This document shows, piece after piece, positions 1-64,000 of a stretch of DNA of 64,000 nucleotides; within the stretch, counting starts at the first letter, position 1; each line of letters opens with the position of its first letter. A program made the position numbers and the translations under genes. The notes under the pieces were generated by a model, which saw only the letters and a list, made by a program, of their open reading frames with translations, had not been told where the DNA came from and ran no database searches. Source of the stretch: Nitrospira defluvii. Its GTDB lineage: Bacteria > Nitrospirota > Nitrospiria > Nitrospirales > Nitrospiraceae. The stretch covers positions 1 to 64,000 of the forward strand of contig WYAX01000006.1 in assembly GCA_011525625.1 (NCBI GenBank), read 5' to 3'.

Positions 1-126
1 GGCGACAATGTCACGGTGACGGGCGAATTGATTAGCCCGATCGCGATGGACCAGGGCTTGCGGTTCGCGGTGCGCGAGGGCGGCAAGACGGTTGGCTCCG
101 GCGTGGTCACGGAAATTCTAGCGTAG
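1..126 (+). CDS. tuf: Elongation factor Tu, C-terminal end (partial)
   Basis: The first 41 codons of the window read in frame 1 to a TAG at 124-126 and end in a typical EF-Tu domain III tail (the residues [18 protein letters not shown] are characteristic). EF-Tu carries aminoacyl-tRNA to the ribosome. The start lies upstream of the window. It sits 40 bp before rpsJ, the classic tuf-rpsJ junction of the str/S10 operons. Confidence 0.95.
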
Positions 127-166
127 TGATGTTCCGGCCACCAGGTCGGCATGTGAGGAGTTGAGC

Positions 167-478
167 GTGAAAGTCGATCAAAGAATTCGTATCAGGTTGC
201 GCGGATTCGATTATCGCGTGCTTGATCAGTCTGTGGTGGAAATTGTGGAAACGGTCCGGCGCAGCGGAGCGAGGGTGGTGGGTCCGATCCCATTACCTAC
301 TCGGATTGAGAAGTTTACTGTGCAGCGATCCACTCATGTGGATAAGAAGTCTCGAGAACAGTTTGAGATCCGTACCCACAAGCGGCTCTTGGATATTATG
401 GAGCCGACGCCAGAAACAATGGATTCTTTGATGAAGTTGAATTTGGCCGCTGGCGTGGATGTAGAGATTAAGCTCTGA
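167..478 (+). CDS. rpsJ: 30S ribosomal protein S10
   Basis: Small-subunit protein S10, also the NusB partner in antitermination complexes; nusB itself is at 59506 in this window. The N-terminus ([18 protein letters not shown]) and the central [12 protein letters not shown] loop are family hallmarks, and the 103 aa length is normal. A TTG at 161 would also open the frame, but it abuts the GAGGAG at 155-160; GTG at 167 leaves a 6 nt spacer and matches the usual protein start. First gene of the S10 block. Confidence 0.95.
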
Positions 479-520
479 TGGGCGTTGTGCTCGATCTTTT
501 TGTGAGCTGACAGGAAAGCC

Positions 521-1141
521 ATGACAAACGGATTATTGGGTAAGAAGCTGGGGATGACCCAGATCTATGACGAAAGCGTCCTCGCGCCAGTCACGGTCAT
601 TGAGGCTGGGCCTTGTCGAGTAGTGTCCTTGAGGACTAGAGAGCGTGACGGTTATGAGGCGGTTCAGCTCTCCTTCGGTGAAGTGAAGGAAGGCCGCTTG
701 TCACGCGCCGAGCTTGGGCACTTGAAGAAAAATCAGGCTCCTGCGAGTCGTTGGCTAAGGGAGTTTTCCAAGACGGGTGAAGTGACCGTCGGAGAGACCG
801 TTAGGGTTGATATTTTTAAGAAGGGCGATTGGGTTGATGTTGTCGGTGTTTCGAAGGGCAAGGGCTTTCAGGGTGTTGTGCGGAGGCACAATTATGCTGG
901 TGGTCCAGAGACTCACGGGTCTATGTTTCATCGAGCTCCGGGATCGATTGGTGCGAGCTCGTATCCTTCTCGTGTGTGGAAGAATAAAGCATTGCCTGGT
1001 CATATGGGGGATGAGCGAGTTACTGTTCAGAGGCTAAGGGTAGTTGAAGCTCGTCCAGATGAAAACCTGTTGTTTGTCCGCGGAGCGGTGCCCGGTGGTG
1101 TAAATGGGCTCCTGGTTGTGCGGAAGTCCAAGAAGAGTTGA
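521..1141 (+). CDS. rplC: 50S ribosomal protein L3
   Basis: Large-subunit assembly protein L3, 206 aa, ATG start preceded by a GGAAAG ribosome-binding site. The opening [15 protein letters not shown] and the central [14 protein letters not shown] and [23 protein letters not shown] blocks, which reach towards the peptidyl-transferase centre, are diagnostic. Spaced 42 nt from rpsJ and 3 nt before rplD, so co-transcribed. Confidence 0.97.
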
Positions 1142-1144
1142 TCT

Positions 1145-1768
1145 ATGCCGATCATTGATGTGGTAGATACGAAGAAGAACAAGATAGGGACCGTGGATTT
1201 GCCGAGCGAAGTGTTTGGTTGTAAGCCCCATGGTTCACTTGTTCATGAAGCAGTGGTCATGCAGCGTGCGTGCGGTCGTCAGGGGACTGCCTCGACTTTG
1301 CGGCGTGGAGAAGTCAGTGGTTCGGGAAAGAAGCCTTGGAAGCAAAAGCATACGGGTCGTGCCCGCGCTGGATCACTCCGCTCGCCTGTCTGGCGGCATG
1401 GGGGGACGGTCTTTGGGCCAAAGCCAAGAAGCTATGCTGTCGGGATGCCAAAAAAGAAGTATCGCGCGGCGATTCAGAGCGCTTTGTCGGCTAAGGTGTC
1501 GGAAGGTAGTGTCATTGTGGTGGCGGAATTGGTTATTGCTGAGGCTAAAACGAAGCTGTTGGCAGCTGCCTTGGCGCAACTCGGAATTGACGGCCACGCA
1601 TTGCTGGTGGTTGGGGATCAAAGCTCCCACGTAGTTCAAGCTGGAAAGAATCTTTCGAGCGTGACCGTTCTGCGTCCAGAAGATCTCAATGTCTATGACG
1701 TGTTGAGATGTCGCTCGGTCGTGATTCCTAGGAGTGAGTTGGATCGAGTGAAGGAGGTGTGGTCATGA
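1145..1768 (+). CDS. rplD: 50S ribosomal protein L4
   Basis: Large-subunit protein L4, 207 aa. The internal loop with TGRARAGSLRSPVWRHGG and the following GPKPRSYAVGMPKKKYRAA are the conserved exit-tunnel loop of the L4 family. In enterobacteria L4 autoregulates the S10 operon; no such leader was identified here. The stop overlaps the rplW start (ATGA), giving translational coupling. Confidence 0.97.
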   Translation: MPIIDVVDTKKNKIGTVDLPSEVFGCKPHGSLVHEAVVMQRACGRQGTASTLRRGEVSGSGKKPWKQKHTGRARAGSLRSPVWRHGGTVFGPKPRSYAVGMPKKKYRAAIQSALSAKVSEGSVIVVAELVIAEAKTKLLAAALAQLGIDGHALLVVGDQSSHVVQAGKNLSSVTVLRPEDLNVYDVLRCRSVVIPRSELDRVKEVWS

Positions 1769-2058
1769 GGGGCGACCTCCATCAGGTCCTCATTCAACCA
1801 TTGTTAACCGAAAAGATCACTGCCCTTCGTGAGCAGAGCAACACGGTCGGGTTCTTGGTTCACCCAGGTGCCAATAAAGTTCAGATAAGGCAGGCCGTAG
1901 AGTCACTTTTGAAGGTGAAGGTTGCTAAGGTCAATGTGGTCAATATTCGTGGCAAGGTCAAGCGCATGGGCCGATTTGTTGGTCGGCGTTCAGATTGGAA
2001 AAAAGCCTTTGTTACGTTGAGGGAAGGCGAGAAGTTAGAGCTTTTCGAAAGCGTTTAA
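1765..2058 (+). CDS. rplW: 50S ribosomal protein L23
   Basis: L23 sits at the tunnel exit and is the docking site for SRP and trigger factor. The family motifs LIQPLLTEKITAL and VKVAKVNVVNIRGKVKRMGRFVGRR are present. The frame opens at GTG 1759, but ATG 1765 has AAGGAGG at 1751-1757 with a 7 nt spacer and overlaps the rplD stop, so it is the chosen start (97 aa). Confidence 0.95.
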   Translation: MRGDLHQVLIQPLLTEKITALREQSNTVGFLVHPGANKVQIRQAVESLLKVKVAKVNVVNIRGKVKRMGRFVGRRSDWKKAFVTLREGEKLELFESV

Positions 2059-2084
2059 ACTTCTCGGTAAAGTGAGAATCAGCT

Positions 2085-2912
2085 ATGCCACTAAAGGTTT
2101 ACAAACCTACATCGCCTGGCCGTCGCGGAATGACCGCTCTCCGGGCCGAAGAGCTTACGAAGAAGAAGCCTGAAAAATCGTTGACCGGGTTTCATCTCAG
2201 GACCGGTGGGCGCAATAATGATGGCCGCCAAACGATCCGTTTCCGAGGAGGCGGGCATAAGCGCCTTTACCGGAAGATTGATTTTCGCAGAGACAAGTCT
2301 GGCATCCCTGCTAAAGTCGCGGCCATTGAGTACGATCCCAATCGTTCTTCGCGGATCGCCTTGTTGCACTATGTTGATGGCGAGAAGCGGTACATTCTGG
2401 CGCCTGTGGGTTTGTCGGTAGGAGATACGATTCAGTCTGGGGACGGCGCAGAGGTGAGACCAGGGAACGCTCTTCCCTTGATCAGTATGCCCCTGGGTAC
2501 GACCATCCACAACATCGAATTGAAGCCTGGCAAGGGCGGCCAGCTCATTCGCAGTGCAGGTGGTTCTGCGCAAGTGATGGGGCGCGATGGTGCGTATGTT
2601 CAAGTCCGCTTGAAGTCTGGAGAGATGCGCAAAATCTTGTCAGCCTGCATGGCGACGGTTGGTCAGGTTGGCAATGTGGATCACGAAAATATCATCATTG
2701 GCAAGGCTGGCCGCTCGCGCTGGAAGGGGAAACGTCCTCATGTGCGTGGAGTGGTCATGAATCCTGTCGACCACCCTCACGGCGGTGGTGAGGGGAAATC
2801 CGGGCAAGGAAACCCGCATCCAGTCTCCCCGTGGGGTACACCTACCAAGGGTTATAAGACGCGTAAGAACAAGGCGACTGATAAGTTCATCATTGCGCGA
2901 AGAAAGAAGTAG
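2085..2912 (+). CDS. rplB: 50S ribosomal protein L2
   Basis: L2, 275 aa, a primary 23S rRNA binder needed for subunit association and peptidyl transfer. The N-terminal [11 protein letters not shown], the [18 protein letters not shown] block and the C-terminal [18 protein letters not shown] segment, with its near-universal histidine, are intact. 26 nt after rplW and 9 nt before rpsS. Confidence 0.98.
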
Positions 2913-2921
2913 GAGCGGAAG

Positions 2922-3209
2922 ATGCCTCGTTCAATTACTAAGGGCCCGTTCGTGGACGATCATTTGTTGAAAAAGGTTGAACAGATGAATCAGTCCAAAG
3001 ACCGCAAATTAATCAAGACCTGGTCTCGGCGCTCAACGGTCATTCCTGACATGATCGGTCACACTTTTGCAGTCCACAATGGAAAGAAATTCATTCCAGT
3101 GTTTGTTACAGAAAATATGGTTGGTCATAAGCTAGGGGAGTTCGCGCCGACCCGTTTTTTTAAAGGACACGGACAGGCGAAGACAGAGAAGGCAGTGGCG
3201 TTAAAGTAA
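2922..3209 (+). CDS. rpsS: 30S ribosomal protein S19
   Basis: S19, 95 aa, in the 30S head where it pairs with S13 (rpsM at 12861). [20 protein letters not shown] and [20 protein letters not shown] are diagnostic, and the length is normal. GGAGCGGAAG precedes the ATG. Nine nt downstream of rplB. Confidence 0.98.
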
Positions 3210-3252
3210 TAGTTGACCCGATGAGGGTCGGCGGGTGTGGGTGGAGTCAGCT

Positions 3253-3606
3253 ATGGCAGAAGCAAAAGCAAATTTACGATTCGTCAGAGTAACGCCGAGA
3301 AAAGCCCGGGTCGTGATTGACATGATTCGAGGGCAACAAGTGCCCATGGCCCTGGCTATGCTGCGGCATACCCCTAAACATGCGGCACGCGTAATTGAGA
3401 AGTTGTTGCGATCCGCCGTGGCCAATGCCGAACAAAAGGAATTGGGTGATAGCGACGAGATGTGGGTGTCGCAAGCCGTGGTCAATTGCGGCCCTATATA
3501 TAAACGCTTTAGGGCAAGATCGATGGGGCGTGCGAATTCGATTCAAAAACGAACCAGCCATATTACGATCGCTGTAGCCGCTCCGAGCGGCGCTCACAAT
3601 AGCTAG
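3253..3606 (+). CDS. rplV: 50S ribosomal protein L22
   Basis: L22, 117 aa, whose beta-hairpin lines the exit tunnel. The motifs RFVRVTPRKARVVIDMIRG and the C-terminal RSMGRANSIQKRTSHITI loop are conserved. An in-frame GTG at 3235 exists, but ATG 3253 has GGTGGAG 6 nt upstream and gives the usual N-terminus, so it is preferred. Confidence 0.96.
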   Translation: MAEAKANLRFVRVTPRKARVVIDMIRGQQVPMALAMLRHTPKHAARVIEKLLRSAVANAEQKELGDSDEMWVSQAVVNCGPIYKRFRARSMGRANSIQKRTSHITIAVAAPSGAHNS

Positions 3607-3638
3607 TGCTTTTACATTTAGACTGAGGGTTATTCTTC

Positions 3639-4307
3639 ATGGGTCAGAAGACACATCCAATTGGTTACCGCATTGGCTACAACTATACCTGGAGTTCGCG
3701 GTGGTATGCCGATAAAGACTACGCCAAGTTATTGCACCAGGACATCAGGATTAGAAAGATGGTGAAGGCAAAGCTTTACCATGCTGGTGTTGCCAAGGTT
3801 GAAATCGAGCGTTCCGGCGATCAGACTCGAGTGATCATTCACACTGCTCGCCCCGGCATTATTATCGGCCGTAAGGGCGCTGAGGTCGATAAGCTTAAGG
3901 CGGCGTTGGAGAAGGAATACTCTGGTCAGGCTTATATTACTGTCAAGGAGATCAAGAAGCCTGAGCTCGATGCTCAATTGGTAAGTGAGAATGTTGCTAC
4001 GCAGTTAGAAAAGCGCGTTGCGTTTCGGCGGGCCATGAAGCGAAGCGTGCAGTCTGCTCTAAGACTTGGAGCGCAAGGTATCAAGATCATGGTTGCCGGA
4101 AGATTGGGTGGTGCCGAAATCGCTCGTACTGAGTGGTATCGCGAGGGCCGTGTCCCCCTTCACACCCTTCGAGCTGAAGTCGATTACGGCTTCGCGGAGG
4201 CTCATACTACCATGGGGCAGATCGGGGTGAAGACCTGGATCTATAAGGGTGAATTACTACCCGCCCTTCAATTGAAGCCAGATGCTGCCCTTGGCCGACT
4301 AGGCTAA
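3639..4307 (+). CDS. rpsC: 30S ribosomal protein S3
   Basis: S3, 222 aa, part of the mRNA entry channel. It starts with [14 protein letters not shown]; a KH domain with [14 protein letters not shown] lies near residues 70-85, and the C-terminal domain with [27 protein letters not shown] is complete. Follows rplV by 32 nt in canonical S10 order. Confidence 0.98.
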
Positions 4308-4335
4308 CGAACTTTGACAAGGAAAAGGTGGGTTT

Positions 4336-4752
4336 GTGTTAGCGCCAAAGAAAGTTAAATTTCGGAAAATGCAGAAAGGCCGCATGCGGGGGAAAGCCTA
4401 CCGAGGCGGGGCAATCACGCTAGGTGAGTTCGGGTTAAAAGCGCTTGAGCCTGGCTGGGTTACGAGTCGCCAAATTGAAGCCGCTCGTATCGCCATCACA
4501 CGTTTTGTGAAGCGTGGCGGCCAGGTGTGGACACGGATTTTCCCAGACAAGCCCATTACAAAGAAGCCGGCCGAAACTCGTATGGGTAAAGGGAAGGGAA
4601 ACCCTGAGTATTGGGTTGCCGTAGTGAAACCGGGTCGAATCATGTACGAAATGAGCGGAGTTGCCCCAGACGTCGCGAAGCAAGCTCTTCGGCTGGCTTC
4701 GTACAAATTGCCCATTGCGACGAAATTCGTTATCCGCGGTGAATTTCAGTAA
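4336..4752 (+). CDS. rplP: 50S ribosomal protein L16
   Basis: L16, 138 aa, at the A-site side of the 50S subunit. The family start ([19 protein letters not shown]) is kept, and the first codon is GTG with an AAGGTG site upstream. The central [21 protein letters not shown] block is highly conserved. Confidence 0.97.
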
Positions 4753-4780
4753 CCTGTAGTTCCGTGTGAGTGGTGATGTA

Positions 4781-5002
4781 ATGGACGTGAAAGATCTTAG
4801 TGCGCTCTCAATCGAAGAGTTAACACAGAAGGAAAAGCAGCTGCGACAAGAGCTCTTTAATTTTCGATTTCAGCTGGGCATTGGTCGACTAGAAAATCCT
4901 ATGCAAGTTCGGGCGACCAAGCGTGACATCGCAAGGGTGAAGACAGTCAAGCGCCAGTTGGAATTGTTGCAGGGACAGGCCGGTCAAGCGGTCGAGAAGT
5001 AA
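4781..5002 (+). CDS. rpmC: 50S ribosomal protein L29
   Basis: L29, about 73 aa, at the tunnel exit next to L23. The two-helix pattern is clear: [23 protein letters not shown], then [22 protein letters not shown] at 4766 is in frame, but ATG 4781 gives the standard N-terminus. Between rplP and rpsQ as expected. Confidence 0.93.
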
Positions 5003-5016
5003 GAGAGAAAGGTCGT

Positions 5017-5286
5017 ATGAAGGAAAGTCAAGAGGGTCGACGTCAATGGTTCGGCAATGTGGTTAGTAACAAGATGAATAAAACCGTCGTTGTTGCCGTC
5101 GAGCGATCGGTGATTCATCCAGTGTATAAGAAGGTTCTCCGCCGAGTCACGAAGCTGAAGGCCCATGATGAGGGGAATTTGTGCAAGGTCGGGGATCGCG
5201 TTCAGCTGAGTGAAACGCGTCCAATCAGCAAAGATAAGCACTGGCGCGTTGTACGCGTCATGGTCAAGGGCCAAGCCGAAAAATAA
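5017..5286 (+). CDS. rpsQ: 30S ribosomal protein S17
   Basis: S17, 89 aa, an early 16S rRNA-binding OB-fold protein. [20 protein letters not shown] and the [21 protein letters not shown] tail are characteristic. GAGAGAAAG precedes the ATG, 14 nt after the rpmC stop. Confidence 0.97.
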
Positions 5287-5346
5287 CCGAGGATCAAACT
5301 TCATCAGCCGAGAGTTCACACTCTCTGGCAGTGAGTAGGGCAGGGC

Positions 5347-5715
5347 ATGATTCAGAATTACACATACATGGATGTGGCCGATAATTCCGGCGCGAAGCAG
5401 GTCATGTGTTTTCACGTTCTTGGTGGGACCCGGCGTCGGTATGGGTCGCTTGGGGATATCGTGGTAGTAGCTGTGAAGGAAGCAATTCCTCAGGCGGGTG
5501 TCAAGAAGGGCGATGTCAGCCGGGCTGTCATTGTGCGGACCACCAAGGAAGTGCGGCGGGATGATGGTTCGTACATTAAATTTGACCGTAATGCCTGTGT
5601 CTTGATTAATGCCCAGGGAGAGCCTGTAGGAACACGCATTTTCGGCCCGGTGGCTCGTGAACTTCGGTGGAAGAAGTTCATGAAAATTATTTCGCTCGCG
5701 CCGGAAGTCCTGTAG
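5347..5715 (+). CDS. rplN: 50S ribosomal protein L14
   Basis: L14, 122 aa, at the subunit interface. [40 protein letters not shown] and [17 protein letters not shown] are hallmark blocks. The 60 nt gap after rpsQ is the usual break between the S10 and spc gene sets. No convincing sigma-70 promoter was found in it, so a single long transcript is likely. Confidence 0.98.
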
Positions 5716-5741
5716 TCGACGGAAGAAAGGTTCTGGTAGGG

Positions 5742-6068
5742 ATGGCACGAATCAAAACAAAAATTCGTAAGGGCGACACTGTAATTGTGACGACCGGTCG
5801 CGAGCGAGGGAAATCGGGCAAGGTACTCTCCGTCGATACCGTGAGCGGCAAGGTCCTCGTGGAGAAGCTCAACATGATCAAGCGTCACACGAAGCCTAAC
5901 CAAAAGTTGCGGCAAGGTGGGATACTCGAGCGTGAAGCCCCTATGTCTATTTCCAATGTCATGTTTTTGTGCCCAGTAACGAAGAAGCCAACTCGGTTGG
6001 GGATCAAGCGCCAGGAAGATGGGCGACGGATCAGGCTGAGTAAGAAGTCAAAAGAAACTGTCGAATAG
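5742..6068 (+). CDS. rplX: 50S ribosomal protein L24
   Basis: L24, 108 aa, a KOW-motif assembly initiator. The KOW segment is [22 protein letters not shown], followed by [14 protein letters not shown]. The frame is open from an ATG at 5667 that overlaps rplN, but ATG 5742 ([12 protein letters not shown]) gives the family start and length and is preceded by GGTAGGG. Confidence 0.96.
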
Positions 6069-6087
6069 TCGGAACAGGAAAACGTTC

Positions 6088-6741
6088 ATGGCAAAAGTAG
6101 AGAAGGGTAAGGGCGGAAAGGGAGCTGCGCCCAAAGCGTCCAGCAAAAAAGAAGTGACTGCGCCGGAAGTCTCTAGGGATGCGGGCACTGAACATCAGTT
6201 CTCTCCGCGGCTGCGGGATACCTATCGTGAGCGGGTGATTCCAGCCCTGATGAAAGAATTCGCCTATGGAAATCTGATGCAAGTGCCACGGCTCGATCGC
6301 ATTGTTTTGAATGTGGGTATGGGCGAGGCGATTCAAAATGTTAAATTGCTGGAGAGTGCCGCTAACGAACTAGGCATTATCACCGGGCAGAAACCGGTAA
6401 CGACCAGAGCCAAGAAGGCGATTGCCGGGTTCAAGTTGCGTCAGGGAATGCCGATTGGCGCCAAGGTCACCCTTCGCAGCCGAAGGATGTGGGAGTTTTT
6501 GGATAGACTGATCACCCTCGCGCTCCCACGAATTCGTGACTTCCGTGGCATTTCCCCAAAAGCCTTTGATGGTCGGGGGAACTACACGCTTGGATTGAAA
6601 GAACAGTTGATTTTCCCGGAGATTGAATACGACAGTGTTGCGTCCATTCACGGGATGGATATAACCATCGTGACCACGGCTCGTACTAATGATGAGGGCA
6701 AGGCTCTCTTGAAGCACCTCGGTATGCCGTTTCGTGCATAG
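6088..6741 (+). CDS. rplE: 50S ribosomal protein L5 with lysine-rich N-terminal extension
   Basis: L5 contacts 5S rRNA and the P-site tRNA. The L5 core begins near residue 40 ([18 protein letters not shown]) and runs through [34 protein letters not shown] and the C-terminal [19 protein letters not shown]. The protein is 217 aa against about 180 for the family, because roughly the first 38 residues are an Ala/Lys/Gly-rich tail. The ATG at 6088 has AGGAAAA upstream. An internal start cannot be excluded. Confidence 0.95.
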
Positions 6742-6798
6742 GAGCTGCTTTGAAGTAGCATCGCCTGGGGTGATCCAGGCGTAAGCAAGGGGGATTTC

Positions 6799-6984
6799 GT
6801 GTCAAGATTAGCGCTGAAGAATAAGGCGGCTGTGAAATCGAAGTTTGCTTGTCGCGACTACCATCGCTGCGGCATTTGCGGCCGTGTGCGTGGATTCTTG
6901 CGGCGGTTCCGCATGTGTCGTATCTGCTTCAGATTTCTGAGCCTTAAGGGAGAGATTCCCGGGGTCCGTAAGTCAAGCTGGTAA
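6799..6984 (+). CDS. rpsN: 30S ribosomal protein S14, zinc-binding (type Z)
   Basis: Short, 61 aa, zinc-ribbon form of S14. The four cysteines are visible as CGIC, then CRIC, inside [17 protein letters not shown]. It starts at GTG 6799 after a GGGGGA site. The C+ short form is known in many phyla and lets S14 bind one zinc ion in the 30S head. Confidence 0.96.
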
Positions 6985-7037
6985 TCTCCCGAAAAGGGGG
7001 GAGCGGGCGTTCGTCCAGAGGTGTAAAAGAGGAATTC

Positions 7038-7433
7038 ATGATTACTGATCCCATTGCTGATTTGCTCGTGCGTCTTGGGAATGCTGCTCGTCGCCGTCAA
7101 GATGTCGTAAAGGTTCCTGCTTCAAAGCTCAAGCGGCAGATTTTGGATATCCTAGGGAAGGAAGGATTTATTCTAGGATTCGGTGAAGACAAAGAGAAGG
7201 GGCACCCTGTGTTCTCCGTTCAGCTCCGCTATGTCGATGAATCGCGGCCTATGATCACCGGTATGCGAAGGGTCAGTAAACCTGGGCGCCGTGTTTATGT
7301 TGGAAGGGATGAAGTTCCGAAGGTCAGAAATGGCATCGGCTTGGCTGTCATCTCCACGTCGAAGGGCCTGATGACAGACAGTGACTCCAGGCGGGCTGGC
7401 TTGGGCGGAGAAGTTCTCTGTTCAGTATGGTGA
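7038..7433 (+). CDS. rpsH: 30S ribosomal protein S8
   Basis: S8, 131 aa, binds the central domain of 16S rRNA and represses the spc operon in E. coli. ITDPIADLLVRLGNA at the N-terminus and the C-terminal GIGLAVISTSKGLMTDSDSRRAGLGGEVLCSVW block are diagnostic. GAGGAATTC lies just before the ATG. Confidence 0.98.
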   Translation: MITDPIADLLVRLGNAARRRQDVVKVPASKLKRQILDILGKEGFILGFGEDKEKGHPVFSVQLRYVDESRPMITGMRRVSKPGRRVYVGRDEVPKVRNGIGLAVISTSKGLMTDSDSRRAGLGGEVLCSVW

Positions 7434-7488
7434 AGCGTAGCTTGTAAGGCGTAGTACAAATGGGGCGTTGAAACGTAACGGGGTTCGT

Positions 7489-8025
7489 ATGTCGAGGATT
7501 GGGCGGAAACCTATTGCAGTGCCAGCCGGAGTGGACGTGAAGGTCGCCGGTCGTCTTGTCTCGGTCAAGGGGCCGATGGGGAAGCTCGACTGGAAACTGA
7601 CCGACGGATTGAGTGTTGCGGTGAATGACGGTCACCTTGTTGTGAATCGATCGGGTGATGCAAGAGATGTCCGGGCCATGCACGGCTTGGTTCGTGCGGA
7701 GTTGAGCAACATCATTCACGGCGTGACGAAAGGTTACGAAAAGTCTCTGGAAATTACAGGTGTCGGATATAAAGCTCAGCTGCAGGGTAGGGATATGAGC
7801 TTTAACGTCGGCTACATCAATCCGGTCACTTATACAGTGCCTCAGGGTATTGATGTAAAAGTTGATAAGCAGACTTTGATTTCCATTCGAGGAATTGACA
7901 AGCGCCTTGTCGGGCAAGTTGCCGCGAACATTCGAGCAATTAAGCCCCCTGATGTGTACAAGCAAAAGGGTATTCGCTACGCTGGCGAGGTCTTGAGAAA
8001 GAAGGCCGGCAAGACCGGCAAATAG
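7489..8025 (+). CDS. rplF: 50S ribosomal protein L6
   Basis: L6, 178 aa, two related beta-alpha domains near the sarcin-ricin loop. MSRIGRKPIAVPAGV opens the protein and KPPDVYKQKGIRYAGEVLRKKAGK closes it. An in-frame TTG at 7468 would add 7 residues not normal for the family; ATG 7489 with upstream ACGGGG is preferred. Confidence 0.97.
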   Translation: MSRIGRKPIAVPAGVDVKVAGRLVSVKGPMGKLDWKLTDGLSVAVNDGHLVVNRSGDARDVRAMHGLVRAELSNIIHGVTKGYEKSLEITGVGYKAQLQGRDMSFNVGYINPVTYTVPQGIDVKVDKQTLISIRGIDKRLVGQVAANIRAIKPPDVYKQKGIRYAGEVLRKKAGKTGK

Positions 8026-8034
8026 AGGCATCTA

Positions 8035-8400
8035 ATGAATACTCAAGAAAAGAATCAAAAGCTTGCCAGGCGCAAGCAGCGAGTCAGGAAGTCGGTGGTT
8101 GGTACGAGCGAGCGTCCGCGGCTCAATGTCTTCCGTAGCCGCGCGCATATCTATGCGCAGATCATTGATGATCATCGTGGTCATACTGTCGCTGCTGCCT
8201 CTACTCTCGACGAGTCGTTGCGAAAGTCCGTGAAGTCGACCGGTGGCATCGAAGGGGCCAAGGCAGTTGGAAAGCTCATTGCCGAACGTGCTAAAGCGGC
8301 TAAGGTCTCGACGGTTGTTTTTGACCGAGGTGGACGGTTATACCATGGTCGTGTGAGGGCCCTGGCCGATGCCTCGCGAGAAGGTGGACTGCAGTTTTAG
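8035..8400 (+). CDS. rplR: 50S ribosomal protein L18
   Basis: L18, 121 aa, brings 5S rRNA to the 50S subunit together with L5. [24 protein letters not shown] and the C-terminal [26 protein letters not shown] are conserved. Nine nt after rplF. Confidence 0.97.
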
Positions 8401-8477
8401 GGGAAACTTATGTCCATGGATCCTCCACCGTGCATCGGTCGGTGGCGACCTGAGACGACCTAAAGGAGTGTGACGTT

Positions 8478-8981
8478 GTGCGAGTGAATCCCGAAGAATT
8501 AAGCCTGAAAGACAAGGTTGTGTTCATCAATCGCGTCGCAAAAGTGGTGAAGGGTGGGAAGCGCTTCAACTTTTGTGCGCTGGTGGTAGTTGGTGATGGC
8601 CAAGGGTATGTGGGCGTTGGCAAAGGAAAGGCTGCAGAAGTCCCGGTTGCCATTTCCAAGGCCGTTGAGCAGGCCAAGAAGCATTTGGTCAAGGTCCCAA
8701 TCAAGGCCGGGACCATACCGCATGAGGTTCATGGACTGTTTGGTGCCGAACACGTCTTGTTGAAGCCTGCGGCCGATGGTACCGGAATTATTGCCGGCGG
8801 CGCTGTCCGTGCCGTTGTTGAACTTGCCGGTGCACACAATATTATCGCCAAGACCCTCGGTAGGGGGAATCCCTTCAATGCCGTGAGGGCCACTCTTAAC
8901 GGGCTGCAGCAGTTGTGCGATCCGCAAGAAATTATGCGTCTCCGCCGGACTGTTGGCAGTGAAGCGCAGGTGCATGCCTAA
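8478..8981 (+). CDS. rpsE: 30S ribosomal protein S5
   Basis: S5, 167 aa, at the mRNA entry and decoding side. Shows the N-terminal dsRBD-like segment ([21 protein letters not shown]) with [19 protein letters not shown], then the C-terminal [18 protein letters not shown] and [13 protein letters not shown]. Start is GTG 8478 with AAAGGAG upstream. The stop overlaps the rpmD start. Confidence 0.97.
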
Positions 8982-9190
8982 TGAGTACTAACAAGAAATC
9001 ACCAGGTTCACCGCAGAGCCTCAAAATTACCCTAAAACGAAGCCCGATCGGAACGCCCCAGAAGCATCGTCTTGTGCTCAGGGGATTAGGGCTGAGAAAA
9101 ATGCATGCCAGTGTGCTCAGACCAGCTACTGACCAAGTTAAGGGCATGATTGCCAAAGTCGGCTATTTACTGGAAGTGAGTCCCCAATGA
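8981..9190 (+). CDS. rpmD: 50S ribosomal protein L30
   Basis: L30, 69 aa. The family core is LKITLKRSPIGTPQKHRLVLRGLGL followed by VLRPATDQVKGMIAKVGYLLEV, preceded by about 10 extra residues. The ATG shares one base with the rpsE stop (TAATG), and the gene end overlaps rplO by 4 nt, so translation is coupled on both sides. Confidence 0.95.
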   Translation: MSTNKKSPGSPQSLKITLKRSPIGTPQKHRLVLRGLGLRKMHASVLRPATDQVKGMIAKVGYLLEVSPQ

Positions 9191-9636
9191 AGTTGCATGA
9201 TCTTGCTCCTTCCCGCGGAGCGAAGCACAAGCGGAAACGAATTGGACGTGGACCAGGTTCTGGTCATGGAAAGACAGCAACTAAAGGTCACAAGGGCTTA
9301 AAGGCCAGATCCGGTGGTGGAAAGCGGCCGGGGTTTGAAGGCGGCCAAATGCCGCTCATTCGTCGCGTCCCCAAGTATGGATTCACGAATCAATTTCGGA
9401 CTGAATACACCATCATTAATCTAAAAAGCTTGAATGGTCTTGAAACGACCGAAGCAATTACGCCCCAACTCTTGATGAATGAAGGCCTTGTTCGACGCAA
9501 AGGAGAGCTGATCAAGATCCTGGCGCAAGGGGAGCTTACGAAGCCACTTGTGATCCAGGCTCACAAATTCAGCAAATCAGCGGAGGCAAAGATTCAGGCA
9601 GCCGGGGGGAGGGCCGAGGTCATTCCCTGTGTTTGA
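9187..9636 (+). CDS. rplO: 50S ribosomal protein L15
   Basis: L15, 149 aa, a late assembly protein. The glycine-rich arginine-rich N-terminus (KRKRIGRGPGSGHGKTATKG) and the GFEGGQMPLIRRVPKYGF block are diagnostic. ATGA overlap with rpmD upstream; its stop overlaps the secY start by 8 nt. Confidence 0.97.
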   Translation: MKLHDLAPSRGAKHKRKRIGRGPGSGHGKTATKGHKGLKARSGGGKRPGFEGGQMPLIRRVPKYGFTNQFRTEYTIINLKSLNGLETTEAITPQLLMNEGLVRRKGELIKILAQGELTKPLVIQAHKFSKSAEAKIQAAGGRAEVIPCV

Positions 9637-10942
9637 GCGTCTGCTAACCAGCTTCCAGAACATCTTTAAGATTCCTGAGCTCCGCATGCGCGTGCTGTTC
9701 ACGCTTGGCATGCTCATTGTGTATCGAGTCGGGGCTCATATTCCGACGCCGGGGATCAACGGCGAAGCCTTGTCCGATTTTCTCCAAAAACAAGGCGGTG
9801 CCCTCCTCGGATTTCTTGATATTTTCTCCGGTGGGTCTCTGTCGCGGCTCACCATCTTTGCGCTCGGCATTATGCCGTATATCAGCGCGTCCATCATTCT
9901 GCAGCTCCTGACGGTCGTCATTCCTCATCTGTCGAAGCTTGCGAAGGAGGGCGAGCGGGGGCGAAAGAAAATCATTCAGTATACGCGCTTCGGGACTATC
10001 GTTATTGCCTTAATTCAGGGATTTGGCATTGCGGTGGGTCTTGAGCAGATGAATCAGGGGGCGTTCGTGCTGAGCCCTGGTTGGGGCTTTCGTTTTATGA
10101 CCGTGATCACCTTGTGCGCCGGCACTGGCTTCCTTATGTGGCTTGGCGAACAAATAACGGAGCGAGGGATCGGCAACGGCATCTCTTTGATCATCTTCGC
10201 GGGTATCGTAGCGCGTCTGCCTGCAGCCGTCGCTCAGACGTTTGATTTGTACAAGGTTGGGCAGTTGAGTTTCCCGTTGCTGGTTGTGCTCACGGTTGTG
10301 ATGTTTGGTGTCGTCGCAGCTATCGTGTTCCTCGAGAGCGGACGGCGTAAGGTACCTGTGCAATATGCCAAGCGTGTGATTGGTCGAAGGGTATATGGGG
10401 GCCAGAGCACCCATATACCGCTCAAGATCAACACTGCGGGCGTGATTCCTCCGATCTTTGCGTCCTCGATCATTGCGTTCCCGGCAACTATCGCGGGATT
10501 TTTTGAGACGCCATGGATCAAGGCCATTGGGTCTCAGCTGGCCCCGGGCTCTTTACTGTATACATTGATGTACGTTGGGTTGATTGTGTTCTTTTGTTTC
10601 TTCTATACGGCAGTGGTGATGAATCCTGTCGATATGGCGGATAATCTCAAGAAGTACGGCGGTTTCGTTCCAGGAATCCGACCAGGGCAACGCACGTCTG
10701 ATTATATTTACTCCGTCCTGACGAAAATCACGTTTGCCGGAGCGATTTATCTGGCTATTGTGTGCGTCATCCCGGAATTCCTGATTTACAAACTGAATAT
10801 GCCGTTTTACTTTGGAGGTACTTCTCTCTTGATCGTGATCGGCGTTGGACTCGACACCGCTCAACAGATTGAGTCCCATCTCTTAAACCGAAACTACGAC
10901 GGATTCCTCCAAAAAGGGAAACTTCGCGGTAGGACAACGTAA
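9629..10942 (+). CDS. secY: Protein translocase subunit SecY
   Basis: Core channel of the Sec translocon in the inner membrane, 437 aa with about 10 hydrophobic helices. The plug and pore region (GGSLSRLTIFALGIMPYISASII), the cytoplasmic RTSDYIYSVL loop and the C-terminal GGTSLLIVIGVGLDTAQQIESHLL are all conserved. The start is GTG 9629, inside the end of rplO. Its place at the spc/adk junction is universal. Confidence 0.97.
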   Translation: MFERLLTSFQNIFKIPELRMRVLFTLGMLIVYRVGAHIPTPGINGEALSDFLQKQGGALLGFLDIFSGGSLSRLTIFALGIMPYISASIILQLLTVVIPHLSKLAKEGERGRKKIIQYTRFGTIVIALIQGFGIAVGLEQMNQGAFVLSPGWGFRFMTVITLCAGTGFLMWLGEQITERGIGNGISLIIFAGIVARLPAAVAQTFDLYKVGQLSFPLLVVLTVVMFGVVAAIVFLESGRRKVPVQYAKRVIGRRVYGGQSTHIPLKINTAGVIPPIFASSIIAFPATIAGFFETPWIKAIGSQLAPGSLLYTLMYVGLIVFFCFFYTAVVMNPVDMADNLKKYGGFVPGIRPGQRTSDYIYSVLTKITFAGAIYLAIVCVIPEFLIYKLNMPFYFGGTSLLIVIGVGLDTAQQIESHLLNRNYDGFLQKGKLRGRTT

Positions 10943-10952
10943 GGTCATCGGT

Positions 10953-11609
10953 ATGCGAATCGTATTTCTCGGAGCACCTGGCGTAGGCAAGGGAACCCAG
11001 GCGGATCGGGTTACCGCCCAATTTGGTTGGCCCAAGATTTCCACCGGGGATCTCCTGCGTGAAGCCGTGCGCAATCAGACTGCCCTCGGCCTGGAAGCAA
11101 AGAAAAGTATGGATGCCGGAAAACTCGTTCCGGACTCGGTTGTCATCGCGATGGTTCGAGAGAAGCTACTGGACCGGTCCTGCGAGAAGGGGTTTATTCT
11201 CGACGGGTTCCCCAGGACCGTGCCGCAAGCAGAAGAGCTTGGCAGTATCTTGCGTGACAAGGGGCTTCAGTTGGATCGTGTCGTCAATTTCCGAGTCACG
11301 CGCGAGGATGTGATTAAACGGTTGAGCGGCCGAAGAAGCTGTCCAAAGTGCCAAAGCGTTTTTCACAAGCAGTTTGCCCCACCCAAAATCGACGGGCAGT
11401 GTGACCGGTGTGGATCCTCGCTCGTTCAGCGAAATGACGATAAGCCGGAAACGATTGAGGCACGGTTACAGGTCTATGATGCCCAGACGGCTCCGCTGAT
11501 AAACTACTACGAGCAGAAGGGGCGCTTGAGCCATCTTGACGGCGCTGGCGCTATGGATCAAGTCTACGGTAGACTTTCGACCTTGCTCTCCGGGCTCGTG
11601 AATCGATGA
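10953..11609 (+). CDS. adk: Adenylate kinase (zinc-type LID)
   Basis: Interconverts ATP+AMP and 2 ADP; cytosolic, 218 aa. P-loop LGAPGVGKGTQA at residues 6-17, the AMP-binding STGDLLREAV, and FILDGFPRT. The LID carries two CxxC pairs (CPKC and CDRC), so it probably binds structural zinc as in many Gram-positive enzymes. 10 nt after secY; the stop overlaps the map start (ATGA). Confidence 0.97.
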   Translation: MRIVFLGAPGVGKGTQADRVTAQFGWPKISTGDLLREAVRNQTALGLEAKKSMDAGKLVPDSVVIAMVREKLLDRSCEKGFILDGFPRTVPQAEELGSILRDKGLQLDRVVNFRVTREDVIKRLSGRRSCPKCQSVFHKQFAPPKIDGQCDRCGSSLVQRNDDKPETIEARLQVYDAQTAPLINYYEQKGRLSHLDGAGAMDQVYGRLSTLLSGLVNR

Positions 11610-12361
11610 TCGTCTTTAAAACCCCGGACGAGGTTGCCTTGATGGCACAGGCCTCGCGGGTGGTCGCTGAAGTGTTGGAGTTGTTGAAAGGAAAGGTTGT
11701 CCCGGGCATTACGACGGAAGATTTAGATCGAATGGCTGAAGAGGCTATTCGTGCGCGAGGGGCCATCCCGGCATTTAAAGGGTATCGTAACTATCCCAAG
11801 ACGCTCTGTGCCTCGGTGAATGAACAGGTCGTCCACGGGATTCCGTCGAAACGCAAACTGAAGGACGGCGATATTATTGGCTTAGACCTCGGTGCTATTG
11901 TTTCAGGTTTCTACGGAGACTCGGCCGTGACGGTGCCGGTCGGGGGGGTCGCTTCCGAGGCGCTTCGGTTAATCAAGATTACTGAAGAAGCCATGTATCG
12001 CGGGATTGCTAAAGCCGTGGTCGGCAATCGCCTTTCAGACGTGTCTCATGCTATACAGACCCACGTGGAGCAATCTGGATTCGCGGTAGTGACTGAATTT
12101 GTGGGTCATGGTATAGGAAGGCAACTTCACGAGGAACCGCAGGTGCCTAATTACGGTCGACCTGGACAGGGACCCCGTCTCCAGGTTGGCATGGTGCTCG
12201 CCATTGAACCGATGGTGAATATGGGCGGAAGTGCCGTTCGGATTTTGGAAGACCGCTGGACCGCCGTAACCGAGGACGGACGCTTGTCGGCTCATTTCGA
12301 GCATACGATCGCTATCCAACCAAGTGGCCCCGCACGAATTCTATCAGAGTTGTCACATTAA
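11606..12361 (+). CDS. map: Methionine aminopeptidase, type I
   Basis: Removes the N-terminal Met of new proteins, 251 aa. The pita-bread fold's metal ligands are visible: Asp in DIIGLDLG, Asp in FYGDSAVT, His in FVGHGIGRQLHEEP, Glu in VLAIEPMV and Glu in HFEHTIAI. CASVNEQVVHGIP is the family signature. Overlaps adk by 4 nt. Confidence 0.97.
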   Translation: MIVFKTPDEVALMAQASRVVAEVLELLKGKVVPGITTEDLDRMAEEAIRARGAIPAFKGYRNYPKTLCASVNEQVVHGIPSKRKLKDGDIIGLDLGAIVSGFYGDSAVTVPVGGVASEALRLIKITEEAMYRGIAKAVVGNRLSDVSHAIQTHVEQSGFAVVTEFVGHGIGRQLHEEPQVPNYGRPGQGPRLQVGMVLAIEPMVNMGGSAVRILEDRWTAVTEDGRLSAHFEHTIAIQPSGPARILSELSH

Positions 12362-12382
12362 GACTGGGAGGTTTGCGAATAC

Positions 12383-12601
12383 GTGCCAAAAGAAGATGTC
12401 ATAGAAGTGACCGGCACGGTAGCTGAAACGCTTCCGAACGCAATGTTTCGCGTGGAGCTGGAGCACGGGCACCGGATTTTGGCGCACATCTCGGGGAAAA
12501 TGCGCATGCATTTTATCCGTATCCTCCCAGGCGATAAGGTGACGGTGCAACTCTCGCCCTACGACTTAACGCGGGGCCGGATTACTTATCGCTTCAAGTA
12601 G
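12383..12601 (+). CDS. infA: Translation initiation factor IF-1
   Basis: IF-1, 72 aa, an OB-fold protein that occupies the 30S A site during initiation. [28 protein letters not shown] and [23 protein letters not shown] are diagnostic. The start codon is GTG with GGGAGG 16 nt upstream. Located between map and rpmJ, as is common. Confidence 0.97.
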
Positions 12602-12619
12602 TGGAGAAATGGAATTGCT

Positions 12620-12733
12620 ATGAAGGTCAAGTCGTCAGTAAAGCCGATTTGTGCGAAATGTAAAGTCGTCCGAAGGCGCGGAGTGGTGCGCGTGTTATGC
12701 GCGAACCCTCGTCATAAACAACGGCAAGGATAA
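12620..12733 (+). CDS. rpmJ: 50S ribosomal protein L36
   Basis: A 37-codon frame reads [20 protein letters not shown] and ends in [11 protein letters not shown]. This is zinc-type L36 with ligands Cys11, Cys14, Cys27 and a following His. GGAGAAATGG precedes the ATG. It lies 18 nt after infA and 127 nt before rpsM, its conserved place. Confidence 0.95.
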
Positions 12734-12860
12734 CTCGGTGTGGGCTGCCTTGGCTCAAGTAGCGCCAAAAAAACGAATGCCATTCGCCGGAATACGGCCG
12801 AATGCAGCACTGAGCGAGCCAGTCTATGATGCGAGTGAGAGAAGGAATTAGGGGGTAATT

Positions 12861-13250
12861 ATGGCACGTATTGCTGGCGTGGATTTGCCAAAAGACAAGC
12901 GAATCGAAATCGGTTTGACCTACGTGTATGGCATCGGCAGAGTCGCGGCGCGGGATATTCTCAAGAAGGCCGGGGTTGATGGATCCATTCGCGTGAAAGA
13001 TGTCAGTGAAGACAAGATCGTGAAGATTCGTGAAGTCATCGACCGCGACTATCGGGTCGAAGGCGACTTGCGTAAAGAAGTATCGATGAATATCAAACGG
13101 TTGGTGGACACCGGCACGTTTCGCGGCCTCCGGCATCGTAAGGGATTGCCTGTTCGCGGACAGCGGACGAAGACGAATGCGCGCACCCGTAAGGGGAGAC
13201 GCGCCGGGGTGGGCAGCAAACCGCAAAAGTCTGCTGGATCCAGATCATAA
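12861..13250 (+). CDS. rpsM: 30S ribosomal protein S13
   Basis: S13, 129 aa, bridges the 30S head to the 50S subunit. [26 protein letters not shown], then the C-terminal [31 protein letters not shown] precedes the ATG. The 127 nt before it show no promoter I would defend. Confidence 0.98.
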
Positions 13251-13291
13251 GAGCATAGAACGATCAGGCGCCAGGCGCTGGGGGAGAAGCT

Positions 13292-13675
13292 ATGAGTGTG
13301 AAAAAGGGGAAGAAGAAGGAACGCAAGATTGTTCAGAGCGGAGTGGCGCACGTCCAGGCATCGTTTAATAACACGATTGTGACTATTACCGATATGAGCG
13401 GCAACACGGTGGTGTGGGCCAGCTCAGGGAATCAGGGATTTAAGGGATCACGGAAGAGCACACCGTTTGCGGCTCAACGGGCTGGGGAGGCCGCGGCGAG
13501 GAAAGCGATGGAGAACGGCATGCGGCAGGTTGATGTGTATGTCAACGGCCCAGGCGCTGGACGAGAATCTGCCATTCGTTCATTGCAGAGTGCAGGTTTG
13601 CGTATCAATTTGATCCGGGATGTCACGCCGATCCCTCACAACGGTTGCCGCCCGCCGAAACGTCGGCGTGTGTAG
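13292..13675 (+). CDS. rpsK: 30S ribosomal protein S11
   Basis: S11, 127 aa, platform protein contacting mRNA at the E site. [35 protein letters not shown] and the C-terminal [18 protein letters not shown] are diagnostic. GGGGGAGAAG lies before the ATG, 41 nt after rpsM. Confidence 0.98.
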
Positions 13676-13754
13676 GCGAGCCTTTCAGCGTGAGAATATA
13701 GTCGTTACCGATTCAGTCGTACGTACGTTGTTGAGGTAGAGGAGGGGTAGTAGC

Positions 13755-14381
13755 GTGGCAAAATATAGTGGACCTGTCTGCCGCTTGTGTCGGAGAGAGG
13801 GCGAAAAGCTCTTTTTGAAGGGGTCTCGTTGCATGACCGAGAAGTGCGCCATTGAGCGCCGGAGTTATCCCCCTGGGCAGCATGGTCAAGCTCGTCAGCG
13901 GACATCCGACTACAGTCTGCAGTTACGCGAGAAACAGAAACTTAAAAGAATTTATGGGCTTCAAGAGTGCCAATTCCGAGGGATCTTTGAACGAGCCGAG
14001 CGTCAGGCTGGGGTCACCGGTGATACGCTGTTGCGTTTGCTCGAGTGCCGTTTGGACAATGTCGTCTATCGACTTGGGTTTGGTGCCTCAAGAAAAGAGG
14101 CTAGGCAATTGGTGAATCACGGCCACCTGATGCTCAATGGGAGAAAGGTGAAGGCCCCCGGTGCTCTCGTGAAAGCCGGGGATTCGATTGAAGTTCGACA
14201 GAAGAGCCGGGAGTTGCTCCCTATTCAGGGCGCATTGGCAGCCGTTGATGGCCGTGGTATTCCGGAATGGCTCGAGTTGGACAGGGCAGCATGTAAGGGG
14301 ACCATCCGGTCCTTGCCCACCAAGGAGCACATCGTGTTGCCGGTCAACGAGCAGATGGTCGTTGAGCTGTACTCACGCTAG
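13755..14381 (+). CDS. rpsD: 30S ribosomal protein S4
   Basis: S4, 208 aa, primary 16S rRNA binder and alpha-operon repressor in E. coli. Starts at GTG 13755 (MAKYSGPVCRLCRREGEKLFLKG), with CRLC and later Cys pairs typical of the zinc-binding form. The S4 RNA-binding domain (LDNVVYRLGFGASRKEARQLVNHGH) lies at about residues 97-160. Confidence 0.97.
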   Translation: MAKYSGPVCRLCRREGEKLFLKGSRCMTEKCAIERRSYPPGQHGQARQRTSDYSLQLREKQKLKRIYGLQECQFRGIFERAERQAGVTGDTLLRLLECRLDNVVYRLGFGASRKEARQLVNHGHLMLNGRKVKAPGALVKAGDSIEVRQKSRELLPIQGALAAVDGRGIPEWLELDRAACKGTIRSLPTKEHIVLPVNEQMVVELYSR

Positions 14382-14464
14382 GAACCCATGGCGGGGAGCC
14401 TGCCGGCTTCCGCCACCATGGCTGAGCGATATATGGGCACACACGAGTTAATGAAGGGGGAGTC

Positions 14465-15466
14465 ATGATTAAAGCGATGAAAGACTTTCAGATCCCCATG
14501 CGGGTGGAAGTCGATAAGGACACTCTTTCCCCGACATTCGGCAGATTTACGACCGAGGCATTTGAGCGAGGATTTGGCACAACGGTAGGGAATTCTTTGC
14601 GCCGTGTGTTGTTGTCTTCCTTGACGGGGGCTGCAGTCACGACCGTCAAGATTGAGGGAGTGTTACACGAATTCTCCACGATTCCGGGAGTCACAGAAGA
14701 CGTCACGACCATTATTCTGAATGTGAAAAGCCTTCGGTTGGCCTTGCAAGGTGACAAGCCGAAGACGATTCGCTTGAAGAAGAAAGGCCCAGGAGAAGCG
14801 AAAGGCTCTGATATCACTCATGACGGAGATGTCACGATCCTCACGCCCGATCTGCACATCGCGACGCTGGACAAGGATGCTGCGCTTGATATGGAAATGA
14901 CCATTAAGCATGGCCGAGGATTCGTGCCCGCAGAGCGGAATAAGGAAGAAGGGCTGCCGATTGGCGTGATTGCCATCGATTCAATTTTTTCTCCCATCAA
15001 GCGGGTCAATTTTCATGTCGAGAATGCCCGCGTCGGTCGAATGACCGACTATGACAAGCTGACCCTTGAGATTTGGACCGATGGCACCATTTCCCCGCGC
15101 GATGCGTTGTCCAATGCGGCGGGGATTCTTCGTGAACATCTCGATATCTTCATTAATCCTGAGGAACGGACCGATGCCAAGCCCGCAGTGGGTGGTGAAG
15201 ATCTGTCCGATGAGGTGAATAAGAATCTCTATCGTAGCGTGAACGAACTCGAATTGTCCGTTCGCGCGGCCAACTGTCTGAAGAACGCCAATATCAAAAC
15301 CATTGCCGATTTGGTTCAGAAGACTGAAGCCGAAATGTTGAAGACGAAGAATTTCGGGAAAAAGTCCCTCAATGAAATCAAGGAAATCCTGACTGAAATG
15401 GGACTGAGCCTTGGAATGAAAGTCGACGCCTTGCCGTCCGGCGATGCGGGCGTGCGTTCAGAGTAA
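14465..15466 (+). CDS. rpoA: RNA polymerase alpha subunit
   Basis: Alpha subunit, 333 aa, nucleates RNA polymerase assembly. The NTD has [18 protein letters not shown] and [19 protein letters not shown]; the CTD ([21 protein letters not shown] to [13 protein letters not shown]) is the HhH module that touches UP elements and activators. GAAGGGGGAG lies upstream of the ATG. Confidence 0.98.
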
Positions 15467-15484
15467 GAAAGGAACAGGACTACC

Positions 15485-15931
15485 GTGCGCCACAAAAAGA
15501 AGGGTCGACAGCTCGGACGTCAAACCAAACACCGATGGGCTCTGTTCCGGAGTCTTGTGACCTCGCTGTTGGAGCAAGAGCGAATCGAAACCACGGAAGC
15601 AAAGGCCAAAGAAATTCGTGGATTCACCGATCGTATGATTTCGCTTGGCAAAGAGGGAAGTTTGCCTGCTCGCCGGCGCGCTCTCAGCTTTTTGCGCAGT
15701 AAGGCTGTGGTGTCGAAGTTGTTTAGCGATGTCGCGTCGCGATTCCGCGATCGCCCAGGTGGCTACACGCGAATCATCAGGACGCGTCGTCGGATCGGGG
15801 ATGCAGCGGAAATGGTGGCCATTGAGTTGGTGACCAGGGCGGAAAATCCGAAATCCGTGCCGTCCACCGAGGTTGCCACGACAGAGAAAAAAGAGACGAT
15901 CGACAAGTCGTCGGCACCCGCAGAAAGCTAA
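15485..15931 (+). CDS. rplQ: 50S ribosomal protein L17 with C-terminal tail
   Basis: L17 near the tunnel exit. GTG start; [28 protein letters not shown] and [25 protein letters not shown] define the family. At 148 aa it is about 25 residues longer than the usual core; the extra part is a Ser/Thr/Lys/Glu-rich tail without recognisable fold. Last gene of the alpha block. Confidence 0.96.
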
Positions 15932-15940
15932 ACGTACTTA

Positions 15941-15971
15941 GGCCACGGCGGCGCTCGAAGTCGCCGTGGCC
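15941..15971 (+). terminator. Hairpin closing the ribosomal super-operon
   Basis: An inverted repeat GGCCACGGCG / CGCCGTGGCC at 15941-15950 and 15962-15971, just after rplQ. The stem is 10 bp and GC-rich, but the sequence after it is only moderately T-rich, so termination may be partial or Rho-assisted. Confidence 0.6.
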
Positions 15972-16120
15972 CATGATCCCTTCCGTTCTTTTCTCCCTCG
16001 CACTGCAATCATTTTCCCCGCTAAGTGTCAGGTGGTTGGTTTACTTGGCCTTCCCGGAATGCTACTATCATGCCACCAGGCGCTCGACTGGGAAGCTCTT
16101 TAAATTATGGGCTTTTTTCG

Positions 16121-16693
16121 ATGTGGGAACGTTGGCTTCGACGAGGTCTCCTCACACTCAGTGTGGTGCTGGCGGCATTTCTCGGGTTTCTGCTCATCAC
16201 ACGCTCAAACCCTGGTGCATCGTCGCGCTCAGTCACCCCAGTAGGTAATGAGGCCGCTGACGCTAGAATTCAGGATTTTACCTTTACCCAGACTAAAGGC
16301 GACCTTGTGCAATGGAAAGTGCAGGCTGAACAGGCGCGCCTGTACGAAAAGGAGAGCAGGGCGGTTCTCAGCAATGTGCACATCACGCTGTATGGCCTCC
16401 AAGGGAAAGAGTTGACCTTGTCGGGCGACGAAGGCACCCTAGATACTCAAAGTAAGAACTTTCAGCTCTCGAACAAAACCACTCCGATTGTGGTTGAAAT
16501 GCAAAGTGGCTATACCATTCAGACAAATCATCTTGCGTGGACGGATGCGCGGCATGAAATCCAGACTCCAGACCATGTCACAATTCAAGGGCATGGATTG
16601 CAAGTTACGGGCAGAGGATTATTGGGGAAAATGGACACGGAGGAATTCCAGGTCTTGGATGATGTACGCGTGGATGTGGTGCCTGCTTCTTAG
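16121..16693 (+). CDS. lptC: LPS export protein LptC
   Basis: Single-pass inner-membrane protein that hands lipopolysaccharide from LptB2FG to LptA. One N-terminal membrane helix (LLTLSVVLAAFLGFLLIT) is followed by an LptC beta-jellyroll (IQDFTFTQTKGDLVQWKVQAEQARLY, then DEGTLDTQSKNFQLSN). The frame is open from 16025, but ATG 16121 places the helix at residues 8-25 and gives a normal 190 aa length. No strong Shine-Dalgarno is seen. Overlaps lptA. Confidence 0.85.
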   Translation: MWERWLRRGLLTLSVVLAAFLGFLLITRSNPGASSRSVTPVGNEAADARIQDFTFTQTKGDLVQWKVQAEQARLYEKESRAVLSNVHITLYGLQGKELTLSGDEGTLDTQSKNFQLSNKTTPIVVEMQSGYTIQTNHLAWTDARHEIQTPDHVTIQGHGLQVTGRGLLGKMDTEEFQVLDDVRVDVVPAS

Positions 16694-17267
16694 CGGCGGA
16701 ATCGTCGTTCCGCCGGTGCATGGCGCCGACACGCGACCATCCCAAGAGCCTGCGACTAACGCCGCCCCCACGACAATCACGTCTCGAACCATGACCGTCA
16801 GCAATCAAGAAAATACGGCGATTTTTGATGGGTCCGTGGTTTTGACTCGGGGCCGGCTGGTCGTGCATTCCGATCACATGGTGGTATCGTTTCATCCCAG
16901 CCGGAATGGTGCCGAAAGCAAAAGAACTGCGGGTGCAACGAGTGCAAATCCGCCGACCAGCGCGCGTGTCACTGGCCAAGACCAGAAAGATCGGGACACC
17001 GCCCCGGCCGTGTCGGAGCGCAGTATTCGAATGGTCGAAGCCACGGGGCGGGTCACCATCCAAAAAGAAGATGGCCACGCGACGTGCCAAAGAGCTGTGT
17101 ACTACGAAGATCAGAAGAAGATTGTCCTGACGGGTGATCCTGTCGCCTGGCAGAAGGGGACTCGTGTTTCAGGGAAGCAGATCATCATGTTCCTGGATGA
17201 AGATCGCAGCGTCGTCGAGGGCGACTCCCGTGTGATTATCGACGGCGAAGGCGGGGGCAAACGGTGA
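16659..17267 (+). CDS. lptA: Lipopolysaccharide transport periplasmic protein LptA
   Basis: OstA-fold protein that forms the periplasmic LPS bridge. A signal peptide ([21 protein letters not shown]) is followed by the OstA repeats: [33 protein letters not shown] and [13 protein letters not shown]. The frame opens at 16488, but the signal peptide places the start at ATG 16659 or 16662, inside the 3' end of lptC. The stop overlaps lptB by 4 nt. A central 45-residue low-complexity insert (about residues 90-125) is unusual. Confidence 0.88.
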
Positions 17268-18049
17268 TCGACACGAAGGCTGTGAATCACTTCTCGGGGG
17301 GCACGGGTACTGTTTCCGCCGGAGTGCAGGAGCGACTGGCGGCCAGCGGGCTCGTGAAGAGTTTTCGCGGACGAAAAGTCGTCAAAGGAGTCTCGCTCGA
17401 CGTACAGGCCGGTGAGGTGGTCGGACTGCTTGGACCGAACGGCGCGGGAAAGACCACGATCTTCGATATGATGGTGGGCCTGTGTCAACCGGATGAGGGG
17501 ACCATCGCCTTAAGCGGGAGCGAGATTACCGATTTGCCGATGTATCGACGAGCCAGGCGGGGAATCGGCTACCTCCCGCAAGAGTCCTCGGTGTTTCGTC
17601 GGTTGTCGGTGGAACATAATATCCTTGCGATTCTCGAGATGCTGGGATATTCGAGAAGTGAGCGAGCGGAGCGGGTAGAAACGTTGCTGAAAGAGCTAGA
17701 TTTGGTGCATATTCGGAAAAGTAAGGCCTATGCGTTGTCCGGCGGCGAGCGCCGACGCCTTGAGATCACACGAGCGCTGGCAACCAATCCGTCCTTCATG
17801 CTGTTAGATGAACCCTTTGCCGGCATTGACCCCATTGCCGTGGCCGATATTCAGCAGATCATTATCAGGCTGAAACAACGCCACATCGGCGTGTTAATTA
17901 CAGACCACAATGTGAGGGAAACCTTGTCGATTACTGATCGTGCCTACATCATCAATGAAGGCACGATTCTGGAGGCCGGCCCTCCCGGGGTGATTGAGAA
18001 AAGCGAAATGGCCAGGGCTGTATATCTAGGCGAGGGATTTCGCCTCTAG
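17264..18049 (+). CDS. lptB: LPS export ABC transporter ATPase LptB
   Basis: ATPase that powers LPS extraction. Walker [17 protein letters not shown], the ABC signature [17 protein letters not shown], Walker [14 protein letters not shown] and the switch His in [11 protein letters not shown] are all present. At 261 aa it has about 20 residues more than usual at the N-terminus. GTG start overlaps the lptA stop (GTGA). Followed by rpoN 21 nt downstream, a widely conserved arrangement. Confidence 0.97.
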
Positions 18050-18070
18050 CAGGCAGGGAGCGAGTGTGCG

Positions 18071-19588
18071 ATGAAGCTGCGACTGGATCTTCGGCTCAGT
18101 CAAAAACTCATTATGACGCCGCAATTGCAGCAGGCGATCAAGCTGCTGCAATTATCGCGTTTGGAGCTTCAGCAAAGCCTGCAGCAGCACCTCATGGAAA
18201 ATCCCCTGCTGGATGAATTGGTCCCAGAGACTGAGGAGGCCGAAGAAACGGCAACGACGGAGCGTGAACAACCCGACACGACAACCACCGTGTCCGGTGA
18301 AGCCCGTGGGGAAGCGGATGACAAGCCTGCCGAGAGCGGGGAGAACGCGGAAGAGTTTTCGGCATCGAGTTGGGAGGATTACTTCGACACGGACATGCGT
18401 CGAGGAGAGACCGAATACAGCTCCTCGTCCAAGGAGGAGTTTCCGTCCTATGAGCACACCGTCGCGAAATCCACCTCGTTGGAAGATCATCTCGTCTGGC
18501 AATTGTCCCTGTCGGGTTTGCCCGATCGGGAGAAGGCAATCGGACGTCTCATCATTGGGAATCTTGACGATGACGGGTATCTGCGGATGCCGATGGAAGA
18601 GCTGGTTGCGGGGACCGAGTACTCCGTGGCGGAAGCGGAGTCGGTACTGCAGGACGTTCAGGGATTTGATCCGAACGGCGTGGCGGCGAGAGACCTGTCC
18701 GAGTGCCTGTTGCTCCAATTAAAGTTCTTGGGACGAAGCCACATCGGCTCGCTGGGCGCCAGGCCTGGCGTGCTGAAAGGGTCGGTGCTTGAGGCGATCG
18801 TGCTCCACCACCTCAAGGATTTGGAGAAAAAACAATATAGTCGGATCGCCAAGACGTTGAATATCTCCGTCGAGGATGTGTTCGAAGCCACCCGAATTAT
18901 CGAGGGACTTGAACCGAAGCCGGGGCGTCCGTTTTCCAATACCCAGAACTATGCCATTGTGCCGGACGTGTTCGTCGTCAAGAACGAAGGGGTGTGGGAA
19001 GTGTTGCTCAATGACGACGGTCTCCCACGCATGCGCATCAGTCCCTATTATAAGCAGCTGATGGCATCAGGGCAGTCCGGGTCGGCGGAGACTAAGGCCT
19101 ATTTGGATGATAAGCTGCGCGCGGCTCAATGGGTGATCAGGAGCATCGAGCAGCGCAATAAAACTATCGTCAAGGTCGTCTCCAGTATTGTGAAATTTCA
19201 AGAAGGATTCTTCGAGCAGGGGATCCAGCATCTGAAACCGCTCGTGTTGAAGCAGGTGGCGGAAGACATCGGCATGCACGAGTCGACCATCAGTCGGGTC
19301 ACGGCGAATAAGTATATGTATTGTCCCCAGGGAATGTTGGAACTGAAGTTTTTTTTCAATGCCGGATTGCAGCGGGCGGACCAGCCGACGGATATGTTGT
19401 CGTCGCTCACGGTGCGGGAGATGATTCGACAGATGGTGGCGGCGGAAGATGCGCGTAAGCCGCTGAAGGATGAAGAGATCGCCGCGAAACTGCGCACGCA
19501 GCAGGTATTGATCGCCCGTCGGACCGTCGCCAAGTATCGTGCAGAAGACAATATCCCTTCCGCGACACAACGACGGAAATTCTTCTGA
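18071..19588 (+). CDS. rpoN: RNA polymerase sigma-54 factor
   Basis: Sigma-54, 505 aa. Region I is glutamine-rich (LRLSQKLIMTPQLQQAIKLLQLSRLELQQ), region II is acidic (about residues 50-120), and the core-binding region follows. The HTH (DIGMHESTISRVTANKYMYCPQG) and the RpoN box near the C-terminus (ARRTVAKYRAEDNIPSATQRRK) are intact. It needs bEBP activators, none of which is encoded in this window. No clear -24/-12 promoter was found upstream of the nitrogen genes here. Confidence 0.97.
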   Translation: MKLRLDLRLSQKLIMTPQLQQAIKLLQLSRLELQQSLQQHLMENPLLDELVPETEEAEETATTEREQPDTTTTVSGEARGEADDKPAESGENAEEFSASSWEDYFDTDMRRGETEYSSSSKEEFPSYEHTVAKSTSLEDHLVWQLSLSGLPDREKAIGRLIIGNLDDDGYLRMPMEELVAGTEYSVAEAESVLQDVQGFDPNGVAARDLSECLLLQLKFLGRSHIGSLGARPGVLKGSVLEAIVLHHLKDLEKKQYSRIAKTLNISVEDVFEATRIIEGLEPKPGRPFSNTQNYAIVPDVFVVKNEGVWEVLLNDDGLPRMRISPYYKQLMASGQSGSAETKAYLDDKLRAAQWVIRSIEQRNKTIVKVVSSIVKFQEGFFEQGIQHLKPLVLKQVAEDIGMHESTISRVTANKYMYCPQGMLELKFFFNAGLQRADQPTDMLSSLTVREMIRQMVAAEDARKPLKDEEIAAKLRTQQVLIARRTVAKYRAEDNIPSATQRRKFF

Positions 19589-19647
19589 TCGGCTCGACGA
19601 GGGATCCTGCGGAGGCAGCTCCGTAACGGGATAATGTTGCGACGGGC

Positions 19648-19668
19648 GCCGGCACGGGGAGTGCCGGC
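19648..19668 (+). repeat. GC-rich hairpin in the rpoN-hpf gap
   Basis: GCCGGCAC at 19648-19655 and GTGCCGGC at 19661-19668 form an 8 bp perfect stem with a 5 nt loop, 21 nt before hpf. No T-tract follows, so it is not a standard terminator; it may stabilise the hpf 5' end. Confidence 0.5.
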
Positions 19669-19689
19669 GGCCCGAGAAACGAGGATGGC

Positions 19690-20241
19690 ATGCGATTGAT
19701 GATCACGGGACGACATGTAGCGGTCACTCCTGCCCTGCGGGACTATGTGGAAACACGCATGGAGCGGCTCGATCGATTCGGACTCAAGCTAGGCACGTTG
19801 CAAATCCTCCTTAGCCTAGAAAAATTTCACCATGTCGCCGAAGTCGTGGGTGTCGTACAGGGGCGTCGGTTGCAGGCGAAGACGTCGACGGAAGAAATGT
19901 ATGCGTCGATCGACGAGGTGGTCGATAAGCTGGGCGCACAGCTCAGGAAACTAAAAGAGCGCAAGGTGAATCACAAATTCGGTGATTCGCCCCGCATACA
20001 TGCCGCGGCGCGAAAGGCTCCGAAGCCGGACAACAACGGGCTGGAAGTCGTTCGCCCGAAACTTGAGTTTCTGACGCTGGACGAGGCGGTTGATACCCTC
20101 AACGGATCCAAACTCGGCCTATTGATGTTCGTGAATGCCTTGTCGGGTACGATCCAAGTGTTGCAGCGATTGCCAAACGGAAGATTGTCTCTGATCGATC
20201 CTGCGAGCGATCGTGCTCGCACCTCTCATGGCCGCACTTAA
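19690..20241 (+). CDS. hpf: Ribosome hibernation promoting factor, long form
   Basis: 183 aa. The N-terminal S30AE domain (MITGRHVAVTPALRDYVETRMERLDRF to VDKLGAQLRKLKERKVNHK) is followed by a linker and the C-terminal dimerisation domain (VVRPKLEFLTLDEAVDTLNGSKLGLLMFVNALSGTIQVLQR). The long form directly makes 100S ribosome dimers. Placed after rpoN as in many Proteobacteria. The gene end overlaps rapZ. Confidence 0.95.
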   Translation: MRLMITGRHVAVTPALRDYVETRMERLDRFGLKLGTLQILLSLEKFHHVAEVVGVVQGRRLQAKTSTEEMYASIDEVVDKLGAQLRKLKERKVNHKFGDSPRIHAAARKAPKPDNNGLEVVRPKLEFLTLDEAVDTLNGSKLGLLMFVNALSGTIQVLQRLPNGRLSLIDPASDRARTSHGRT

Positions 20242-21094
20242 TCTCGTCGTCATCAGCGGTCTTTCCGGTTCAGGAAAGAGCCACGCCCTCAAAGCCTTCG
20301 AAGATGCGGGATATTTTTGCGTCGATAACCTCCCGCCGGCACTGCTTCCCACGTTTGTGGAACTGTGTAACCAGCAGGGTGGAGAAATCAAGAATGTCGC
20401 TCTTGGAATCGACATTCGGGAGCGAGTGTTCTTTGGCGATTTGGCGAAGGTGCTTGGCGAGCTCAAGGCGCAAGGGCATGCGTTGCAGTTGGTGTTTCTT
20501 GAAGCGCGTGAGGAAGTGCTGGTCCGCCGATTCTCAGAGAGCCGCCGTCCCCATCCGCTGCTGCCGCATATGCCCGTGGTCGAGGGGGTGCGGTTTGAGC
20601 GCGAACGTTTGAGCGAGCTGCGCAAGCATGCCGACCGCGTGATCGATACCTCCACCCTGACAGTGCATGAGTTGCGTGATCTACTGATCCGTGAATTCAG
20701 GCAGGAATCGACCGTCCGTCGCATGACCATTTCCCTGGTGACGTTCGGCTATAAGTTCGGTGTGCCCTACGACATTGACCTGCTTTTCGATGTGCGCTTC
20801 ATTCGAAATCCCTTCTTCGTTCCGGAGTTGAAGATGCTGACGGGTGAGGATGCCAGAGTCCAGCAATATGTATTCGGCGATCCCATGACCGGCGAACTCC
20901 TGGAACATCTGGAGAAACTCTTCAGGTTTCTTATTCCGCTGTATGAGCGGGACCAACGCAGTTACCTTAGTATCGGTATCGGCTGTACCGGAGGGAGGCA
21001 TCGATCCGTGACCATTGCCTTGCGTCTCCAGGCCCAGTTTGCCGCCCTCGGATATGACGTCAGCGTGACCAACAGGGAACTCCAAAAACCCTAG
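20228..21094 (+). CDS. rapZ: RNase adapter / nucleotide-binding protein RapZ
   Basis: RapZ/YvcJ family. Walker A ISGLSGSGKSHALKAFEDAG near the N-terminus; VFLEAREEVLVRRFSESRRPHPL and the C-terminal YLSIGIGCTGGRHRSVTIA are diagnostic. In E. coli it controls glmS through sRNAs; in other phyla the role is less clear. An in-frame GTG at 20213 would add 5 residues; ATG 20228 is chosen because the conserved sequence begins at once. Overlaps hpf by 14 nt. Confidence 0.94.
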   Translation: MAALNLVVISGLSGSGKSHALKAFEDAGYFCVDNLPPALLPTFVELCNQQGGEIKNVALGIDIRERVFFGDLAKVLGELKAQGHALQLVFLEAREEVLVRRFSESRRPHPLLPHMPVVEGVRFERERLSELRKHADRVIDTSTLTVHELRDLLIREFRQESTVRRMTISLVTFGYKFGVPYDIDLLFDVRFIRNPFFVPELKMLTGEDARVQQYVFGDPMTGELLEHLEKLFRFLIPLYERDQRSYLSIGIGCTGGRHRSVTIALRLQAQFAALGYDVSVTNRELQKP

Positions 21095-21149
21095 CCTGGC
21101 GCACCGTTTCCTTGCTGTTTCCCCTCACATCGCCTCGTCGTCCACTTTC

Positions 21150-21177
21150 TTGACAGGTGGACTATATCAACTATACT
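21150..21177 (+). promoter_or_regulatory. Sigma-70-type promoter before the pil cluster
   Basis: TTGACA at 21150-21155, a 16 nt spacer, and TATACT at 21172-21177. This is close to consensus and would start transcription near 21184, about 45 nt before the small regulator and the pilMNOPQ genes. Confidence 0.75.
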
Positions 21178-21228
21178 TAATTCCGTGGGCTCGAATTATG
21201 CGATGAATAGAGGCGTTTGAGGCGGTAC

Positions 21229-21444
21229 GTGAAGAAAGTGAGCGATGTCTCGAAGAGGAAAATGTACAAGACCAATGAGGTCTGTGAGATGTTCGACATC
21301 TCGCGCGCGACCCTGTTTCGCTGGGAGCGCGAGGGCTTGATTACGGGACCGCCCCGCGATTGGCGGAACTGGCGCCTTTATACGGTGGAGAACATCGAAC
21401 AAATCAAGCATGTGATGAGTGGCGGGCGTACAGAGGTCGCGTAG
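21229..21444 (+). CDS. Small MerR-type helix-turn-helix protein
   Basis: About 71 aa, almost only a MerR-like winged helix: YKTNEVCEMFDISRATLFRWEREGLITGP, then WRLYTVENIEQIKHVM. There is no effector or dimerisation helix, so it may be a DNA-binding accessory. GTG 21229 has GAGG at 21219-21222; an internal ATG at 21262 is possible. It is the first gene behind the promoter at 21150 and 13 nt before pilM, which suggests a link to pilus expression, but the target is unknown. Confidence 0.8.
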   Translation: MKKVSDVSKRKMYKTNEVCEMFDISRATLFRWEREGLITGPPRDWRNWRLYTVENIEQIKHVMSGGRTEVA

Positions 21445-21457
21445 AGAGGACGTGAGC

Positions 21458-22555
21458 ATGCTGGATTCACTGAAGCACCTGGCGGATATGGAATTCTTGT
21501 CGATGTTTTCTCCACAACGGCAACTGCTGGGGCTCGACATCGGTTCGAGCAGCATCAAGCTCGTGCAGATCAAAGAGCACCGTGGCCACTACACCCTGCA
21601 AAAATTCGGCGTGAAGGAATTGGAGCCCGAGGTGATCGTGGACGGCACGGTCATGGATGAGGGACGAGTCGTGTCGGCTATCAAGGAATTGCTGGCTGAA
21701 CAGAATGTGAAATTGAAGCAAGTGGCGGTGTCGATTTCCGGTCACGCGGTGATCGTGAAGAAAATCACGTTGCCGCCGATGCCAGATGAAGAACTGGATG
21801 CGCAGGTGAAACTGGCCGCAGAGCAGTACATTCCCTTCGACATCAACGAAGTCAATCTTGATTTTTATGTGTTGCCCCCGTCTGAGCACCTGGACGAGCA
21901 AGCGGAAATGTCGATTGTGCTCGTGGCCGCAAAGAAGGACAAAATCAATGAACTGACCGAGTTAGTCAAAGCCGCGGGACTGGTGCCCATCGTCATGGAC
22001 GTCGATGCCTTCGCGGTAGAGAATATGTACGGCGTGACCTCTCCTGCGACCCAGGACGACACCACGATTCTGGTGAACATTGGCGCCAGCGTCATGAACG
22101 TGAATATCGTGGGCGGCGGCACTTCCCTCTTTACGCGTGATATTCCCCTCGGTGGCAATCGGTATTCGGAGGCGGTGCAACGGGAGATGGGGGTATCGTT
22201 CGAGGAAGCGGAGCAACTCAAGAAAAGTGAGCAGGATGACGATCATACACTTGCGGCCGTGATGGAAAGTGTCAATGCCGAGGTGGCGTCGGAGATCGCG
22301 CGCACGATCGACTACTTTAGGACGACATCGTCCGACAGCGACATCGCGAGGGTTTTGCTGTTCGGCGGGGGAGCTAAGGTGAAAGGCCTGGCTCAACAGC
22401 TTCGCGATCGAATGCACGTGGACGTGGACATCGCGAATCCATTTAACGAGATCGACACCTCGCAGTGCAACGTCGATCCTGATCGGTTGACGGAGATGGG
22501 GCCGCTTGCGGCAGTCGGGGTTGGCCTCGCACTGCGGACGGTGGGGGACCGATGA
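21458..22555 (+). CDS. pilM: Type IV pilus assembly protein PilM
   Basis: Actin-like cytoplasmic ATPase of the pilus alignment complex, 365 aa. LLGLDIGSSSIKLVQIKEHRG is the phosphate-1 loop, VNIGASVMNVNIVGGG the phosphate-2 region, and RVLLFGGGAKVKGLAQQL the adenosine segment. The frame opens at 21419, but ATG 21458 has GAGAGGA at 21443-21449. Overlaps pilN by 4 nt. Confidence 0.95.
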   Translation: MLDSLKHLADMEFLSMFSPQRQLLGLDIGSSSIKLVQIKEHRGHYTLQKFGVKELEPEVIVDGTVMDEGRVVSAIKELLAEQNVKLKQVAVSISGHAVIVKKITLPPMPDEELDAQVKLAAEQYIPFDINEVNLDFYVLPPSEHLDEQAEMSIVLVAAKKDKINELTELVKAAGLVPIVMDVDAFAVENMYGVTSPATQDDTTILVNIGASVMNVNIVGGGTSLFTRDIPLGGNRYSEAVQREMGVSFEEAEQLKKSEQDDDHTLAAVMESVNAEVASEIARTIDYFRTTSSDSDIARVLLFGGGAKVKGLAQQLRDRMHVDVDIANPFNEIDTSQCNVDPDRLTEMGPLAAVGVGLALRTVGDR

Positions 22556-23106
22556 TTAGAATCAACTTGCTCGCAACTGGGCCTCGGTCCAGAAAAGCTA
22601 AGCCGCAATGGGATGTTCGAGCCGAGGCCTTGATCGGTATCGGGGTATTGCTGATGACCCTCACCGGTTGCTGGTTCTATGCGGCTGCGCTGGATGAGGA
22701 TATCCAGGCCAAGCAGGCGGAGAAGCAGCTCAAGGCCAAGCAGGTGGCGCAGCTGAAAGAGCAAGTGAAGGCCGTCCAGGACTTCGAAGAAAAGAAGAAA
22801 CAACTGGAAGCCAAGAACCGCATTATCGATCAGTTGGAAAAAAGTCGAACCGGCCCGGTCAAGGTGTTGGACCATGTCAGTCAGAGCCTGAATCCGTTGA
22901 AGGTCTGGTTGGTACGCATGAATCTTAAAGGCAACAGCGTCGAGCTGGAAGGTCGCGCCCTAACCAACGATGACGTGGTCGAGTTCGTGAACAACCTCCG
23001 CCGGACCGATCAATTTGGCGCCATCAAGTTGATGGAAAGCCGGGCGGGCCAAGACAACAAGATGAACACCTATCAATTCCGCCTCGACCTGTCGATGAAA
23101 GGCTAA
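22552..23106 (+). CDS. pilN: Type IV pilus assembly protein PilN
   Basis: 184 aa. The N-terminal motif MIRINLLATGPR binds the PilM groove in characterised systems. One membrane helix (ALIGIGVLLMTLTGCWFYAA) is followed by a charged coiled coil (about residues 45-95) and a periplasmic ferredoxin-like domain. Start overlaps pilM (ATGA). Confidence 0.94.
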   Translation: MIRINLLATGPRSRKAKPQWDVRAEALIGIGVLLMTLTGCWFYAAALDEDIQAKQAEKQLKAKQVAQLKEQVKAVQDFEEKKKQLEAKNRIIDQLEKSRTGPVKVLDHVSQSLNPLKVWLVRMNLKGNSVELEGRALTNDDVVEFVNNLRRTDQFGAIKLMESRAGQDNKMNTYQFRLDLSMKG

Positions 23107-23107
23107 C

Positions 23108-23731
23108 ATGAGTCTGAATGCAATCAGCCTAGACAGCCTCCGTAGCATTCCGACGGGCCAGAAGGTCGCGCTGCTTGGACTGTTGGTGGCGGCGATTCTG
23201 GTGGGATTCTACTTTTACGTGGTTGATCCCAAGACAGTCGAACTGGAAGCCGTTCAGGGGCAAGTGGCGCAGTTGGATACTGAAATCCAGAACCTGACGC
23301 TCAAGGTCAAGCACTTGGATGAGTTGGTGGCGGCCAGCAAACAACTGGAAATCGAATTGGCGGCAAAGAAAGAGCGGCTCCCGCCTGAAGAGGAAGCGGT
23401 GATGTTACTCAAGCAGGTCTCCGATTTAGGATTGCGTCTGGGGTTGGATGTCCGGCTCTGGAAACCCGGCGTGCAAGTGGAAGATCCATCCAAGTTGTTC
23501 ATCCGCATGCCCATCAACGTGGAGGTGGCGGGCGGTTACCATACGGCTGCGATCTTCTTCGATCGAATCAGCAAGCTGTCCCGCATCGTGACCGTACAAG
23601 ATGTGCGGATCGGCGCGGCACGGGTCGATCAGGGGCGGGTGGTTACGCAAACGGTCTTTGATCTGGTCGCGTACGCCGCCCCGCAGGAGAAGAAGTCTGT
23701 TACGCCGGCGCCCGCAGCGAAGCCGAAATGA
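23108..23731 (+). CDS. pilO: Type IV pilus assembly protein PilO
   Basis: 207 aa. One membrane helix (VALLGLLVAAILVGFYFYVVDPKT), a coiled coil and a periplasmic PilO fold (GLRLGLDVRLWKPGVQVEDP to YHTAAIFFDRISKLSRIVTV). It forms a heterodimer with PilN. One nt after pilN; overlaps pilP by 4 nt. Confidence 0.94.
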   Translation: MSLNAISLDSLRSIPTGQKVALLGLLVAAILVGFYFYVVDPKTVELEAVQGQVAQLDTEIQNLTLKVKHLDELVAASKQLEIELAAKKERLPPEEEAVMLLKQVSDLGLRLGLDVRLWKPGVQVEDPSKLFIRMPINVEVAGGYHTAAIFFDRISKLSRIVTVQDVRIGAARVDQGRVVTQTVFDLVAYAAPQEKKSVTPAPAAKPK

Positions 23732-24387
23732 GGAATCGATCCCAGCTCATGCCCAACGCAGGGGGATGCACCGTGAACACACGAGTATGGTGGAATCAGT
23801 GGGTACGACCGGTGAGTATCGGGGCGGTCGTGGTAACGCTCGTTGGAGCATTCGTTCCGGTCGAAGCGAAGACGTTGCCGCACTTCCGGCAGGTCGCATC
23901 TATGCGCCCGGCCGATTCTCTGAAAGTCATGCCGTTGCCCGAGGCGCAGAAGCCGGCGCCGTCTCTCGATCTTCTGTCACCGCGAGCTGAGGCCGCAGTT
24001 TCTCAATCTGGGGATTCGCTGTCGATGGAGTTTTCGGGAGCGTCCTATGACCCCTCCGGACGTCGTGATCCGTTCCTGCCCATGATTCAGCTCGGACAAC
24101 AGGCGGAGCAAGACGCCAGTCTGCCCCCGCTGCAACGTGTCGGCCTCACGGAGTTAAGTTTAATCGGTGTGCTTTGGGGCAATTACGGGTACACGGCTAT
24201 GGTGCAGACGCCGGACGGCAAGGGGTACAGCATCCGTCGCGGGACGAGAATCGGGCCGAACAATGGCGTGGTTAGTTCAATCACTGAACGAGGCATTATC
24301 GTTCAAGAGCGGTTCACGGACGTGTACGGGAACAAGCAGGAGCGCGAATATGTGAAGCTCCTGCACCCGAAAGAGGGTACAGAATGA
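23728..24387 (+). CDS. pilP: Pilus assembly protein PilP
   Basis: 219 aa, periplasmic connector between PilNO and the PilQ secretin. The PilP fold is clear from YDPSGRRDPFLPMI, LTELSLIGVLWGNYGYTAMVQTPDGKGYSIRRGTRIG and the C-terminal VYGNKQEREYVKL. The hydrophobic N-terminus lacks an obvious lipobox cysteine, unlike many PilP lipoproteins. The start may be ATG 23728 or 23749. Confidence 0.92.
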   Translation: MRNRSQLMPNAGGCTVNTRVWWNQWVRPVSIGAVVVTLVGAFVPVEAKTLPHFRQVASMRPADSLKVMPLPEAQKPAPSLDLLSPRAEAAVSQSGDSLSMEFSGASYDPSGRRDPFLPMIQLGQQAEQDASLPPLQRVGLTELSLIGVLWGNYGYTAMVQTPDGKGYSIRRGTRIGPNNGVVSSITERGIIVQERFTDVYGNKQEREYVKLLHPKEGTE

Positions 24388-26336
24388 AACAAGCACAGGT
24401 TGGAGTTCATCCGCTGCTGAGTGTCACCGTGATGGCCGGAATTCTGGGCCTTGCCGGGTACCTGCCGCTTGCCGCATCGGCCGAGACGACGGGATTGGCT
24501 GGGTTCGCACAGGCCGCCGATCAGCAGGTTACCGCACCTGCGGATAGTGTCGCACTTGACCCCGCGCACACGGTTGCCGTCGGTCAGACTGCCACGATGC
24601 TGAGCAGGGTTGAAACTAAGACTGAAGGCGGGCGAGTCTCGCTGGTCCTGACCGGCAACGGAGTGTTCGCGCACACAGTCAAGATGATCGGGGATCGCCG
24701 GATGGTGCTCGACATGCCGAACCTTCAATCGGAACGGCACCAGTCCCATCTGTCTATCGGGCATAGCCTCTTATCACGGGTGCGGTTCGGGTATCATCAG
24801 GATAAGGTGCGGTTGGTGCTGGATCTCGCACAGCCCGCTGAACATACCATCGATTCAACGGCCGGACGTCTCGTGCTGACGCTCGCGCCGAAGGCGTCGG
24901 CCGATGACAAGCCGGCCGATCCGGATGCCGGCGTGATGGCGGAACCGGTCGTCGTACCCCCTTCAATGCCGGTGGTTCATAAGGCGCCCAAAGCACTGTT
25001 CCGTGTCATGCCGGTGCAACTGACGTCCGAGTCCGTGCAGAAGGAAGACCGAAAGCCGGAGACCAACGAGGTGGTGAACGGGTCGTCGCGGTTCGTTGGA
25101 CGGCGCATCTCGCTCGATTTTCAACAGGCTGACATCAGCAATGTCTTGCGATTAATCGCGGAGGTCAGCGGTTTCAATATCGTCGTCGGTGAAGGGGTCA
25201 AGAGCAAAGTGACCATGAAGTTGGCCAATGTGCCATGGGATCAGGCGCTCGACATGCTGCTGAAGATGAACGCCCTGGGTATGATTCGCCAAGGTAATAT
25301 CGTGTGGGTCGATACCCTGCAGAATATTGCCAAACAGCAGGATGAAGAGGCGCGGGCCAAGGACTCCAGAGCCAAGGCTGAGCCGATCGTGACGCGAGTC
25401 TTCTACATCCGCAACCTGAACGCCACGGAAGTCCATACATCGTTACGGCAGAATCTGAGTCCCCGGGGTACCATGACGGTTAGCGCTGCGAGCAACGCGC
25501 TGATCATTAGCGACACGGAATCCAAGCTGGAGGTTCTGCGCCAATTGTTGGACGGCGTCGATCTGGAAGTTCCGCAGGTGCAGATTGAGGCTCGAATCGT
25601 CCAAGCCGATACGACCTATACGCGCTCGCTCGGCGTGCAATGGGGCATTCAGAACGTCAATCAACTTGGCGGTGCCAGCGGAACCTCCGCGTTCAAGACC
25701 GGCACCACCGGACCCTTCGGTGCGCAGGTCTCGGATTTTCTGATCAACCTCCCGGCGAATCCCGGCTTGCCGTCTGTGCCTGGTGCGGGCTTCTCGATCG
25801 GGAAAACCGACGGGGCCATGCTGGATGTGCGCTTGTCAGCCGGCGAACTGTTGGGGTTGACCAAGGTGATCGCGGCACCCAAGATCACGACATTGGATAA
25901 GCGGGACGCCAAGATCGCGCAGGGTGAATCCATTCCGTTCCAGACTACGTCGCTGCAAGGCACACAGACCACTTTCGTGGACGCCAATCTTGAGTTGAAC
26001 GTGACGCCGCAAATCACCTCGCGTGATCCGAAAGAGATCGGGAAGCAGATCCTCATGAAGGTGCGGGCCACTCGGAATGCCGTTGGTGCTCGGAGCAACC
26101 CTGCCGGTCCGAGCATCGATCGCCGTGAGGCCACGACTCAAGTGTTGGTTCGTGACGGTGAAACCATGGTGATCGGCGGTGTCTTCGTTGATACGCAGTC
26201 AAACAACGTCGCCGGAATTCCCTATCTCTCGCGGATCCCGGTGTTAGGCTGGCTGTTTAAGAGCAAGACTGAGAATGTGTCGAAACAGGAACTCCTGATC
26301 TTCCTGACCCCGACGATCGTCCGGTCGACAACTTGA
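24384..26336 (+). CDS. pilQ: Type IV pilus secretin PilQ
   Basis: Outer-membrane secretin, 650 aa. Signal peptide, an N-terminal AMIN domain (VSLVLTGNGVFAHTVKMIGDRRMVLDMPNL), an STN/N0 domain (RRISLDFQQADISNVLRLIAEVSGFNIVV, about residue 240), an N1 domain (VTRVFYIRNLNATEV) and the C-terminal secretin (SAGELLGLTKVIAAPKITTLDKRDAKIAQGE to QELLIFLTPTIV). Only one AMIN repeat is evident. Confidence 0.96.
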   Translation: MKQAQVGVHPLLSVTVMAGILGLAGYLPLAASAETTGLAGFAQAADQQVTAPADSVALDPAHTVAVGQTATMLSRVETKTEGGRVSLVLTGNGVFAHTVKMIGDRRMVLDMPNLQSERHQSHLSIGHSLLSRVRFGYHQDKVRLVLDLAQPAEHTIDSTAGRLVLTLAPKASADDKPADPDAGVMAEPVVVPPSMPVVHKAPKALFRVMPVQLTSESVQKEDRKPETNEVVNGSSRFVGRRISLDFQQADISNVLRLIAEVSGFNIVVGEGVKSKVTMKLANVPWDQALDMLLKMNALGMIRQGNIVWVDTLQNIAKQQDEEARAKDSRAKAEPIVTRVFYIRNLNATEVHTSLRQNLSPRGTMTVSAASNALIISDTESKLEVLRQLLDGVDLEVPQVQIEARIVQADTTYTRSLGVQWGIQNVNQLGGASGTSAFKTGTTGPFGAQVSDFLINLPANPGLPSVPGAGFSIGKTDGAMLDVRLSAGELLGLTKVIAAPKITTLDKRDAKIAQGESIPFQTTSLQGTQTTFVDANLELNVTPQITSRDPKEIGKQILMKVRATRNAVGARSNPAGPSIDRREATTQVLVRDGETMVIGGVFVDTQSNNVAGIPYLSRIPVLGWLFKSKTENVSKQELLIFLTPTIVRSTT

Positions 26337-26360
26337 CAGGTTCCGGCACGGCACGTTAAT

Positions 26361-26405
26361 AATCGCCCCCATTGAAGATGGTGCGCCGTCTCAATGGGGG
26401 CGATT
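26361..26405 (+). terminator. Intrinsic terminator after pilQ
   Basis: Perfect 15 bp inverted repeat: 26361-26375 pairs with 26391-26405 around a 15 nt loop, starting 24 nt after the pilQ stop. The sequence after it is weakly T-rich (CTCATTTAT). It ends the pil transcript. Confidence 0.8.
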
Positions 26406-26606
26406 CTCATTTATACGATCTCCTCCCCTGTCCTGAGGGGCGCTCCTTTCAGGTCGCTTCTTCCAGTCAACACGCAGGTTCGTCATCGGCCCTCCGACCG
26501 GGTCTAAGGCGGATGGCTGCCGGATCAGCGCAGACGACTTCCTGTGAGGGGTGTCATATCGCATCGAGTGCGATCAGCCCCAGTCCGAGTTCCTGACTGG
26601 GGATTC
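26406..26606 (+). other. Leader region of aroB
   Basis: About 200 nt without a convincing gene. It ends in a hairpin (CCCCAGTC 26578-26585 with GACTGGGG 26595-26602, 9 nt loop) that would hide the purine-rich stretch just ahead of the aroB ATG at 26607. No known riboswitch was recognised. Confidence 0.45.
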
Positions 26607-27764
26607 ATGGAGAAAGACAAGACAGACATGGCTCTGCAGATCATCCACGTTGCGCTCGGTACACGGAGCTACGACATTCGTATCCGGCGAGGGCTGGTGA
26701 ACGATCTTGGCGTAGAATTAACCCGGCTTTGTCGTATAGGAAAAGTCGGAGTGATCACCGATCGGAATCTTGTCAGCCATTACCTGAAGCCGGTGATGCG
26801 TGCGTTGAAGGCTGCCGGTTTCACAGTCATACCGATTATCCTGCCTCCAGGAGAGCGAACGAAAACGCTTCGCTCCATCGCGAAAGTGATGGATGCATTG
26901 GTGGAGGCTCGCTTTGAACGGAGTTCCACGTTGTTGGCCTTGGGAGGCGGCGTGGTAGGGGACTTGACCGGATTTGCCGCAGCGATCTATCAACGGGGTA
27001 TTCCCTTTGTGCAAGTCCCGACGAGTTTGGTGGCGCAAGTCGATTCCAGCGTGGGGGGAAAAACCGGGGTAGATCATCCCAAAGGAAAGAACCTGATCGG
27101 CGCTTTCAACCAGCCGCAGGCCGTACTGATCGATCCGACTACGCTCCATACGCTGCCTCCGCGTGAATGGGTCGCAGGGCTGGCGGAAGTCATCAAGTAT
27201 GGAGTGATCGCGGATGCAACGTTTTTTGAGTATTTGGAGCAGCACATTCAGCAGATTCTCACCCTGGACGACGGGGCGGTTGCGCACATTGTGGGGCGAT
27301 CTTGTGAGATCAAGGCGGAGGTGGTGTCGGAAGACGAGCGTGAAGCCGATCGGCGGCGTATTCTGAATTTCGGGCATACGATCGGGCATGCATTGGAATC
27401 GCTTGGGGGCTACAAGGGACTCATTCACGGTGAGGCGGTGGCGGTCGGGATGGTGTATGAGGCCGATCTGGCACGACACCTCGGCTACTGCAGCCAGGAT
27501 GTGGTGGATCGGTTACGTCGGTTGGTGGAAGCCTCCGGCTTATCCGCGCGTCTGCCCGACGTGACGTTCCACGACCTGTGGAGCGCCATGCAGCAGGATA
27601 AAAAGGTGTCTGCCGGAACAGTCTATTGCGTAGTTCCCGAATCAATCGGAGCGGTGCGGGTTGTCGCCCTTCCCAAGCAGGAGACACGGGCCTGGTTTGC
27701 GACCGTTCGCCGCCGCGAACCACGTGTCCGCAGTGCCGTCGCCGGTAGGCGGCGGGTGCGATAG
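26607..27764 (+). CDS. aroB: 3-dehydroquinate synthase
   Basis: Second step of the shikimate pathway: DAHP to 3-dehydroquinate with NAD and a divalent metal. LALGGGVVGDLTGFAAAIYQRGIPFVQVPTSLVAQVDSSVGGKTGVDHP is the NAD-binding and active-site core; the metal ligands are Glu in GLAEVIKYG, His in FGHTIGHALE and His in GLIHGEA. ATG 26607 or 26628 are both possible starts. About 25 basic residues extend the C-terminus. It follows pilQ as in many Proteobacteria and is 7 nt before the ANTAR gene. Confidence 0.95.
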   Translation: MEKDKTDMALQIIHVALGTRSYDIRIRRGLVNDLGVELTRLCRIGKVGVITDRNLVSHYLKPVMRALKAAGFTVIPIILPPGERTKTLRSIAKVMDALVEARFERSSTLLALGGGVVGDLTGFAAAIYQRGIPFVQVPTSLVAQVDSSVGGKTGVDHPKGKNLIGAFNQPQAVLIDPTTLHTLPPREWVAGLAEVIKYGVIADATFFEYLEQHIQQILTLDDGAVAHIVGRSCEIKAEVVSEDEREADRRRILNFGHTIGHALESLGGYKGLIHGEAVAVGMVYEADLARHLGYCSQDVVDRLRRLVEASGLSARLPDVTFHDLWSAMQQDKKVSAGTVYCVVPESIGAVRVVALPKQETRAWFATVRRREPRVRSAVAGRRRVR

Positions 27765-27771
27765 GAGTCTG

Positions 27772-29031
27772 ATGGCGCCGAAACGAACCGTGCCCCAATT
27801 GGAACAGGCCTTGCGGGAGAAGGCGCGGGAAGTCGATGTGCTGCATCGCATCAGCGAGTCGATCAGCAGCACGCTCGATTTAGAGGCCGTGCTTCGTCAT
27901 ATCGTCGACGTCGTGGTGGAAGCGACGAAGGCCGATGCCTGTCTGTTGTATCTACTGTCCGATAAGCGAGACGAACTGATTTTGCGAGCGTCGAAGAATC
28001 CCCATCCCAAGCTGATCGGTCGCATCACCATCGGGATGGGCGAAGGTATTACCGGCTGGGTCGCGCGAGAACGGACCAGGGTCGTGATTCCAAACAGCGC
28101 CAGCGATGACTCGCGCTTCAAATTTTTTCATAACCTTCCTGAGGACCGCTACCAAGCGTTCGTCTCCGTGCCTATCACGACTAAACAGGAAGTGGTCGGC
28201 GTGATCAATGTGCAGCACAAGCGCTCACGACGCTATCGCACGGATGAATTGGCGCTCCTGTCGACCATTGCGACGCAAGTCGGCGGGGCGATTGAAAATG
28301 CCCGCCTCTATGACCAGATGACGCGGAAGGCGCTCCAGTTGGACACCTTGTCGCAAGTGTCGGAGACCCTCTCCTCCAATCGTTTGATCGAAGACGTGCT
28401 GCAATTGATCGTGACGATGACGGCCCAGATGATGGGATCGAAAATCTGTTCAATCATCTTGTTGGATCAGACGACAGGCGAGCTTCGCATCGCCGCCACG
28501 CAAAGTCTCAGTGAGGAATATCGGCGAAAACCGAATGTGAAGGTCGGCCAGAGCATCAGCGGTCGGGCGGTGCAAGACCGTCGGCCGATCATCGTGCCGG
28601 ATGTGACCAAAGAAGGCTCGTACATGTATCCGGACATGGCCGCGAAGGAAGGGCTCTGTTCGTTGTTGTGTGTGCCGATGCTGGTACGGGAAAAGGCGAT
28701 CGGCGTCATCAATACCTATACGTCCACGCCGCACACCTTCACGGCCGAAGAAGTGAAGCTGATGCAGGCCATCGCCAATCAGGCGGCGATTTCCATCGAG
28801 CACACGACGCTGTTGGAGAAGTCGTTCGAGATGCAGGAGGCGTTACAGGTCCGCAAGCTGCTCGATCGGGCCAAGGGCTATCTCATGCGGGCGAAGCGCC
28901 TGTCCGAAGAAGAGGCATTCAAGCTCATTCAGCGGCAGAGCATGGATCTCCGAAAATCCATGCGGGAAATTGCCGAAGCGATTTTGTTGGCGGGTGAGAT
29001 TGAAGATCGGGCCGATAGGAATAGAGGGTAA
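27772..29031 (+). CDS. GAF-GAF-ANTAR RNA-binding antitermination regulator
   Basis: 419 aa soluble regulator. Residues about 24-180 form a GAF domain (ITIGMGEGITGWVARERTRVVIPN, then SVPITTKQEVVGVINVQHK) and about 200-350 a second (VKVGQSISGRAVQDRRPIIVPDV, then CVPMLVREKAIGVINTYT). Residues about 357-406 are an ANTAR domain: RKLLDRAKGYLMRAKRLSEEEAF, then the RKSMREIAEAILL helix. ANTAR proteins bind twin hexaloop hairpins in nascent RNA and prevent termination; such RNAs lie at 30961, 33000, 40066 and 40220. The GAF ligand is unknown; a signal-dependent partner kinase is not encoded nearby. Translated 7 nt after aroB. Confidence 0.92.
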   Translation: MAPKRTVPQLEQALREKAREVDVLHRISESISSTLDLEAVLRHIVDVVVEATKADACLLYLLSDKRDELILRASKNPHPKLIGRITIGMGEGITGWVARERTRVVIPNSASDDSRFKFFHNLPEDRYQAFVSVPITTKQEVVGVINVQHKRSRRYRTDELALLSTIATQVGGAIENARLYDQMTRKALQLDTLSQVSETLSSNRLIEDVLQLIVTMTAQMMGSKICSIILLDQTTGELRIAATQSLSEEYRRKPNVKVGQSISGRAVQDRRPIIVPDVTKEGSYMYPDMAAKEGLCSLLCVPMLVREKAIGVINTYTSTPHTFTAEEVKLMQAIANQAAISIEHTTLLEKSFEMQEALQVRKLLDRAKGYLMRAKRLSEEEAFKLIQRQSMDLRKSMREIAEAILLAGEIEDRADRNRG

Positions 29032-29523
29032 CGGGGGGAGGGGGGCGATCGTTGCCTCCCACGTTCGAGCGCGTCTCTACGCCTCCCGTGTGGGAATCTT
29101 GGCGCGTCTTGCCCAGCGTCTATATGCCTGCCTGTAGTCCCCATACCCAGTCCCTGAATTTCAAGTGCCGTTGTTGCCTTGCGCAAGTGCGTCGCTGAGA
29201 GGCCGTTGGCGTCGACGCGGCGATGCTTGACGGAGAGGTTGGTGTCAGCCGGCTAGCCTATGCGGCTCAGGCACGAGTTCACAGCAGGACATGTCGGTGC
29301 GCTGCAGTCTCAATTGAACTCAGGAGGGCGTCAGAGGGCGTCATATGACTATTCGCCCCTCGCGCCGGCCGCAGGATTGGAGGCGAGGCGCTACACCGGC
29401 GCGGTGAGTCCTCGGATGTGCGTTATGCCCGACGGATCGCAACCACAGCTGGATATAGTCGGAACGTCATCGGGAGTCGCGCGCTTCACTGGTATGAAGC
29501 AGTCGAACTGTGATGAGGGATCC
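29032..29523 (+). other. Gap after the ANTAR gene
   Basis: About 490 nt between the ANTAR gene and the next lipoprotein. A frame runs through much of it (from 29260), but its composition is not protein-like and the lipoprotein signal begins only at 29524. GGGAGG/CCTCCC near 29038-29070 could form a hairpin. I see no gene, ANTAR-type hairpin pair or known RNA in it. Confidence 0.4.
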
Positions 29524-29910
29524 ATGTCGAGGGTGAGGCATGTCGTTCTCCTCCTGATGATGGTCGCGACCACTGCCTGCGCAACGGGCCAGTACCAGCC
29601 GCTGGCGGGAGCTGCGAGAGAAGAAGTGGAGCAACTCAAGGACAATGTCTATCGCGTCGAGTACCGCGTCAGCTCGTTTACCTCGCAGACACAGTTAGAT
29701 GCATACTTGCAGCGCCGTTGTGCCGAACTGGCGCTACGCGAAGGGTACGACTTTTTTCACTTGGCTCAGCGCGCAGATGTTCTGGCGTTCTCGCGTCGAA
29801 CGTCCATGACGGTGACAATGTATAAGGGCCGGAAGCCGGCCTGGGCAGACGATGTGTACGATGCCAGGGACGTACTGTCCCGGTCTGCAGTTGTCTTGAG
29901 CGGGGACTAA
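29524..29910 (+). CDS. Small lipoprotein, CC0125/CC1285-like family
   Basis: 128 aa. A lipoprotein signal (MSRVRHVVLLLMMVATTAC, lipobox TTAC with Cys19) is followed by YQPL, then DNVYRVEYRVSSFTSQTQLDAYLQ and ELALREGYDFF, a pattern I associate with the CC0125/CC1285 family of periplasmic lipoproteins. No function is known. The frame is open from 29260, but the signal peptide fixes the start at ATG 29524. Stands alone. Confidence 0.75.
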   Translation: MSRVRHVVLLLMMVATTACATGQYQPLAGAAREEVEQLKDNVYRVEYRVSSFTSQTQLDAYLQRRCAELALREGYDFFHLAQRADVLAFSRRTSMTVTMYKGRKPAWADDVYDARDVLSRSAVVLSGD

Positions 29911-29931
29911 CGCATCCGGCAGGGGGAGCGG

Positions 29932-30846
29932 TTATGGAGTCGGGGCAGATTTGCGGGGGGCCGATTTGGGCTTGGCCTTGGGGGCGGGCAACTCTTTCTC
30001 CGCGAGTTGGCGTCTCAGCATGTCGAGTTCGGCCTTGAGCTGCTGCAGTTCCTCGGCCTGTTTGACCACGAGGTCCTTCGTGGCCTGGAGTTCTTGGTGC
30101 AACCTTGTCTGCTCGTTTGCGACAGGGATAGGCGGCGGAACGACTTCTACGACCGCATGGTGCTCGGGAGGTGCGGCGTGCAACGGAGGAAGTTGGGCCA
30201 ACGCATCAATTGAGACCGCCACATGCGGCTGGTCGGGTTCGATGTTCATCCAGGACTGGGGGACATCGGTAGTTACCAAGGCCTGTGTTGGCGAAAAGGA
30301 GAGCGTCAGCGTCGCTGGTCGAGTGTCTGTCTGTGAGGGCCCTGCGCGATAGTGTGAGAGGCTTACTCGCAGTAGAGATTTTTGCACATAGATCGTGCCC
30401 TGCGTTCGGAGGCCGTCATCGTGCAGGGTGAAACGTATTCGCTGATCCGCCTGTGCCTCTGCGAGGGCGCGGACGAGGAGGGGGCCTAAGAACTCCATTT
30501 CCTCGTGAGAAAACAGCGGGTACGCCTGTTGGGTCATGGCATTTCCCGGCCGCTCCAGGCCGGAGACAGACAATCCGGTCAGCAGGCGCGAGATCACCTG
30601 GCCTGGAACTGTGGCCGGATGGGAGGCTTGGAACGCTGTCTGTGGGCTCCCGTACTTTGCGGTGGTCCCCCGGCTGGCTAACCGCTCCAGCGCTACCTTT
30701 CCAAGCGGGCCCTCCCCGACCAGGGTGAGGGGTGAGCCGGTGCTGCAGGCGACTACATGGAGGCAGGTGAAGAGGGCCAGGCTTATGTGCCAGACCTGTA
30801 AGGGGCGGCGGAATGCTTCGCGAGCCTGGTGCCGTAGAGTGCGCAT
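29932..30846 (-). CDS. Uncharacterised lipoprotein with C-terminal coiled coil
   Basis: About 304 aa. Basic N-terminus, hydrophobic stretch WHISLALFTCLHVVAC with a lipobox (VVAC), a central domain with no family I recognise (FTLHDDGLRTQGTIYVQKSLLRVSL), and a heptad-rich end (about residues 245-285) before a Pro/Lys-rich tail. ATGs at 30846 or 30864 fit; the longer frame to 30969 would run through the promoter and ANTAR hairpin of the divergent transcript. Probably periplasmic; function unknown. Confidence 0.7.
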   Translation of the reverse strand: MRTLRHQAREAFRRPLQVWHISLALFTCLHVVACSTGSPLTLVGEGPLGKVALERLASRGTTAKYGSPQTAFQASHPATVPGQVISRLLTGLSVSGLERPGNAMTQQAYPLFSHEEMEFLGPLLVRALAEAQADQRIRFTLHDDGLRTQGTIYVQKSLLRVSLSHYRAGPSQTDTRPATLTLSFSPTQALVTTDVPQSWMNIEPDQPHVAVSIDALAQLPPLHAAPPEHHAVVEVVPPPIPVANEQTRLHQELQATKDLVVKQAEELQQLKAELDMLRRQLAEKELPAPKAKPKSAPRKSAPTP

Positions 30847-30917
30847 GGGGCTGGATTCTAGCATACGGGGCGCGCCGACGTTGCATGCTTCAGGGGGAAA
30901 ATGCCGGTGAAGATCGG

Positions 30918-30947
30918 TTGACAGCCGATTGTGGCCGGTGGTATTGT
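30918..30947 (+). promoter_or_regulatory. Promoter of the nadE leader
   Basis: TTGACA at 30918-30923, an 18 nt spacer and TATTGT at 30942-30947. Predicted start near 30954, a few nt before the first ANTAR-type hairpin at 30961, so the RNA motif would lie at the very 5' end. Confidence 0.65.
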
Positions 30948-30960
30948 TCGCCAGCTTTTT

Positions 30961-31058
30961 CGGGGACAACGGAGTCTTCGAAAAGTCTCCTTTACAGAGA
31001 TAGCCCAGGACAACGACGTCCTCCGATCCACCGAGGTGGGTCTGAGGACTTTTTTTTT
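30961..31058 (+). promoter_or_regulatory. ANTAR-type antiterminator/terminator leader (nadE)
   Basis: P1 is CGGGGAC-AACGGA-GTCTTCG (30961-30980; 7 bp, two G-U pairs). P2 is AGGAC-AACGAC-GTCCT (31007-31022). Both loops are 6 nt with A1 and G4, the ANTAR recognition rule. The P2 3' arm (31018-31022) is also the first strand of a terminator: GTCCTC 31018-31023 pairs with GAGGAC 31044-31049, with a further inner stem and a tetraloop, then nine T (31050-31058). P2 and terminator exclude each other, so binding of P1-P2 would allow read-through to nadE. Confidence 0.88.
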
Positions 31059-31063
31059 ATTAT

Positions 31064-31188
31064 CAGCATGCTGAAATCGGCCCTCAACTTCGTTCTCAGT
31101 CTCTCATCCACCTCGACGTACGACTCAGAGTACGCCTCGGCGTCTGGACTCCTTGCGGCCTCGTTGAATGGCCGATTTGAGCATGCTG
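31064..31188. repeat. 125 bp imperfect palindrome, probable interspersed repeat
   Basis: The ends are 19 nt inverted repeats with one mismatch (31064-31082 and 31170-31188; both contain AGCATGCT). The inner part has another hairpin, CGTAC 31117-31121 with GTACG 31130-31134. Its form suggests a REP/MITE-like element or structured RNA; the inner sequence resembles an interspersed repeat I associate, from memory only, with Nitrospira genomes. It separates the attenuator from nadE. Confidence 0.6.
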
Positions 31189-31210
31189 TGATGGCAGGGG
31201 AAACCCGCTA

Positions 31211-32980
31211 GTGCGATCGCTGCGAATCGCCATGGCCCAGATCAACCCCACCGTCGGTGATATCGACGGGAACACGGCGCTGATCAAGGCTTGGATCAAG
31301 GACGCCCGCCGCGCAAAGGCTGACATTGTGGCGTTTCCTGAATTGGCTATTACCGGATATCCGCCTGAGGATCTGCTGTTCAAGCCTCGCTTCATCGAAG
31401 ACACGCACCGTGCGTTAAAAGCGGTTGCGGCGGAAGCGCACGGATTGGTGGTGGTGGTGGGGTATGTCGGACGCGAGGCGACCGGCATGACACCGTCGGA
31501 AACACAGGTCTTCTCCCCGGCCGGTCGGCACGATCTCTACAATGCGGCAGCCGTACTGTGTGAACGTAGGGTGATCGCCAACTACTGCAAGCGGCTGTTG
31601 CCGAATTATGGCGTCTTTGATGAGAGCCGGTATTTTCGTCCCGGCACGCGTCTGCCGCTCCTGGTGTTGAATGGCACCACCATCGGCGTGAACATTTGCG
31701 AGGATATCTGGTTTCCCGAAGGGCCGACTCGCGTACAGGCCGCGGCAGGGGCTGAGGTCATCGTGAACATCAATGCCTCCCCGTTCCATGTCGGCAAGAG
31801 CCGTCTGCGCGAGCAAGTGCTGGCCACCCGGGCGCGCGAGAATCGCGTGATGGTCACCTATACCAACACCGTGGGTGGGCAGGATGAATTGGTCTTCGAC
31901 GGTTGCAGCGTGATCGTGGATCAGACCGGCGAACTGGTGGCACGGGGTAAGTCCTTTGAGCAGGATCTTCTGATTGCGGATCTCGATGTCGCCGCGGTGG
32001 GGCGCGCGCGACAGGGGGAACGGCGCGCAAGGCCCTTGTCGACTCGAGTCGCCGCGCTGGTGGATCGTGTTGCGGTGCGGGTGCCAGCGAGGAAGTCATC
32101 GTCGATCGTGGTCCCGGCCATGGAATCGCCGTTGGATCGGCTGGAGGAAGCCTATCGCGCGCTGGTGCTGGGGGTGCGCGATTATGTTCGAAAAAACGGG
32201 TTCAAGCGGGTCGTCATCGGATTGAGCGGTGGCATCGATTCGGCCCTCACGGCCGTCATCGCGGTCGATGCAGTGGGTGCGGACAATGTCCTCGGGGTCT
32301 TCATGCCTTCGCCCTATACCTCGCGAGTCAGTCGAGAAGATGTGGCGGATCTCGCGCAGCGTCTGCGCATCCAGGTGGATACCCTCTCGATTACGACGAC
32401 CTTCAAGAGTTACTTGCACGCGCTGTCCAAGCCGTTCTCCGGGCACCGTCCCGATACGACTGAAGAAAACTTGCAGGCCAGGATCAGGGGCAATCTGCTC
32501 ATGGCCTACTCCAACAAATTCGGCCACCTGGTGTTGACCACCGGGAACAAGAGCGAAATGAGCGTCGGCTACGCCACGTTGTACGGCGACATGGCCGGCG
32601 GATTTGCGGTGATCAAAGACGTACCCAAGACGATGGTGTACGAACTGTCGCAGCTGCGAAATCTGAACGGTCTGGAACCGGTCATTCCCAAACGTGTCCT
32701 GGACCGGCCTCCGACTGCAGAGTTGCGCCCCGACCAGAAGGACGAAGACAGTCTGCCGCCGTATTCCATCCTTGATCCGATTTTGAAAGCCTATGTCGAG
32801 GAGGACCGCGCTCTGGAAGACATCGTCGCGATGGGGTTCGATCGGGAGACGGTCGCACGGGTCATGGTGATGGTGGATCGCAGTGAGTACAAGCGGCGAC
32901 AGGCACCGCTCGGTATCAAGATTACCCATCGGGCGTTCGGCAAGGATCGGCGGATGCCGATCACCAACGGGTATCGTTAA
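31211..32980 (+). CDS. nadE: Glutamine-dependent NAD+ synthetase
   Basis: 589 aa, two domains. Residues 1-270 are a nitrilase-type glutaminase with Glu in FPELAITGYPPEDLL, Lys in KRLLPNYGVFDE and the catalytic Cys in GVNICEDIWFP. From about 310 comes the ATP-pyrophosphatase synthetase with IGLSGGIDSALTAVIA and LVLTTGNKSEMSVGYATLYGDMAGGF. It amidates nicotinic acid adenine dinucleotide with nitrogen from glutamine. GTG start at 31211 behind AGGGGAAA. Position behind an ANTAR leader and before porin/amtB ties it to nitrogen supply. Confidence 0.96.
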   Translation: MRSLRIAMAQINPTVGDIDGNTALIKAWIKDARRAKADIVAFPELAITGYPPEDLLFKPRFIEDTHRALKAVAAEAHGLVVVVGYVGREATGMTPSETQVFSPAGRHDLYNAAAVLCERRVIANYCKRLLPNYGVFDESRYFRPGTRLPLLVLNGTTIGVNICEDIWFPEGPTRVQAAAGAEVIVNINASPFHVGKSRLREQVLATRARENRVMVTYTNTVGGQDELVFDGCSVIVDQTGELVARGKSFEQDLLIADLDVAAVGRARQGERRARPLSTRVAALVDRVAVRVPARKSSSIVVPAMESPLDRLEEAYRALVLGVRDYVRKNGFKRVVIGLSGGIDSALTAVIAVDAVGADNVLGVFMPSPYTSRVSREDVADLAQRLRIQVDTLSITTTFKSYLHALSKPFSGHRPDTTEENLQARIRGNLLMAYSNKFGHLVLTTGNKSEMSVGYATLYGDMAGGFAVIKDVPKTMVYELSQLRNLNGLEPVIPKRVLDRPPTAELRPDQKDEDSLPPYSILDPILKAYVEEDRALEDIVAMGFDRETVARVMVMVDRSEYKRRQAPLGIKITHRAFGKDRRMPITNGYR

Positions 32981-32999
32981 CAAGCTCAGGCGTTCTTAC

Positions 33000-33042
33000 G
33001 ACCGACAACGACGTCGGTCAGCAACACTGGCAATGGCGCCAG
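33000..33042 (+). promoter_or_regulatory. ANTAR-type twin hexaloop motif before the porin-like gene
   Basis: P1 is GACCGAC-AACGAC-GTCGGTC (33000-33019, 7 bp perfect). P2 is CTGGC-AATGGC-GCCAG (33027-33042, 5 bp perfect), 7 nt later. Both loops obey A1/G4. No T-rich terminator overlaps P2. A hairpin at 33052-33085 follows, and TGGCGCC of P2 (33034-33040) could instead pair with GGCGTCA at 33115-33121, covering part of the ribosome-binding site; control may be translational or through a weak terminator. Confidence 0.78.
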
Positions 33043-33120
33043 AGAGACGGGGCTCGCAGATCGTCGGGTACGACGGCTTGGGAGCAGGGCACATTTACTT
33101 CTTCTCTCTTTGGAGGCGTC

Positions 33121-33999
33121 ATGAATATGCTGGTTGGGCGGAAGGCACGGGCATGGGTGTTGGGATTGGCATTGCTGGTGGGTGGCACGGGAAGCGTGCT
33201 CGTCGGGGCACAAGCCGCGACGACGGACGACCTGATGGATACGACCAAGCACCCCGTGTCGGTGACCATGGCGATGCAGGCCGACAGTTTTTTCGGATTC
33301 AACCCATCCATCTACGGCACCTACGGATTGACCGATAACATCGCCCTCGCCTTCAACTTCACCTATTGGACCATGATCAACGGCGTGGGCGTGCATGACA
33401 ATGCGCCCTGGCTCGAAACAGACGTGGGTCTGAACTTTACGTTTCTCGACAAACGCCTGTCCGTCACCCCGATGATCGGGTTTGTGCATGGCAGCCTCCT
33501 GTCTTCGCGCGGCGGCTTCTTTCCCAACGGCGGCGGCAGTGTGAATGAGCGGACCACGGCCTTTGAGGGTGCGGTGCCGAACATCATCGCGAACTATGTG
33601 GACGATCGTTTCGAAGGCGAGTTCTATCTGGGCTACTACAAGGCCATCCGTAGCGAAGGCGGCAGCGGAGGCGGCGGGGCGACCGGGTGCAGCGGGCTCG
33701 TCGATACCAATTGCTTGGGCACCAGTCAGACCGGTGGCCGGGGCACGTGGGACTTTCTCCACTACTGGGTCAGCGCGGGTGTGCGCATGAACAGCATGTG
33801 GTCCCTCGGCGCGCACTATGAACATCTGCTGACCACGCGCGACAGCAGTGCTCCGGGCGCAGCGCAAGACTATTATCGCTGGATTGGTCCGTACGTCGAA
33901 ATGAAGTTGCCGGGCAACATGGCTTTCCGGTTCACGGCGGGCAAAGATCTGACAGACAATCAAGACTTCTATAAGCTGAAGTTCACGAAGACGTTTTAA
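33121..33999 (+). CDS. Outer-membrane channel-like protein of the nitrogen cluster
   Basis: 292 aa. A signal peptide (about 1-33, cleaved near AQAATT) is followed by alternating hydrophobic/aromatic strands and a terminal Phe (KFTKTF), typical of an outer-membrane beta barrel. A Gly/Ser-rich loop (about residues 178-190) with two nearby Cys looks like an external loop. GGAGG 33112-33116 before ATG. I cannot name the family. Between an ANTAR motif and amtB, so uptake of a small nitrogen compound is plausible but not shown. Confidence 0.75.
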   Translation: MNMLVGRKARAWVLGLALLVGGTGSVLVGAQAATTDDLMDTTKHPVSVTMAMQADSFFGFNPSIYGTYGLTDNIALAFNFTYWTMINGVGVHDNAPWLETDVGLNFTFLDKRLSVTPMIGFVHGSLLSSRGGFFPNGGGSVNERTTAFEGAVPNIIANYVDDRFEGEFYLGYYKAIRSEGGSGGGGATGCSGLVDTNCLGTSQTGGRGTWDFLHYWVSAGVRMNSMWSLGAHYEHLLTTRDSSAPGAAQDYYRWIGPYVEMKLPGNMAFRFTAGKDLTDNQDFYKLKFTKTF

Positions 34000-34012
34000 G
34001 CTCCCGTCCCGG

Positions 34013-34045
34013 CTTCCTCCTTCGCGGCGTGAAGGGGGAAGTTTT
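34013..34045 (+). terminator. Intrinsic terminator after the porin-like gene
   Basis: 11 bp stem, CTTCCTCCTTC 34013-34023 with GAAGGGGGAAG 34031-34041 (one G-U), 7 nt loop, then TTTT. It separates the porin-like gene from amtB. Confidence 0.75.
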
Positions 34046-34073
34046 GGGGCAGGCGGCACAGCCGAAGGAGGAT

Positions 34074-35405
34074 ATGGTGAAGGCATCGGCACAGCAGAAA
34101 ACGGTCATCGTGGGTGCGGCAACGGGCGTGGTCCTGCTCACGGGGTTCGGAGACGGGCAAGCCTGGGCGGACGTCACACCGCTCAAGGTGGATAGTGGTG
34201 ATACGGCATGGGTGCTGGTGTCGTCGGCATTCGTGCTGGCAATGCTGATGCCGGGGTTGGCGCTGTTTTATGGCGGGCTCGTGCGCACGAAAAACGTGTT
34301 GGGCACGATCATGCAGAGCGTCATGATTTTGAGTGTGGTCAGTCTCTTGTGGATTCTGTTCGGCTACAGTTTGGCGTTCGGGCCGGATAAGGGCGGGGTG
34401 ATCGGGGGATTGGAGTGGGTCGGCCTCAGTGGCGTTGACAGTCAGCCTCATCCGAGTTACGCGCCGACCATTCCGCACCAGGCATTTATGCTGTTTCAGA
34501 TGATGTTTGCGGCCATTGCGCCGGCGTTGATCACCGGCGCGTTTGCCGAACGCAAACGGTTTACCTCGGCCGTGCTGTTCGGTGCCCTCTGGTCGGTGCT
34601 GGTCTATGTGCCGTTGGCCCATTGGATCTGGGGCGGGGGGTGGCTGGCCCAGATGGGAGCGTTAGACTTTGCCGGTGGCGCCGTGATCCATATCAGTTCC
34701 GGCGCGGCGGCTCTGGTCTGTGCGATTGTTTTGGGCAAGCGGCGTGGGTACGGCACGGACTATATGGCCCCTCACAATTTGCCCATGACCCTCCTGGGGG
34801 CCGGGTTTCTCTGGTTCGGCTGGTTCGGATTTAACGGCGGCAGTGCGTTGGGCGCGAACGCGATTGCGGTGTCGGCCATTCTTGCCACCCATGCCGCGGC
34901 GGCCATGGGAGCAATTTCCTGGTGCGGAGCCGAGTGGATGCATCGCGGAAAACCGACGGTGCTGGGTGTGGCCAGCGGTGCGGTCGCCGGCCTGGCGACG
35001 GTGACGCCGGCGGCCGGGTATATCGGCCCGTTATCCGCAATCGGCATCGGCCTGGTGGCCGGCATGTCCTGCTATGCGGCAATTGTCTGGAAGGGGCGAT
35101 TCGGCTATGATGACTCGCTTGACGTCGTGGGCATCCACGGAGTCGGAGGCGTGATCGGGGTGTTGGCGACAGGCCTCTGTGCCAGTAAGGTCGTCAATCC
35201 CGGAGGCGCCGATGGATTGGTCTTCGGGAATCCTGGGTTTTTTGGCGTCCAAGTTCTGGTTGTGCTCGTGACCACGGTCTTCTCGTTGGTCGCCACCTTT
35301 GTCATCCTCAAACTGGTCGATGCCCTGACAGGATTGCGGGTCTCATCCGAAGAGGAAGCGACCGGGTTGGATTTGAGCCAACATAACGAACGCGCGTACT
35401 CATGA
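34074..35405 (+). CDS. amtB: Ammonium transporter AmtB
   Basis: Inner-membrane ammonium channel, about 443 aa with 11 membrane helices after an N-terminal signal-like segment. Hallmarks: LALFYGGLVRTKNVLGTIMQS, FQMMFAAIAPALITGAFAER, WGGGWLAQMGALDFAGGAVIHISSG (with the first channel His region), GFNGGSALGANAIA and VVGIHGVGGVIGVLATG (second His). AAGGAGG at 34065-34071 is only 2 nt from ATG 34074; GTG 34077 is an alternative start. Followed by PII, the usual AmtB regulator. Confidence 0.95.
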   Translation: MVKASAQQKTVIVGAATGVVLLTGFGDGQAWADVTPLKVDSGDTAWVLVSSAFVLAMLMPGLALFYGGLVRTKNVLGTIMQSVMILSVVSLLWILFGYSLAFGPDKGGVIGGLEWVGLSGVDSQPHPSYAPTIPHQAFMLFQMMFAAIAPALITGAFAERKRFTSAVLFGALWSVLVYVPLAHWIWGGGWLAQMGALDFAGGAVIHISSGAAALVCAIVLGKRRGYGTDYMAPHNLPMTLLGAGFLWFGWFGFNGGSALGANAIAVSAILATHAAAAMGAISWCGAEWMHRGKPTVLGVASGAVAGLATVTPAAGYIGPLSAIGIGLVAGMSCYAAIVWKGRFGYDDSLDVVGIHGVGGVIGVLATGLCASKVVNPGGADGLVFGNPGFFGVQVLVVLVTTVFSLVATFVILKLVDALTGLRVSSEEEATGLDLSQHNERAYS

Positions 35406-35466
35406 GTAAGAGGGCGAACAGCACTCAGCTTCAGCATGAAGCGTGAAGCGTCTTCCTTTTAGCTGA

Positions 35467-35847
<381 letters not shown>

Positions 35848-35850
35848 CGT

Positions 35851-38532
35851 ATGTCGCACGCCTTGGACGCAAATTCCCATATGGTGCACGAGGCTTCGTT
35901 GGTGGTGTCCCAACTGCTGGCGGAACAACGCCAGGCGATTCAGCAGCGATTACTGGCCGGTGCCTCTGGCGACGAGGTGGTCGTCGCCACGACAGATATG
36001 GTCGATGGTTTGATCATCGGCCGGTATCGGACTGCAGCGCGGACCGGCGGCGAGGCGCTCACGACCGCCGGATTCCAGCAGTGTTGTCTGGTGGCGATCG
36101 GGGGCTACGGGCGGCGGGAATTGGCGCCGCACTCCGACATCGATCTGATGTTTCTCTTTCATCCGGATGCCGCCAAGGTGATGCCGGAGTTGGTGAAACA
36201 GGTGCTCCATCCGCTCTGGGACAGCGGGTTCCAGGTCGGACATAGCGTGCGGACTATTCAGGACTGTCTCGATCTGGGTGTAGCGGACCTCACGGTCCGG
36301 ACCTCGATGATGGAGGCCCGGTTTCTTGCGGGGAGCCCAGAACTGTTTCAGCAGTTTCATGCGCGGTATCTGCGGAAAGTCGTGTCGAGCGGGTTCGATG
36401 CCTATCTCGAACAGAAAGTGGCCGAGCGTCAGCGTGAATACCGGAAGTTCGGCGAGACGGTGTACCTGCTGGAGCCGAACGTCAAGAAGAGCCAAGGCGG
36501 TTTGCGGGATCTCCACCTGTTGCAATGGATCGGCTCGGCCCGTTTTCATGCCTCCACCATCCGGGAATTGTCCGATCGCGGCATTCTGTCCCAGGCCGAC
36601 TATCGCGCGCTCAAAGAGGCGCGAGAATTTCTCTTGCGTGTACGTTCGTTTCTCCACATTCGCGCCGGCATGGCACAGGAAATTCTCACCTTCGATGAGC
36701 AGGTCTGGCTGGCGAAGCAGCTCGGGTTCACCGATCGGCCTCATCTGCTGGCCGTCGAACAGTTCATGCAGCAGTACTATCGGCACACCATGGGGCTGCA
36801 CGCGGCATTGATGCGATTTGTCGAGCGGTGTCGGCGTCGAACCTTGTGGCAGCGGGTGTCGCGGTGGTTGCCGGCTCAGCGGATCGAGCGATATTTCGCC
36901 ATCGACGGCGAAGCCTTGACGGTGCCGACTGAGTCGCGTTCCCAAGTGTTGGGGAAACCGGCGTTATTGCTGACGCTCTTTGACCTCGCGCGATCGCGCA
37001 AATTGAGCATCGATCCGTCACTGCTGGAAGACATTCACCGGCATGCCGAAACCCTGTCCGCCGAGCAGTTCCATACCCCGGAGACCGGGCACACCTTCCT
37101 GTCGATTCTGGCCGGGCCCGGTACGGCAAAAGCCTTGGAAGCAATGCATCGCGCGCATCTGCTGGAGAAACTGGTGCCGGCCTTCTCGCGGGTCCGTGGG
37201 CTGATGCAGTTCAATCAGTACCATAAGTACACGGTCGACGAGCATAGCTTACTGGCGGTGGCGAAGGCCGAGGCCCTGGCCGAGCATCCCGGCGTGTTAG
37301 GGGACGTGTACCGAGAGATTAAGCGGAAGGACCTGCTGCATTTGGCCCTGCTCCTTCATGATTTGGGAAAAGGCCATGAAGAAGACCACAGTGAGGTCGG
37401 GAAGCGGTTGGCGGAAGAGACTGCCGCACGTCTAGGGTTCGATGAGCGGGAGTCACGAACCCTAGTGATGCTCGTTCATCGCCACCTGCTGATGGCTCAC
37501 ACGGCATTTCGTCGCGATCCTTATGACGAGAAGGTGCTGCTCCCTTTTGCCCGAGAGGTCGGGACGCCGGAGGTCTTGCGAAAACTCTTGGCGCTGACGG
37601 CTGCGGACATCGCAGCGGTCGGTCCGGATGTGCTCACGAAATGGAAAGAGTCTTTGCTCGTGGAGTTGTATCTGCGGGCGATGCAGGAGGTCTCCGGCGA
37701 GCGTGAAACCGCGGATGAGCCGCAGCGGTTGGCGCGCATCGCCGATGATGTGGTCGCACACGCATCGGACAAGCGAAATCCGCCGCATGACAGGGCCTGG
37801 ATTCGATCAGAACTCGAACAATTCCCTCTGCGGTATGCCTACGGTACCAGTCCGCATCGAATTGCCGTTCATCTGGGCGCCATTCGCCGTCTACAACCGG
37901 GCGGCGTCGTGATTGAGACGGAATTCAACGCGCCGCTGGGTACCTGCGAATATGCCGTCATCGCGCATAACGATGTGATCCCGGGCTTGTTCTCAAAGAT
38001 CGCCGGGGTCATGGCGGCGGGCGGGCTGCAGATCCTGGATGCGCAAATTGTGACACGAAAGGATGGTGTGGTCGTAGATAGCTTTCAGGTCGCCGACCCG
38101 GATTACCAGGGCGAGCCTCCTATGGACCGGCGCGAGTCGATTGCGGCAACGATTACGGACGTGCTGACCGGTCGGCAATCCATCGAGGCGGTGATGCGGC
38201 GTGGAGCTCGGTTGAGTCTGGGGCGATCGTTGCCCGCTCACAGACAGCCGGCGGAAGTCCGGATCGACAACGAGACATCCGACCGCTTTACCATTCTTGA
38301 TGTTTTTGCGGATGATCGGCAGGGATTGCTGTACATTATCACGAACGCCATTTTTCAGTTAGGGTTGTCGGTGCATGCGTCTCGGATTTCCACCAGGCTG
38401 GATCAGGTGGCCGACGTGTTTTATGTGACCAGTATGGACGGGGAAAAAGTGGAAGAGGTCGGCCGTCTGGAAACCATCCGGGCGTCGATCCTTAATGAGA
38501 TTGAAGTGTTTCTTGGGGCTCATGCGGCGTAA
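35851..38532 (+). CDS. glnD: Bifunctional [protein-PII] uridylyltransferase / UMP-removing enzyme
   Basis: 893 aa. Nucleotidyltransferase motif GGYGRRELAPHSDIDLMFLF at about residues 82-102, HD hydrolase domain HLALLLHDLGKGHEEDHSEVG at about 495-516, and two C-terminal ACT domains (CEYAVIAHNDVIPGLFSKIAGVM near 700, FTILDVFADDRQGLLYIITNAI near 812) that sense glutamine. Starts 3 nt after PII, its substrate. Key residues look intact. Confidence 0.97.
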   Translation: MSHALDANSHMVHEASLVVSQLLAEQRQAIQQRLLAGASGDEVVVATTDMVDGLIIGRYRTAARTGGEALTTAGFQQCCLVAIGGYGRRELAPHSDIDLMFLFHPDAAKVMPELVKQVLHPLWDSGFQVGHSVRTIQDCLDLGVADLTVRTSMMEARFLAGSPELFQQFHARYLRKVVSSGFDAYLEQKVAERQREYRKFGETVYLLEPNVKKSQGGLRDLHLLQWIGSARFHASTIRELSDRGILSQADYRALKEAREFLLRVRSFLHIRAGMAQEILTFDEQVWLAKQLGFTDRPHLLAVEQFMQQYYRHTMGLHAALMRFVERCRRRTLWQRVSRWLPAQRIERYFAIDGEALTVPTESRSQVLGKPALLLTLFDLARSRKLSIDPSLLEDIHRHAETLSAEQFHTPETGHTFLSILAGPGTAKALEAMHRAHLLEKLVPAFSRVRGLMQFNQYHKYTVDEHSLLAVAKAEALAEHPGVLGDVYREIKRKDLLHLALLLHDLGKGHEEDHSEVGKRLAEETAARLGFDERESRTLVMLVHRHLLMAHTAFRRDPYDEKVLLPFAREVGTPEVLRKLLALTAADIAAVGPDVLTKWKESLLVELYLRAMQEVSGERETADEPQRLARIADDVVAHASDKRNPPHDRAWIRSELEQFPLRYAYGTSPHRIAVHLGAIRRLQPGGVVIETEFNAPLGTCEYAVIAHNDVIPGLFSKIAGVMAAGGLQILDAQIVTRKDGVVVDSFQVADPDYQGEPPMDRRESIAATITDVLTGRQSIEAVMRRGARLSLGRSLPAHRQPAEVRIDNETSDRFTILDVFADDRQGLLYIITNAIFQLGLSVHASRISTRLDQVADVFYVTSMDGEKVEEVGRLETIRASILNEIEVFLGAHAA

Positions 38533-38581
38533 GGACGGCGAGGGAAGGTGTTTTTTTATCGGCGGTTGAAAGGAGGAGGGG

Positions 38582-39991
38582 ATGAACGTTCGTGAGGTGT
38601 TAGATTTTGCAAAGAAGAACAAGGTCCAGGTTGTGGACATGAAGTTCGTGGACCTGATCGGCACCTGGCAGCATTTTACGATTCCGGTCAGTGAACTGAC
38701 GGAAGGCCTGTTCAAGGACGGCTCCGGGCTCGACGGGTCATCGATTCGAGGCTGGAGGGCGATCAACAACAGCGACATGCTGCTCGTGCCGGACCCGGCG
38801 ACTGCCTGCATGGATCCGTTTTGTTCGGTGCCGACGTTGAGCCTTATCGGCAACGTAGTCGATCCGATCACCCGGGAAATGTACGATCGCGACCCGCGGT
38901 TCATCGCCCAGAAGGCGGAGAAGTATCTCCAGAGCACCAAGATCGGCGACACCTCCTACTGGGGACCGGAAGCTGAATTCTTTATCTTCGATCATGCGCG
39001 GTATGACCAGACGAATCACAGCGCCTACTACCACATCGATTCCGATGAGGGCGTGTGGAATATGGGGCAGGAGGGGGTCAATCTCGGTGGAAAGATTCGC
39101 CACAAGGAAGGTTACTTTCCGGTGGCGCCGACGGATACGCAGCAGGATATCCGCACCGAAATGATTCTCGAGATGGAAAAGGCGGGCATCGCCACGGAAA
39201 AGCATCACCACGAAGTGGCGACGGCAGGGCAGGCCGAAATCGACATTCGCTTCGACAGCCTGCTGAGAACCGCCGACAAGATGATGATGTTCAAATATAT
39301 CGTCAAGAATGTCGCGCGTCGGCACGGCAAGACCGTGACCTTTATGCCGAAGCCGATTTTTGGGGACAACGGTTCGGGTATGCATACCCACCAGAGCATT
39401 TGGAAGGACGGCAAGCCGCTGTTTGCCGGGAAGGAATATGCCGGCGTCTCGCAGATGTGCCTGCACTACATTGGCGGCATCTTGAAGCATGCGCCCGCGC
39501 TGGCCGCCTTCACCAACCCGTCGACCAACTCATACAAACGCCTGACTCCTGGCTTCGAGGCGCCGGTGTTGTTGGCCTATTCGAGCCGCAACCGGTCGGC
39601 CGGTATTCGCATTCCGATGTATTCCCCCAGCCCGAAGGCCAAGCGGATTGAAGTCCGCTTCCCGGATCCGGCTGCCAATCCCTATCTGGCGTTTGCTGCG
39701 ATGTTGATGGCCGGACTGGACGGGATCGAGAACAAGATCAATCCCGGGGAGCCGGCGGAGAAGGACCTGTACGATCTTGAGGCGAAGGAAGCCGCGAAGA
39801 TCCGCACGATGCCGGGCAGCCTCGACGAGGCGCTCAACCACTTGGAGAAGGATCATCAGTTCCTCCTCAAGGGCGGGGTGTTCAGCGAGGACCTCATTGA
39901 GGCCTGGATCGGCTACAAGCGCACCAAGGAAGTCGATACGATGCGGTTGCGGCCGCACCCGTACGAATTCTTCCTGTACTACGACGTGTAG
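38582..39991 (+). CDS. glnA: Glutamine synthetase, type I (adenylylatable)
   Basis: 469 aa, ATP + glutamate + ammonia to glutamine. [31 protein letters not shown] (metal site), [21 protein letters not shown] (ATP site) and [18 protein letters not shown] are conserved. The codon at 39770-39772 gives Tyr397 inside EKDLYDLE, the adenylylation target in the GS-I-beta class. AAAGGAGGAGGGG precedes the ATG. The two GlnE-like genes at 47080 and 49426 are the likely modifiers. Confidence 0.97.
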
Positions 39992-40017
39992 ACCTGCCGC
40001 CTTTTCGTCGAGGGCGC

Positions 40018-40046
40018 TTGACGAATCTTTGAGGCGGTGGTATACA
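40018..40046 (+). promoter_or_regulatory. Promoter of the nirC-cynS-nirA leader
   Basis: TTGACG 40018-40023, exactly 17 nt, TATACA 40041-40046; predicted start near 40053. This lies 26 nt after the glnA stop and 20 nt before the first ANTAR hairpin, so the long leader has its own promoter. Confidence 0.75.
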
Positions 40047-40065
40047 TGCCGAATGCGGGTGAGCA

Positions 40066-40155
40066 CAGGCAACGGCGCCTGGTCGTAAACCTGCTCCATA
40101 TACGGTACACGGACAATGGCGTCCGTCATTCTTCCAAGAGTGGCGGACGCCGTTT
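40066..40155 (+). promoter_or_regulatory. ANTAR-type attenuator 1 of the nirC leader
   Basis: P1 CAGGC-AACGGC-GCCTG (40066-40081) and P2 ACGGAC-AATGGC-GTCCGT (40109-40126) both have perfect stems and A1/G4 hexaloops, 27 nt apart. P2 overlaps a 15 bp terminator: GGCGTCCG 40118-40125 pairs with CGGACGCC 40144-40151, continuing inward to a TCCA tetraloop, followed by GTTTTCGTTT. It might otherwise be taken for the glnA terminator; the P1-P2 pair makes it a regulated one. Confidence 0.87.
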
Positions 40156-40163
40156 TCGTTTCT

Positions 40164-40272
40164 GTCGACGTTGAAGTCGGCTGACAGCACCGGGCGAGGT
40201 TGCCGCAACCTGGCCAAGCAGGACAAAGACGTCCTTTTCCCCACTTGCGGGGATAAGGACGTCTTTTTTTTT
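40164..40272 (+). promoter_or_regulatory. ANTAR-type attenuator 2 of the nirC leader
   Basis: P2 AGGAC-AAAGAC-GTCCT (40220-40235) has an A1/G4 hexaloop and shares bases with a terminator: GACGTCCTT 40228-40236 with AAGGACGTC 40255-40263, an inner TCCCC/GGGGA stem, then nine T (40264-40272). A possible P1 is GTCGAC-GTTGAA-GTCGGC (40164-40181), but its loop has G at position 1 and it is 38 nt away, so P1 is uncertain. It stands in series with attenuator 1. Confidence 0.75.
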
Positions 40273-40310
40273 AATTGTGCGGGCGCAGTGACCACCGAAA
40301 GGAGAGCCTC

Positions 40311-41141
40311 ATGCATACGGCAGATCACGAGCGGATTGCAGGGGTGGCAGCGAGGAAGTGGTCGTTTTTTGAGCGGTCCTCAGGTGGATATCTCATTCTC
40401 TCGGCGTTAGCCGGCATCTATCTCGGGTTTGGAATGGCGTTGATCTTCAGTCTGGGAGGACCTCTGGCTGCGGCCGGTTCTCCGGTGGTCAAACTGATCA
40501 TGGGCGTATCGTTCGGGGTGGCGTTGACGCTCGTCGTCTTTGCGGGGGCCGAGCTGTTCACCGGCAACAATCTGATCGGCGCTATCGGTGGCCTATCGAG
40601 AAGTCTCTCCTGGGGCCAAGCCCTGCAACTCAATGCCTGGTCGTGGCTTGGCAATCTGGTGGGATCGTTGGGGTTGGCTTGGCTCATCGTGCAATCGGGC
40701 GTCTTTGCGAAGGGGCCGACGACGGATCTGATCGAGAAAGTTGCTGCGGTCAAAATGTCGTTGCCTGCCTGGGAACTATTCGTGCGGGGCATCCTCTGCA
40801 ATTGGCTCATTTGTCTGGCGATCTGGATGACGGGTCGCACGACCAGCGATACGGCGAAGATTCTGCTGATTTTCTGGTGTCTGTTCGCCTTCATCGGCAC
40901 GGGGTTTGAGCACAGCATCGCCAATCAATCGTTGCTGGGGATGGCGCTGTTCCTGCCGCATGATGCCGCGGTGACGTGGGGGGCCTTCTGGTACAACCAG
41001 CTGTTTGTGGTGCTGGGAAATCTGGTGGGCGGCGGGCTGTTCGTCGGGGGGCTCTATTGGATGGTGAGCCCCTATCGGGTGACGGCAGCGACGGCGGCTC
41101 CGGTGTCTCAATCGGTGGCGTCGGTCGTAACGGGATCCTAA
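40311..41141 (+). CDS. nirC: Formate/nitrite family channel, NirC-like
   Basis: 276 aa, six membrane helices, pentameric FNT fold. FAGAELFTGNN, LVGSLGLAWLI, RGILCNWLICLAIWMTGRT and the central GFEHSIANQS (conserved His) are FNT hallmarks. ATG 40311 follows AAAGGAGAG. With nirA in the same operon, nitrite import for assimilation is the likely role; formate transport is not excluded by sequence. Confidence 0.92.
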   Translation: MHTADHERIAGVAARKWSFFERSSGGYLILSALAGIYLGFGMALIFSLGGPLAAAGSPVVKLIMGVSFGVALTLVVFAGAELFTGNNLIGAIGGLSRSLSWGQALQLNAWSWLGNLVGSLGLAWLIVQSGVFAKGPTTDLIEKVAAVKMSLPAWELFVRGILCNWLICLAIWMTGRTTSDTAKILLIFWCLFAFIGTGFEHSIANQSLLGMALFLPHDAAVTWGAFWYNQLFVVLGNLVGGGLFVGGLYWMVSPYRVTAATAAPVSQSVASVVTGS

Positions 41142-41194
41142 TGAAACGACGTGCTGAGATCGATTCACGGGCGAATCACGAATGGGAGGTCACA

Positions 41195-41635
41195 ATGGAG
41201 AAAACAGCGGTACGCAAGGCGATCCGGGCGCAACGGTTGAACAAGAACGTCACGATTGCAGAAGTAGCGAAGACGGTCGGGAAGAATCCGACGTTCGTCG
41301 CCGCCGCGTTGAACGGCAATCATCGCCTGTCACCGGAGGACGCGGGCAAAGTGGGGAAGTTGCTCGATCTGGACAAAGAACAAATCAGTTCCCTCAGCAC
41401 GTTCCCCGTCCGGGCCGATTTCCCGAATGCGACGGATCCTTTCAAGTATCGCCTGTTGGAAGTCATCGGTGTCTACGGCGACTCATTGCGGGAGATGGCG
41501 AACGAAATGTTCGGTGACGGGATCATGAGCGCCATTGATTTTACCTTGGATATGGAAAAGGTGACCGGCAGCCAGGGCGAGGCCCGGTGCAAGATCACGC
41601 TCAATGGGAAGTGGCTCGAATACAAAACGTTCTAG
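41195..41635 (+). CDS. cynS: Cyanate hydratase (cyanase)
   Basis: 146 aa. Converts cyanate and bicarbonate to CO2 and carbamate, which yields ammonia. An N-terminal HTH-like domain (TIAEVAKTVGKNPTFVAAALNGNHRLSPEDA) precedes the catalytic part FKYRLLEVIGVYGDSLREM and FGDGIMSAIDFTLDMEKV, which contains the Arg, Glu and Ser of the cyanase active site. ATG 41195 after GGGAGG; an upstream open frame from 40976 is a shadow of nirC. 53 nt after nirC. Confidence 0.95.
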   Translation: MEKTAVRKAIRAQRLNKNVTIAEVAKTVGKNPTFVAAALNGNHRLSPEDAGKVGKLLDLDKEQISSLSTFPVRADFPNATDPFKYRLLEVIGVYGDSLREMANEMFGDGIMSAIDFTLDMEKVTGSQGEARCKITLNGKWLEYKTF

Positions 41636-41645
41636 GTAACGAAGC

Positions 41646-41670
41646 GGGTGATGCCGCTGAGACGGCACCC
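41646..41670 (+). repeat. Hairpin between cynS and the winged-helix gene
   Basis: GGGT 41646-41649 with ACCC 41667-41670 and inner GCCG 41653-41656 with CGGC 41663-41666; the hexaloop CTGAGA does not follow the A1/G4 rule. It is 17 nt before the next start codon. It may be an mRNA processing or stability element. Confidence 0.4.
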
Positions 41671-41687
41671 ACGGAAGGGAGGACACC

Positions 41688-41882
41688 ATGAAGACGACTG
41701 CAGAAACGGCGGTGTTGACGTTGCTCGAGCGACAGGCGCCCCAGTCCTTCGAAGAGTTGGTGGCCTTGTCCGGTCTCAGCGCATCACAGATCTTGTTGGT
41801 GGTGGATCGACTGAGTCGGGAGGGCGCGGTGGTGTTGAGGAAATCCGGACCGGACTATTCCGTCGCATTGGGGGGCGCGTGA
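41688..41882 (+). CDS. Small winged-helix protein coupled to nirA
   Basis: 64 aa. ETAVLTLLERQAPQSFEELVALSGLSASQILLVVDRLSREGAVVLRKSG fits a winged helix-turn-helix with a short wing, as in MarR or ROK DNA-binding parts, without an effector domain. AGGGAGGACACC precedes the ATG, and the stop shares one base with the nirA start (TGATG), so the two are translated together. Possible roles are local repressor or partner of nirA; function unknown. Confidence 0.8.
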   Translation: MKTTAETAVLTLLERQAPQSFEELVALSGLSASQILLVVDRLSREGAVVLRKSGPDYSVALGGA

Positions 41883-43486
41883 TGAACAAAATTGAAGCGA
41901 TTAAGTCGGAACAAGACGGATTATCGGTTCGGGACAGGCTGGCACACTATGCCCAAGCCGGGTGGGAGGCCATCCCGGAAAACGATATTCAACGGTTGAA
42001 ATGGTACGGCCTGTTCTTGCGGAATCCCACGCCCGGGTACTTCATGCTGCGGGTGCGCATGCCGGGCGGCCACACGACGGCGGCTCAACTCCGCGTACTG
42101 GCGGACATCGCGCTGGCGCATGGCAACGGCGTGATCGACATGACGACCAGGCAACAAGTGCAAGTGCGCCATCTGACGATCGCAGCGGTGCCTACGGTGT
42201 TCGACAAGCTGACGGAGGCGGGGCTCACGTCGATGCAAACCGGCATGGACAGCGTGCGGAATATCATGACGTGCCCAGTAGCCGGTCTGAATCCGAACGA
42301 ACTGCTCGACGGAACCGACATCGTGCGTGCGATCAATCACGAAGTGCTGGGCAATGGGGCCTATACGAATTTGCCGCGCAAGTGCAATATCGCGGTGACG
42401 GGCTGCGCGGACAATTGTCTCCACACGGAGACGCAAGACATCGCGTTGGTGCCGGCCTATCACGACTTGGGCCACGACAAGTGTTACGGCTACAACGTGT
42501 TGGTAGGCGGGAAGTTGGGCTCCGGCGGCTATCGTATCGCCAGTTCGTTGGATATGTTCGTCAATCCGGCGGAGGCCTTTGAGGTGTGCCGGACGCTGCT
42601 GCACATCTATCGGGATCACGGGCCACGAGAGAATCGCACGCAAGCGCGGTTCGCATTTCTGGTCGAAGCCTGGGGCGAGGCACGGCTGCGTCATGAGGTG
42701 GAGGTGCGGATGGGGCGAGCGCTGCCTGCTGCGGGCGTCGATGCTCGGGCGGCGGCGGAGCGCGATCACATCGGCATCTTCCGCCAAAAGCAACGTGGCA
42801 TGAACTATGTCGGGCTCAAAGTGCTGGTGGGACGGATCAAAGCCGCCGAGTTACGCGGCATTGCCGGGTTGGCGGATCGATATGGGACAGGTGAAGTGCG
42901 ACTCTCACCCGCGCAAGCGTTCGTCATCCCACATATCAGCGACCGGCTGGTGGGTGAGCTGGCGGAAGAGCCGCTGGTGAAGCAATTCGCGTACAATCCA
43001 TCGGCCCTCTACAAGGGACTGGTGAGTTGCGTCGGCAGCGACTACTGCAACCTGGCCGTCATTGAAACCAAAACCCGGGCCGTCGAAACGGCGCGGACGC
43101 TGGAGCGGAAGTTGGGCGATACCCTCAAGCCGATCACCGTCCATTGGTCAGGCTGTCCCGCCGGCTGCGGCAATCATCTCGTGGCGGATGTTGGATTGCT
43201 CGGCAAAAAGGCCCGGGTGAACGGCAAAGTCGTCGATGCTGTCGACATCTTTGTCGGTGGCCGTTCGGGGCCGGATCCGAAATTGGCCACGAAGATCATG
43301 GAGGATGTGCCCTGCGACAAGCTTCCGGCGGTACTGGAAAACGTGATGCCGTATCATACGCGGGACAAAATGCATCGGGTTCGCGGAAAGGTTGTGCCCA
43401 AGGCCGGGAGCGCGGCAAAGCCGGCGTCAGACCATGAGGGGGCCGTCATCCTGCCCGGCCTCACACCGCAACCCTTTTCGGCGTAA
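41882..43486 (+). CDS. nirA: Ferredoxin-nitrite reductase, assimilatory
   Basis: 534 aa siroheme [4Fe-4S] enzyme reducing nitrite to ammonia with six electrons. Ferrodoxin-like half domains start with RLKWYGLFLRNPTPGYFMLRVRMPGG; the nitrite/sulfite reductase repeats include RNIMTCPVAGLNPNEL and KCNIAVTGCADNC. Cluster ligands appear as CVGSDYC (about residue 382) and GCPAGCG (about 424). It could in principle be a sulfite reductase, but the nirC/cynS context favours nitrite. Last gene of the operon. Confidence 0.93.
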   Translation: MNKIEAIKSEQDGLSVRDRLAHYAQAGWEAIPENDIQRLKWYGLFLRNPTPGYFMLRVRMPGGHTTAAQLRVLADIALAHGNGVIDMTTRQQVQVRHLTIAAVPTVFDKLTEAGLTSMQTGMDSVRNIMTCPVAGLNPNELLDGTDIVRAINHEVLGNGAYTNLPRKCNIAVTGCADNCLHTETQDIALVPAYHDLGHDKCYGYNVLVGGKLGSGGYRIASSLDMFVNPAEAFEVCRTLLHIYRDHGPRENRTQARFAFLVEAWGEARLRHEVEVRMGRALPAAGVDARAAAERDHIGIFRQKQRGMNYVGLKVLVGRIKAAELRGIAGLADRYGTGEVRLSPAQAFVIPHISDRLVGELAEEPLVKQFAYNPSALYKGLVSCVGSDYCNLAVIETKTRAVETARTLERKLGDTLKPITVHWSGCPAGCGNHLVADVGLLGKKARVNGKVVDAVDIFVGGRSGPDPKLATKIMEDVPCDKLPAVLENVMPYHTRDKMHRVRGKVVPKAGSAAKPASDHEGAVILPGLTPQPFSA

Positions 43487-43541
43487 GGCTTGAGCCGATT
43501 TCGGACTTGAGTTATTCTCCTGGGCTCAACAAGGAGGCAGT

Positions 43542-44318
43542 ATGGCCAAGAAACTCAAGTCGAGCCAGGAACCGGCTGATGTGCTCAGCCGGCATATCGA
43601 AGATGTCCGCGGAACACTAGCGACCTTTCAAACCTTTTTGTCTCGGCGGAAGGGGAATGCCTCGCTGGAGGCATTTGACGAGCAGGCCGAGGAACTGCTG
43701 AGCGAGGCGTTCGGTGGAGCCTCGGAGGAACTGGAGGCGTATCAGTATGCCAAACTCGGCGAGGCGGCGATTCTTCCGGAGGAGGCGCAGGAAGCGGGTA
43801 CGCACAATCTCGATCGTGAGAGCCTGCATCAACGCAAGCAGGTATTGGAGAGTTGCCTGGCGCAGCTTGAACTGAAGCGCAGCACGAGGATCGGCCGTGA
43901 TTGGCGGCGGACGCTCGGAGAGAGGATCGATGGCCGTACGGTGGCGGAATTCATGTCATCCGAGGTCCGAAGCGTGCATAAAGGCGCGTCGATCAAGGAG
44001 GCTGGTCGCCTTTTGCACAAGTGGCGCATCGGATCGTTGCTCGTTGACGACGGCTCCCGTTATCTCGGCATCATTACGGATACGGATCTGAGCCGAAAAG
44101 CAGTGGCCAAGGGGCTGGATCCGAACACGACGACGGTGATGTCGTGTATGAGCAAGGCGGTCATCACCATCGAAGACAGTGAGCCTATCAAGGAGGCTCT
44201 CCGACTAATGAAGAAAGAAGGGATTCGCCACCTGCCGGTGACGGAAGACGGCACGATCATCGGGGTGTTATCCGTGGGAGATCTCCTCCGCGCGTATCAG
44301 AAAATGCTCGAACTCTAA
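43542..44318 (+). CDS. CBS-domain pair protein
   Basis: 258 aa. The N-terminal half (about 1-125) is helical and charged with no family I recognise. The C-terminal half has two CBS motifs: VAEFMSSEVRSVHKGASIKEA to YLGIITDTDLSRKAV, and VMSCMSKAVITIEDSEPIKEAL to GTIIGVLSVGDLL. CBS pairs bind adenine nucleotides and sense energy state. AAGGAGG before the ATG. Beside nirA, but its target is unknown. Confidence 0.85.
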   Translation: MAKKLKSSQEPADVLSRHIEDVRGTLATFQTFLSRRKGNASLEAFDEQAEELLSEAFGGASEELEAYQYAKLGEAAILPEEAQEAGTHNLDRESLHQRKQVLESCLAQLELKRSTRIGRDWRRTLGERIDGRTVAEFMSSEVRSVHKGASIKEAGRLLHKWRIGSLLVDDGSRYLGIITDTDLSRKAVAKGLDPNTTTVMSCMSKAVITIEDSEPIKEALRLMKKEGIRHLPVTEDGTIIGVLSVGDLLRAYQKMLEL

Positions 44319-44679
44319 TACTAGATTGGTCGGGTTCATCAGCTTCATCCGGTTCACGGGAAGGCGCCGGCGTACCTCAATCTGCGACCGGCCCTCCCGT
44401 GTACTGCGGTCTTCCCGTGGCGGCGCTCTGGAATATCCCTCGGCGCCTCACCCATTCCCACCATATCATGCGGCGACTGGTAGTGGACTCATCATCCGCC
44501 GCTGGTCTCGACCGGTTGTCCGGTGGTTACAGAGCGTCCTCATTGCTACGACGCCGAAGCCGTGCGGCTTGGTATGGCGGCATCACCTCCGTACTGCCAC
44601 AATCGTCGCTCGTCGACCGCCGCTTAAGCGGCTGCAGTCAGAACGCCCTGGTCTCAAGGGAGAGATGAAGGGAGGCAAG
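44319..44679 (+). other. GC-rich gap with long imperfect hairpin
   Basis: About 360 nt without a supported gene. The stretch 44355-44401 can fold into a long interrupted stem (CACGGGA pairing with TCCCGTG, inner CCGG with CCGG). A frame crosses the whole gap, but the deduced peptide is Arg/Ser-rich and does not look like protein. No ANTAR pair was found. Confidence 0.4.
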
Positions 44680-45849
44680 ATGTACGATGATGGGCAGGGC
44701 GCGAGCAATGGCCGGCCAGGAGTGATCGCGGCGATTCCAAGGCATCACACCGCCATGCGCATCTTGCTGGTGGTGCTCTGCGCGATAGCGGGCACGGGAA
44801 GCTGGCCGGTACAGACTGCGGCTGCGGATGTGTCGGATCCCGGTGCGGTGAAATGGCACCCCGGTCACTACTATGCGCCGATGTCGTTCATGCGGACCAA
44901 CCCGAAGATCATGGCACAAGTCTATCGCGAGCTGCAGGCGACCCCCGCGTTGCGCGGGCTGCAGATGCGTTTCGAGTGGCCGGAGTTGGAATCTGAGGAA
45001 GGTCAGTATGACTTTACGGCAATTGAGCGGGTATTGGCCGAACTGGCGCCGCACAACAAGCGGCTGATTGTGCTGTTGGAGCTGAAATCCTTCAAGCCTC
45101 AGGTGTTGCCCGTGCCATTCTACATGGCAACCGAGAGATATGAGGGAGGGGCGTTCCCGTTCAGCAGTTACGGTACGGATGCGCCACGCGGAAATAATCT
45201 GAAACTCTGGAACCCGGCGGTTCGTGATCGCCTCGTTGCGCTCATTCGTGAATTGGGGAAGCGCTTCAACGGCCATGCGCATTTCGAGGGGATCGGTCTT
45301 CCGGAGTCCTCGATGGGCCAGCCGGTGCGGGCGCTGTCCAAGGCAGAGGTTGCGCGATTTTATGACAATCTGCTCAGTGTGCAGCGGGCGATGCGCGCGG
45401 CGTTCCCGAACACGATGACGTATCAGTTTGTAAACTATCCTCGCGAGATGTTGCCCTCGTTCGTAGGCCAGATGCGCACAATCGGGACGGCATTGGGCGG
45501 GCCTGATGTGTTCATCGATGACCCCGGCTTGAACTTCGACCGTCCGAACAGGCCTAAAGGGGCGTACCATTTTTATGCGCCGTTGTCCGGCATCGTGCCG
45601 TTGACGCCTTCGGTGATGCAATCGAACTACGACAACACACAGCACGATGGAAAGGGACGAGTCCCCAGGGTTGCCGAGTTGTTGGCATTCGCGCGAGACC
45701 GGTTGAGGGCCAATTACATCTTCTGGACGCGCGCTCCAAACTCCTATTCCAAGGTGATTGACGCGATGAATGGTCTGCCTGCGGCCGCCGGCCCGTCCGG
45801 CGGGTTAGACTCAACCTGCCCAAAGGTCTACGCATCGTGCGTGGAGTAG
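44680..45849 (+). CDS. Secreted glycoside-hydrolase-like TIM-barrel protein
   Basis: About 389 aa. A hydrophobic export segment (MRILLVVLCAIAGTG, from 44755) ends near TAAADV. The following part resembles GH-A clan barrels: LRGLQMRFEWPELESEEGQYDFTAIERVL, ELAPHNKRLIVLLELK, FEGIGLPESSMG (a Glu in acid/base-like position) and VFIDDPGLNFD. GGGAGG at 44670-44675 favours ATG 44680; 44665 and 44755 are alternatives. I cannot name the GH family or substrate. Confidence 0.65.
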   Translation: MYDDGQGASNGRPGVIAAIPRHHTAMRILLVVLCAIAGTGSWPVQTAAADVSDPGAVKWHPGHYYAPMSFMRTNPKIMAQVYRELQATPALRGLQMRFEWPELESEEGQYDFTAIERVLAELAPHNKRLIVLLELKSFKPQVLPVPFYMATERYEGGAFPFSSYGTDAPRGNNLKLWNPAVRDRLVALIRELGKRFNGHAHFEGIGLPESSMGQPVRALSKAEVARFYDNLLSVQRAMRAAFPNTMTYQFVNYPREMLPSFVGQMRTIGTALGGPDVFIDDPGLNFDRPNRPKGAYHFYAPLSGIVPLTPSVMQSNYDNTQHDGKGRVPRVAELLAFARDRLRANYIFWTRAPNSYSKVIDAMNGLPAAAGPSGGLDSTCPKVYASCVE

Positions 45850-45922
45850 GGCGTGCGTGGTACCCGTTCTGCATACAGGCGTCGTTCGAGAAAGACTTGG
45901 ATTACTCGAACCAGCGGCGCAG

Positions 45923-46357
45923 CTAGGAATTGCCGCAGGCGGCCTTCAACAGCCCCCCGGTAGCAGTGCCCTGTGCCGCGGAGGACCATTGGTTCGACGT
46001 CCCGCCGGAGCGCACGATAGTACCGGCTCCCATTTGACCGGAATACCAGCTCGACTTGAGCGACTGGCTTTTCTTGTTTTGGCAGTCGTATTCGCGCTGT
46101 GTGGCTTTGGAAAGAGCGGGAGCGTTTCCACCTTCTGTCTGCGCACTCTTGTAATCGAACAGGTCGAGCATCACGACGGTTTCATCGGCTTTCTTGATGC
46201 TGGCGTAATCGGCGTAGTAGACGTAGCTGTCCGTCTCGCCGATCTTCGCCCATTCTCCCACCGGCTTGAGGCCGGAACCGGCGCTGTCACCGCTTTCCCC
46301 GCATGCAGTCAGGCCCGCGCAGCAAAGTAGAACCACTGATAGTCGTCGTAGCATCAT
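45923..46357 (-). CDS. Lipoprotein with surface-adhesin-E-like domain
   Basis: 144 aa. Lipoprotein signal LRRLSVVLLCCAGLTAC with Cys at the lipobox. The mature part WAKIGETDSYVYYADYASIKKADETVVMLDLFDYKSAQ followed by QREYDCQNKKSQ matches the pattern of the small SAE/adhesin-E fold (W, paired YY, DY/LFDY, then Y-C). Function unknown. Convergent with the gene at 44680 and reading towards it. Confidence 0.75.
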   Translation of the reverse strand: MMLRRLSVVLLCCAGLTACGESGDSAGSGLKPVGEWAKIGETDSYVYYADYASIKKADETVVMLDLFDYKSAQTEGGNAPALSKATQREYDCQNKKSQSLKSSWYSGQMGAGTIVRSGGTSNQWSSAAQGTATGGLLKAACGNS

Positions 46358-47058
46358 CTCTCACCATTCTCTCCGCAGTTTCCACTGTACCATGATTTGG
46401 CCGAATCTCGACGCGGGGCGATGCGCTGCGTAGGCAAAGAGGACGACCCGATGTTGAGGGACTATGGAACGGGGAGCGTAACGGACGAGACGTTACGCGT
46501 GTGGCCTCGGTCGGAGCCGCTCGGTCAGCTCCTCATAGCAGAACGACGGTGGCTGAAGAATGGCAGCGGGACGCCCATTCTTCGTAACGATGGCTTCCTC
46601 CTCGTGCTCCTATACCCCGGCCACCGGTTCAGGTAGGCGTGTTCTGACATCGGACAATGACACTGTTTTTGCCATCATGGACCTCGTACAAGAGACGAGG
46701 ATTCTGGTCGTTAGAATAGAGTCGAAGTGGCGAGGTTGTGAAATAGACTGGGGGGTGGTCGTGTAGGCTGTGAGCTGCAATTTATGGCTGACACCATTCC
46801 TCATTTTTGAGAATGTTGTGGCGAGAGTTCTAGCGCCACGTGGGTTCCCTCGACACTGTCAGATGCTTGGCCCATGCATGAGGGGGGACTCTCCATGGAA
46901 TGGTGGGCGGAAAGAGGGGATGCCAGAGAAGTGCGGCGGTTTGCCCTGGCGATGTTTCTTCCTTACGTGCGTAGTCCCTTCACGGCAGAGCCTTGATTGC
47001 TTCCCTGGTACGCGTATCCAACGAGGGCCTTCCGAGGCCGCGCGTTGTGCGAGCAGCG
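46358..47058. other. 700 bp gap without a supported gene
   Basis: Several short frames occur on both strands, but none has a family motif, good start site or protein-like composition. The local base composition is slightly lower in GC than its flanks. GTGGCG/CGCCAC near 46817-46844 can form a 6 bp hairpin. An unrecognised small RNA or decayed gene remains possible. Confidence 0.4.
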
Positions 47059-47075
47059 GGGAGCGTGCGGCTCCC
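47059..47075 (-). terminator. Hairpin after the minus-strand GlnE-like gene
   Basis: GGGAGC 47059-47064 pairs with GCTCCC 47070-47075 around a 5 nt loop, immediately beyond the stop of the gene read on the minus strand. No T-tract follows, so any termination would be weak or assisted. Confidence 0.4.
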
Positions 47076-47079
47076 TCCT

Positions 47080-49356
47080 TCATACCTTGCCGAACATCTT
47101 CTCGAAAAAATCTCGATTCTGTTTCATATGCTGTTCGATGTCCGAGAGCAGGTGTTTCGCCCCCGCTTGCCAATCTTCGGTTTGGTATCCGACCCGGCGG
47201 GCGAGGAAGATGAATTCATCGGAGTCCGCTGGCGGGAGGACGAGGTCCTTCGTGTTGCCGCGCACCATGCGCAGACCGTCGATCAACATGCGGATGAAGA
47301 GGTAGGACTTGCGCAAATTCTCACCGGTGGCGCGGGGAATGAGGCCTGCGTCAATCAGGGCTGCGAGTGCGCGGAGCGTGTTCGGTGTGCGCAGGCTGGG
47401 ATAGCGGTGGCCATGCATCACTTGGAGATATTGAATGGCGTATTCCAGCGTGACGATGCCGCCATGGCTGTGCTTGAGGTTGATCTGCCCAGGCTCAACG
47501 AGTTGCTTGACTTGTTGCCGACGCAGATCGAGCGCGGTCGCAAGATCCCAAGGGGCTCCGCTATAGACGAAGTTGTCGCGATGGGCTTCTACTTTCTTCC
47601 CGAGTGCGGCGTCCCCGGCGATATGACGGAGCTTGATCAGTGCTTGCCGCTCGAACGGCGCAGCCAGCCCGTCGGCACTGTAATACGTGCAGACTTCGTC
47701 GAACGCATTGGCGAGCGAGCCCTTGCCGCCGTGCGGCCGTAGCCGGACGTCGATGTGGAAAATGCCTTCTTGCTTGGCCTCGATCCACTGCAGAAATTCC
47801 TGTGCGAGGCGCTCGAAGTATTCGCTGTTCTCGATGCCTTGTTTGCCGCTTGTGCGTCCGGGCCCGCCGTAGACGAAGAGCACCTCGATGTCGGAGGCAT
47901 AGCCCATTTCTCGCCCGCCGAATTTTCCCGCGCCGAGGACCGCGAAGGGGCAGGGCTTCTTGTTGATGAGCCGAGGGGAGCCGTAGAGCTTGGTGAGCTT
48001 GGCCTGACAATCGATGAGGCTGCGTTCGACAATCACCTCGGCCAGCTCCGAGATCGCGAGCGAGAAGTCGGGGAGGCTCGTTCCCGGTTCCACGATGTGT
48101 TTCATGTCGATGCGGAACAGTTCCTGGTCCTTGAAGCGGTTGAGCGCTTCCTTCCGCGCCTCGTCGGTTTTGGCCTTCGCGATGATGCGGTTCAGCTCCT
48201 TGCGCAGGGAGGTTTGCGGCTTAATCAGCGGGGCGTCGCGGTAGTCCTTCAACAGCGGCAGCAAGTTGACATGTTGCCGTCTGAGAAAATCTTCCCACAG
48301 AAAATCGCTCGCCCCGAGCAGCCTCGCCAGTAGCGGAAAGGTCTTCTTGTCGTTGATGAAGTCCCAGGCCTGTTTCTTTCCGGCCTGCCGCGACCCTTCG
48401 AGTATCAGATCGAGGAACTGATCAAAGGACTCCAGGGCCTTGGCCGGATCCGGCGCCCAGGTCAAGGCATGGGTGAACTGTTTGATGAGCACGGCGGTGA
48501 GGCGGAGTTGTTCCTGATCGACCGGATCGAGCAGCTTCTGCCCGAAACGATTGCGGACGTAAAAGCGGTCGTGCAGTTTGCCGTCTTCGATCGCAAACTG
48601 CGCCTTGCTGATATAGACGTTGCGCATCGCCAGCGCGTTGGCAAAGGCATACAAAAACGCCGGCGTGTCGTCCGACCGGATGTCCATGATGGTATCGGTC
48701 GCCGACTGGCTGTTGTCGAACGTGATGTGGACCGTGTGCAGCAGGCCACTGAAGGAGCTGCGGCGTTTGCCGAGATGTTCGACCAGTTGGCGATTGACCT
48801 GTTGCCGTGCTTCGTCGAACTGATTGTCGTCCAACAGCAGGATCATGCGTGAGAGCTGCTCGGTGAGCCGGTTCTGTTCTGCGGCGGTGAACGGCTGTTT
48901 CTCCGTCGGAATCACTGTGAAGACGTCGACGATTTTCTTTCTGGTGAGGCCGGGGCGGCTCTGTGGTTTGGGTCGTTGGCCGTAGGACGTGCTTGCGCGT
49001 GCTGGGCGTGGTGGGTCGGTTTCTGCTGAGGTGAAGATGCGTCCTTCTTCGATGTTCAGGCCGAAGGCGGACAGGAGTCCGCAGATCGTGGCGAATTCGG
49101 AAAAGTAGTCGTAGGCGATGATCGTAATCGTCCAGCGTCCGCGGTCGAGTTTTGCAAACCGGACCTCACACGGATGATCCGGTGTGAGGTGGGCGGCGAG
49201 CGCGATATGTGTGGCGATCAAGGCAGGGGGAAAGACCGCGAAATAGTCTTGGTCCATCCGTGAGACGAAGTCGTGCAGGATATCGGGTTCCACACCGCGG
49301 CAGAGCGGTGTGAGTGTGGCCAGCATCGATTCGCGATCGGTGGTCGCCTGCAGCAT
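47080..49356 (-). CDS. GlnE-like half protein with ACT-like N-terminus
   Basis: 758 aa. Residues about 55-120 look like an ACT domain (WTITIIAYDYFSEFATICGLLSAFGLNI). Near residue 472 lies a GlnE nucleotidyltransferase core, FAVLGAGKFGGREMGYASDIEVLFVYGG, with IDVRLRPHGG downstream; the usual SDxD reads SDIE. The C-terminal part (GGIVTLEYAIQYLQVMHG) is closer to the adenylylation half of E. coli GlnE. The open frame extends to 49758, but that part is antisense to the divergent gene; start is set at the ATG ending at 49356. Probable role: modifying GlnA, or regulating its partner. Confidence 0.8.
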   Translation of the reverse strand: MLQATTDRESMLATLTPLCRGVEPDILHDFVSRMDQDYFAVFPPALIATHIALAAHLTPDHPCEVRFAKLDRGRWTITIIAYDYFSEFATICGLLSAFGLNIEEGRIFTSAETDPPRPARASTSYGQRPKPQSRPGLTRKKIVDVFTVIPTEKQPFTAAEQNRLTEQLSRMILLLDDNQFDEARQQVNRQLVEHLGKRRSSFSGLLHTVHITFDNSQSATDTIMDIRSDDTPAFLYAFANALAMRNVYISKAQFAIEDGKLHDRFYVRNRFGQKLLDPVDQEQLRLTAVLIKQFTHALTWAPDPAKALESFDQFLDLILEGSRQAGKKQAWDFINDKKTFPLLARLLGASDFLWEDFLRRQHVNLLPLLKDYRDAPLIKPQTSLRKELNRIIAKAKTDEARKEALNRFKDQELFRIDMKHIVEPGTSLPDFSLAISELAEVIVERSLIDCQAKLTKLYGSPRLINKKPCPFAVLGAGKFGGREMGYASDIEVLFVYGGPGRTSGKQGIENSEYFERLAQEFLQWIEAKQEGIFHIDVRLRPHGGKGSLANAFDEVCTYYSADGLAAPFERQALIKLRHIAGDAALGKKVEAHRDNFVYSGAPWDLATALDLRRQQVKQLVEPGQINLKHSHGGIVTLEYAIQYLQVMHGHRYPSLRTPNTLRALAALIDAGLIPRATGENLRKSYLFIRMLIDGLRMVRGNTKDLVLPPADSDEFIFLARRVGYQTEDWQAGAKHLLSDIEQHMKQNRDFFEKMFGKV

Positions 49357-49388
49357 GATGACGTGGAGTATACCCGAAGGTGGTCTCG

Positions 49389-49417
49389 TTGTACCGGAAG
49401 AATTGCACCAGTATAAT
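49389..49417 (+). promoter_or_regulatory. Promoter of the plus-strand GlnE-like gene
   Basis: TTGTAC 49389-49394, 17 nt, TATAAT 49412-49417. The predicted start (about 49424) is within 2 nt of the ATG at 49426, so the mRNA would be leaderless. Confidence 0.7.
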
Positions 49418-49425
49418 GCGGCGCC

Positions 49426-52889
<3,464 letters not shown>

Positions 52890-52927
52890 TTAGTCGTCAG
52901 ATGATCGTGTTAGTCGGGTGAGTAGGA

Positions 52928-53230
52928 TTAGTGGGTGAAGATGCCCAGGATGTCCTCTTCCTTGAGGATCAGGCACTCTTCGTCTTCGATCCGCAGCTTG
53001 CTGCCGGAATATTTGTCGAACAACACCTGGTCGCCGACCTTGATATTCTCGACCTTCTTACCGATTGCCTGTACGATACCCCGTTGCGGCTTTTCCTTCG
53101 CGGAGTCAGGCACATAGATCCCGCCGGCGGTGCGTTCCATTTCCTCGGTGTAGGTGACGAACAGACGATCACCCAGGGGCTGGAAGTTCTTCGCAGCCGT
53201 CGACTTTTTCTCTTTCGATTCCGTAGCCAT
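52928..53230 (-). CDS. groS: Co-chaperonin GroES
   Basis: 100 aa lid of the GroEL cavity. FQPLGDRLFVTYTEEMERTAGGIYVPDSAKEKPQRGIV (mobile loop), then VGDQVLFDKYSGSKLRIEDEECLILKEEDILGI. An upstream TTG is in frame, but AGGAGG with a 7 nt spacer points to the ATG at 53230. A Lys/Ser-rich N-terminal extension of about 10 residues precedes the core. Confidence 0.97.
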   Translation of the reverse strand: MATESKEKKSTAAKNFQPLGDRLFVTYTEEMERTAGGIYVPDSAKEKPQRGIVQAIGKKVENIKVGDQVLFDKYSGSKLRIEDEECLILKEEDILGIFTH

Positions 53231-53346
53231 ACCCAATCCTCCTCTTAGATTAGTGAGCGTCTCGGCCCTGATGTACAGTTGTGTGAAAGCTGGAAATTCA
53301 GCTCTGACGTGTTACTGCAAGGGCTACCTGCAGAAAACTCGACACA

Positions 53347-53374
53347 TAGATAGCGCCAGGAAGAGGCAAGTCAA
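53347..53374 (-). promoter_or_regulatory. Probable groESL promoter
   Basis: On the minus strand TTGACT (53374-53369), 16 nt, TATCTA (53352-53347). It resembles a sigma-70 element more than the heat-shock consensus. No CIRCE inverted repeat was found in the 220 nt before groS; an RpoH-like factor is encoded nearby. Confidence 0.55.
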
Positions 53375-53543
53375 GTGATGGACTATAAAATTATTCTTCT
53401 CGCAGAAGCAATGGGAAAGTGTGACATAAGTTGTTGATTGTTCAGAGCCAGTCGAAGCGGGATGTGTTACGGGTTGGCGACGTCTCCGTAGCAGGCTCCT
53501 GGAGGGACTGTGCGGGAGCGAAAGGGAGGAGCGGGCAAGCTGC

Positions 53544-55103
53544 CTATGGTCGTACTGGAATGGCGCTCGCCCCCAAGAGTGTCAGGACATTGGCGGTAAT
53601 TTGCCGCACTGCGTCGCTGGATCGGGCGCTTCGTAACAGCGGGGCATTGTAGTCGTCGAGGCCCCAGCTCCATTGCATGGTCCCCGCGGCAAATACGGAA
53701 GCGCCGCTCCGGGCTTGGTAGAGAGTCATGTCGCCGTAGACCACCTGCTTATCCCTTGGGTAAGGAGAATGGGCCAGGACGTTCAAGCCGGCAGGTCCGT
53801 TGGGGAACGCCCGGTCAATCTCATAGCCCAGCAGACCGGGGAGTCGGCGGTCCGGCGGCAGGTCGACGCCTTCAAACAGGGGATGCGACGGCTGGGTGAC
53901 CAGGATGTCTCCATCGACGGGCACAGTCTCGAACATCACGCCGAGCAGTTGATGCTCAGGGCGATGAATGGGCGGCTCTCTCCACTGCACGGTGATCAGG
54001 TGATCGTTTGACGGCTCGCCGTCCAGCGCTAAGGGATCTTCCTGCTGGGCCACTTCTTTGTAACTCACCATCGTCCGGTTCGCCTCGCCTGTTCGTGAGC
54101 TGGGCTCTAGTCTGATCTGCCAATAGCAGGTGTTGGCAGAAAAAAACCCGAGCCCGAGTCCTTGATCGCGAGCGGCCTCCACATGGTGGCGCATGTCAAC
54201 CGACCAATATTCGTCATGCCCGACCGAAAGCCAGGCCCGGTGGCCCTTCCAGAAATCGGCCCTGCTGTGCGTATCGATATCGGTGCTATAGGTGACGTCA
54301 TATCCTTGCCGTTCCAGCCAACGCACCATGTTGTATTCCCACCCGGCGGTCGAGATGGCGCGGGTGGGGTGGATCGACATGGCTGTAAGGAACTCTCCGG
54401 CACCGGTGCCGCTTCCGCCGCGGGGATGTTGGCTCCGGCCATACGGACGGTTGAAGGAGACCTTCCGCGCCCATCGCTCGTCCTGGCTGTTCGACGGGTA
54501 GGTCGACTTGCCCCCCCAGTTGTTGTAGGCCTGATAGGTCGTCACGCTGGATTGAAATAGAATATCGGCGGGGCGGTCGTCTTCCCTGACAACAAAGATG
54601 ATGTAACTTTGCTTTCCGCTGGTCGATCCGGTCAGCTTCGCGAGATAGATCCCGCTGAGCCAGTCTTGTGGGTCGTTCGTGCTCGTGTGGAGCGTATAGG
54701 ACACCTGCCAGTCGCATTCGATGAGCCCGGTGACCGGATCGGCGGTGGGCATGGGTTGCCGGACTCCCGGGATGACAATCCCGCCACGCATCAATCTCGC
54801 GCCGTTCCCTCCATACCATCCCATGCGGTAGATGGCGATCGTCACCGCCGGGTCGGTGCTGTGAATGTACAAGCGCAACTGCTCGCCTCGATTGATGCTG
54901 GTGGCGGAGGCGTAGCCCTCGACTTCATGGTCGGCGGGATCGGTCAGGACCCAATCGGACTGTCCTGGCCGGGCATTTTCCAGGGTAATCGGGGAGGCGG
55001 CATGGGCGGGAGGGACGCTGAGGAAGGCGAGCATGGTCGCGAGCAGGAGGCCGGTGGGGCCGATCTTGTCGTGGCGCCTCGCCCTACATCCGAAGGCGGT
55101 CAA
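53544..55103 (-). CDS. Secreted protein with dimethylformamidase-subunit-like domain
   Basis: 519 aa. Signal peptide (LLLATMLAFLSVPPAHAAS), then YASATSINRGEQLRLYIHSTDPAVTIAIYRMGWYGGNGARLM (beta sandwich) and LFQSSVTTYQAYNNWGGKSTY, SVGHDEYWSVDMRHHVEAARDQGLGLGFFSANTCYWQIR, features of the N,N-dimethylformamidase beta-subunit C-terminal family. Secretion argues against true DMF hydrolysis. The first codon appears to be TTG at 55103, inside the sigma gene end; ATG 55034 would cut the signal. Confidence 0.75.
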   Translation of the reverse strand: MTAFGCRARRHDKIGPTGLLLATMLAFLSVPPAHAASPITLENARPGQSDWVLTDPADHEVEGYASATSINRGEQLRLYIHSTDPAVTIAIYRMGWYGGNGARLMRGGIVIPGVRQPMPTADPVTGLIECDWQVSYTLHTSTNDPQDWLSGIYLAKLTGSTSGKQSYIIFVVREDDRPADILFQSSVTTYQAYNNWGGKSTYPSNSQDERWARKVSFNRPYGRSQHPRGGSGTGAGEFLTAMSIHPTRAISTAGWEYNMVRWLERQGYDVTYSTDIDTHSRADFWKGHRAWLSVGHDEYWSVDMRHHVEAARDQGLGLGFFSANTCYWQIRLEPSSRTGEANRTMVSYKEVAQQEDPLALDGEPSNDHLITVQWREPPIHRPEHQLLGVMFETVPVDGDILVTQPSHPLFEGVDLPPDRRLPGLLGYEIDRAFPNGPAGLNVLAHSPYPRDKQVVYGDMTLYQARSGASVFAAGTMQWSWGLDDYNAPLLRSARSSDAVRQITANVLTLLGASAIPVRP

Positions 55104-56100
55104 AGTCTTTCACGTCCTTCTTGATGAAATCACGCAGTCGTTTGATGATGCGGGCCTCCAGTTGCCTGGTTCGTTCCTTCGTGATGCCATATTTGGCGCC
55201 CATGTCTTCCAGCGTGAGCGGGGTCTCGGACAGAATGCGATTGCGGAGAATGTCTTCCTCGCGTTCGTCGAGCGTCTTGGTAAATTCCGCTAGTTTGCGC
55301 CGGAAGAGGGCCTTGAGTTGGGTATCGGCCAAGCGTTCGTCCGCCGGTTGCTCATGGGCGGGCAGGATATCCATCAGTGTGCCGTCATGTTCCTGGCCGA
55401 TGGGTTGATCGAGGGACAACTCCCAACTGCCCAGCCGCTGGTCCATTTCAATGACATCGCGTTCACGCACATTCAGGCGGTCAGCCAACAGTTTGCTGTC
55501 CGGCGCAAATCCTTCCCGTTCGAGTTTGGCCTTTTCTTTTTTCAGGTTGTAGAACAGTTTGCGCTGATCCTGGGTGGTGCCCACTTTGATAAGGCGATAG
55601 GTATTGAGCAGGTAGCGAAGAATGTAGGCCCTGGACCACCAGGCTGCGTAGGCATAAAAGCGTACGTTCTTCGTCGGATCGAACTTCTTGATGGCCTGCA
55701 GGAGTCCGACGTTCCCTTCCTGGATCAAGTCCATATGGTCGGCGCCTGTGTGGAGATATTCGGAGGCAATGGAAACGGATACGCGTAGATTGGCGAGAAT
55801 GAGCTTCATCGCCGCATCGCGGCTCCCGCGCAGCTGGTATTCCTCAAAGAGACGTAGCTCTTCTTCCTTGCTGAGATAGGGGTAGCGGCGGATCTCCGTC
55901 AGGTATTGCTGTAGGGTCGTGACGGGAACGAGGGACGTGCTCAATGGGGCGGACGAGAATTCCTTCGACGGTTGCCGGTCAGCCGCCTCGTGTTCCTCCG
56001 TGACTTCCTCGTCCGTGGGCTCCAGGACGTCAGGTTCGAGTGCGTCGTCGTCCGGTTCTGCCTGGAGGTCGGAATCTTTTCTGTGTTTCGGTTGTGCCAT
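55084..56100 (-). CDS. RpoH-like alternative sigma factor
   Basis: 338 aa sigma-70 family factor. After an acidic 60-residue N-terminus come region 1.2 (LQQYLTEIRRYPYLSKEEELRLFEEY), region 2 (HTGADHMDLIQEGNVGLLQAIKKFDPTKNVRFYAYAAWWSRAYI), the RpoH-type box DQRKLFYNLKKEK and region 4 (TLEDMGAKYGITKERTRQLEARI). The Q-R-K-L-F box marks sigma-32-like factors. About 1.9 kb from groESL, so heat-shock control is a fair guess. Downstream gene overlaps by 20 nt. Confidence 0.88.
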   Translation of the reverse strand: MAQPKHRKDSDLQAEPDDDALEPDVLEPTDEEVTEEHEAADRQPSKEFSSAPLSTSLVPVTTLQQYLTEIRRYPYLSKEEELRLFEEYQLRGSRDAAMKLILANLRVSVSIASEYLHTGADHMDLIQEGNVGLLQAIKKFDPTKNVRFYAYAAWWSRAYILRYLLNTYRLIKVGTTQDQRKLFYNLKKEKAKLEREGFAPDSKLLADRLNVRERDVIEMDQRLGSWELSLDQPIGQEHDGTLMDILPAHEQPADERLADTQLKALFRRKLAEFTKTLDEREEDILRNRILSETPLTLEDMGAKYGITKERTRQLEARIIKRLRDFIKKDVKDFDRLRM

Positions 56101-56285
56101 GGCGCGTAATTGTGTAAGTCCAGGGGCTGACTATACCAGATGTCGAGCGTCAGGCAATAAGGCGACGTATCGAGGCCCCTGCGGCTCCCTTGCGTCCTAG
56201 AAAGAGCGCCTCGTATAGTGCGGGAGCATTGCGCGTGCGTCGATCTGTTCCGGTTGAGGCCGGCGGTGCCGGAGAATTCGTCGCC

Positions 56286-57515
56286 ATGAGTCTGAGATCC
56301 TTCGCGGAAGCCCTTCGGAGCGGGCATTGGCCGACGTTGGCCGGCGCCTGGTTGCATCTGACCGTGAGTTTCATGGTGTGGTTGCTGTTCGGGGCGCTGG
56401 CGGTATCCATAGGGGATGCGTTACACCTCACCCCGGCTCAACAGGGCGTGCTGGTTGCCTTGCCGCTCCTGAGCGGGGCGATGCTGCGTATTGTCGCTGG
56501 GTGGTCTTGCGATTGGGTTGGCGCCAAACGGACCGGACTGTGGGTGCTCGGACTTGAGCTGATTGCGATTCTCTGGGCCGCCCTGGGTGGCACGAGTTAT
56601 GGGGAACTGCTCGGCATCGCGCTGTTGCTCGGTGGCGGCGGGGCCAGCTTCGCGGTGGCCATGCCGGTCGCCGGTCGGGCCTATCCACCGGCCCATCAAG
56701 GCCTCGTCCTGGGGTTGGTGGCATCCGGCAATATCGGGACGGTGCTGATCTTGTTGTTGGCTCCACGGTGGGAGACGGCATGGGGATGGCACGGAGCCTG
56801 CGGAATTCTGGCGCTGCCGGTGACGATGGTATTCGGTCTGTTTGCGTTTGCGGTTCGGGAAGCCCCGCGGGCCGGTTCCACCGCAGGAGGGACCTGGTGG
56901 TACGCCGCCTGGGGGATGATGCATGTGCGATCGGTTTCGTGGCTGTGCCTGGTATATGGGATTACCTTCGGCGGATTCGTCGGGCTCACCAGTTTTCTTC
57001 CGGTCCTGTTGCATGAACATTATGGCAGTGACCCGATTGTTGCCGGTGCCATGGCCGCCCTGTGCGGGTTCGTGGGCAGCCTGATCCGTCCGGTTGGAGG
57101 GGCGGTCGCGGATCGATGGGGCGGGGTACCGGTCTTAGCGGGCGTGTTGGTGGTGCTGGCGCTGATCACGGCACTCGCCGGCTCTCTGCCCCCTTTGCCC
57201 TTGGCCTTGGTGCTCTTGGTCGTGACGATTGCGGTGATGGGGTTCGGGAACGGCGTGATTTTTCAGATTGTGTCGGATTGGTTTCCAAAGGAGATCGGTC
57301 TCGCGTCCGGGTTGGTGGGGGCCGCCGGCGGGATTGGGGGTTTTCTAGTGCCGATTGGATTCGGGTTCTTGCGGGAGGGAACGGGGACGTTTGGGTTCGG
57401 GTTTGTGAGCTTGGCGGTGGCGAGCGTGATCGCCGCGATGACGGTCAGTCCTGTGCGCCGGTGGGGCCCTCCGGGCGTCGCATCGGCGCCCAACGTCGGC
57501 GGTTTTTCCCGTTGA
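56286..57515 (+). CDS. narK: NarK-type nitrate/nitrite transporter (MFS)
   Basis: 409 aa, 12 membrane helices. The nitrate/nitrite porter signatures are recognisable: GGGGASFAVAMPVAGRAYPPAHQGLVLGLVASGNIG and GFGNGVIFQIVSDWFPKEIGLASGLVGAAGGIGGFLVP. The frame opens at 56190, but ATG 56286 starts just ahead of helix 1. It may import nitrite or export nitrate in a nitrite oxidiser. Divergent from the sigma-factor gene and 68 nt before ribBA. Confidence 0.85.
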   Translation: MSLRSFAEALRSGHWPTLAGAWLHLTVSFMVWLLFGALAVSIGDALHLTPAQQGVLVALPLLSGAMLRIVAGWSCDWVGAKRTGLWVLGLELIAILWAALGGTSYGELLGIALLLGGGGASFAVAMPVAGRAYPPAHQGLVLGLVASGNIGTVLILLLAPRWETAWGWHGACGILALPVTMVFGLFAFAVREAPRAGSTAGGTWWYAAWGMMHVRSVSWLCLVYGITFGGFVGLTSFLPVLLHEHYGSDPIVAGAMAALCGFVGSLIRPVGGAVADRWGGVPVLAGVLVVLALITALAGSLPPLPLALVLLVVTIAVMGFGNGVIFQIVSDWFPKEIGLASGLVGAAGGIGGFLVPIGFGFLREGTGTFGFGFVSLAVASVIAAMTVSPVRRWGPPGVASAPNVGGFSR

Positions 57516-57583
57516 CAGGGGCGGTTTGAAAAGAGTTAGCTGGGCCACCCATCGCAGGCCGGTCCGTAGACATTTGGGGGAAT

Positions 57584-58792
57584 ATGGCGACACCGTTCAA
57601 TTCGATTGAAGACGCGATCAAGGATATCAAGAAGGGGAAACTCATCGTCCTCGTCGATGACGAAGATCGAGAAAATGAGGGCGATCTCGTGATGGCGGCC
57701 GGGAAGGTCACGCCTCAGGCTATCAACTTCATGGCCAAACATGCGCGTGGCCTGATTTGTCTGGCGCTCACGCCGGAACGGGTTGAAGAACTGCAATTGG
57801 CGCCGCAAGCGGCTGAGAATACGGCCACGTTCGGGACGGCCTTCACGGTCTCGATCGATGCCCGCAAGGGGATTACCACCGGCATTTCGGCTGCCGACCG
57901 TGCCACGACGATTCATGTAGCGATCGACCCTCGCAGCATACCGGCGGACCTGGCACGTCCGGGTCATATCTTTCCCCTCAAGGCCCAGGTGGGCGGGGTG
58001 CTGCGGAGGGCAGGGCAGACCGAAGGGTCGGTGGATCTCGCCCGGCTTGCGGGGCTCTACCCCGCGGGGGTCATTTGCGAAATTATGAACGAGGACGGCA
58101 CGATGGCCCGCGTGCCCGAATTGGGCAGGTTTGCCAAGCGTCACAAGTTGAAGATGGTGACGATCAAGGCGTTGATCGAGTACCGGATGCGTCGTGAAAC
58201 CTTCGTGCGGCGGGCAGCGAGTGCGTTTTTGCCGACCATGTTCGGAGATTTTGAAGCGTTTGCATTCGAAAGCGAAATCGATGGGGCAACACACATCGCC
58301 TTAGTGAAGGGGCCGGTCGACGAGAAGCCAACGCTCGTGCGTGTTCATTCCGGCTGCCTGACGGCTGAAGCTCTGGGGTCCGTGCGTTGCGATTGTCGCG
58401 ACCAGTTGCATCGGGCCATGGAGATTATTCAAAAAGAGGGACGAGGGGTACTGCTCTACTTAAACAAGCAAGAGGGGCGCGGTATCGGGTTGCTGAACAA
58501 GATCAAAGCGTATGGATTGCAAGACCAGGGGAGTGATACGGTCGAAGCCAACCTCAAATTAGGATTCAAGGCCGATCTGCGAGACTATGGAGTTGGCGCG
58601 CAGATCCTCGTCAATCTCGGACTGCATCAGATCCGTGTGCTGACCAATAACCCCCGGAAGATTGTTGGGGTCGACGGGTATGGGCTGAGGGTCGTCGAGC
58701 GAGTGCCGATCGAGATCACCCCTTGCGCGCACAACGAAAAATATCTGCGCACGAAAAAAGCCAAGCTCGGTCACCTGCTCAAGAAAGTCTAG
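57584..58792 (+). CDS. ribBA: Bifunctional riboflavin biosynthesis protein RibBA
   Basis: 402 aa. Residues 1-200: DHBP synthase, with [16 protein letters not shown] and [31 protein letters not shown]. Residues 205-400: GTP cyclohydrolase II, with zinc Cys in [21 protein letters not shown] and the catalytic [22 protein letters not shown]. It makes both riboflavin precursors. No FMN riboswitch in the 68 nt before it. Confidence 0.97.
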
Positions 58793-58949
58793 CCCGTCGA
58801 TGCGCCTCGATTCGGGCCGCTCGTGAATAAGAAAAGCGGCAGCGTCGGGACCGGAACGTATAGCCATTTGGGGGCGTTTCCAGGTATGATCCCCCTCTTT
58901 CTTTGATACGCGCAGATTCCGAAACGTCTGACTCGATAGTGCACACTCC

Positions 58950-59492
58950 ATGAAGCTTCGCAAAGGCTCCCAAGACGCGACGGGTCTGACCTTCGGCCTT
59001 GTGGCGAGCAAGTTCAATAAGGTCGTCACCAGCCGATTATTGACCGAATGTGTGCAGGCCTTAAGCAAAGCTGGGGTGGCGGACGACGCGATCGAAGTCG
59101 TCCGGGTACCGGGCGCGTTTGAAATTCCCCTGGTGGCGCGACAATTGGCCAAATCCGGTCGGTTCGATGCAGTGATTTGTCTCGGCGCCGTGATTCGCGG
59201 CGACACTCCCCATTTCGAATACATCAGTTCCGAAGTGAGCAGAGGCATTCTCCAGGCTTCGATGGAATCAAATATACCGGTCATCTTTGGCGTGCTCACG
59301 ACCGATACGGTGGCGCAGGCGATTGAGCGGGCGGATCCTGACAAGCTGAACCGTGGGGCCGATGCTGCCAAGACGGCGATCGAAATGGTCAATGTGATGC
59401 GGTTGCTCAAAAAAGACATGACCGGGGATGCTCCGCCCTCCGCGGCTCCCGCGCGACCGGCCGGGCGATCGGCAGCGAGGTCGAAACGCTGA
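58950..59492 (+). CDS. ribH: Lumazine synthase (DMRL synthase)
   Basis: 180 aa. Joins DHBP with the pyrimidine to form 6,7-dimethyl-8-ribityllumazine. [64 protein letters not shown] (catalytic His) and [11 protein letters not shown] are conserved. A short Pro/Ala/Arg-rich tail is extra. 157 nt after ribBA. Confidence 0.97.
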
Positions 59493-59505
59493 CCGGCGTG
59501 GCACT

Positions 59506-59979
59506 ATGGCCTCTCGACATCAAGCCCGGGAACGGGCCGTACAAATTCTCTTTCAATATGACATTCATGGCCAGGCTGGCCCCTGGCTGGATGATTTCTG
59601 GGTCCAGTATCCGCTCACCGAGGAGCTGCGGGCGTTCGCGGACCGGCTGGTCGTCGGCGTCCGCACCCATGCGAAGGAGCTGGATGCGCTGATCGGGTCC
59701 TATGCGACCAATTGGAAGGTCGGCCGCATGCCGATCATCGACCGGAACATTCTGCGTCTAGGATGTTTCGAGTTGCTGTATGTGCCGGAAGTGCCGGCCA
59801 AGGTGACGCTGAATGAAGCGATCGAGCTGGCGAAGAGTTTCGGGGACGAGGAAGCCTCGAAGTTTGTGAACGGCATTCTCGACAAAGTGTTGGGGGCGGA
59901 TGTCCGATTGGAACGCAAGCGCGCCTTTCCGGAGCTTCCGGTGGTGGGCGCCGACAGTCACGTGAAACGTGAACCGTGA
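59506..59979 (+). CDS. nusB: Transcription antitermination factor NusB
   Basis: 157 aa helical protein that pairs with S10 in rRNA antitermination. [22 protein letters not shown], then [54 protein letters not shown] 59506, 13 nt after ribH; the ribH-nusB order is widespread. The following gap (59980-60055) has short GTGAAACGTGAA-like repeats. Confidence 0.97.
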
Positions 59980-60055
59980 ACTGTCGTTCGCGGGGATGCC
60001 CCTTCGGATTTTCTGAACGAACGACGGTTCACGAGCGACGAGTAACGAGGGAGAG

Positions 60056-61387
60056 ATGATCGATCGATATACCCGTCCCCGGATGAGCGCCATCTGGGAT
60101 GTGACGCATAAGTACGAGATCTGGTTGGAAGTGGAACTGCAAGCCTGTGCCGCGTTCGAGCGGGGCGGGCAGATTCCGCGCGGCACGAGTGGCAAGATTC
60201 GGAAGAAAGCCAAGATCGACGTGGCGCGGATCGCGGAGATCGAGAAGATTACGAAACATGATGTGATCGCGTTTCTCGAATCGCTCATGGAATCCGTCGG
60301 GCCTGAGCATCGCTTTTTGCACATGGGGCTCACCTCGTCCGATATCGTGGACACGTCCCTGGCCGTGCAGATGACCGAAGCGTTGGATCTGATCCTCGAA
60401 GACCTCGACGAATTGATCGCCGTTCTAAAAAAGCGCGCGCTGGAGCATCGCCACACGGTGATGGTCGGCCGCTCGCACGGCATCCATGGTGAGCCGGTGT
60501 CCTTCGGGTTCAAGCTGGCGATTTGGTACGAGGAGGCCTGCCGGCACCGAACGCGGCTCCAAGCGGCGAGGAAAGACATTGCTGTCGGTAAATTGTCCGG
60601 TGCGATGGGGACGTTTGCGCATCAAGGTCCGGAAATCGAAGAGTATGTCTGTGCGAAGATGGGGCTTGCCTCCGATCCGGTATCCAACCAGATCGTGCAA
60701 CGCGACCGTCATGCGGCCTATGCTTCTGCGCTGGCGCTGCTGGCCGCTACGATCGAGAAAATCGCGACCGAGATCCGCCACCTGCAGCGGACGGAGGTGC
60801 TGGAAGCGGAGGAGTACTTCTCCGAGGGGCAGAAGGGCTCCTCCGCGATGCCGCACAAGCGCAACCCGATCGCGTCGGAAAATTTGTGCGGCTTAGCACG
60901 TCTCGTGCGAGGCAACAGCCTGGCGGCATTGGAAAACGTGGCCCTCTGGCATGAACGAGATATCAGCCACTCTTCGGTGGAGCGGGTGATCATGCCCGAC
61001 AGCACCATTCTAGTCGATTACATGCTGGCCCGCGTGACGGACCTGGTAAAAAATCTGGTGGTGTATCCCGAGCGCATGCAGCGCAACCTTGACCTGACGG
61101 GCGGGCTGGTCTACTCGCAGCGACTCCTGCTGGCCTTAATCGATAAGGGCGCTCAGCGCAAGGAATCGTATGAAGCCGTGCAACGCAATGCCATGACGGC
61201 CTGGAAGGGCGGGGTCGGATTTCAAGAATTAGTTCGGCGCGATCCGTTCATCATAACCCATCTGAAGCCGGCCGAGATTACGGCCTGTTTCGATCCGATG
61301 TACTATTTGCGGCATCTTGATCAGGTATTCCGCCGGGTCTTCGGCGCCCGTGCAATTCCTGCGAACCGGCGAAAGAGGCGAGCATGA
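60056..61387 (+). CDS. purB: Adenylosuccinate lyase
   Basis: 443 aa, fumarase superfamily; acts twice in purine synthesis, on SAICAR and adenylosuccinate. HMGLTSSDIVDTSLAVQM, VGRSHGIHGEPVSFGFK, EYFSEGQKGSSAMPHKRNPI (signature loop with catalytic Ser) are complete. GAGGGAGAG before ATG. The last 4 nt overlap cld. Confidence 0.97.
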   Translation: MIDRYTRPRMSAIWDVTHKYEIWLEVELQACAAFERGGQIPRGTSGKIRKKAKIDVARIAEIEKITKHDVIAFLESLMESVGPEHRFLHMGLTSSDIVDTSLAVQMTEALDLILEDLDELIAVLKKRALEHRHTVMVGRSHGIHGEPVSFGFKLAIWYEEACRHRTRLQAARKDIAVGKLSGAMGTFAHQGPEIEEYVCAKMGLASDPVSNQIVQRDRHAAYASALALLAATIEKIATEIRHLQRTEVLEAEEYFSEGQKGSSAMPHKRNPIASENLCGLARLVRGNSLAALENVALWHERDISHSSVERVIMPDSTILVDYMLARVTDLVKNLVVYPERMQRNLDLTGGLVYSQRLLLALIDKGAQRKESYEAVQRNAMTAWKGGVGFQELVRRDPFIITHLKPAEITACFDPMYYLRHLDQVFRRVFGARAIPANRRKRRA

Positions 61388-62178
61388 ATCTCGCGGCGAT
61401 GGTACGAACAGCCCTGTGTGCGGCTCTCCTGCTCGTGGCGACGGCCTGGCCCGTTCGAGCGGCTGATCGCGAGGCATTGCTGACGCAGCCCGGTGTGTAC
61501 GGCACGTTTGCCGCTTTTCAAATAGATCATGATTGGTGGGACCTCCAAGGGGAAGCGCGGGTCATTGCCGTGGCCGAGGTGAAAGGGTTGATCGAACAGT
61601 TTTCGCGCAATATCGTCATCGAATCCTATCTGCTCCGTGGGCTCTCGGACCATGCCGACTTTATGTTGAGAGTCCATGCCCATGCATTGTCCGACACGCA
61701 GCAATTTCTCACGTCCTTGCTGGGAACCCGATTCGGACGTCACCTGGTTCCAACCAGCTATTTTCATGGGTTAACCAGGCCGACGGACTACGTGCCCGGT
61801 TTTACGGATGAACTGAAGCAGGCCTTGCAAGTACCGAGTGATGCCGGCGCCAAGTCGTATGCGATTGTCATACCGATTAGAAAAGACGCGGAGTGGTGGA
61901 GCCTCGATCACGCGAGTCGTCGCTCGCTCATGCAGGAGCATACGCACGTGGCACTGCCGTACAGCGCGTCGATCAAACGGAAGCTGTATCATTCGAGCGG
62001 TCTCGACGACTTTGACTTCATTACGTATTTCGAGACGGACAAACTGGAAGATTTTCAGGGCTTGATCCGCGCGCTTCAGCAGGTGAAAGAATACCGGCAT
62101 GATCGACGGTTCGGTCATCCCACGCTGCTGGGCACAATCAGGTCGCTGGACGACATTTTAGAACTGTTCGCGCGGTAG
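61384..62178 (+). CDS. cld: Chlorite dismutase, secreted Nitrospira type
   Basis: 264 aa heme enzyme converting chlorite to chloride and O2. A signal peptide (about residues 1-26, ending PVRAAD) means periplasmic. ALLTQPGVYGTFAAFQIDHDWWDL, LLRGLSDHADFMLRVHA, the Lys-WW segment IPIRKDAEWWSLD, proximal His in MQEHTHVALPY, distal Arg in SIKRKLYHSSGLDDFDF and Glu in YFETDKLEDF all follow the N. defluvii enzyme. The ATG overlaps the purB stop, so it is translated within a purine operon. Confidence 0.95.
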   Translation: MNLAAMVRTALCAALLLVATAWPVRAADREALLTQPGVYGTFAAFQIDHDWWDLQGEARVIAVAEVKGLIEQFSRNIVIESYLLRGLSDHADFMLRVHAHALSDTQQFLTSLLGTRFGRHLVPTSYFHGLTRPTDYVPGFTDELKQALQVPSDAGAKSYAIVIPIRKDAEWWSLDHASRRSLMQEHTHVALPYSASIKRKLYHSSGLDDFDFITYFETDKLEDFQGLIRALQQVKEYRHDRRFGHPTLLGTIRSLDDILELFAR

Positions 62179-62194
62179 TAGCGGAGGCAGGGAG

Positions 62195-62908
62195 ATGGCT
62201 GGCGAACCGACAGGGACGATGATCTACGAAGGCAAGGCCAAGAAGATTTTCACGACGGAGCGGCCGGATCAGGTGTTGCAATATTTTAAGGACGATGCGA
62301 CGGCCTTTAACGCTCAGAAACGTGGAACCATCGTCGAAAAGGGAGTGGTCAACAACAAAGTCTCGGAGCGGGTGTTCCGCCTTCTTGAACAGCATGGAAT
62401 TGCGACGCATTTCATCGAACGGGTGAGCGATCGCGAGATGCTCACGAGAAAAGTGATGATTGTGCCCGTGGAGGTCGTGGTTAGGAATGTGGTGGCGGGT
62501 AGTTTGGCCAAGCGGTTAGGGTTGAAGGAAGGCGTGTCGATTGAGCCAGCCATCATTGAGTTCTATTATAAGGACGATGCGTTGGGCGATCCGTTGGTGA
62601 ACGATGATCACCTGCGTCTGCTGAATGTGGCCACTCCGGCGGTGTTGCGTGAAATGCGCGAATTGGGCCACAAAATCAACGGAGTGTTGCTGCCGTTTTT
62701 CAAAGAGCGTCGAATGCTCTTGGTCGATTTTAAGCTGGAGTTCGGTGTGTTTCACAATCGCCTGGTTTTGGCGGATGAAGTGTCCCCTGACACCTGCCGG
62801 TTCTGGGATCAGACCACGAAAGAATCGATGGATAAGGACCGATTTCGGAAGGACTTGGGCAAGATCGAGGAGGCCTATCAGGAGGTGCTGAAAAGGGTGT
62901 GCAGTTAG
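62195..62908 (+). CDS. purC: SAICAR synthetase
   Basis: 237 aa. Ligates aspartate to CAIR with ATP. YEGKAKKIFTTERPDQVLQYFKDDATAFNAQKRGTI, RKVMIVPVEVVVRNVVAGSLAKRLG and LVDFKLEFGVFHNRLVLADEVSPDTCRFWD are diagnostic. GGAGGCAGGGAG precedes the ATG. 16 nt after cld. Confidence 0.97.
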   Translation: MAGEPTGTMIYEGKAKKIFTTERPDQVLQYFKDDATAFNAQKRGTIVEKGVVNNKVSERVFRLLEQHGIATHFIERVSDREMLTRKVMIVPVEVVVRNVVAGSLAKRLGLKEGVSIEPAIIEFYYKDDALGDPLVNDDHLRLLNVATPAVLREMRELGHKINGVLLPFFKERRMLLVDFKLEFGVFHNRLVLADEVSPDTCRFWDQTTKESMDKDRFRKDLGKIEEAYQEVLKRVCS

Positions 62909-63044
62909 GGGAGGGGGAGACAGACGGTTCTGATTGCGCAACGCGCGGCTTCGAAAGGTCCTCGTCGGACGTGCGCAGGAGAGCCGCCCGCCCCGCTCTC
63001 CTCGCGCCAATCCGGCTGGAATTTCAGAGGTGGAGTGGGGGACG

Positions 63045-63272
63045 ATGAACCGGTTTCTGCAACTGTTTCTGAACTATGGCTTAGTCTTAGCTATCCTGGT
63101 GTGGGCTGCTACGGTAGCGTTGATGGCCTACCATCTCCATGAATCTCCTTGGCGTTGGGCGTTCATCCTGCTGTCGTTCGCAGGGCTCGGAACAGTGGGC
63201 GTGATTTTTTTGATTCGCCGATACGTGAAGAACAGTATGAAGGCACTGGAGCAGGCAGGAAAGACACCATGA
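63045..63272 (+). CDS. Small membrane protein in the pur operon
   Basis: 75 aa with two hydrophobic helices (LFLNYGLVLAILVWAATVALMAY and WAFILLSFAGLGTVGVIFLI) and a basic C-terminus. No family recognised. ATG 63045 follows GGAGTGGGG; the frame is open from 62934, but that part does not look like protein. Its stop overlaps purS, so it is translated with the pur genes. Confidence 0.7.
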   Translation: MNRFLQLFLNYGLVLAILVWAATVALMAYHLHESPWRWAFILLSFAGLGTVGVIFLIRRYVKNSMKALEQAGKTP

Positions 63273-63508
63273 AAGCCATAATTCATGTGACGCTGAAGCA
63301 GGGCATCTTGGATCCGCAGGGAAAGGCCATCGAACATGCGTTGGACTCGCTCGGGTTCAGCAATGCCGCCAATGTGCGGGTCGGTAAGTATCTGGAAGTG
63401 GAACTGAACGAAACGGACCGTGCCAGGGCCGATGCGCAAGTGAAGCGGATGTGTGAGCAGTTGCTCGCGAATACGGTGGTTGAGGACTATCGGTACGAAC
63501 TCACATAG
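63269..63508 (+). CDS. purS: FGAM synthase subunit PurS
   Basis: 79 aa. AIIHVTLKQGILDPQGKAIEHALDSLGF and VRVGKYLEVELNE define PurS, the small subunit bridging PurQ and PurL in the three-part FGAM synthase. The ATG overlaps the preceding stop (ATGA). Confidence 0.95.
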   Translation: MKAIIHVTLKQGILDPQGKAIEHALDSLGFSNAANVRVGKYLEVELNETDRARADAQVKRMCEQLLANTVVEDYRYELT

Positions 63509-63609
63509 GAGCAGATAGCTTATAGCGTATACCCGATGGCGGACGCCAAGACCTCCTTCCGGTCGTGCGTGATACGTCAGGGGTCGTCAATCATAAGCTC
63601 TTGAGAATT

Positions 63610-64000
63610 ATGAATATCGGCGTAGTGGTGTTTCCCGGTAGCAATTGTGATCACGATTGCGCCTATGTGTTTAACGATGTGCTGGGGCAATCTGTCCAGA
63701 TGATCTGGCACAAGGACACGCAGTTGTCCGGGCTCGATGCCATCGTGCTGCCTGGCGGATTCTCCTATGGTGACTATTTGCGTACCGGGGCGATCGCGCG
63801 GTTTTCTCCGGTGATGAGAGCACTCAAGGCTTTTGCCGATAAGGGTGGTCTGGTCATTGGTATCTGCAACGGCTTTCAGATTCTTTTAGAGGCAGGGTTA
63901 TTACCCGGGGTGATGTTGCGAAACACGTCGCTGAATTTCATTTGCAAGGATGTGTATGTGAAGGTTGAGAATGCCGCAACCCGGTTCACGCATCGTTGTG
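63610..64000 (+). CDS. purQ: FGAM synthase glutaminase subunit PurQ (partial)
   Basis: 130 codons from ATG 63610 to the window end without a stop. [25 protein letters not shown] opens the protein, [22 protein letters not shown] follows, and [22 protein letters not shown] carries the nucleophile Cys of the class I glutamine amidotransferase. It supplies ammonia to PurL. Confidence 0.97.

Follow-up and report, generated by a model that had tools for sequence, protein, structure and literature searches.

Two ANTAR-Type Transcription Attenuators Likely Arranged in Series Ahead of the nirC-cynS-nirA Operon in Nitrospira

Introduction

In Nitrospira, nitrite can be used as a fuel, yet it is also a nitrogen source. 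How might the genes that assimilate it be kept shut, and does the leader ahead of the nirC-cynS-nirA operon carry two ANTAR attenuators, one behind the other? The DNA analysed here, a 64 kb window (by which we mean the whole stretch) from a 4.6 Mb genome of the genus of Nitrospira defluvii, holds this operon within a nitrogen locus that comprises genes for a GAF-GAF-ANTAR protein, nadE, a DUF6733 protein, amtB, glnB, glnD, glnA, nirC, cynS and nirA (nadE, glnD and glnA were named from their own sequence, not via a family search). The operon genes are as follows:

40311..41141, + strand: nirC, formate/nitrite transporter (Pfam PF01226, E 1.5e-65)
41195..41635, + strand: cynS, cyanase (Pfam PF02560 and PF21291)
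41882..43486, + strand: nirA-type nitrite/sulfite reductase (Pfam PF01077 and PF03460)

An earlier note on this DNA had described a promoter, a P1–P2 pair overlapping a terminator and a further P2 overlapping a second terminator with nine T, and all of these are present where, or close to where, it had placed them. The layout matches the one described for ANTAR antitermination (Ramesh 2012, PMC3369931; Stewart and van Tilbeurgh, PMC3369936; Walshe 2022, PMC8934654), in which the ANTAR dimer meets the hexaloops one after another (Walshe 2022, PMC8934654).

Results and Discussion

Anatomy of the leader

The following features were found on the + strand between glnA and nirC:

40019..40047, +: promoter, TTGACG-N17-TATACA, read from the sequence and kept in the compared leaders
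40055..40094, +: region of P1, with the P1 hairpin (CAGGC-AACGGC-GCCTG, 5 bp) at 40066-40081, by fold and covariation
40055-60/40089-94, +: basal helix beneath P1, by fold and covariation
40109..40126, +: P2, antiterminator hairpin ACGGAC-AATGGC-GTCCGT, 6 bp, stem invariant in 25/25 leaders
40118..40155, +: T1, intrinsic terminator of gate 1, stem 40118-40151, then GTTTT
40164..40181, +: P1', first hairpin of gate 2, GTCGAC-GTTGAA-GTCGGC, an R1/G4 hexaloop hairpin
40193..40215, +: P3, hairpin in the spacer between P1' and P2', by fold, its loop varying among leaders
40220..40235, +: P2', second antiterminator hairpin, AGGAC-AAAGAC-GTCCT, 5 bp, four of five pairs invariant in 25/25 leaders
40225..40272, +: T2, intrinsic terminator of gate 2, stem 40225-40266, with T9 at 40264-40272

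The promoter lies 28 bp downstream of the glnA stop. A strict sigma-70 consensus scan did not detect it because of its TATACA; the comparison of leaders shows that the site is kept, in the form TTGAC...GGTATA common to the genus leaders tested (GGTACAT in L005/L006). Could the hairpins simply mark the end of glnA operon transcription, with nirC transcribed from elsewhere? The terminators do lie directly 3' of glnA. However, a conserved promoter stands upstream of both, little room is left for another downstream, both the sequence and the structure of the antiterminator hairpins are kept, and the double gate persists where nrtABC or cynS replaces nirC as the first gene, which together make this reading very improbable.

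Gate 1 has A1 and G4 in both of its loops (AACGGC, AATGGC), and the 3' arm of P2 is shared with an intrinsic terminator, as part of the 5' arm of T1. The T1 stem has 16 pairs (18 in the fold) and is directly followed on its 3' side by GTTTTCGTTT. Gate 2 repeats the overlap: its A1/G4 loop, AAAGAC, together with the 3' arm of P2', begins T2, whose stem is paired at 17/18 positions and which ends 38 bp before the nirC start. T1 (−29.9 kcal/mol) and T2 (−28.8 kcal/mol) by far exceed P2 (−8.1 kcal/mol) and P2' (−5.6 kcal/mol) in stability, as expected if a protein would have to hold the antiterminators.

The second gate had been described as a further P2 standing alone; P2' is real, but it has a hexaloop hairpin of its own, P1', which had been overlooked, as had P3. 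At loop position 1, P1' has G here and in most relatives and A in some, with G4 and the GAC/GTC top present. Gate 2 is therefore a variant and not a canonical element, which lowers its membership of the class but not its likeness in working. Its spacing also differs. The P1'–P2' loop distance is 55 nt, with P3 in between, whereas single elements mostly have 39–44 nt; the overall range is 45–55 nt with P3, or 24–25 nt in some genera. The linkers are ~27 nt in gate 1 and ~38 nt in gate 2.

Two other readings of the leader were considered and rejected. A leader peptide (ATG in the P2 loop, a 22-codon frame ending just past P1') was dismissed because many relatives have AAAGGC in the P2 loop, and P3 was dismissed as the true P1' because neither the length nor the sequence of its loop is constant. 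In four leaders (L100, L174, L200 and L201), an R1/G4 hexaloop lies closer to P2', so that the spacer hairpin that serves the gate may shift.

Conservation and covariation

Is this arrangement more than chance? When the leader was shuffled with dinucleotides kept, gates (an A1/G4 hexaloop hairpin, an overlapping terminator stem and a T-run) appeared in 0/3000 sequences, and under a strict gate test of both strands of the window, only the two gates of the nirC leader passed. The fold z-scores of the leader halves were −5.4 and −5.6.

In an alignment of 25 leaders, two of them from outside the genus, the proportion of paired cells was 98.4% for P1, 87.7% for the basal helix, 94% for P1' and 77.9% for P3. 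Two-sided changes occurred in P1, the basal helix, P3 (six pairs) and the upper T2 stem; P2 is invariant and thus uninformative for covariation. The named structures outscored almost every one of 500 shuffles and every slid control, and the antiterminator and terminator forms both exceeded the controls. When unrelated regulon elements were compared, the P1 and P2 stems showed strong covariation, the percentage paired being biased by the selection of these elements for pairing, and the P1–P2 loop distance is mostly 39–44 nt.

The second P2, whose absence from close relatives would have counted against a double gate, was found in 25/25 aligned leaders. Furthermore, the 5' strands used by the antiterminators alone are conserved at 100% in P2 and 97% in P2', compared with 49–71% in the flanks (49–65% next to P2'), which indicates that more than terminator function alone is at work. 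These values bear on the possibility that gate 1 alone is regulated. T2 would then be an ordinary reserve terminator, serving for instance the glnA operon, and the P2' hexaloop would be left over from a gate duplication. P1' breaks the A1 rule and lacks the canonical spacing, and T1 and T2, being downstream of glnA, could end glnA transcripts too. On the other hand, the P2' strand so well conserved amid poorly conserved neighbours is one that T2 does not use, P2' is retained in seven genera, and a plain T2 downstream of the sole visible promoter and 38 bp from the nirC start would silence the operon. We consider this alternative unlikely.

Support for P1' came from the spacers. A P1'-type hairpin (six-base loop, R1, G4 and a GAC/GTC-type top) is present in the spacer of 33/39 double leaders, with ~0.1 expected from spacer shuffles, although these 39 leaders share kinship and are not independent cases; the other 6/39 failed this strict criterion. 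The P1' stems vary between genera, and the rule of top and loop is constant.

In a covariance-model scan, proposed earlier as a check, the leader of nadE scored 45.1 bits, and gate 2 had a weak 21.9 bits in a search of its own genome with RNA model R1; this match pairs P2' with the 3' arm of T2 and not with P1'. The low score is due to the short linker of the model. At gathering thresholds, a scan with Rfam 15 gave no match.

Distribution among relatives

Both gates are present in 27/29 genomes of the genus, in 23 nirC leaders and in four others (G012, G016, G002 and G004) in which cynS or an nrtA-like gene takes the place of nirC at the head of the operon. The remaining two genomes (G006 and G024) are 84% and 89% complete. 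N. defluvii carries the same leader. One of the four, G004, had been scored as single-gated by the pattern search, which was rejected since its P2' loop is ATCGAC. Among 396 genomes of the phylum, the pattern search found double gates in seven genera of the family, ahead of nirC, nrtABC or cynS, and matches outside the family resemble chance.

In a related genus (L005:11350-11490), a further dual hexaloop overlaps a terminator-like hairpin 3' of cynS, which may give that operon three gates.

Another double ANTAR leader, unrelated to that of nirC, was seen ahead of lipoprotein-like genes in four genomes (L209-L212; G025, G381, G344 and G111); a Pfam search of two of the lipoprotein-like proteins (L209 and L211) gave no match. 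The loop corresponding to that of P1' reads GATGAC, GATGAT, AATGAT and AATGAG in different species with this leader, so that A and G seem interchangeable at its position 1.

The regulator

Which protein could open these gates? A likely regulator is encoded in the same locus:

27772..29031, + strand: GAF-GAF-ANTAR protein, start codon uncertain (PF03861, E 4.9e-19)

It is the only ANTAR protein in the genome, and each of the 29/29 genus genomes has exactly one. Its ANTAR domain aligns with those of Rv1626, EutV, NasR and AmiR and shares the motif RK..(R/K)AKG.L with EutV and Rv1626. When the occurrence of RNA model R1 was compared with that of the ANTAR domain in 118 family genomes, 85 had both, 21 had neither and 6 + 6 were discordant (Fisher p 6e-13, with kinship among genomes ignored); nine of the twelve discordant cases were assemblies <90% complete.

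In one genus of the family (g2; e.g., G054, G063 and G070), the ANTAR gene and the RNA element are both absent from many genomes, from which the whole system appears to have been lost; one member (G185) has kept one RNA element without an ANTAR protein.

A reading with two regulators was also weighed, in which T1 answers the ANTAR protein and T2 answers another RNA-binding factor or signal via P1' and P3. In its favour, loop position 1 of P1' differs, the spacing is different and P3 adds one more covarying helix. However, P2' has almost the same form as P2 and as its counterparts in other regulon leaders, the GAC/GTC top and G4 recur in P1', and A1 and G1 alternate by species in the independent double leader. 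A second ANTAR protein was looked for in the genome and was absent. We therefore regard two regulators as quite improbable, and most likely, judging from sequence, one nitrogen-responsive ANTAR regulator would have to open both terminators.

The first GAF domain of the ANTAR protein is nearest, among solved structures, to PtsP-type GAF domains, a likeness that hints at sensing of glutamine or nitrogen status. With the neighbouring glnB also considered, glutamine, 2-oxoglutarate and PII are plausible candidate signals.

Proposed mechanism

Anatomy, conservation, covariation and co-occurrence with the genome's sole ANTAR protein thus back the serial double gate that the earlier note had proposed. 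It is likely that the leader consists of two ANTAR-type transcription attenuators in series, opened by the single GAF-GAF-ANTAR protein; the binding, the co-transcriptional switching, the nitrogen-status signal and the purpose are what we infer. A polymerase starting at ~40054 would make P1 and then either P2 or T1, and next P1' and P3, followed by either P2' or T2. In the default state, transcription would be halted by T1 and T2 near 40155 and 40272. The active GAF-GAF-ANTAR protein would bind P1 and then P2, and P1' and then P2'; with P2 and P2' held, both terminators would be prevented and nirC-cynS-nirA would be made. Any polymerase that runs on from the nadE-amtB-glnB-glnD-glnA operon, which has one such gate of its own, would likewise need to get past the two gates. 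The leak would be the product of the two gates, so that less nitrite would be assimilated through leakage in a cell whose fuel may be nitrite. The very tight control suggested earlier for this operon is therefore plausible, since two gates multiply the leak, and the purpose is probably to keep the genes tightly shut until nitrogen is scarce. That the double gate is kept across the family, whichever of nirC, nrtABC or cynS leads, suggests that the cell pays a price when fuel nitrite leaks into assimilation.

Several points count against this reading: P1' mostly has G1, where A is the published consensus, its loop distance to P2' is beyond the narrow range of gate 1, 6/39 spacers lack a strict P1', and gate 2 scores weakly with the covariance model. 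In the EutV system, an A-to-U change at loop position 1 impaired EutV-dependent induction, and A-to-G is not among the changes described (PMC3369931). EutV is also sensitive to linker length: the eut linkers are 5–12 nt, and linkers of 3 or 14 nt impaired induction (PMC3369931). Could the gates differ in threshold? A small amount of active ANTAR protein would be enough to open gate 1, and gate 2 would need more, the G1-G4 hexaloops being a second, weaker class of ANTAR target, and the result would be a two-step, switch-like nitrogen valve in an organism that oxidizes nitrite. We hold this idea to be possible but doubtful. The pairing of A1 and G1 gates in one RNA offers a natural test of what ANTAR domains need in a hexaloop and of why attenuators stack.

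Comparison with known systems

In tandem riboswitch and T-box leaders, two serial attenuators sharpen or tighten control, and a small molecule or tRNA is sensed directly; by comparison, the proposed sensor of the nirC leader is a protein. The closest likeness in anatomy is to EutV and the eut genes of Enterococcus faecalis (PMC3369931, PMC8934654), with two A1/G4 hexaloop hairpins, the second overlapping an intrinsic terminator, the same ANTAR domain family and one regulator for several gated genes. In eut, however, each of four genes has a single gate ahead of it, the linkers are 5–12 nt and the protein is REC-ANTAR, whereas the nirC leader has two gates, linkers of ~27 and ~38 nt, one P1 that is mostly G1 and a GAF-GAF-ANTAR protein. 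NasR/nasF of Klebsiella and NasT/nasA of Paracoccus likewise place nitrate/nitrite assimilation under ANTAR control via leader hairpins and a terminator (PMC3369936, PMC5424462), but each has one gate (two hairpins), and sensing involves a NIT domain (NasR) or the partner NasS (NasT), not GAF.

In Desulfotomaculum acetoxidans, six nitrogen transcription units are predicted to contain at least 13 ANTAR attenuators (PMC3369931), so that several gates per unit are not unprecedented and this species may hold a precedent for serial gates. Among the open-licence literature, we found no report of ANTAR control in Nitrospira or of serial ANTAR gates in one leader. Within that literature, the element and mechanism are known (EutV, NasR), and the serial arrangement with a mostly G1 loop in P1' is new.

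The rest of the regulon

Two further ANTAR elements in the window, both overlooked earlier, lie in the same locus:

30957..31060, + strand: single ANTAR attenuator before nadE-DUF6733-amtB-glnB-glnD-glnA (P1 AACGGA, P2 AACGAC, terminator with nine T)
33002..33125, + strand: dual A1/G4 hexaloop (AACGAC, AATGGC; hexaloops at 33002-33042) without a terminator, before DUF6733-amtB, with a weak score

The convincing elements of the genome are the nadE leader, the nirC leader and the weakly scored but conserved element at 33002-33042. The serial gates had been called unusual, which holds within this genome, where the nadE leader has one gate, but throughout the family this operon has them as a rule. 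Relatives have one-gate leaders ahead of porin-like and urea-transporter-like genes and of amtB, and the regulon leaders checked other than the nirC type mostly have a single gate; two gates therefore mark mainly the nitrite/nitrate/cyanate operon. The regulon genes are nitrogen genes. ANTAR regulation, worked out so far in a handful of species, would extend to Nitrospirota with a defined regulon, and a candidate for the deciding protein, GAF-GAF-ANTAR, can be named.

In the element at 33002-33125, the 3' arm of P2 can pair with the Shine-Dalgarno region before DUF6733-amtB, and the hexaloop and ribosome-site sequences are conserved in N. defluvii (L002). From its pairing potential, it looks like a translational ANTAR switch, which could mask or free the ribosome site.
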